A stretch of 22,828 nucleotides of DNA. Origin: a virus. The notes under the pieces were generated by a model that had not been told where the DNA came from, ran no database searches, and saw only the letters and a program-made list of their open reading frames with translations. Each line of letters starts with the position of its first letter. Positions within the stretch are counted from its first letter, which is position 1. Location: positions 1-22,828 of IMG/VR virus record IMGVR_UViG_3300009127_000032; one strand, given 5' to 3'. The position numbers and the translations under genes were made by a program. Positions 1-22,828 of this stretch are shown one piece after another.

Positions 1-3000
1 CCCGCCAACAGCTCCCCCAGTAGTAAGAGCCTCCATAGCCGCAAGTCCAGCACCCGCCGAAGAAGTAACAGAAGATGCGCCAAACCCCAAAGCAGAAGAA
101 ATACTGGTTCCAATTCCGCCAACAAAATCCTTGATTCCAGCTGTGACAGGAGACAGAACTTCTCCAATGATGCTATTTTTAACCCCTCCTATTAAACTTC
201 CAAGAATGCCCCCACCGCCACTAACTGCTCCACCGCCACCCCCAACTCCTCCCTTTGTAGCCTCTCCGAACAATAACCAATTGGAAGCCATTTGCCCAAG
301 TGAAGCAGTAAAAGAACGCAACATGGATTTAGTAAATTCTTCCCACACCTCACCTAAATCTTTTATGTTGCCTCTAAACATATCATAAAAGGTGTCACCA
401 AGAGCTGTTTCAAGATTTCGAGCCAAGTCCTGAGCCTGTTTTGTCCCCTGTTGCGCCCATGACTCCATATCTTTGCCCATTTTTTCCATAGCAAGGGAGA
501 ACCCTTCCGACCAGGTTCCTATAGATTCGGTTTGTTCATCGTAAAACTCCTTCCATCTTCGGCGTTTCATACCAATTATTTCTTCTTCTTTAGCGAACGC
601 CGCCCTCATTTCCCTTGCTTCTTTATTAATACTAAGACGCAGGAGTTTTTCTCTACCATTCCAATACTCCTGATCCCATTTGGATTTGTCTTCGATATAT
701 TCAATATAATTATCAAGGAGGAGTTGGGTGGCCTTTTCATCCTCCTCCATATAACTCTTGAGCATTTTCTCCTGTTCTTTGTAACTATCCCAAAGGATTT
801 TCATACCTGCTTTAGCGGCTTTTTTCTTCCGCTTTAACTCATCCTTATCAAGCTTTTCACTCTCCTTATCAATCTCTTTAAAAAAGTCCTCAAGTTCTTT
901 ATCCACATTACGAATGGTTTCTCCCAAATCATGAAGAAGTTGCCTATATTTTTTCTTTATGATTCCTGCTATTCCAACGGCAATTTCCTCACTGGTTAGA
1001 AGGTCTTCCGTATTTTTCTTAAATGAAGCAATCTCCGCTTCCATACTGTTAATAGTCTTAGCCCAAAGAGCAAGCCCTTCAGGATCCAAAGAGTCTTTAA
1101 TATTTCTAAAAACCTCTGGGAGCTCGGCAAATTTATCCCTTATTTTTTGGGCTTGCTCATCCATTACACTGAGCATATTGGTATATTTTTCCAAAGTTTT
1201 GTTAAATAAAGTTTCCGCCGCCGAGGCAAAATCCTTTCCCTTGGCCTTAAAAATATTTATGAAACCCTCAATCTGTCCCCAAGTAAGTTTCCCCTGATTC
1301 AAAGCATCAGCCATAGCTAAAGACAACACATCCGTAGCCTCGGCCATTCCCTTAATCTGCTCCGCTGTCAATGCCCCTGTAGGATCTCCGTGCTTTTTAA
1401 GCCGAGCAATCTCATTTACATACCCAGATAGCACATCCAAACTGTTTTGGAGATTCATCCTGACAGCCGCTTTCTCAACCTTGATCATAGATTCAGCCAA
1501 CTCCTCATGGGAAGTAGTCGCCAAATCCAAATTCTTGATCAATTCCGGATATGTATCACTTAATTTTTCAAGCTCAGACTTAAACCGTTTTAATGTCGCC
1601 TCATATTGTTTATTTAAAGAGGAATCTTCCTTCCTCTTTTCATTAAGATCATCTAATACTTCCCCATAAACAGACAACAAATTAAGAAGGTTATTTACCT
1701 CCACTACTTCTTTTTCAGTTTCCTCTCTTGCCGCAACAATCCGCTGAGTGTAATGAGTATACCCAACTCCAATTGTAGTAAGCAATCCTGCAAATATTAC
1801 AAAAGGATTGGTTGCCATTAAACCAATCAACTTTATCATTCCAGGAATCATCGTTGTCCATAAATAATTTCCAAGGAACGCAAGAGCTGCTGAGGTGGCC
1901 CCAATCGCCACTGTCCAAGCTGTAAATTGCATAATGGCCTGTGCCACCCAAGTATTAGCCAACTGCCCAATCAAAAGAATGGTTTCTGAAATGGCCTTTA
2001 CAAACGCCATCATCACATTCCGAAGGCCGCCCTTCCCAATTGCCAAAGCAAGAACCTTAGCCCTATCAGTTAACCGTTTAATCTGAAGTTGTAATCCTTC
2101 GGCCTGTTTCGCCGCCATTTCTTCCGCAGTCCCAACTTCACGAACTTTGTCCAACATATTCTCATAATCACCAGACATATAAGACTTAATAAGGATTGCG
2201 GCAGCTTGGGCACCCCGAAGACCAAACAATCGGAATGCCTTTGCCATATCCACAGTCCCCTTCTCTGTTCCCATCAAGAGAGGTGCTAAATTTTTAATGG
2301 ATTCTGAAAATCCGTTTGTGGCGGGACTGATCTTGTCTAATTCAATTCCATATTCTTCATAGGCCTCCCGGAGTTTCCGGCTTGGAGCGAGGAGCCGACT
2401 GATTACCTGACGTAAACCAGTACCAATCGTGCTTGCTCTAAGACCATTATTCGCAAGGGTCATCATAGCGGCTCCAGTCTCTTCCAGACTGATATTTGCT
2501 TGAGCCGCAGTTGCACCAACGAAGTTAAAAGCGATTCGTAGTTTGTCAATGGTAAGTTTGGACTTATTGATAGCATTTGCCATCACATCCGAAACACGAG
2601 TAGATTCAACAGCATCCAGATTGAATGCACGTACAGTAGTGGTAAGAAGGTCGGTTGTCATTTCCAAACTACTCAAGGTACCAGTAGCAAGGGTTGACAC
2701 GGCATCCATAGAATTAATCGCTTCGGATGCGCTAAATCCAGCCTGAGTCAACAAAACCATACCCTTTGCCAACTCAGTGGTGGAGAACTTCGTGACTGTA
2801 GCGATCCTCTCCAGAGTATCGCCCATCACGGCAATCTCCGCATCAGTAGCCCCGGAGATTGCCTGGAGATTCTTTAAGGCTTGGTCGAACTCTATAATTT
2901 CCTGAGTTCCAGCCCTTAACGAATTTGTGATCCCAAATAGAACAGCTCCAGCAGCACCATAAGTTGCTACGGTTTTAAGAGATCGAAGCACGGAATCCCA

Positions 3001-3261
3001 TGCCATATTTAACTTTGAAACACTCTTGGTCTGCCTTTTCGCCTCATCGTCCACTTTTTTAAGGGACTTGGCAAGTTTGTCCTGTGCCTTTGTCGCTTGC
3101 TCAGTAGTTCTTGAGACCTTCCGAGTGGTCTTCTCAACCTTTCCCATCAGATTGTTCAAATCCATTAAGGCTGAACGTAAACGACGGAGGTTTTGCGTAA
3201 AGGCACTGTTAGCCCTCGCAGTAAAAAGAACCCCAAGTTCTAAAGTCCGATCAGCGGGCAT
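1..3261 (-). CDS. Phage tail tape measure protein, 3' end outside the window
   Basis: Open reading frame of at least 1087 codons, starting at ATG 3261 and running open to the window edge; I read the frame through without a stop. It sets tail length and acts inside the tail tube. Residues about 95-330 look like the TP901-type tape measure core: a long helical Ala/Thr/Leu-rich stretch with segments such as ATVTKFSTTELAKGMVLLTQAG and an LFGLRGAQAAA segment. About residues 435-510 are hydrophobic and may span a membrane. About 510-935 are Lys/Glu-rich and look like coiled coil. The last part in the window is Gly/Ala-rich and hydrophobic. The start codon overlaps the stop of the frameshifted chaperone reading frame (TAATG), the classic position for this gene. 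Confidence 0.95.
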   Translation of the reverse strand, partial: MPADRTLELGVLFTARANSAFTQNLRRLRSALMDLNNLMGKVEKTTRKVSRTTEQATKAQDKLAKSLKKVDDEAKRQTKSVSKLNMAWDSVLRSLKTVATYGAAGAVLFGITNSLRAGTQEIIEFDQALKNLQAISGATDAEIAVMGDTLERIATVTKFSTTELAKGMVLLTQAGFSASEAINSMDAVSTLATGTLSSLEMTTDLLTTTVRAFNLDAVESTRVSDVMANAINKSKLTIDKLRIAFNFVGATAAQANISLEETGAAMMTLANNGLRASTIGTGLRQVISRLLAPSRKLREAYEEYGIELDKISPATNGFSESIKNLAPLLMGTEKGTVDMAKAFRLFGLRGAQAAAILIKSYMSGDYENMLDKVREVGTAEEMAAKQAEGLQLQIKRLTDRAKVLALAIGKGGLRNVMMAFVKAISETILLIGQLANTWVAQAIMQFTAWTVAIGATSAALAFLGNYLWTTMIPGMIKLIGLMATNPFVIFAGLLTTIGVGYTHYTQRIVAAREETEKEVVEVNNLLNLLSVYGEVLDDLNEKRKEDSSLNKQYEATLKRFKSELEKLSDTYPELIKNLDLATTSHEELAESMIKVEKAAVRMNLQNSLDVLSGYVNEIARLKKHGDPTGALTAEQIKGMAEATDVLSLAMADALNQGKLTWGQIEGFINIFKAKGKDFASAAETLFNKTLEKYTNMLSVMDEQAQKIRDKFAELPEVFRNIKDSLDPEGLALWAKTINSMEAEIASFKKNTEDLLTSEEIAVGIAGIIKKKYRQLLHDLGETIRNVDKELEDFFKEIDKESEKLDKDELKRKKKAAKAGMKILWDSYKEQEKMLKSYMEEDEKATQLLLDNYIEYIEDKSKWDQEYWNGREKLLRLSINKEAREMRAAFAKEEEIIGMKRRRWKEFYDEQTESIGTWSEGFSLAMEKMGKDMESWAQQGTKQAQDLARNLETALGDTFYDMFRGNIKDLGEVWEEFTKSMLRSFTASLGQMASNWLLFGEATKGGVGGGGGAVSGGGGILGSLIGGVKNSIIGEVLSPVTAGIKDFVGGIGTSISSALGFGASSVTSSAGAGLAAMEALTTGGAVGG

Positions 3262-4009
3262 TACTTAATTCCCTTTCCCATTTGGCCGGTGGTAGTTCCC
3301 GACCAGAGCATATGCTTATTTTTCATCCGATCAGTCAAAGCTTTACGATCCTTCTCTGGCATATCACTATAGGAATCCGGGTCGCCGAAAACGAATCCAT
3401 CCGGGGGCTTCTCCTCAAATTTATGAGTTTCTTTAATTTTAGCTCCGTGGATCTTTGCATTGACCCGGATCCTTTCTGATTCACGTTTCTGAGCATGTTC
3501 AAATAAAGTGAGAAGCTGGTCTACAGTTACTCCTCCTTCTCGGTACCCTCTGACGTAGAAGTGTTCAAGTCGGTATCCAGGGTAGATTTCAAGGACGAAC
3601 GAAACTGCCTCCTCGATGGAGGCACGATTCCCGTCCGTCCGAGGAGGCTTTTCACTTTTTTTGAGACAGAGGCGTAATTGACTTGATAGACAACCTCGGC
3701 TATCTCCAGAACTTGCTCATTGGTAATTGATTTCAACACATCCTCCGGTTTCTCGTCTATCAAATACCCCAAGACAACAGCTATATTATCCTGGATAAAC
3801 GTGGCGATGTGATTGAAAAATACAGTATCATCAACAGCAGTGTTGTCCGAAGGAAACAAAGCTTTAAGTCCCTCCGACAACACTTCGGTAAATTCCATCT
3901 GATCTGCCATTGACAAAGGATAGATATTAATCTCTGTCATAACATCGGGACGATTCCCGATAACAACTTTTTTTACTTTGGGTTTCAACGATGGTTTCAA
4001 TTTCGGCAT
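3261..4009 (-). CDS. Tail assembly chaperone, long form (gpG-T type) made by -1 frameshift
   Basis: Predicted 249-residue fusion. The first 118 codons are shared with the short form. Ribosomes slip back one base on A AAA AAA at 3662-3656 and continue in the -1 frame for 131 codons to TAA 3263-3261. The -1 frame is open over the whole stretch, including the 130 nt that overlap the short form. It reads as a normal protein, for example EEAVSFVLEIYPGYRLEHF. It has no good start codon of its own near its 5' end, so it is best explained as a frameshift extension. In the lambda paradigm the short and long products load onto the tape measure and recruit tail tube subunits. The position directly before the tape measure gene fits. 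No homology search was run. Confidence 0.85.
3527..4009 (-). CDS. Tail assembly chaperone, short form (gpG type)
   Basis: 160 residues; starts at ATG 4009 behind TAGGAGG, spaced about 6 nt. The protein is mixed helical with an acidic tail (ends EGTEKEE), typical in size and charge for the first tail assembly chaperone. It lies between the tail tube and tape measure genes, where siphophages carry this gene. A slippery run of seven A with a stable stem just downstream sits at codons 116-118, so a fraction of ribosomes should make the longer form. I recognise it by position and the frameshift arrangement, not by a diagnostic motif. Confidence 0.85.
   Translation of the reverse strand: MPKLKPSLKPKVKKVVIGNRPDVMTEINIYPLSMADQMEFTEVLSEGLKALFPSDNTAVDDTVFFNHIATFIQDNIAVVLGYLIDEKPEDVLKSITNEQVLEIAEVVYQVNYASVSKKVKSLLGRTGIVPPSRRQFRSSLKSTLDTDLNTSTSEGTEKEE
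3607..3662 (-). promoter_or_regulatory. -1 programmed ribosomal frameshift signal
   Basis: On the minus strand the zero frame reads TCA AAA AAA GTG, which is the slippery heptamer A AAA AAA (3662-3656). Seven nt downstream starts a perfect 9-bp stem, GCCTCCTCG (3648-3640) with CGAGGAGGC (3615-3607), with a 24-nt loop. Heptamer, short spacer and stem are the three standard parts of a bacterial/phage -1 frameshift site. It joins the short chaperone frame to the overlapping -1 frame. Confidence 0.88.
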
Positions 4010-4045
4010 TACGGCCTCCTACTTAGGTTGTGTTACCAGACTCCA

Positions 4046-4684
4046 TTAAGGAGCAGTTGTTGTGGTTGTTGAACTGGTTGTGGTTGTGGTATTGGTACCG
4101 TCATTCCAAACGATTCGGCCCAAAGGCATACCATCCCAGATAATATGTCCGCCGGTGACTTCCGAGTCGGCACGTTTTGATTCGATGGTGATTGCAACAG
4201 CCGCCGGTTCCTCGGAAGCAAAATCCACTTCTGTATTCGCAACAACCTGCGCTCTCGGGAATATGATGGTCATTGTGTTGGTCCCATCCGGATAGGTGTA
4301 AACAGCTTCCATCCGAATCACTTCAGGGGTGGAAACGGTTCCCAACGGCAACGCACCTGTATGGGCTGCGGAGTAGTCGTCCGGATCGAGACCTCTGGCA
4401 AGGGCCATGTTTTTGGGTGTGATCTCCTTAAATGCCAATTCAAGGGACGCTGCCTCCCTCAAAGGAAACACAGCATCCTCCAGAAGGGGAAACCCGGACT
4501 CCAGTTTGAAGAAGTCGGTGTTTCCCACAAATCTGGTGGAGGCCAGTGCTCCCACCGAGTTAGCAGCAGCAAGGATTGGGGCAACCTGCCCGATGTAGGT
4601 TGCAGAAGCCCCTATCACTCGGATCTGAGCTAACCCCAATGCAATTGTCGTGGTGTCTTTTGTTACTGGACCTGTTCTGGGCAT
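4046..4684 (-). CDS. Major tail tube protein with poly-Thr C-terminal tail
   Basis: 212 residues from ATG 4684, behind AAAGGAGG spaced about 6 nt. By size and position, just before the chaperone pair and tape measure, it is the tail tube subunit that polymerises around the tape measure. The middle holds alternating hydrophobic beta-type segments and conserved-looking acidic loops (ARGLDPDDYS). The last 14 residues are low-complexity: five Thr, Ser-Ser, five Thr, Ala-Pro. The same tail ends the connector protein at 6454-7137 and, without the final Pro, the capsid protein at 8033-9448. The assignment rests on synteny and length; I see no family-defining motif. Confidence 0.8.
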   Translation of the reverse strand: MPRTGPVTKDTTTIALGLAQIRVIGASATYIGQVAPILAAANSVGALASTRFVGNTDFFKLESGFPLLEDAVFPLREAASLELAFKEITPKNMALARGLDPDDYSAAHTGALPLGTVSTPEVIRMEAVYTYPDGTNTMTIIFPRAQVVANTEVDFASEEPAAVAITIESKRADSEVTGGHIIWDGMPLGRIVWNDGTNTTTTTSSTTTTTAP

Positions 4685-4724
4685 AATGTTCCTCCTTTGA
4701 TAAAAAATAAATGTTAGTTACCGG

Positions 4725-4940
4725 TTAGCCTTTTTCCTCGTTTAGAGGGGAGGGCGGAAAGAAGGTAAAGATATTCATATCCCCACAACTCTTCCGAAGA
4801 CAACGAATTTTCACAGATCCGTATATCTCCATAAACACCGGTCTTTTCCCGTTTGGTGAGTTACCGAACTCAAATCGTAAGAGTCCATTTGGTAGCCTTT
4901 TGATCAACTTCTTTTTACATTTTGTGCAACGTAGAAACAT
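4725..4940 (-). CDS. Small zinc-finger protein, Com-like
   Basis: 71 residues from ATG 4940, behind GGAG. It begins MFLRCTKCKKKLIK and later has IRCLRKSCGDMN, so two Cys pairs (C5/C8 and C47/C52) can bind one zinc. This layout, a short N-terminal CxxC, a beta region, then IRC...C, resembles Com proteins; Mu Com is an RNA-binding activator of mom translation. Com-like genes are also found among tail genes of other phages, where their role is unclear. It sits alone between tail terminator and tail tube genes, with 40-93 nt gaps on each side. No mom-like gene is visible in the window, so an RNA target cannot be named. Confidence 0.6.
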   Translation of the reverse strand: MFLRCTKCKKKLIKRLPNGLLRFEFGNSPNGKRPVFMEIYGSVKIRCLRKSCGDMNIFTFFPPSPLNEEKG

Positions 4941-5033
4941 CTTGATTCTCCGACCTTATTAGTGCCTAAAAACGATTCAAATAAATTTGCATATACTGAG
5001 TTGCCCCTAAAATCTGAAAGCGTTTTACCCCGC

Positions 5034-5513
5034 TTAGAATTTGGAGGCGAATCTTAGCCTGACAATCAGCCCTTTATATTTTGTATTATCATCCAATCTT
5101 CCATGGAGAGATTCATTTACATCCTGAACGAGAATTCCCCCAATATCTTCCCATGCCTGTTCTGGATAACTCCGATAAAAAGTGATTCGTTTCATTCCAT
5201 CAGTTGCATCAACATCTGTCAAATACCCCATAACTGTATCCCGCAATTGGGCCAATTTGAATCCCTCATTGTCCCGTCTTGTGCAACAAAAAACAGTCAG
5301 GATTGCCGTTGACATATGATCTAAATCTAAAGAACCAGGGGCCACCGTCACCCATCGGTCTATTTTAGAAGGACCATTCCCAATTAAATCAGGAGTAGAT
5401 AATGAAGGGTCAAATAACAAGGCAATACCTGAAGCAGTTTTTATGTTATCCACAAAAAACTTCTTGATACTGTCCAAATAGTTCGCTTCTCTCGCTGTTG
5501 GTTCAAGAGCCAT
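5034..5513 (-). CDS. Putative tail terminator (tail completion) protein
   Basis: 159 residues from ATG 5513, overlapping the end of the preceding gene by 11 nt, so probably translationally coupled. An N-terminal helix (LDSIKKFFVDNIKTASGIALLF) is followed by beta segments (RWVTVAPGSLD, STAILTVFCCTRR) and a C-terminal strand (YKGLIVRLRF). That outline and length fit the proteins that cap siphovirus tails and join them to the head. It follows a gp10-like gene and precedes the tail tube, the usual place for a terminator. No catalytic motif is expected. The call is mostly from synteny. Confidence 0.6.
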   Translation of the reverse strand: MALEPTAREANYLDSIKKFFVDNIKTASGIALLFDPSLSTPDLIGNGPSKIDRWVTVAPGSLDLDHMSTAILTVFCCTRRDNEGFKLAQLRDTVMGYLTDVDATDGMKRITFYRSYPEQAWEDIGGILVQDVNESLHGRLDDNTKYKGLIVRLRFASKF

Positions 5514-5730
5514 ATTGATCCTTTATCTCCCCAATAAGTTTTTCCATCTGAGGAAAGAACTCTTTTTCCACATATTGAACAGCCGCCGCAGTTTCGGGTT
5601 CGTCCTCAGAATTATATTCCACTTTGCATTTGCTCAACATTTCAAGGAGTTGATCTAATCGACTCATAGGAAACAGAAGTCGAATATAAATATCCCTTGG
5701 AGCAACTGATTCAACAATTATTTCCCCCAT
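5503..5730 (-). CDS. Small structural-cluster protein, function unknown
   Basis: 75 residues from ATG 5730, which overlaps the TAA of the upstream gene (TAATG) and has GGAGG six nt upstream. A longer start at TTG 5742 lies before that site and is not needed. The protein is acidic and mostly helical (SRLDQLLEMLSKCKVEY, KEFFPQMEKLIGEIKDQY), with no signal peptide or membrane segment. It lies between two tail-completion genes and is coupled to both, so a head-tail joining or chaperone role is possible. I do not recognise a family. Confidence 0.75.
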   Translation of the reverse strand: MGEIIVESVAPRDIYIRLLFPMSRLDQLLEMLSKCKVEYNSEDEPETAAAVQYVEKEFFPQMEKLIGEIKDQYGS

Positions 5731-6281
5731 TATTTCCTCCAAACACGCCCTATTCTATCCATTGATTGTTTGGCATTTAATAACCACCCCGCCTTTGAAA
5801 ACTGCTCTCCCGTAGGTTCGAAAACAGGACGGGCCGGTTGCTTGCCTAATCCAAATTCAATAGTTTTAGCATACATTGTTATGGATTTTCTGGGACCCTT
5901 GTCTCCTGTCCCATGCCAAGATTTACCTCCGGAATCCATAGCATTGAGAGGAATGCCCCCAACAAATCCCCACCGTTTCTTAATGACTGTAAGAGATCGT
6001 AACAGATCCCCTTTCAAAATCCAAAAGCTGCTTCCCATCCTCATCGTTTCTACTTTCCACTTTGCATATCGTGGGCTATACGGAGGATAAGAAGTTGAAA
6101 ACGTCCCCTGAGTGATATTTTTATGAAGGAGGCTGATATAGTCAATGGCATTTTCATAGGGAAGCAAATCTCTCTCCCTTTTCACCTGCACTTCGACCTT
6201 GCGGATGGCATTAACAATAATACCAATCTGCTGTCGATTGAACAGAATAAACGGAATCGCTATGTCACCATAATCAACCAT
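5730..6281 (-). CDS. HK97 gp10-like / tail-completion protein
   Basis: 183 residues. The C-terminal half has features common to HK97 gp10-like and phage virion morphogenesis proteins: an SPRYAKWK segment, a GDLLRSL helix, a TKTIEFGLG-like strand (AKTIEFGLGKQ) and PARPVFEPT followed by a terminal helix. These proteins act at the head-tail interface or tail completion step. The start ATG 6281 lies 5 nt after the upstream stop and has only a weak ribosome site, so its translation probably depends on the gene before it. Its stop overlaps the next start (TAATG). Confidence 0.7.
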   Translation of the reverse strand: MVDYGDIAIPFILFNRQQIGIIVNAIRKVEVQVKRERDLLPYENAIDYISLLHKNITQGTFSTSYPPYSPRYAKWKVETMRMGSSFWILKGDLLRSLTVIKKRWGFVGGIPLNAMDSGGKSWHGTGDKGPRKSITMYAKTIEFGLGKQPARPVFEPTGEQFSKAGWLLNAKQSMDRIGRVWRK

Positions 6282-6286
6282 AGTTT

Positions 6287-6445
6287 CTAAGTCGTATACC
6301 TTGGATCAGGCTTTTCATTGTTCTTGGTTTCTTTTCCCATTACAATCGTGGCACATACACGACATAATGGACCCTTATTCGCAACAAACACATAGTAGGA
6401 AGATGTGTCCCTCATACAATGTATACATTTCACTTGCTTGTCCAT
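6287..6445 (-). CDS. Small zinc-ribbon protein
   Basis: 52 residues from ATG 6445, behind GGGGGAG six nt after the stop of the upstream gene. The frame extends further upstream (first possible Met at 6517) but that part lies inside the end of the neighbouring gene, and the ribosome site decides for 6445. Two CxxC pairs 17 residues apart (CIHC and CRVC) form a likely zinc ribbon. The C-terminus is polar. This is the second small cysteine-pair protein in the tail cluster (the other is at 4725-4940). Function unknown; nucleic acid binding or a structural zinc role are both possible. Confidence 0.7.
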   Translation of the reverse strand: MDKQVKCIHCMRDTSSYYVFVANKGPLCRVCATIVMGKETKNNEKPDPRYTT

Positions 6446-6453
6446 CACTCCCC

Positions 6454-7137
6454 CTATGGAGCAGTAGTTGTTGTGGTACTTGAACTGGTTGTAGTAGTCG
6501 TGGTTGTAGTAGTACAAGCCGGTCGGCTGTCTTCCACAACCTTACACACATCCACGCCGTTGAATCGATTCCGAAGAACCGTTTCTACTTTGTAGTACTC
6601 ATCCGATACGATACGAATCCGATCATTGACTTCAATTCCAACTGAGGAAGCGATATACAACTCCCCAACAAAAACGTCATAGAAAGCAATCTGTTGGTCT
6701 GTTTCAAGATCAGTCCCAAAAAGAGGGTCCGAGAGAAGGGCATTGACATCCGCCGCAACAGTAGTCCACTCCGTAACCTTATGGTATGTCTGCGTAGGCC
6801 AATCATCTTCCGAAGGACGCTTGACATCAACAACCACATTGGTCTTATACATAACTGCGGAGTAGTAGCTAACGGAATTCTCAAACATGTTGGGAGTCGT
6901 GGACATCAACATGTATTTGATTCCCGAAACATCTACTTGGATTATTTCACCGACTTCGGCAGGATAATCACTCGGGAGCATCAATTCAATAAAGTGTTCC
7001 CGAATAAAAGGCTTTGTGACCTGAGCGTTCAAGTCATACTTAATGTAATTGCCGGTAACATTGCCAGAATCCCTAAGTATGGTTGTAGCAACGCCAGCCT
7101 CTATGATTGCGTCCTTGACATCTAATGCGATAGACAT
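6454..7137 (-). CDS. Putative head-closure/connector protein with poly-Thr tail
   Basis: 227 residues; ATG 7137 overlaps the preceding stop (TAATG). The body is beta-rich with a central acidic stretch, and the gene lies between the putative head-tail adaptor and the gp10-like protein, where a stopper or head-closure protein usually stands. The last 19 residues are nine Thr, three Ser, five Thr, Ala-Pro. This matches the tail-tube and capsid tails in pattern, but uses different codons (ACT-rich here, ACC/ACA/ACG-rich in the capsid gene). Function is inferred from order only. Confidence 0.6.
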   Translation of the reverse strand: MSIALDVKDAIIEAGVATTILRDSGNVTGNYIKYDLNAQVTKPFIREHFIELMLPSDYPAEVGEIIQVDVSGIKYMLMSTTPNMFENSVSYYSAVMYKTNVVVDVKRPSEDDWPTQTYHKVTEWTTVAADVNALLSDPLFGTDLETDQQIAFYDVFVGELYIASSVGIEVNDRIRIVSDEYYKVETVLRNRFNGVDVCKVVEDSRPACTTTTTTTTTSSSTTTTTAP

Positions 7138-7589
7138 TAATCGGTCTCATTAGGACCAAACAAAACATTTTGATCGGTGTCATATGTAATATCACGACCA
7201 TTCCCATCATAAGCAAATCCAGCATCAACTTGATGTCCAAAAGTCTTAAAAGCATCCACTCCGGAAAAATGTTCGGGATTATCCCTTTTGGCTTCCTCAA
7301 AATTCTTGTCCGCTATTTCAATCAACTTAGAATAATGGGCAAATCGATGTTGGAGATTAATCTGTTCGAACTTAAACTTATGAGCAGATTCGGATTGGAG
7401 ATAAAAGAACAGGTGTCTTTTTGCCCTATCTTTTATCCAAATTATATTAAAGTTAACAGTAGTAGGAAGGGACCAACCTGTGTCCCTCAACGCATCGTCA
7501 ATAGCGTTATCATAATCCTCTTCTTCCAGATAAGAAGTGAGTCCCTTTACCTCTTGCTGTAACTTTACTATAAGCTCATTTCTGGTCAT
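7137..7589 (-). CDS. Putative head-tail adaptor
   Basis: 150 residues; ATG 7589 overlaps the upstream stop (ATGA). The N-terminal half is helical and acidic (LIVKLQQEVKGLTSYLEEEDYDNAIDDALRDTGW), typical of small connector proteins that attach below the portal. Helices continue to about residue 110, and the C-terminal 40 residues look flexible (Gly/Asp-rich). It lies two genes after the major capsid protein, the normal adaptor position in siphoviruses. No signature motif seen. Confidence 0.6.
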   Translation of the reverse strand: MTRNELIVKLQQEVKGLTSYLEEEDYDNAIDDALRDTGWSLPTTVNFNIIWIKDRAKRHLFFYLQSESAHKFKFEQINLQHRFAHYSKLIEIADKNFEEAKRDNPEHFSGVDAFKTFGHQVDAGFAYDGNGRDITYDTDQNVLFGPNETD

Positions 7590-8014
7590 GATCTAACCTG
7601 AAGTTTTAGTTTGGTTCTCGGTTTTAACTCTCGTTTAGGCTCAGGAGCCTTTTTAGATCGCTTTTTTGGACTCGTTTTATCGGTCTTCACCTGGGCTTTG
7701 TCTTCCCCCTCTTGAGGAATTCCCTTGACCTGTTCCTCAAACTCCTCCTCCTCAACTGTGAGTGGAGTAATATCGTTTGAGGTCTTTGAAACCAATGTTG
7801 TTGAGGTCTTTGTGTCGCTTATGACGATTTTAGGAACGGGAATCGGCGGGGGTGTCTTTTGTTCAAGGACCTCCACCGTCCCCGTTCTTCGTCTGACCTC
7901 TTTCAAAAGCGTGTCTGGAATAACAGGCATGGCTCTATTAGGAAGCTCAAGTCCTGCTATCCAGACATCGTTTCCCGCTTTTAACGTCTTTACCAGACGG
8001 ACTTTTGTGATCAT
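7586..8014 (-). CDS. Unknown protein between capsid and adaptor genes, lysine-rich tail
   Basis: 142 residues from ATG 8014 behind GGAGGAGG. Residues 1-55 look folded (MITKVRLVKTLKAGNDVWIAGLELP). The rest is low-complexity: a Pro-rich piece, an acidic piece (VEEEEFEEQ) and a basic C-terminus with SPKKRSKKAPEPKRELKP. Such small genes after the capsid gene often encode head-completion factors. The charged tail could contact DNA or the capsid interior. I do not recognise a family. Confidence 0.7.
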   Translation of the reverse strand: MITKVRLVKTLKAGNDVWIAGLELPNRAMPVIPDTLLKEVRRRTGTVEVLEQKTPPPIPVPKIVISDTKTSTTLVSKTSNDITPLTVEEEEFEEQVKGIPQEGEDKAQVKTDKTSPKKRSKKAPEPKRELKPRTKLKLQVRS

Positions 8015-8032
8015 GTCACTCCTCCTCCGCTA

Positions 8033-9448
8033 TTAGGCGGTGGTGGTTGTGGTCGAACTGGTTGTTGTGGTTGTGGTTGTGGTCGTCGTTGTGGTCGTCG
8101 TTGTGGTAGCTGACTGACCAGTGGTCGCCGTAACATCAAGGATATAGACCGCATCCCGTTGCATAAGAACGGGCAAGCCTTTATCCTGAACACGGACCCA
8201 CAATCCTTCCGGATCCCACGCAGGTTTCTTGTCGGTGAATTTGCCATAGTGACGCTCCAAGCCAAACGGTGCACGTTTGTACTTGGAAATGGGCTGACCG
8301 TCAACATGGGACGCAAACATGATGAATTTATCGTCCGCAATGTACGGTGTCACCATGGTGACGAAGTCCTCCCCTGCCTTATACGAACTGGCCGGGGGAT
8401 AGGCGACTTGAATTCTGGAACCTTCGGTATCGATGCTGATGATGTACCGTTCCTCATAAGTCCCCGCACTCTGATCGTTAAATCGGAGCAACTCGGCGGT
8501 CTTGAAATCTTCCACCTTGTCAACGAAAACCCATGTGGTGGAACCACCAGTCACGGCGGCTGTCAACCAAGCACGGATCTCATACATTTCATCGAAGACC
8601 ACAAAGTTTTCGATGTCCAGAAGCCCTCCAATAATGGACGGATTGACACCGATCAGTTCATGGATACCAGAAGCAGAACCTCCAGTACCATTGAACAGGC
8701 GACCATCTCCAAAATAATTCTTCTGAAGAAGCTGCCGGATCGTGGTGTCGTTTGCCAGATGTTTCAGCACCTGGGAATTGAAAATGGCGTAATTGGGAAC
8801 TGCCCCACACGCCTTTTTGACCTTGATCTTGGCGTCCTGAATGTCCTTGAGGATGTTTCGGCTTGAACCCGTATCCCAATAATAATCACTCGTCAAGGAG
8901 ACGATATGATCAGACGGAATCTGATAGTCCAAGGTCATTTTGTAACCACCCTGTACCTCATAGGTGATGGTACCACCGGAAAGCATCTGAGAGAACATCC
9001 ACTCCAGCCTTCGGTCGGAACGAGCCGATAATGCCGCCAGGTTGGTTGCGACCTTTTCGCGGGCCTCGTCGTAAACGGAATCGGTTCCGGGCTTGCGGAG
9101 ATTGTTGAGGAATTCCTCATCAAAATACATCTTCTCCTTCCAGTATGCCGCTTCCGCCCGGTGTTTCGCAAACCCAAACGGAGCAGTTACCGGGGCAGGT
9201 GCGCCGGGGGCAACAAACGGAGTCATTCCCCTACCACCACGCTGAGATTCCCACTTGATCGTGCTGGACGGAGAGTCGGAAACAGGAAACAGTTTCGAAA
9301 GCACCAACTCCGGGGGCTTCATGAAGGTAGTCATAAAATCCTGAATGACTTCCAACTTCAGATCCGGGATGTCTGCGCTTCCACGTGCAAACTGATTTAC
9401 ATCCACACCCATTTCGGCCAACATTTTAATAAGTTCGCTTTTCTTCAT
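8033..9448 (-). CDS. Major capsid protein (phage capsid E family) with long poly-Thr tail
   Basis: 471 residues from ATG 9448 behind GGGGAGGTG. The body fits the lambda gpE-type capsid family (HK97 fold): an N-terminal arm, a YWKEKMYFDEEFLNNLRKPG segment like the conserved region of that family, a long spine helix region (residues about 125-150), and a C-terminal half rich in FVDKVEDFKTAELLRF-type strands. It forms the head shell. The last 24 residues are sixteen Thr, Ser-Ser, five Thr, Ala. A short hairpin, CCCC-AAGA-GGGG, covers part of the ribosome site (about 9460-9471) and may limit initiation. Decoration and protease genes lie directly upstream, as in lambda. Confidence 0.9.
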   Translation of the reverse strand: MKKSELIKMLAEMGVDVNQFARGSADIPDLKLEVIQDFMTTFMKPPELVLSKLFPVSDSPSSTIKWESQRGGRGMTPFVAPGAPAPVTAPFGFAKHRAEAAYWKEKMYFDEEFLNNLRKPGTDSVYDEAREKVATNLAALSARSDRRLEWMFSQMLSGGTITYEVQGGYKMTLDYQIPSDHIVSLTSDYYWDTGSSRNILKDIQDAKIKVKKACGAVPNYAIFNSQVLKHLANDTTIRQLLQKNYFGDGRLFNGTGGSASGIHELIGVNPSIIGGLLDIENFVVFDEMYEIRAWLTAAVTGGSTTWVFVDKVEDFKTAELLRFNDQSAGTYEERYIISIDTEGSRIQVAYPPASSYKAGEDFVTMVTPYIADDKFIMFASHVDGQPISKYKRAPFGLERHYGKFTDKKPAWDPEGLWVRVQDKGLPVLMQRDAVYILDVTATTGQSATTTTTTTTTTTTTTTTSSTTTTTA

Positions 9449-9476
9449 ATCTACTTCACCTCCCCTCTTGGGGTGC

Positions 9477-10163
9477 TTACCTGATCATAAGCTGTTGGCC
9501 GAAAACGGTGGCAGAAATGTCAGTCCGTGCCGCCGCATCAACATTCGTGAGCATACCATTCCAAAGCGCACAGTTCCCCCACACCAATGTGGCAACTGCT
9601 CCCTTGGCGTTTACGCCGGTGCCGGTATCAACCGTCTTTTCGAGAATACCCACACAGTCGGAATAGTTGTTACCGGAAGTTCCGGCTTCAACAAATACAT
9701 GACCGAAACGCGCCGTGGTAAAGGCTGTTCCGCCGATTGCTGTGGTGAAAGTGATGACCGCGTAATTTGAATACGTGGTCCGGTCGATTGTGGTGATGGC
9801 TCCAAGATTCTCCGCGGAGGTGACGTTATCATTGATAATAAGATCATCCCCTACCGCAAACTTGTAGCTATCATCCAGCGTCACATTACAGGTCGTTGCC
9901 GTTGCTCCGGTATTCGCTACCAGATAGGCACGTCCCGGATGGTTTTCACTGGCACCGCCGGTAAAGGTTGTCGGATTGTAAGGAACGAGTTTCGCCAGGT
10001 TTCCAGCCGCCGACAGATTTTTAGCCAAAGCTGAACCCGCTTCGATTAACCCGTAGCCTAACTGGAGGGTAATGCTCGGAATCTTCAAGACCCCCTCATC
10101 CCCATAGACGTAAATCTCCTTGTAATCCTTCTGTTGTCCGATGATCACTCCAGGAATATCCAT
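9477..10163 (-). CDS. Head decoration protein
   Basis: 228 residues from ATG 10163 behind GAGGAGGTG. The N-terminus reads like a lambda gpD/HDPD-type decoration protein. A hydrophobic start (MDIPGVIIGQQKDYKEIYVYGDEGVLKIPSITLQLG) is followed by a region rich in Gly, Ala and Thr beta strands, with alternating loops (TGATATTCNVTLDDSYKFAVGD). A C-terminal AVATLVWGNCALWNGML segment follows. It would bind trimeric sites on the mature capsid and stabilise it. At 228 residues it is longer than gpD (about 110) and may carry an extra domain in the middle. It lies between scaffold and capsid genes. Confidence 0.8.
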   Translation of the reverse strand: MDIPGVIIGQQKDYKEIYVYGDEGVLKIPSITLQLGYGLIEAGSALAKNLSAAGNLAKLVPYNPTTFTGGASENHPGRAYLVANTGATATTCNVTLDDSYKFAVGDDLIINDNVTSAENLGAITTIDRTTYSNYAVITFTTAIGGTAFTTARFGHVFVEAGTSGNNYSDCVGILEKTVDTGTGVNAKGAVATLVWGNCALWNGMLTNVDAAARTDISATVFGQQLMIR

Positions 10164-10225
10164 AAGTTTTCACCTCCTCAAATGGTTTTAAATTAATTCC
10201 AATTGCAACAAACGATTTGCCTATA

Positions 10226-10771
10226 TTATTTGTCCTCCTTGTGTCCCGCCAAGGCAAGCAGGGAACTGGTACGTTCCTTGTTTGCGAGTTTTTCCTTGTC
10301 GTCATCCGCCCCATCGGCACCAAGTGCGGAACGGCCTCCGGTTCCTGTGCCAAGAACCACGTCCTCAGATTTGGTACGGCCTTCCCAATCCGAAATCTCT
10401 CCAGCAACGGTCTCCGCAAACTTCTCCACGTCCAAAACGTTTTCATTCACGAATTTGGAGTAAGAAACATGCTTGCGGACCTTGGGATACAGGCTTTCCC
10501 GGAGTTCGGATTTCGCCAATGCAACATCCCAAATCTTGTCGGCCTCCACCCGGAGTTCGTTCTCGGTCCGGATCGTTTCCGATTTTTCGAATTTGGCAAT
10601 CCGCTCATCGCTTTCATCCAGCCGCTTGGACATATCGCCCAACTGGGAGTTAAAGGTCTCACGCTCCTTGTCGAACTCTTTGTCCTTTTCCTTGGTAACG
10701 GCAAGCCTGATTTCCATAGCGAATTCCTCCGCCACATCCGCAAATTTCTCTTTAAACTCTTTGAGATCCAT
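10226..10771 (-). CDS. Scaffold protein from internal in-frame start (Nu3-like)
   Basis: 181 residues, same frame as the protease gene, from ATG 10771 (Met215 of the long protein). It has a near-ideal ribosome site, AGGAGGTG, with a 6-nt spacer (10785-10772). The start falls exactly at the border between the acidic linker and the coiled-coil scaffold region. In lambda, Nu3 is made in the same way from within gene C. The product would be an abundant, non-proteolytic scaffold. Its existence is inferred from the ribosome site, its position and the lambda precedent. Confidence 0.75.
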   Translation of the reverse strand: MDLKEFKEKFADVAEEFAMEIRLAVTKEKDKEFDKERETFNSQLGDMSKRLDESDERIAKFEKSETIRTENELRVEADKIWDVALAKSELRESLYPKVRKHVSYSKFVNENVLDVEKFAETVAGEISDWEGRTKSEDVVLGTGTGGRSALGADGADDDKEKLANKERTSSLLALAGHKEDK

Positions 10772-11413
10772 CGAATTCACCTCCTCTTCCTGGGTTGAAG
10801 ATTCATCTTGTACGTCCTCATCGACGCTGAGTCCAAGCTCCTCAATTTCAAGCTCGGTCTTTTCCTCTCGTGAAAAAGCCCGGGACTCGGTTTTCTTGTC
10901 CCATCCGAACACACAGACAGATGCTTCCTGATAGAAACATTCACGCCAAATCGTTGCCGGACCCTTCATCGTAAAACCATTCACTTCAGCTTTTGATCCC
11001 TCCGAAATACGCTCAACCTTTGTTGGAATGGCATAAATACTTGCCTGATAAGGAAAGCCCTGTTGAGACAGCTTTTGGAACTCCTCACTGAAAGGGGTGT
11101 CTACAAAGACAGTCGTATCTGGATTGAGAACAAGCTGATTGTTTTCTTTGAGGGGTTTCTTGGAGAACGCAACCTTCTTCCGTGTATCATGCTGTTCCAA
11201 AACCGGGAACTTAGCACGATCAAACTTCACTCCGGAAACATCGATTGCCAGATCATCCCACCACCAATGGTCCTTGATTATACCCCCTGAATACGCCACC
11301 ATACGGAGTTTTTTTCCATCGGCTCCGTCTTCGGCAAACGCACAGGCAACAGAAGAACCAACATCGACAAGCCTTAATGCACCATTCGGGACTTTCTCCA
11401 GTTTTTTAGCCAT
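10226..11413 (-). CDS. Prohead protease fused to scaffold
   Basis: 395 residues. Residues about 1-180 look like an HK97-type (U35) prohead protease. His75 in VLEQHD and Ser125 in YQASIYAIP are the probable catalytic pair, and ECFYQEASVCVFG (158-170) matches the late EvSlv-type motif. Residues about 185-212 are an acidic linker. Residues 215-310 are Lys/Glu-rich coiled coil typical of scaffold, and the tail is Asp/Lys-rich. The protease domain would cut the scaffold and itself during head maturation. An internal start at 10771 should also give a scaffold-only product. The order protease-scaffold, decoration, capsid matches lambda C/Nu3-D-E. Confidence 0.85.
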   Translation of the reverse strand: MAKKLEKVPNGALRLVDVGSSVACAFAEDGADGKKLRMVAYSGGIIKDHWWWDDLAIDVSGVKFDRAKFPVLEQHDTRKKVAFSKKPLKENNQLVLNPDTTVFVDTPFSEEFQKLSQQGFPYQASIYAIPTKVERISEGSKAEVNGFTMKGPATIWRECFYQEASVCVFGWDKKTESRAFSREEKTELEIEELGLSVDEDVQDESSTQEEEVNSMDLKEFKEKFADVAEEFAMEIRLAVTKEKDKEFDKERETFNSQLGDMSKRLDESDERIAKFEKSETIRTENELRVEADKIWDVALAKSELRESLYPKVRKHVSYSKFVNENVLDVEKFAETVAGEISDWEGRTKSEDVVLGTGTGGRSALGADGADDDKEKLANKERTSSLLALAGHKEDK

Positions 11414-11433
11414 CCTCCTATCCTCCGTTAAAA

Positions 11434-13041
11434 TTATTCGTTCTCTTTCTTATCATTTTTAGAAGGTTCACCTTCCGTGCTTTCTTGCAAAGACTCCGCA
11501 TCAACTGTATAAACAAGTTCAGGATACGTATCATCCTCTGTCGCTTTGTCCAATCGAGCTTTAGCATAACCACCAACACCAAGTCTTCTCGCCACTTCCT
11601 TATTGGGAATTCCGAGCGTTTCTGATATCGGACCATGCTTAACCCCAAGAAATGCCCTTGCCCTACCTTCGGAATCGATTGTCTCTGAAGTCGGGAATTG
11701 AAATTCGATCAGTTTCTCCGGTCTGCGTGGGACCTTTTTAAAAACGGGTTCTTGTTCTTCCCACCCAACAGCCTTTTTGACTCTCAAGAACTCAGGAAAT
11801 GTTCCAATTGTTTTCTTCAGAAAGAAGATACTCCCCCAAAAGTCGAATCTGAGGAAATTCTCGAAATAGGAAATTTCATCGGATGTTCTATCCGACATCG
11901 GCCCCCTTGCCGCTTTAACGGATGAGAATGGCCCAGAAGGGCTCCCGGTAGTAACATCGGATGGTTCGTTCAGCCCGCTAATGACCATCTGAAGAATATC
12001 CGTATCTTGATCTTTAATGGAGGTAAGATTGGGATTTTCGGCCTTGACAGTCATTCCAGGGGGAAGAACAAGTCTACTACCGGGTACCATCTTCTGAGCG
12101 ATTCCTGTTTTCCGTCTTTGGTCGTCTGTAAGGGATAACCAAGTTTGAAAAGCTTTCACATCCTCAAAACTAAAAACCCATGCGTAAGCTCCACTCGACT
12201 TTTTATGGTCTATTTCATACCGCTTAAGATTTTCATAATGATTGAGCCATTGGATTGTCGTCCTGAGGTAAGAGACAGATCTCCGAGTTATGAGTCCCAT
12301 ATCCCAAGATACCATGAAACGCCTGTAGCCTCCCAACGGTCTGAATTTGTGCTTTAAAGACCGGCTTGCCGACTGTCGTTTCCGATCATAACTCCCTTCA
12401 AAGCTCTTTTGGGCCTGTGCATCAGCCACAAGAGAAGGGTACCGGCCTACGAAAATCGATGGAATCTGCTCAAACTCCCCGTTCCCATCAAAATCAACGT
12501 TATAGAATAAAGGCATAGTTCGTTTACGAGAGTGAAAGATAATTCCTGTATCGTCTGTTCCCCCTCCCTTAACAAGCCTTGGGTCGATAAAGTCCACTTC
12601 AACAAACCCATCCAGGTGTAATGTGAGAAGAAGGAACAATTCACCTTCTACGTAAGCCCTTCCAACATACTTGGGCCAGAAGGTATACAAGCGATTTCGA
12701 GGATCTTCCTCAATTTCCTCAATGGCTTGCTGGACTTTCCACTCCCCAGATGAGGATTCGTAACCAAATCCCGTTAATCTGCCCATCATTCCACGGACTG
12801 CTGTATTGATTTGGGGGTTTCTTTGGAATTTATTCCAGCAAGTTGCCTGTAAAAGATCACGAACAGCGGCGGATTCTTCTTTATTTATATCCCAAACAGG
12901 TGAAAACCCATCGGGATCAACGTAATCACCGGTGTTTGGGTCATGTTGCCACGGCATAGTAAAAGAAATTCTTTGGAGAACTTCGGCAGGAACCTCTTTC
13001 AGCATATTCAGGTTTTTATCGAAATCTTTTAAAGCGTCCAT
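11434..13041 (-). CDS. Portal protein
   Basis: 535 residues from ATG 13041, with a modest AAAGGG ribosome site. It forms the dodecameric DNA gate at the head vertex. The gene follows the large terminase and precedes the protease. The protein has the portal outline: an N-terminal alpha/beta wing, FWPKYVGRAYVEGELFLLL (early-middle), FIDPRLVKGGGTDDTGIIF, then QKMVPGSRLVLPPGM and TSIKDQDTDILQMVISGLN, a clip/stem region. The C-terminal third is helical and ends in a charged tail (SKNDKKENE). The length is normal for lambda/HK97-type portals. Confidence 0.88.
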   Translation of the reverse strand: MDALKDFDKNLNMLKEVPAEVLQRISFTMPWQHDPNTGDYVDPDGFSPVWDINKEESAAVRDLLQATCWNKFQRNPQINTAVRGMMGRLTGFGYESSSGEWKVQQAIEEIEEDPRNRLYTFWPKYVGRAYVEGELFLLLTLHLDGFVEVDFIDPRLVKGGGTDDTGIIFHSRKRTMPLFYNVDFDGNGEFEQIPSIFVGRYPSLVADAQAQKSFEGSYDRKRQSASRSLKHKFRPLGGYRRFMVSWDMGLITRRSVSYLRTTIQWLNHYENLKRYEIDHKKSSGAYAWVFSFEDVKAFQTWLSLTDDQRRKTGIAQKMVPGSRLVLPPGMTVKAENPNLTSIKDQDTDILQMVISGLNEPSDVTTGSPSGPFSSVKAARGPMSDRTSDEISYFENFLRFDFWGSIFFLKKTIGTFPEFLRVKKAVGWEEQEPVFKKVPRRPEKLIEFQFPTSETIDSEGRARAFLGVKHGPISETLGIPNKEVARRLGVGGYAKARLDKATEDDTYPELVYTVDAESLQESTEGEPSKNDKKENE

Positions 13042-13192
13042 TTAAAGCCCTTTATACTACATATCGTATGATCCCAAAACACGCAAAAGAATAAATATGA
13101 TTCCAGGAAAACACACTTCAAGGTAAAAGTCAATAGTCCTAATCAGCACTCCGTAACACTTAGTTACGCATACCAATATAAATAAATGATTT

Positions 13193-15091
13193 TTAAGCGT
13201 AATTTCCTAACAGGCCAGTTCCAGGAACAAACGTACCGAAGTTCAATATGCCTTGTCTGATGCGGAAATCAGCCACAGACAGATTTCGTCCACCATATAT
13301 ACACCACGCATTAGCAAACATGAAGTCATCCTGCACTCCAGCGTTCTCTCCCTTTTCAGTGCTTCCAAACCACTTCTTGTTATCGTCATGATTGAACATA
13401 GCGAACTCTTCCTGAATGATATCTCTCTTTTTAACTCCAGGAACTCCCGTTGGGGGGCATTTGTATCTCCCATCCCTTACAGGCTCAAGAACCGCTTTGA
13501 AAGCTTCCTTCTGTTTATCATACGTAGGATGTATAGGTTGGAAGTCAATTCCCCGGTCGTCACACCACCCTTGAATATCCCAAGCACCGTAACGCTCCGA
13601 GCAAAGAACGTCCACTCCTTCAAACCCTGTATGAATAACATCCAGCTCCTGTTTGACAAGACCATGATCGTGCTTGTTAATAGCGGTAACATATAATACC
13701 AGGTATAGATAACGAGGATCGGACTGCCCTGCCACAAATTGGTAGGGGGAGGATCTACTTCCCGGTAGTCCCTTGGCAACGACTACCAGTATCGTCTTGG
13801 CAGGAGAGTTAAGGGCAAAAGGATCCCCAAAGTCAACTCCAGCCATCAATGCAAAATGGGTATCAAACACGTCCGTCAAATTCTGAAACGATAAGAAGTC
13901 CGGAACACACGGAGCATTGAATTCGCTTATATGGTAAAGATTCTCGACAGACTTCAACCGATCATTATATGCATCTACTCGGAATGTAGCATCCTGTATT
14001 CGCCTAAACTTGGTATTGAGTCCCCTTCCCTTCAATTCCCCCAACACCTCTACAAGCTTATTCCTCTCAACCAATGTCTCCCTAATATCAGAGTGATTCA
14101 ATATCCCTCCATCACATCCAAGTATCCCCATCTCCTCAATCATCTCCGATGAAAACACTTGGTCGATACCTGCACTCCACAAATTCTGGAAGTACCGTTC
14201 GAACTCCCCAAAGGGAAACTTAACCTGATAATCTGACAACTGATCTTCCGTCATATTGGGATTCCAATAATCCAATAAATCAGCATCAGTCGAACACCGG
14301 TATGAAAAGAAGACCGCCTTGGTCTTCCCTAAAGTAAAGTTTTCATACAACCGGTACAAAACATGCAGTTTGGATGATACCGTAGAATCGATCACACCGA
14401 GGGCATTGGGAATGTTACGAATAGATCCATCAAGCTGAGTAAAGAATTTCGGTTTCTTCATGTCAAATATCTCGGAGAACGTATACCCCGTAATATTAGA
14501 CACGATACCACTAAAAGATGAGATACTGCGAATCAGGGATTTAATGTCCCCATAATCGTCCTTCAGCCGTATCTCCTTCTCCTGTATATTCCCCCGAGGG
14601 CCGACCATCTCCATCAACCGGGGACTGTTGATGATAATATCCCTCATAATATCAAAGTGAACGAACTTAACCTGGTCTTTCGAGTTAGCACCAAGCATGA
14701 TCTGTTGACGCGGCCAGTTGAAAAACTTCCACAATTGTATTAAGACCGCTAATAACGACTTCCCTTCACCACGCATCCAACAGAAGATAAGCAACCGGTA
14801 TACGAACTCTCCATCTTCCATTCGTAAGGCTTCCCGGAGTATCTCCTGCTGCGCCTCCCACATCTGTTTATATGATTTTTTGGTCTTAGGATGTAAGGTA
14901 TCCGGCAACTCCCCTAACAAACACCATTCCGAATACAACGCTTTCCCATCCTCATTGATCGGATATATAGGAACACAGACATGGGTATTACACCAATCTA
15001 TCATCCCCTCCGCCCCGTCCCTATAATCTCCCGGAACATAAACCCTTGGAGCATGGGCCTCTATAGTCCGTTTACTTAGAAGGAGTTCCAT
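13193..15091 (-). CDS. terL: Terminase large subunit
   Basis: 632 residues from ATG 15091, which has GGAGG nine nt upstream. A start at ATG 15139 is possible, but GGGAG there touches the ATG. ATPase part: Walker A variant WMRGEGKS (about 105-112), a Walker B-like TFSEIFDM (about 204-211) and a coupling motif-like VIDST. Nuclease part: VDFGDP (419-424; Asp420 likely metal ligand), a second acidic site near VDVLCSERYGAWD, and QDDFMFANAW (587-596), the usual last Asp of the RuvC-like fold. It packages DNA into the prohead and cuts it. It overlaps the small subunit gene by 20 nt. The 151 nt to the portal gene are AT-rich. Confidence 0.92.
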   Translation of the reverse strand: MELLLSKRTIEAHAPRVYVPGDYRDGAEGMIDWCNTHVCVPIYPINEDGKALYSEWCLLGELPDTLHPKTKKSYKQMWEAQQEILREALRMEDGEFVYRLLIFCWMRGEGKSLLAVLIQLWKFFNWPRQQIMLGANSKDQVKFVHFDIMRDIIINSPRLMEMVGPRGNIQEKEIRLKDDYGDIKSLIRSISSFSGIVSNITGYTFSEIFDMKKPKFFTQLDGSIRNIPNALGVIDSTVSSKLHVLYRLYENFTLGKTKAVFFSYRCSTDADLLDYWNPNMTEDQLSDYQVKFPFGEFERYFQNLWSAGIDQVFSSEMIEEMGILGCDGGILNHSDIRETLVERNKLVEVLGELKGRGLNTKFRRIQDATFRVDAYNDRLKSVENLYHISEFNAPCVPDFLSFQNLTDVFDTHFALMAGVDFGDPFALNSPAKTILVVVAKGLPGSRSSPYQFVAGQSDPRYLYLVLYVTAINKHDHGLVKQELDVIHTGFEGVDVLCSERYGAWDIQGWCDDRGIDFQPIHPTYDKQKEAFKAVLEPVRDGRYKCPPTGVPGVKKRDIIQEEFAMFNHDDNKKWFGSTEKGENAGVQDDFMFANAWCIYGGRNLSVADFRIRQGILNFGTFVPGTGLLGNYA

Positions 15092-15677
15092 TACCCAAGG
15101 CCTCCGCCTCCATCTTGGAGTAGTAAGTAACGTGTCCATCTCCCGCTTTCTTCATACCCAAAGGCGGACGTTTACCCTTCTTCTTACGTGGTCCCAAAGG
15201 ACTATGAGGATCAGGGAACTCCGATATACCGATACTCTTCCACGTATCCTCGATAATCTTGATCTGCTGCCGAAACTCCTTAAAGATCGGATGCATAGCA
15301 ATCCCTCCCCGAGGACCGTGGACAGTAACCTGCTCCACCCCTACCATAGCAATCTTCAGCTTACATAAGACATTATACAATGGGATAAGATGCATCCCTA
15401 CCCTGTACAAATCCGACTCCGACAGCTCCTCCTTGAAGTTCCTGATAATAATTTCGGTGATTACTTCCATATACTCGGTCTGTACTCCGCACTTACTTCC
15501 AACCTCCTTACCATGATGGCACATATTCATTGCCACACAAGGATTTGGATGAAACGCAGTACAATCCGGTATAATCTCCCATGTGTTAAACAGGTTGTTA
15601 ATGGTATAAAACTCTCCCTTCCTTATCATTAACTTCCCGTGGTTCTCTCTAAATTTGGGGGGAAATACATGTGCCAT
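15072..15677 (-). CDS. Terminase small subunit (P27-like)
   Basis: 201 residues from ATG 15677, behind AAGGA spaced 9 nt. The C-terminal half has GGIAMHPIFKEFRQQIKIIEDTWKSIGIS, which fits the P27-type small terminase pattern (N/HP..KE.R.Q...I...W..LGI), and then a basic PRKKKGKRPPLG segment for DNA contact. The N-terminal half is unusual in having several Cys/His residues (PNPCVAMNMCHHGKEVGSKCG), which could bind a metal. It is the first gene of the late operon, 80-100 nt downstream of the predicted promoter. It recognises the packaging site and recruits the large subunit. Confidence 0.75.
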   Translation of the reverse strand: MAHVFPPKFRENHGKLMIRKGEFYTINNLFNTWEIIPDCTAFHPNPCVAMNMCHHGKEVGSKCGVQTEYMEVITEIIIRNFKEELSESDLYRVGMHLIPLYNVLCKLKIAMVGVEQVTVHGPRGGIAMHPIFKEFRQQIKIIEDTWKSIGISEFPDPHSPLGPRKKKGKRPPLGMKKAGDGHVTYYSKMEAEALGNGTPSK

Positions 15678-15763
15678 GGATAAAATTCCTTGTCCTTAAA
15701 AGATGTACATCGAGTAGATTATGAGTCCACAATCGGGAAAACAACATAACTTCCACATAACAA

Positions 15764-15793
15764 TTCATAACAAAAACCACACATCCCTGTCAA
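15764..15793 (-). promoter_or_regulatory. Late operon sigma-70-type promoter
   Basis: On the minus strand TTGACA (15793-15788) is followed, after 17-18 nt, by TTATGA/TATGAA (15770-15764). A start near 15757 would leave an 80-nt leader before the small terminase gene. The -35 is perfect and the -10 is imperfect. Three AACATAA-like boxes at 15743-15770 cover the -10 and start region, as a repressor site would. Confidence 0.6.
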
Positions 15794-16075
15794 GTACTTT
15801 TAATTTTCGCCCCGTAAGAGTTCTACTAAGTGATGGATAGGTTAAAACGATAAACAATGGGGATTACTATGTATTCTTTAATTTGCCCACTCCGTAGTCC
15901 ATTTAATCTTATTGACAGGCGGGGATGTCGTTGATGAGTCAGGGAGGGGGTTAAAGTACCGTTTTTATATGGGTGGTGGGATAAAACACTTTCTGGAGAA
16001 GTGTGGAAAAAATTTTATGGTGGGTACCCCCGGCCAGACGACAAAGGGGCGGCTTCAAAGTAAATCGAGGGGCCA

Positions 16076-16476
16076 CCTCATAATATGTAGGGGCTATCCT
16101 CATTATTTGATGCATCATTTGTGCATATCCCTGCACATATAGTGCAAAAGTTTACATAATACATGTTATCAGACATTGTACCTCAAACTATGTAGATGAT
16201 ATAATTGTGTTACCTCAAACTATGTAGATACTACAAATTATGAGGATGTGTTACGATATGAAACAGTGTATCGAAATGTAACATATGTCTACGCACAAGT
16301 CATCAATTCCCAAACTCTGTAGCCCTACTACACAAAATGTCGAAAACATCCTCATAATATGTAGCTGTATCGAAACGTAACACTACGTACAAATCATGCT
16401 GCCCTACATACTATGATGTTTATGCTACAAACTATGTGGTCTACATCTTTTGTAGTTTTTTCTACATAGTTTGTAG
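16076..16476. repeat. Cluster of 15-bp dyads CTACA/CCTCA-N5-TGTAG/TGAGG
   Basis: Seven exact copies of a dyad with 5-bp arms and 5-bp spacer start at 16076, 16181, 16213, 16231, 16350, 16441 and 16462. One-mismatch-arm copies start at 16098, 16308, 16328, 16404 and 16425. The two half-site types, CTACA and CCTCA, mix freely, and the spacer varies (AACTA, TAATA, AATTA, TCTTT, TAGTT). Copies 16425-16439 and 16462-16476 also form a larger perfect 14-bp inverted repeat (16424-16437/16464-16477). This looks like an array of binding sites for a dimeric protein. Confidence 0.85.
16267..16382. repeat. 17-bp direct repeat within the dyad cluster
   Basis: TGTATCGAAATGTAACA (16267-16283) and TGTATCGAAACGTAACA (16366-16382) differ at one base and are 99 bp apart. 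Each lies just 3' of a group of dyads. The first is also the right half of an interrupted palindrome with TGTTACGATA at 16248-16257. Iteron or regulator site; function not known. Confidence 0.75.
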
Positions 16477-16579
16477 CAGGATGCCCGTTTTCGTATAGCT
16501 ACATTGTATACAAATAGTAGCTACTTGAATTTTTATATATAAGTATATCAATACGTTATGCATTTTACTATAATAGTAT

Positions 16580-16622
16580 AACATAATTCTAACATAACAT
16601 TGCCATAAACTGCCTTTCATAA
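16580..16622. repeat. Phased AACATAA-like boxes upstream of the sigma-54 promoter
   Basis: AACATAA at 16580 and 16591, GCCATAA at 16602 and TTCATAA at 16616, spaced 11, 11 and 14 bp. Related boxes overlap the late promoter (15743, 15754, 15764) and, in reverse orientation, the early promoter (ATGTT at 18409, 18420, 18432). Phasing near one helical turn suggests cooperative binding on one DNA face. Confidence 0.65.
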
Positions 16623-16651
16623 CACGCTGAAATGATAAGTCTTTTATATGT

Positions 16652-16669
16652 TTGGCACAACAATTGCTT
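16652..16669 (+). promoter_or_regulatory. Sigma-54 (-24/-12) promoter
   Basis: TTGGCACAACAATTGCTT matches the sigma-54 consensus TGGCAC-N5-TTGC exactly at the key GG and GC, with the required 12-nt GG-to-GC spacing. Transcription would start near 16679, so the next gene starts at ATG 16741 with a leader of about 62 nt. Sigma-54 promoters need an ATP-driven activator bound upstream; the dyads and phased boxes upstream are candidate sites. No activator gene is seen in the window. Confidence 0.85.
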
Positions 16670-16684
16670 ATAAAAGAAAGCAAT

Positions 16685-16737
16685 GCCCGTACTGGGCAGA
16701 AACACATAGCAGCCTCAAAAGAGGCGAAAGGCAGGGC
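16685..16737 (+). promoter_or_regulatory. Two leader hairpins before the sigma-54 gene
   Basis: GCCC (16685-16688) pairs with GGGC (16694-16697), and GCCTC-AAAA-GAGGC (16712-16725) forms a second hairpin. GCCC could instead pair with GGGC at 16734-16737, which overlaps the weak ribosome site before ATG 16741. A translation switch is possible but weakly supported. Confidence 0.4.
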
Positions 16738-16740
16738 AAC

Positions 16741-17157
16741 ATGTCAAAAGCAGCTAACAAAAAAAGAGTGAAAGTAATTCGACAGAAAGGCAATGATCGC
16801 AGAGGGCGTTACTGTCGTTACGCTACGGCAGTCAAGAACGTGCCATCGTTCAAGACGTTTGAAGAAGCCTCAGAATGGCTGAACGGCGTCGGGGCGAAAG
16901 TCAACAGGCCCATTACAGCGGCATTAGATCGTGCCTTGATTAACACTTCAGACGGGCTTACGGCTGAAGAATTGATGGCAGTTGCTTCAGCTTGCATGGG
17001 CAAATCAGGCTCATGCAAAAAACACTTCAAAGATTTCAGACGGCCATCGCAAATTAAAGCCTTTATTCGGCATCGTACTGTTACTTTGAAACGGGCTTAC
17101 GTGCTCGACGAAAATTGCCTTGAAAACGAACGTTACAGTTTCATCGGCAAACTGTAA
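16741..17157 (+). CDS. Small protein paralogous to the C-terminal domain of the 20631-21404 protein
   Basis: 138 residues from ATG 16741 (MSKAANKKRVKV...). A longer frame starts at 16648, but that lies upstream of the predicted transcription start. The N-terminus is basic (KKRVKVIRQKGNDRRGRYCRY). The rest aligns with the C-terminal region of the early protein at 20631: F.TF.....WL, P.TA..DR.LI, T..E, K.F and KAFI.HR in the same order. The gene stands alone between the sigma-54 promoter and a strong terminator, with dyad arrays on both sides. The basic N-terminus suggests nucleic acid binding. The family is not recognised. It could be a DNA-binding regulator or replication protein acting on the dyads, but that is inference. 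Confidence 0.85.
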   Translation: MSKAANKKRVKVIRQKGNDRRGRYCRYATAVKNVPSFKTFEEASEWLNGVGAKVNRPITAALDRALINTSDGLTAEELMAVASACMGKSGSCKKHFKDFRRPSQIKAFIRHRTVTLKRAYVLDENCLENERYSFIGKL

Positions 17158-17164
17158 AAATCTG

Positions 17165-17225
17165 GCCTGTATCTGACAGGCTGAAACTGAAAATGCCCTA
17201 TGGCGAAAGCTGTAGGGCATTTTTT
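17165..17225 (+). terminator. Intrinsic terminator after the sigma-54 gene
   Basis: An 11-bp stem, TGCCCTATGGC (17194-17204) with GCTGTAGGGCA (17209-17219, two G-U pairs), closes a GAAA tetraloop and is followed by six T. A smaller hairpin, GCCTGT (17165-17170) with ACAGGC (17176-17181), precedes it. It ends the gene 8-68 nt after its stop. Confidence 0.92.
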
Positions 17226-17304
17226 GTGGCTGAATTCGAACTGTAGCCTTTTAAAAACAGGGTGAAATAAAAAAGCCATAGCAGAGTATGCCCTAAAACT
17301 ACTA

Positions 17305-17460
17305 TGCCGTTTTGGCCTATGCCAAATTGGCGGTGTTAAAAAGTTTAATAGTCTAAAATGGCCTATGCCATTTTGGGGTATGTGCCAAAATAGAGTATTA
17401 AAACTTTTAAAGTGCCACAAAGTGATATCATCAAAATATGCAGGTGTGCCATTTTGGCAT
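17305..17460. repeat. Second palindrome family, TGCCATTTTGGCA
   Basis: A perfect copy lies at 17447-17459. Close copies lie at 17305 (TGCCGTTTTGGCC), 17320 (TGCCAAATTGGCG) and 17366 (TGCCATTTTGGGG). Half-sites lie at 17355, 17383 and 17413. They sit just downstream of the terminator and differ from the CTACA/CCTCA dyads, so a second dimeric binding protein is likely. Confidence 0.75.
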
Positions 17461-17979
17461 ACTTCAAAGTTTTGAGGAAGCAGATCGATTCAAGGTGATT
17501 TTAGGGATGAGGTCTTACTATCGGGTTTTTAGCGGGGTCAGGAGCAGGTATTTGGTTATTGTCATATAGGGAGTGACCTCCCAGCCTTTGTTATCCTTAG
17601 CTATCTTGAATCCGGCTCTATACGATCTGCTTTCAGGTATGGTTAGGGAGGCATTGTTGATGGTCTTTGGATAGAGTGGAGCTGTTATCTGGGTCTTACT
17701 GGACAGTGAGTTGGGAGAGGGATTGGTCGTATTCGGGGATTGACGTGGATCTTATTAGGTTGATCGGTTAGGGACTGCGGTAGGGATGTCGTTAACCCCG
17801 TATGATAGGACTTGGGATTGGATGTCTATCCTTATGACCAAAGACCTTAATAGTTATTTATACTACCTGATTGTCGGGGATTGGTTGCGGATAGAGTGGA
17901 TGTTGGTAAGGGATGTAGTTGATTTGTTGTCTACCTGACATGTGAGGTAGTATGCTACCTGGACTTATGGATTATGCAT

Positions 17980-18016
17980 CCTCATTATTTGAGGACGTAT
18001 GCTACATGTTTTGAGG
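17980..18016. repeat. Two further CTACA/CCTCA dyads
   Basis: CCTCA-TTATT-TGAGG (17980-17994) and CTACA-TGTTT-TGAGG (18002-18016) match the dyad family of 16076-16476 exactly. They lie about 1.5 kb away, on the far side of the sigma-54 gene, 22 bp apart. A protein bound at both clusters could loop the DNA between them. Confidence 0.8.
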
Positions 18017-18180
18017 ATTGATTAGAGTGGTCTTGATTAAGGAGTGGGGTTATAGTGCACCTTAGGGTATGGGATATTGTCTCCTGATAATGGGAATCTG
18101 TTGTTCCTTGATCAGGTCAGGTGCATGGATAGCAGGATGTAGTATCCGAGATTGGGCGTTATCTTGGAGGGATTGACATC

Positions 18181-18256
18181 TCCCTTATATATCCTGTGTT
18201 ATTATGCTGGATGTTAATATCCCTTATATCCGTTGTATAATGCCTTGGGATATAGT
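18181..18256. repeat. Imperfect 39-bp tandem repeat
   Basis: TCCCTTATATATCC starts at 18181 and TCCCTTATATCC at 18220. Each is followed by a GTT(A/G)TATTATGC/GTATAATGC-like stretch and a GGGAT or GGAT. It is AT-rich, with no gene. The similarity is moderate. Confidence 0.45.
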
Positions 18257-18398
18257 TTTTTAATATCTGGGAGAGGCGTGGGAGTAGGGAGTTCAGCGTG
18301 TTTGTATCAATCCTCTTACTGTGTTTTATCCCAATAAGTGCAGTTAATTCAGAAACTTAGAAAAATTACCGAGAAGTGAATAGAAAAGATGGGTATGA

Positions 18399-18441
18399 CA
18401 TAACTTTTATGTTGACTTTATGTTATTTTTAATGTTATAAT
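18399..18441 (+). promoter_or_regulatory. Early operon sigma-70 promoter with phased boxes
   Basis: TTGACT (18412-18417), 18 nt, TATAAT (18436-18441). Start near 18448. ATGTT repeats at 18409, 18420 and 18432 (11 and 12 bp apart), plus CATAAC at 18399, cover the -35 and spacer. These are the reverse complement of the AACATAA boxes at the other two promoters, and are placed as a repressor site would be. Confidence 0.85.
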
Positions 18442-18464
18442 GTAGTTCAAGGAGTAAGAAAGAC

Positions 18465-18797
18465 ATGATAGCAAAACCTCAAACTGACAGCCCCAAGGAT
18501 TCGCGTAGGGGCTTTGCTGTTTCATTCGGCCTGTGTGGCGGATGCGACAGAGCAGGTTTTGCACTGGCTGAAAAGCCTGGTGAGGTGGCCTGTAGTATTA
18601 ATAAGGCCGAGGATGAGGGGCATCTGCTGCAATCCTTCTACTGCCCCAATAAGCCGCGTCGATGCGGGATACAGTGCGCTGACTCTTGCAGGTCAGATAG
18701 TCTCAATGAGGAAGCCCTCGTGAAATGTGCGGAGAGCGATAGCGAGGTACGAATCATGCTTAGTGGCGAAGGTATGCCCGCCCACGGAGCCCATTAG
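18465..18797 (+). CDS. Possible cysteine-rich small protein at the head of the early operon
   Basis: 110 residues from ATG 18465, with AAGGAG 10 nt upstream and very close to the predicted transcription start. It has eight Cys (LCGGCD, FYCPN, CGIQCADSC), which could bind zinc, and an acidic composition. Against it: the stretch has overlapping open frames and many short perfect hairpins (for example AGCCCC/GGGGCT at 18489-18514, GGGGCA/TGCCCC at 18617-18647, GGCT-GAAA-AGCC). It may therefore be part of a structured RNA. I recognise no family. Coding and RNA roles are about equally likely. Confidence 0.4.
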   Translation: MIAKPQTDSPKDSRRGFAVSFGLCGGCDRAGFALAEKPGEVACSINKAEDEGHLLQSFYCPNKPRRCGIQCADSCRSDSLNEEALVKCAESDSEVRIMLSGEGMPAHGAH

Positions 18798-19200
18798 GAA
18801 GTAAGCCCAATCTGAGGCGTTCAAGGATACGCCTGTGCAAGATGGCAGAAAATCCGAAAAACAGCGGCCTGTAGCACCCGCCCTGAGTGCAGAAAGACAG
18901 GTTGCCCCAATCCCCGCATGTCACGCAACCGGGCAGTGAAAGTCTGTCTGGCGTGGATTGGCCGAAAATCCGAGAAATTTTGATCTGAGAAAACCTGAGT
19001 TGATATCGGATGAGTAGTTATGAAAGGGTATGCCAAATCTGTTAGAATCCCTCATTCTGGCAGAGAAATTAGGATGCCCCGATAATCCGTCTTCTTACTC
19101 GAAATGCCGAGTCGAATCCATAAAGTGCGACCATGATGGCGTAGCGAGCAGGGTGTGACTCCCTGCCAAGACCTGCTTTTCAAGTCGAGAACACGAGGAC
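18798..19200 (+). ncRNA. Candidate structured RNA (extent approximate)
   Basis: Noncoding stretch in the early transcript with many nested stems. AGGCGT/ACGCCT is at 18815-18834. CCTGT/ACAGG (18868-18901) encloses GCAC/GTGC. GGTTGC/GCAACC is at 18900-18930, and CCAATCC in its loop pairs with GGATTGG at 18955-18961, a predicted pseudoknot. ACTCG/CGAGT is at 19097-19112 and GCAGGG/CCCTGC at 19148-19166. It might start as early as 18450 and continue to 19366. In place and density it recalls large phage RNAs such as GOLLD or ROOL, but I see no sequence proof of either. No tRNA was recognised inside. Confidence 0.4.
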
Positions 19201-19218
19201 GAGGATACTCATTTCTTA

Positions 19219-19386
19219 CTTACCTCCGTCTTACATCATGTGGCTATGACCTGTTATGCCTAATAACAGTAGCCACGTGGTGTGGGATTTTGCGAGACCA
19301 GACAGTATGTTGGTCTTGCTTCTGGCTGTATAACCTGATATGTTGTGCGACCAGAAGCAAGACTAACCCCAAACAAAGGAGGTAAG
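19219..19386 (+). promoter_or_regulatory. Predicted three-way RNA junction hiding a ribosome site
   Basis: CTTACCTCC (19219-19227) is the exact complement of GGAGGTAAG (19378-19386), the ribosome site of the gene at 19389. Between them are two strong hairpins. One is a 13-bp stem (19234-19246/19270-19282, with G-U pairs) topped by TGTTAT/ATAACA. The other is a 16-bp stem (19310-19325/19351-19366, one G-U). AGACCA (19295-19300) can instead pair with TGGTCT (19311-19316), breaking the second stem. Together they make a three-way junction with a possible switch. A ligand, protein or temperature signal is unknown. Confidence 0.6.
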
Positions 19387-19388
19387 AC

Positions 19389-19763
19389 ATGTACAACGCA
19401 TTAGGAATCGATGATGTATTGTGGGATGAAATTAAAGCGCAATTTGGTCACATCAATTTGAATGACCCGATGCCCAAAGCTGTTGATCCCACTTTTGTTA
19501 AGCGTGTAGTATTTCAGGAGACGGACATTGAAATCCTTATGGCTTATGCCGAGACTTGGGATCCTATCAACGTGCTGTTCCTCGTCAATGACGAAGTTCA
19601 GTCCTTTTACTATGATCCTGATCATGATGATAGACATAATCCCGAGTTCATCAAGGAGATGGGCGTGATTTGTGGATTCTTGTTCAATGCCCGCCAGAGT
19701 TTGTTAACCGTGTTTCTGGCAGATTTCACCATGTTCAAGAACGAAGTTTTCGGGGATAAATAG
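19389..19763 (+). CDS. Unknown early protein, 124 residues
   Basis: Starts at ATG 19389 directly behind AAAGGAGGTAAGAC. The protein is soluble and acidic, with helical segments (DVLWDEIKAQFG, EILMAYAETW), a DPDHDDRHNPEF stretch and a hydrophobic C-terminal half (FLFNARQSLLTVFLADF). It is the first gene of the early series that carries the shared leader, and its ribosome site is the one predicted to be hidden by the upstream RNA fold. I do not recognise a family. Confidence 0.85.
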   Translation: MYNALGIDDVLWDEIKAQFGHINLNDPMPKAVDPTFVKRVVFQETDIEILMAYAETWDPINVLFLVNDEVQSFYYDPDHDDRHNPEFIKEMGVICGFLFNARQSLLTVFLADFTMFKNEVFGDK

Positions 19764-19775
19764 TAGCTCCTTTTG

Positions 19776-19803
19776 ATGGCGTATGCCTATTTGGATACGC
19801 CAT
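19776..19803 (+). promoter_or_regulatory. Intergenic hairpin
   Basis: Perfect 9-bp stem, ATGGCGTAT (19776-19784) with ATACGCCAT (19795-19803), without a T tract. It may protect or separate the two coding parts of the transcript. Similar perfect stems lie before 21490 and 22130. Confidence 0.6.
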
Positions 19804-19836
19804 GACGAGGATTTACTCTAACAAAGGAGGTAAGAC

Positions 19837-20097
19837 ATGATTAAAATAGGTACGCCCACCTCATTGGGCATGCGAGTGCCGGGGATGATCATTTATGGCA
19901 GTCCCGACCACGTTGGCTTTGAGGTCTTTGATGCAACAGGTATTGATACCCCAATGCCCACAGCATACGCCTTGATGCAGGTGTGCTTCATGGATGTCGA
20001 TTACGACGACGCACCTGAAGCATGGCTTGAAATGGCACGGATCGACACCTGGCGGCTGATACTTGCCCTGCGAGAAAGCAGGAGAGACATTTACTAA
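19837..20097 (+). CDS. Unknown early protein, 86 residues
   Basis: ATG 19837 follows GGAGGTAAGAC. The protein has a short N-terminal strand-rich part (MRVPGMIIYGSPDHVGFEVFDATG), then an acidic loop (MDVDYDDAPEAW) and a C-terminal helix (ARIDTWRLILALRESRRDIY). It has no membrane segment or known motif. It sits between two other small leader-bearing genes, so it is likely an early host-takeover or regulatory protein, but that is only by position. Confidence 0.8.
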   Translation: MIKIGTPTSLGMRVPGMIIYGSPDHVGFEVFDATGIDTPMPTAYALMQVCFMDVDYDDAPEAWLEMARIDTWRLILALRESRRDIY

Positions 20098-20121
20098 CAC
20101 CCCATAACAAGGAGGTAAGAA

Positions 20122-20298
20122 ATGCTGGATTTGGATTACATTAAAATTGTGATGGCAAGGATGTTTATTTACATGATGTTTGGATCGGGAATGGCGGCTG
20201 TCATTCTCCTTTGCCCTGTGCCTATGTGGTGGCCCTGCCTCGCGGTTGTAGTTGCAAGCGGGATTGCCGTAAATGCACTTGACTACCTGATCCCATAG
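20122..20298 (+). CDS. Small membrane protein, 58 residues
   Basis: ATG 20122 follows GGAGGTAAGAA; stop TAG at 20296. The protein is very hydrophobic, with one span over about residues 14-33 (IYMMFGSGMAAVILLCPVPM) and a second over about 36-52 (WPCLAVVVASGIAVNAL), and only a short charged N-terminus. A two-span inner-membrane protein is likely. The next ribosome site (AGGAGG) overlaps its stop codon, so the following gene is coupled to it. Function unknown; holin-like size, but early position and lack of a lysin neighbour argue against a lysis role. Confidence 0.78.
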   Translation: MLDLDYIKIVMARMFIYMMFGSGMAAVILLCPVPMWWPCLAVVVASGIAVNALDYLIP

Positions 20299-20308
20299 GA
20301 GGATGAAC

Positions 20309-20533
20309 ATGGCAAGATGCAAGCACCTTAACAGCTTGGGATATCAGTGCAATCAAAAATGTGCTTCCGAGACAAATGACAGCGCAGATGTGGTGAGGGT
20401 ATTCACTAAAGGAATACATATGACCACAGGCTACATGGCAAGAGTAGAAAGGACAGACCACAAGTCTGGTCTATGCGCCTTTCATATGAGAATGGAGAAA
20501 GAAATCAGCAAAAGAGGAGGCTGGAAGAGGTAA
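20309..20533 (+). CDS. Small Cys/His-rich protein
   Basis: 74 residues from ATG 20309, which is 6 nt after AGGAGG; an ATG at 20303 touches that site and is less likely. It begins MARCKHLNSLGYQCNQKC and ends with CAFHMRMEKEISKRGGWKR. C4, H6, C14, C18 and the late C/H could bind zinc. The C-terminus is basic. The gene lacks the shared leader; translation probably follows on from the membrane protein gene. No family recognised. Confidence 0.72.
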   Translation: MARCKHLNSLGYQCNQKCASETNDSADVVRVFTKGIHMTTGYMARVERTDHKSGLCAFHMRMEKEISKRGGWKR

Positions 20534-20630
20534 TGCGTTGTTCCCCTTGGGGGATTGAGAGAAATCTTGATCCTTCACGGGGCATTTCGCCCATTAACCA
20601 ACAACCCACATTACTAAAGGAGGTAAGACA

Positions 20631-21404
20631 ATGGGTAAGCAAAGTAAAGAGAGAAAGGAACTGGTAAAGGCGATTGCGGAACTCGATCCGAACTTCGATC
20701 CCAAAGGCTGGAAAGTGCCAGGATTGAAAGACAAGCTGGAAGCCCTCAAGGCCCAACCGGCCCCCATCACGTCCGAGGAGACTGAGGACGATGCGGGGAA
20801 CGGGGACAGCACGAAGGACGAGCCGAAGGTTGATCACGGCAAACTGTGCCTGACCAAAGCATTCGGCAAGGATCAGGACTCCAAGCTGTGTGAAAAGTGT
20901 TTCAAGACACAGGTCGACACCTACGGAGCCTGCTCCGATGCCATCAAAGCGGCCGGAGCGGCGAAGAAGGACAAGCCCCTGGATCCCTCTACGGCAACGG
21001 TAGCCCGTGGAAATCGCTTCGTTCGATTCAAGGGACACGTCAATCCGCCCAAGTTCAATACGTTTGATCAGCGGGTTGCATGGCTGACGGAGAACAGCCA
21101 CGTGGTCGTGCCTTTCACTGCCACCATGGACCGTCTGCTCATTCAGGGACACACCCTGCAGGAAATGGTCGACTTCATAAAAGCCCTGCGGGACAGTGAG
21201 CCGGATTGGAAAGATCACAAGGAGTTCCGCACGAAGGGCTCCTGCAAGGCGTTCATTAAACATCGGGTGAACGTTGTCGGCCTGGAAGTGCAAGTCACCG
21301 GCGATCATTACAAAGCGGTAGGGCTGATCGGCAAGAAAGCCGGTAAGTTCACCGTGATGGAAGTCGAAAAAGCGGCCCCGGAAGAGGAGAAGAAAGCCGC
21401 GTAA
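20631..21404 (+). CDS. Early three-part protein, C-terminal domain shared with the 16741-17157 protein
   Basis: 257 residues; ATG 20631 is one nt after GGAGGTAAGAC. Residues 1-45 are helical (KQSKERKELVKAIAELDPNF, LKDKLEALKAQ) and resemble short SAP-like helical folds. Residues 46-75 are an acidic linker. Residues 76-115 have three Cys (CLTKAF, LCEKCFK, GACSDA), possibly a metal site. Residues about 123-225 match the small protein at 16741: F.TF....AWL, P.TA.MDR.LI, T..E, K.F, KAFI.HR. The C-terminus is Lys/Glu-rich. The GC content looks higher than in neighbouring intergenic DNA. It may be a nucleic-acid binding regulator or replication protein; not recognised. Confidence 0.85.
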   Translation: MGKQSKERKELVKAIAELDPNFDPKGWKVPGLKDKLEALKAQPAPITSEETEDDAGNGDSTKDEPKVDHGKLCLTKAFGKDQDSKLCEKCFKTQVDTYGACSDAIKAAGAAKKDKPLDPSTATVARGNRFVRFKGHVNPPKFNTFDQRVAWLTENSHVVVPFTATMDRLLIQGHTLQEMVDFIKALRDSEPDWKDHKEFRTKGSCKAFIKHRVNVVGLEVQVTGDHYKAVGLIGKKAGKFTVMEVEKAAPEEEKKAA

Positions 21405-21423
21405 ACTGGAGTTTTCACTGGTA

Positions 21424-21453
21424 GGGACATAAGCGAAGGAGGGTTTATGTCCC
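21424..21453 (+). promoter_or_regulatory. Intergenic hairpin
   Basis: GGGACATAA (21424-21432) pairs with TTATGTCCC (21445-21453), a perfect 9-bp stem. The loop contains GAAGGAGGG, itself Shine-Dalgarno-like. There is no T tract, so it is not a clear terminator. Confidence 0.6.
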
Positions 21454-21489
21454 TCACAGTACAAACCCCAAACCAAAAGGAGGTAAGAT

Positions 21490-21684
21490 ATGATGAATAA
21501 AGCCGCGAAGGTGATTCCGTATCCTGCGGAAGAACAAACCGTCATTGTCAAGAGGTCGTATCTTGAACGGTTAGAAAACCTGTTGCTTCACGCAACATGG
21601 GAAAACATTCAATTGCGGAGATCATACAACGAGGTAATCACCAAAGGACATTATGTTGCCCCGGATGGCACTGTGACAAGGTAA
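21490..21684 (+). CDS. Small early protein, 64 residues
   Basis: ATG 21490 follows GGAGGTAAGAT; a second ATG follows at once at 21493, but the leader fits 21490 like the other genes. The middle is helical and amphipathic (SYLERLENLLLHATWENIQLRRSYNEVI), suggesting a short coiled coil or a protein-binding helix. The C-terminus (YVAPDGTVTR) is polar. No family recognised. Its stop overlaps the ribosome site of the next gene (TAAAGGAG). Confidence 0.78.
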   Translation: MMNKAAKVIPYPAEEQTVIVKRSYLERLENLLLHATWENIQLRRSYNEVITKGHYVAPDGTVTR

Positions 21685-21694
21685 AGGAGAAGTC

Positions 21695-21844
21695 ATGAAT
21701 GAGGAAATCAGTACCATTCACATTGGTGTGGACTACTTTGACAGACAATATGTTATGGTCTGTACAGAGGAAGCCCCTGAAATGTATCCAGAATTCGCTC
21801 CTGGCCCACCTGAGGGCGAGGAAGACTTCTGGGGGAAGTCTTGA
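21695..21844 (+). CDS. Small acidic protein, 49 residues
   Basis: ATG 21695 behind AAAGGAG, which overlaps the preceding stop. The protein is very acidic and Pro-rich in its second half (EEAPEMYPEFAPGPPEGEEDFW). Strong negative charge and small size are common in phage proteins that mimic DNA or block host factors, but nothing here proves that. Its TGA overlaps the next start (TTGA). Confidence 0.68.
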   Translation: MNEEISTIHIGVDYFDRQYVMVCTEEAPEMYPEFAPGPPEGEEDFWGKS

Positions 21845-22017
21845 AGGTCTACAAACTCAATTTGAATCGGGCAGACAATCCCAAAATCTATGAGATCAAA
21901 CCCGAAGACTACCATTACCTCAAGAACAATTACAAGTATGTATCCGGACGTTCGGATCGCATCTTGTACTGGAGAGTAATGCGTTACTTCCGTAGAATTG
22001 TAGGCGATGATAAGTAG
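21841..22017 (+). CDS. Small basic protein, 58 residues, TTG start
   Basis: Starts at TTG 21841, overlapping the stop of the upstream gene by four nt (TTGA), with a GGGGG-AAG stretch just upstream. The frame ends at TAG 22015. The protein is basic and aromatic (DYHYLKNNYKYVSGRSDRILYWRVMRYFRRIV). It is translationally coupled to a strongly acidic partner, so the two may bind each other, or form an antitoxin/toxin-like or anti-host pair. That is only a charge-based guess. Confidence 0.65.
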   Translation: MKVYKLNLNRADNPKIYEIKPEDYHYLKNNYKYVSGRSDRILYWRVMRYFRRIVGDDK

Positions 22018-22036
22018 GACGCGCACTGTGCGCTGA

Positions 22037-22086
22037 GGTGGTACAAGTCTAAGGGTTAGCTGCCCCGGACATGGGCTTGTACCACC
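22037..22086 (+). promoter_or_regulatory. Intergenic hairpin
   Basis: GGTGGTACAAG (22037-22047) pairs with CTTGTACCACC (22076-22086), a perfect 11-bp stem. The loop of 28 nt holds GCCCC...GGGC, which can form an inner stem. A short palindrome, GCGCACTGTGCGC (22021-22033), precedes it. It lies before the DUF932 gene leader, without a T tract. Confidence 0.65.
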
Positions 22087-22129
22087 AAGGAGCAGTTTGC
22101 TCGACAACCCCACAAATAGGAGGTAAGAC

Positions 22130-22828
22130 ATGTGTAATGTATCCAAGGAAGAGGAGAAAGACATGGTGGCAGAGATCCGCGAACGTTATCCCGATGTCGC
22201 ATGGCCGGAAGTCAGCGCGGAGAAGCTGCAACTGGCAGGATGGCATGACATGCCCGCCATTCCCGGTAGGGTGGCAAATGTGATCTGGGAGAAGGACCCC
22301 GAAACGATGGAAGACACTCCCCGAGTTGTCGGCGTCCGTTCGGATGAATACAAGTTCATCCGGTATGAAGTCCTCACGAAGAAGTTCGAGGAAGTCATTG
22401 ATCGTTACGAAGGAGCCTTTGGCAAACCGCTGTTTGACTTTGCCTTTCCCAAAGACGGTGGCCGTTTTCTGTGCAACGTGGATTTCCCTGAAATGGTAAA
22501 GCCTGTCAGAGAGAATGGACCCAAGGTCGGCCAGGATATTTCACCCCGGTGTGGCTTCAAGTCAAGTCTGGACATGTGTTGGGAATACGCTACGTTCATC
22601 GGAGCCATTCGCCTGGTGTGCACCAACGGCATGGTGGCCTACCAGATCGAATCCCAGATGAACAAAAAACATCGACAGACGCTGGATGTGGACGAGATCA
22701 ACGAACATGTGATTCCCACACTGGACAGATTCGATGAACAGGTCGCCATATGGGGAGCATGGGCGGAGACGGAGTTCACAGCACTTCAAACGGAGAAGCT
22801 CGTGGACGCCCTGCCATTTGGGAATCGC
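22130..22828 (+). CDS. DUF932 (phage/plasmid-like) protein, 3' end outside the window
   Basis: ATG 22130 follows GGAGGTAAGAC; the frame is open to the window edge (233 codons). It contains LVCTNGMVAY at about residues 168-177, the hallmark of the DUF932/TIGR03299 phage-plasmid protein family, preceded by GFKSSLDMCWEYATFIGAIR. The N-terminal part includes EVSAEKLQLAGWHDMP and a DRYEGAFGKPLFDFAF stretch. DUF932 genes are common in early regions of phages and in plasmids; their function is not settled, and links to recombination or replication are suggested by context. The rest of the family's length is expected beyond the window. Confidence 0.85.
   Translation, partial: MCNVSKEEEKDMVAEIRERYPDVAWPEVSAEKLQLAGWHDMPAIPGRVANVIWEKDPETMEDTPRVVGVRSDEYKFIRYEVLTKKFEEVIDRYEGAFGKPLFDFAFPKDGGRFLCNVDFPEMVKPVRENGPKVGQDISPRCGFKSSLDMCWEYATFIGAIRLVCTNGMVAYQIESQMNKKHRQTLDVDEINEHVIPTLDRFDEQVAIWGAWAETEFTALQTEKLVDALPFGNR

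Follow-up and report, generated by a model that had tools for sequence, protein, structure and literature searches.

Cellular mucins carry dense Thr/Ser tracts that accept many short O-glycans. Among phages, the mycobacteriophages Che8, Corndog, and Myrna bear glycans on the C-termini of their capsid and tail tube proteins, which are attached by phage enzymes and shield the virions from antibodies (Freeman et al. 2023, to the extent that this work is relayed in PMC12619734, PMC12363180, and PMC11256854). In other phages, capsid, decoration, and tail tube proteins may be extended at the C-terminus by Ig-like domains, which some relatives have and others lack. We found related features in a stretch of viral DNA of 22,828 bases (the window), which matches positions 72576-49749 of an 80,338-bp IMG/VR contig (G001) at 100% over its whole length. 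By analogy, the nearest known case is the C-terminal capsid and tail tube glycosylation of mycobacteriophages such as Che8: the same two structural proteins would be the targets, the glycosyltransferases are phage-encoded, and in both phages the major capsid protein (MCP) and tube have a common Ser/Thr-bearing end. That of Che8 (GS) is much shorter, its MCP ending in ..NKTGS and its major tail protein in ..YSDGS without a Thr/Ser tract, whereas the window's phage has a long mucin-like tail as the putative acceptor on at least three proteins. At E 1e-5, the GT-A glycosyltransferase family described below matched nothing in Che8 or in any other isolate, a comparison that left out the GT2 and GT4 families. 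We regard the window's putative system as a variant of phage virion glycosylation that stands apart from the Che8 system.

The tails resemble mucins in their dense Thr/Ser tracts, and so meet that part of the definition of mucin-like; the difference is that here a bacterial virus has a phage cassette of GT-A, GT2, and GT4 enzymes, and O-glycans are inferred from these linked enzymes only. The likeness to Ig-like display extends to a tube protein with a Thr/Ser tail in another lineage (G056), which belongs to PHROG 807, "major tail protein with Ig-like domain". Unlike that display, the tails here are disordered and of low complexity, occur in the same type on several unrelated proteins per particle, and are linked to a glycosyltransferase cassette. 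Our searches of the open-licence literature turned up no phage virion protein described as having a poly-Thr or mucin-like tail, and a whole-particle mucin-type glycosylation architecture is likewise undescribed for phages in the papers searched.

A first-pass annotation, made from the sequence alone, had reported three virion proteins with a common Thr/Ser tail design, and the sequence bears this out to the base in all three genes. The features are as follows:

8033..9448, minus strand: MCP of the lambda E family, tailed (PHROG 29, E 9.7e-46; PF03864, E 1.4e-29)
8036..8107, minus strand: MCP C-terminal tail, T16-SS-T5-A (read from the sequence; beyond the residue that ends bare homologues)
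6454..7137, minus strand: neck or head-tail connector protein, tailed (gene order between an adaptor-like gene and the tail terminator position; homologues in relatives)
6457..6513, minus strand: neck protein C-terminal tail, T9-SSS-T5-AP (read from the sequence; bare homologues stop at ..EDTR)
4046..4684, minus strand: major tail tube protein, tailed (precedes a chaperone-like gene and the tape measure; fold match of an AF2 model)
4049..4090, minus strand: tail tube C-terminal tail, T5-SS-T5-AP, predicted disordered (read from the sequence; residues 199-212 with pLDDT <50)
9477..10163, minus strand: gene before the MCP, decoration-like by position (homologues in nearly all relatives, none tailed in this clade)

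The MCP and tail tube genes stop with TAA and the neck gene with TAG. Assignment of the 6454..7137 product as a connector or neck protein rests on gene order only; it had no PHROG or Pfam match. The tail tube protein had no family match either, and its identity comes from gene order and a predicted fold: the AF2 model (pLDDT 70.4) matches the tail tube proteins of YSD1, Mystique, and Bxb1. Its last 14 residues are a pure Thr/Ser tract predicted to be disordered, without an Ig-like folded domain. Thr codons in the tails (ACC 19, ACA 16, ACT 8, ACG 6) are used much as in the protein cores (26/15/10/9). A programmed frameshift is not needed as the source of the tails, which are in frame and end in ordinary stops, and tRNA and Rfam searches of the window gave no matches.

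An MCP search of IMG/VR yielded 54 and then 80 loci of relatives, in which a protein-core profile was used to place tail starts against bare homologues. The tails begin exactly where the bare homologues end, after ..YILTV in the MCP, ..EDTR in the neck protein, and ..IVW in the tube. Among non-redundant loci, 41 had tails on both MCP and neck protein and 26 on neither, with one exception (L049, whose neck protein and one further protein have tails rich in Ser/Pro), and for MCP and tube the counts were 26 and 6 with no exceptions; tails are all-or-none across a genome's MCP, neck, and tube. Counting ORFs of at least 100 aa, Ser/Thr-rich ends (at least 11 of the last 14 residues) occurred in 56/953 ORFs of 18 tailed relatives and in 0/828 of 15 bare ones, so they are not due to chance. 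In a tree of 96 MCP cores, all 56 tailed proteins fell in one group, and the tails were therefore gained once in the family or lost once in its sisters. Two unlabelled members of this group, L170 and L177, are truncated at contig ends; no tail loss was found within the clade, where every complete protein keeps its tail. The first-pass annotation had held that a surface tag would be unlikely if close relatives lacked tails, and the opposite was found: close relatives are tailed, and only sister lineages are bare, where the cassette is absent as well.

A search for homologues among isolated phages gave a single weak MCP match (Dulem virus 36) and none for the neck or tube proteins; cultured relatives are lacking. 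There, the GT-A family had one weak uncultured match and none in isolates. The exact tail pattern with the AP ending retrieved this virus, its near relative, and nothing else. Relatives of the MCP were present on three MAG contigs, assigned to Melioribacter, Desulfobacterales, and Bacteriovoracaceae; these were dropped as hosts, and no host can be named for the tailed clade, because two of the contigs are bare and one is truncated.

Gene content distinguished tailed from bare relatives mainly through sugar-attaching enzymes. All ORFs of 18 tailed and 15 bare contigs, which were often incomplete, were clustered blind to function, and the resulting families were ranked by their frequency in the 9 tailed versus 7 bare contigs longer than 60 kb. 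The four families with the largest difference were all glycosyltransferases: a 245-aa family ranked highest (9/9 tailed versus 0/7 bare), and a GT2 family, a 420-aa GT4 family, and a 377-aa GT4 family were each present in 8/9 tailed and 0/7 bare contigs. Though the 245-aa family had no Pfam match, its AF2 model (pLDDT 90.7) found GT-A enzymes as its best Foldseek matches (SpsA, GnT-I, K4CP, and TarP; E 1.7e-9, probability 1.00), and the family has an invariant L-E-x-D-W and an invariant Asp at D42. On the strength of this predicted structure, we consider it established as a glycosyltransferase of GT-A fold with a conserved acidic motif. GT4a had no match among sequences of solved structures.

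The cassette genes cluster downstream of the tail and fibre genes, together with methyltransferases and hexapeptide acyltransferases, and the fibre proteins beside the cassette (GT4a) have long Thr/Ser tracts in tailed phages and rarely in bare ones. Bare relatives have a different glycosyltransferase cassette of their own, adjoining or behind the neck gene, so glycosyltransferase genes as such are not diagnostic and their mere presence was rejected as a marker; the four families are diagnostic. In the window's phage, contig G001 has the GT-A and GT2 genes, but neither GT4 gene seemed to be present. A further assembly of this phage (G055, locus L292) adds 4.7 kb that bridge one end of G001 to the other and encode GT4a and GT4b, along with two methyltransferases, an acyltransferase, and another GT2. 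The missing GT4 genes lie in this bridge, and the window's phage therefore has the full cassette, which supplies the dedicated phage glycosyltransferases that a virion glycosylation system calls for (GT-A, GT2, GT4a, GT4b, and a further GT2). The enzymes could instead target host surface glycans or other substrates.

Both tails and cassette were gained once within the MCP clade, so their correlation there is not independent, and we examined the association outside it because the trait arose only once in that clade. The GT-A family as query found 76 loci in IMG/VR, 40 closer and 36 distant, and Thr/Ser-rich ORFs lay within 10 kb of the GT-A gene in 26/40 closer loci and 0/36 distant ones; some of the 40 are themselves members of the tailed MCP clade. 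Fifteen long contigs from the closer matches were examined in full or nearly so. Two of them (G068 and G077) belong to the window's group, and the other 13, which represent several groups, differ largely from it in gene content and have fewer genes in common with it apart from the cassette, G056 and G057 sharing the most. Thr/Ser tracts or tails were present in 12 of these 13 and all four enzymes in 11. The tails occurred on a head decoration protein (PHROG 49) in G067 and G078 and on the major tail protein already mentioned in G056. The decoration protein, tail tube, and adaptor that bear tails in other lineages are known virion components.

In the reverse direction, 22 contigs outside the clade were picked only by the ending T4-[S/T]2-T5-A. 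GT4a or GT-A was present in 6/22, including both contigs longer than 80 kb (G036 and G040), which is far above background because only about 84 GT-A relatives were detected among 2.9 million IMG/VR contigs by a pattern-based scan that misses some. Most of the tail-picked contigs (16/22) had no cassette gene; the majority of these were short, the exceptions including G039 (53 kb) and G044 (63 kb). The proteins that bear the tails in G040 are a head-tail adaptor (PHROG 477) and a tail protein of PHROG 290. The linkage of tails and cassette is an observation both inside and outside the clade.

We suggest, with a probability of roughly 80% and without glycan data, that the tails serve as dedicated acceptors in a virion glycosylation system encoded by the phage. 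Most likely they anchor a sugar coat that covers the whole particle, because tailed phages share sugar-attaching enzymes that their tail-less relatives lack. With less assurance, we lean toward a transferable "glycocoat" module of at least four conserved glycosyltransferases, sugar-decorating enzymes, and mucin-like tails that lineages have attached independently to outward-facing virion proteins, giving whole-particle mucin-type glycosylation. The proposed pathway would start from capsid, neck, and tail tube proteins, and in relatives also fibres and a decoration protein or adaptor, that end in or contain a disordered Thr/Ser tract. The cassette encodes four glycosyltransferases, one GT-A, one GT2, and two of type GT4, and in some cases also methyltransferases, a hexapeptide acyltransferase, or an additional GT2. 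During infection, the first sugar may be added to Thr/Ser hydroxyls inside the cell by the GT-A or GT2 enzyme, the GT4 enzymes may lengthen the chain, and methyl- and acyltransferases may cap it, resulting in a virion with hundreds to thousands of mucin-like O-glycosylated bristles. The action of these enzymes on the tails, the O-linkage, the order of steps, and a role as surface coat are our inferences. The earlier idea of a mucin-like, O-glycosylated tag gains strong support from context, in that the four-glycosyltransferase cassette tracks the tails in and outside the clade; the glycan itself and a plain surface-binding role remain undemonstrated.

Aligning the tails of relatives, a check proposed at first pass, gave 232 differences at third codon positions versus 81 at first and second positions, where 1:2 is expected without constraint; only equal-length tails were counted, and the pairs are not independent. 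In L180 and L185, all 13 differences are at third positions. Together with the all-or-none occurrence and a single clade without loss, this mostly third-position change shows that selection acts on the tail protein, as had been supposed, and that it is purifying. It is difficult to reconcile with the tails being products of trinucleotide expansion or of recombinogenic repeat copying between gene ends, with no selected protein function. That explanation can draw on changes in run length between close relatives (T9 in the window's neck protein versus T14 in L003), on parts that resemble repeated units, and on the agreement of the residues after the last Thr between neck and tube within genomes (16/26 versus 6.3 expected by permutation, though inflated by common ancestry). 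Nevertheless, the codons are mixed, a deep clade has kept the tails on all its complete proteins, and the longest common DNA stretch between tails of one genome barely exceeds that in synonymous shuffles (11.0 versus 10.5, z 2.7), leaving only a weak signal of DNA copying. From these comparisons, the likeness lies mainly in the protein and not in a recent DNA copy, as first proposed, and an origin at the DNA level, already disfavoured, is highly improbable. The accompanying suggestion that a shared AGT-TC core seeds recombination fared less well: run length does vary, but within-genome DNA likeness is only slightly above the shuffles.

We give equally little credence to the tails being assembly signals or propeptides cut by a head protease at maturation. 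The MCP is indeed preceded by a gene placed where a maturation protease or scaffold would be encoded, yet the same tail is found on the neck and tube and on relatives' fibres and decoration proteins, which as a rule are not head-protease substrates; bare relatives have the same proteins without it, and the cassette would be left unexplained. Somewhat less remote, though still unlikely, is a role for the tails, without any modification, as hydrophilic or sticky surface tags. These would attach directly to polymers of the host or the environment in place of Ig-like domains, and the cassette would serve another purpose such as changing the host surface. The tails are indeed disordered and sit where other phages have Ig-like domains, and bare relatives have glycosyltransferases too. 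What such tags leave unexplained is why four glycosyltransferase families follow the tails in the clade and in otherwise unrelated phages, and why fibre stalks show the same tracts beside the GT4a gene.

Glycosylation of acceptor tails would extend what is known of phage virions. Until now, virion glycosylation has been known in a few mycobacteriophages, on C-terminal ends without Thr/Ser tracts; many phages from the environment appear to equip several of their structural proteins with acceptor tails and to have the cassette in common across unrelated lineages. Tail and cassette together form a sequence signature for finding glycosylated phages in metagenomes, and the cassette may offer a compact set of enzymes with which to build dense O-glycan brushes on bacterial proteins. 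They also open a route to asking what a sugar coat does for phages outside animals, where it may serve in protection, biofilm adhesion, diffusion, or host recognition.

Thr/Ser tracts were also detected on further proteins. One cassette methyltransferase of IMG/VR contig G003 has a tract of its own close to its C-terminus, and the end of the protein beyond this tract is basic. The head gene module of G003 and G022 encodes long Thr/Ser-rich proteins, possibly head fibres with mucin-like stalks:

L076:2372-3268 (G003:42369-43268), methyltransferase with Thr/Ser tract
L011:2332-5688 (G003:68212-71547), long Thr/Ser-rich protein, head gene module
G022:55634-57796, long Thr/Ser-rich protein, head gene module

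The window's phage itself, on contig G001 (IMGVR_UViG_3300009320_000008), carries genes of the 7-deazaguanine DNA-modification type at locus L067. Because Hint and HNH_3 domains interrupt its 535-aa radical SAM ORF, this ORF looks, from sequence, like an intein-bearing QueE:

G001:23387-31807 (L067), QueC, amidotransferase-QueC fusion, PTPS/QueD and radical SAM enzymes
G001:29783-31390 (L067), radical SAM ORF with inserted Hint and HNH_3 domains

Among the bare relatives, G006-G009 and G019 carry a cassette unlike that of the tailed phages immediately behind the neck gene, as G033 and G034 probably do; it comprises a long GT4-type fusion protein, a GT2, a radical SAM protein and methyltransferases. 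Two bare relatives have a domain of ~95 aa inserted mid-protein in the tail tube protein:

L087 (G008:66183-74499), example of this cassette
L040:13518-14414, tail tube protein with inserted domain
L042:12030-12959, tail tube protein with inserted domain

Outside the tailed clade, a large protein encoded in the tail region of one phage (L129, G014:89080-92912) contains Thr/Pro tracts, and its gene is directly followed by a GT2 gene. In another such phage (L049), two proteins bear Ser/Pro-rich tails (SPSSSPSPSSSP), in what appears to be an independent counterpart of the Thr/Ser tails:

L049:4847-5596 and 6801-8210, neck (head-tail connector) protein and another structural-region protein

Follow-up and report, generated by a model that had tools for sequence, protein, structure and literature searches.

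The noncoding region ahead of the rightward operon

The DNA that we analyzed, referred to here as the window, is the IMG/VR virus record IMGVR_UViG_3300009127_000032, 22,828 bases in length. Its structural genes, among them those for the major head protein (8033-9448) and the terminase large subunit (13193-15139), run leftward, and the rightward genes begin at 19389. Between the two sets, at 17158-19388, we found no convincing gene. We take the rightward operon to be probably early, judging only from its small genes that diverge from the head genes; its conserved members include proteins with DUF932 and DUF2786 domains, both of unknown function. The first gene of this operon (19389-19763, plus strand) encodes 124 amino acids with no PHROG or significant Pfam match. 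Two paralogous genes (16648-17157 and 20631-21404; 36% identity over 94 residues) lie on either side of the region described below and likewise have no significant Pfam or PHROGs match. Three structural proteins encoded on the minus strand (4046-4684, 6454-7137 and 8033-9448) all carry Thr/Ser-rich tails of one type (TTTTTTTSSSTTTTTAP).

A sigma-70-type promoter, TTGACT-18-TATAAT with an extended -10 element, is present on the plus strand at 18412-18441. It matches 11 of 12 consensus positions, ranks first among the 15 matches in 15600-22828, and is kept with small changes in L002, the diverged relative introduced below; the consensus promoter pointed out in an earlier reading of the sequence alone (hereafter the sequence-only reading) is thus a strong one. 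From its position we expect a transcript to start at about 18447, and this predicted transcript contains no gene of its own between the promoter and 19388. The 0.9 kb just 5' of the promoter (17450-18330) is strongly G+T-rich on the plus strand, with a GC skew of +0.3 and an AT skew of about -0.2; it is noncoding and partly alignable with L002, with no excess of covariation.

Inside the predicted RNA there is one open frame (18465-18797, plus strand), which the sequence-only reading had already doubted. Codon-position and frameshift tests against L002 show that it is not a gene: substitutions are spread evenly over the three codon positions (18/18/19), indels of -1, -2 and -1 shift the frame, and the first 57 codons contain 15 amino-acid changes, where 15.5 ± 2.0 would be expected in the absence of constraint. 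The neighboring real gene at 16648, which served as a control, accumulated 26/14/60 substitutions in the same comparison, mostly at third codon positions. We therefore rejected a protein-coding reading of this frame.

Conservation and structure of the RNA

The RNA region is carried by an identical phage represented by an 80-kb contig (L001), and by one diverged relative, L002, whose terminase is 87% identical. Exact-pattern scans of viral contigs identified the RNA region in no phage other than the window phage and L002, and the same two were the only finds when the loci collected for comparison were searched with a profile HMM and a covariance model built from the core. A DNA search of phage and plasmid records with the core yielded only chance matches of 24-26 nt, and two genome-contig hits (L091 and L092) were rejected as 18-mer chance matches. 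Between the window and L002, the segment 18447-19290 is more conserved (70-95%) than its flanks. Scored per 60-nt block, identity is 70-95% across 18447-19232 vs 37-88% in the flanks, the upstream flank being mostly at 37-80% and reaching 88% locally. Within the domain, 18450-18780 is approximately 70-88% identical, and the 3' half (18780-19232, plus strand) is the most conserved part, at 87-95% with long identical blocks.

RNAalifold predicted 238 base pairs from the alignment of the window with L002, of which 14 were changed on both sides. In 100 controls, in which the same substitutions were relocated within 60-column blocks, there were 3.9 ± 1.9 such double-compensated pairs (maximum 9), and the consensus energy was -208 ± 8 as compared with the observed -265.9. 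The opposite strand gave -220.3 and 9 pairs in the same test, so the sense strand is the better of the two. For 18447-19232 the consensus energy had a z-score of -5.5, with 12 double compensatory pairs vs 4.7 ± 2.1 in relocated-substitution controls; as with the other results for this domain, the comparison is between two independent sequences, the window and L002. When the covariation test was applied per region, both 18447-18790 and 18790-19232 were positive. The coding control gene at 16648 was negative (z -0.1), as was the upstream segment 17400-17860; the segment 17860-18410 reached z -2.7, yet had fewer double changes than its control. Because there was no excess of covariation, we rejected the homologous upstream stretch (17400-18410) as a structured RNA.

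We are highly confident that 18447-19232 is a real structured RNA: a conserved domain of approximately 786 nt on the plus strand, closed by a helix that we call P1 and supported by both conservation and compensatory changes. The proposal of a large noncoding RNA at 18450-19366 in the sequence-only reading is borne out by this conservation, by compensatory changes above the control level, and by the absence of coding constraint. That reading had named third-position change in 18465-18797 and a lack of covariation beyond it as the pattern that would speak against an RNA; we found no third-position bias in the frame, and 18790-19232 was positive for compensatory change.

The clearest individual element is a hairpin at 18523-18544 (plus strand) with four compensatory base pairs, CAUUCG/CGGAUG in the window and CUCCGU/GCGGGG in L002. 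Further hairpins that are clearly compensated relative to L002 are those at 18929-18951, in which one A-U pair became U-A, and at 19148-19166. The former is enclosed by a plus-strand stem, CCAATCC/GGATTGG (18907-18961), whose two arms (18907-18913 and 18955-18961) had previously been proposed to form a pseudoknot. The pairing itself stands, with no difference in L002, but the consensus structure contains it as a plain nested stem rather than a pseudoknot, and because it is invariant it gains no support from covariation. Downstream of the domain are two terminal hairpins on the same strand. The first (19235-19281) has two compensatory pairs, U-G to G-U and U-A to G-C. The second (19309-19367) has 26-nt arms that are 81% complementary; it is not followed by a T-run and is therefore not a typical terminator.

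Two other structural claims of the sequence-only reading did not survive. Among the consensus hairpin loops there is no GNRA tetraloop, and the stem density is not exceptional: in single-sequence folding, 300-nt segments within 18450-19199 were no better than shuffles (z approximately 0), the core 18447-19232 reached z -1.84, and the z of -4.5 for the whole stretch came largely from the 3' hairpins at 19235-19281 and 19309-19366. Because single-sequence folding alone would miss the structure, it is the comparative evidence that carries the RNA reading.

A covariance-model search against Rfam, suggested in the sequence-only reading, was run on the window and returned no match at the gathering threshold, nor any in 17200-19450 at E <= 10; accordingly, neither GOLLD nor ROOL was matched, in line with the impression that the sequence is not recognizably theirs. 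Searches at gathering and permissive thresholds were also negative for the related loci L021 and L111, and a search of nine relatives at the gathering threshold identified no known family for the RNA. No tRNA genes were detected in the window or in the related loci searched.

An antisense copy of the operon's ribosome-binding site

Thirteen rightward genes, counted on the extended contig L081, begin with a ribosome-binding site (RBS) of stereotyped form, either GGAGGTAAGA(A/C/T)ATG or a closely similar sequence, and the leftward structural genes use other RBS types. Among the rightward genes (19389-22283, and L081/L113) we also observed a repeated intergenic module that consists of a hairpin, a CA-rich stretch (AACCCCAAAC), AAAGGAGGTAAGA and ATG. 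Near the 3' end of the structured domain, within a stretch that is fully identical in L002, is an element on the plus strand that we term the anti-RBS (CATTTCTTACTTACCTCC, 19210-19227). Its segment CTTACCTCC is antisense to GGAGGTAAG in all 13 of the rightward genes counted, and its segment CATTTCTTAC is antisense to GTAAGAAATG in 6 of the 13. These matches are beyond chance, as 0 of 300 shuffles of the RNA reached them (9- or 10-mers). The motif GGAGGTAAGTAAGA by itself is no proof of such an element, because some unrelated phages use GGAGGTAAGTAAGA(TA)ATG as the genuine RBS of a gene; motif hits in L094 and L097 were excluded since they serve opposite-strand genes as real RBSs.

The anti-RBS has two predicted partners. 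One is the 5' strand of P1 (GGAGTAAGAAAGACATG, 18451-18467, plus strand), an imperfect copy of the operon RBS and in this sense an anti-anti-RBS. The other is the Shine-Dalgarno (SD) sequence at 19378-19386, within the plus-strand segment AAAGGAGGTAAGACATG (19375-19391) that comprises the first rightward gene's RBS and start codon. When the full leader was folded, the anti-RBS paired with this SD at a probability of 0.96-0.98 over most of the SD, and when the SD was left out it paired with 18451-18467 at a probability of approximately 0.9 in most pairs, in both cases under energy models that are unreliable at 900 nt. P1 and SD sequestration are thus predicted to be mutually exclusive, and the 3' strand of P1 corresponds to an anti-SD, as in translational riboswitches. 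The predicted pairing of anti-RBS with SD encloses the two long hairpins at 19235-19281 and 19309-19366. In L002 a single A-U to G-U change in P1 leaves the pair intact, with no double compensation in this helix; the L002 sequence stops before the first-gene SD, and its comparison with the window covers the P1 half of the proposed alternative.

To score SD masking we used ensemble accessibility, as the longest-complement count did not discriminate between genes. The first-gene SD was the least accessible of all those tested in the window (0.00, rank 1 of 17) and in two more distant phages, L021 (0.00, rank 1 of 14) and G001 (0.03, rank 1 of 14). These ranks did not change when the context was set to 250 or 350 nt. 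At 150 nt, which cuts off the anti-RBS of the window phage, the masking was gone in that phage (0.40, rank 13 of 17) and was kept in L021 and G001.

The terminases of L021 and G001 are 55% and 53% identical, respectively, to that of the window phage, and both phages share orthologous operon genes with it (29-37% identity) as well as the same type of RBS. In each, a promoter is followed by a gene-free stretch of approximately 500-650 nt, an anti-RBS (CATATCTTACTTACCTACC in L021 and TTCTTACCTCTTACCTCC in G001), two strong hairpins and the first gene, in this order. In all three phages, the local structure of minimum energy is the one composed of anti-RBS, hairpin, hairpin and SD. The three leaders align with one another only at chance level, and the covariance model of the window core did not find those of L021 and G001. 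The antisense element of L021 reads CATAT where that of the window reads CATTT, which fits the ATATG and AAATG types of their respective RBSs, and CATATCTTAC of the L021 element fits 6 of 9 L021 RBSs. In G001 the first SD is GGAGGTGAT, which prefers another partner when the full leader is folded. The 5' anti-anti-RBS is clear in the window phage and L002, weak in L021, and was not found in G001. A fourth phage, L036, has its own stereotyped RBS (GGAGGTATGAGAAATG) in approximately eight genes (about 15959-20899, reverse strand); by eye it offered a 14/16 antisense-like match, but its first SD is not masked and we excluded it as a further case.

A candidate translational leader and its alternatives

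On the strength of the predicted pairings, we favor with moderate confidence the reading of 18447-19388 as a giant cis-acting leader that would switch translation of the rightward operon. This reading is based on the conserved structure, the lack of coding, the complementarity to the RBS, the predicted exclusive pairings, and the recurrence of the layout in two distant phages. The first approximately 786 nt of the leader, the conserved structured RNA closed by P1, would have the role of a sensor in a very large translational switch. With the domain folded and P1 closed, the anti-RBS would be occupied and the first gene translatable; with P1 open, the anti-RBS would capture the first-gene SD across the two hairpins and turn translation off. 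The switch may also reach genes that are translationally coupled to the first gene, and a phage or host factor would presumably decide between the two states. We infer that the pairings form in the cell and that they control translation with this polarity.

The same complementarity could instead serve a trans-acting regulator, an RNA that is either processed from the operon transcript or made alone and that silences the regulon by binding, through its tandem anti-RBS, the RBS common to at least a dozen genes at once. The matches of CTTACCTCC to 13/13 rightward RBSs and of CATTTCTTAC to 6/13, together with those of CATATCTTAC to 6/9 in L021, indicate that the anti-RBS follows each phage's RBS consensus; duplex energies average approximately -19 to -23 kcal/mol, and the operon RBS carries an extension, TAAGA, that we take to go beyond the region that pairs with 16S rRNA. 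We nonetheless consider such a regulator unlikely, because the anti-RBS lies where a cis action is possible, because either P1 or the first SD is predicted to occupy it, and because the masked SD belongs to the first gene. Its specificity is also modest, because predicted binding to some RBSs of the window's structural genes is about as strong (-20.3 and -22.4 kcal/mol). A phage acting on many early-gene RBSs has a parallel in T4, whose proteins RegB and RegA do so (PMC3014915), and the consensus of strong RegB sites, GGAGRAYARAA, loosely resembles the stereotyped RBS (PMC3014915); T4, however, uses an endonuclease and a repressor protein, whereas the candidate here is an RNA element. Alternatively, it could be a large ornate RNA that stands alone, in the manner of GOLLD or ROOL, and possibly one that assembles, as GOLLD does into a homo-oligomeric RNA cage, with the anti-RBS a by-product of the RBS-like 5' strand of P1. 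Its size, phage origin and closed domain would suit this, as would the greater conservation of its 3' half, which has also been reported for GOLLD (PMC12286853). To this we assign a low probability: Rfam gave no match even at E 10, no terminator precedes the operon, the anti-RBS is kept in L021 and G001 without the same P1 5' strand, and there are no tRNAs nearby, whereas GOLLD and ROOL often lie near tRNA islands (PMC12286853), for GOLLD a tendency rather than a strict requirement.

Effects at the level of transcription, or of the DNA itself, seem less plausible still. A processive antitermination or pausing element would be well placed right after the promoter of a many-kilobase operon. The L021 leader begins with GCTCTTTGAAAA (about 6441-6428, minus strand), which we regard as boxA-like and a possible antitermination signal. 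As inspection by eye revealed nothing resembling boxA in the leaders of the window phage or G001, and as the anti-RBS and the masked SD would be left unexplained, a transcription-level leader appears quite improbable. We give even less credence to a conserved DNA element, such as an origin, packaging or recombination site, or to a decayed gene. The large noncoding region does adjoin the terminase genes, and related phages have frame-poor stretches of 1-2.8 kb there; against these readings, compensatory changes exceed the control and are better on the plus strand, and there is neither coding constraint nor a pattern of decay.

The cis-acting leader that we favor combines features of several known systems. 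Like a translational riboswitch or autoregulatory leader, it lies 5' of the operon, the 3' strand of its P1 is an anti-SD, and P1 is predicted to exclude sequestration of the SD; it differs in having a sensing part of approximately 786 nt, two long hairpins between anti-SD and SD, and a phage operon as its target. Riboswitch aptamers are much smaller than this, and, within the scope of Rfam, the RNA does not belong to any known riboswitch class. With GOLLD it shares a phage origin, a length of approximately 800 nt, an elaborate structure and a more conserved 3' region (PMC12286853), and with ROOL (600-800 nt) a phage origin and structure. It differs from both in lacking an Rfam match and a tRNA island and in its position, running from promoter to operon with an anti-RBS that would mask the SD. 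The resemblance to GOLLD and ROOL that had been suggested thus extends only to a large, phage-borne, structured RNA. As for a possible new class, absence from Rfam and a structure supported by conservation and compensatory changes speak for novelty; the anatomy, an RNA between the promoter and the first operon gene that carries an antisense copy of the operon RBS, points to a leader or regulator rather than to a free-standing ornate RNA. A limited literature search turned up no description of such a leader. Judged by Rfam, this RNA represents a new class, and to our knowledge no RNA with this size, this position and this switch module together has been described.

A broader proposal, which we offer tentatively and consider less likely than not to hold in full, is that giant leader RNAs of 0.6-0.9 kb form a new class in phages, in which sequence-unrelated domains share a common end module of anti-RBS, two hairpins and SD. 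As the anti-RBS tracks the operon-wide RBS consensus, one RNA may then control a whole regulon both in cis and in trans. If the switch reading is correct, the phage would spend approximately 0.9 kb at the start of its operon on an RNA decision module, and the RBS stereotyped across the entire operon would have an RNA partner. We know of few structured phage RNAs of this size, and none of the RNAs GOLLD, ROOL and OLE is known to have a function that is well understood. In the present case a function is suggested by the anatomy itself, in which the closing helix of a giant RNA would compete with the operon SD. Layout, instead of sequence, could serve to screen more phages of this terminase family for the switch module.

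The noncoding regions of other relatives (L039/L080/L066, L059/L069 and L011/L017) gave no clear RNA signal. Eight relatives (L011, L017, L034, L036, L049, L059, L069 and L071) have 1.7-2.8 kb without long frames upstream of their terminase genes, and these stretches are mostly unrelated in sequence to one another. Upstream of the terminase in L059, L069 and L071 we identified 12 type-P5 twister ribozymes, located on the minus strand at several sites.
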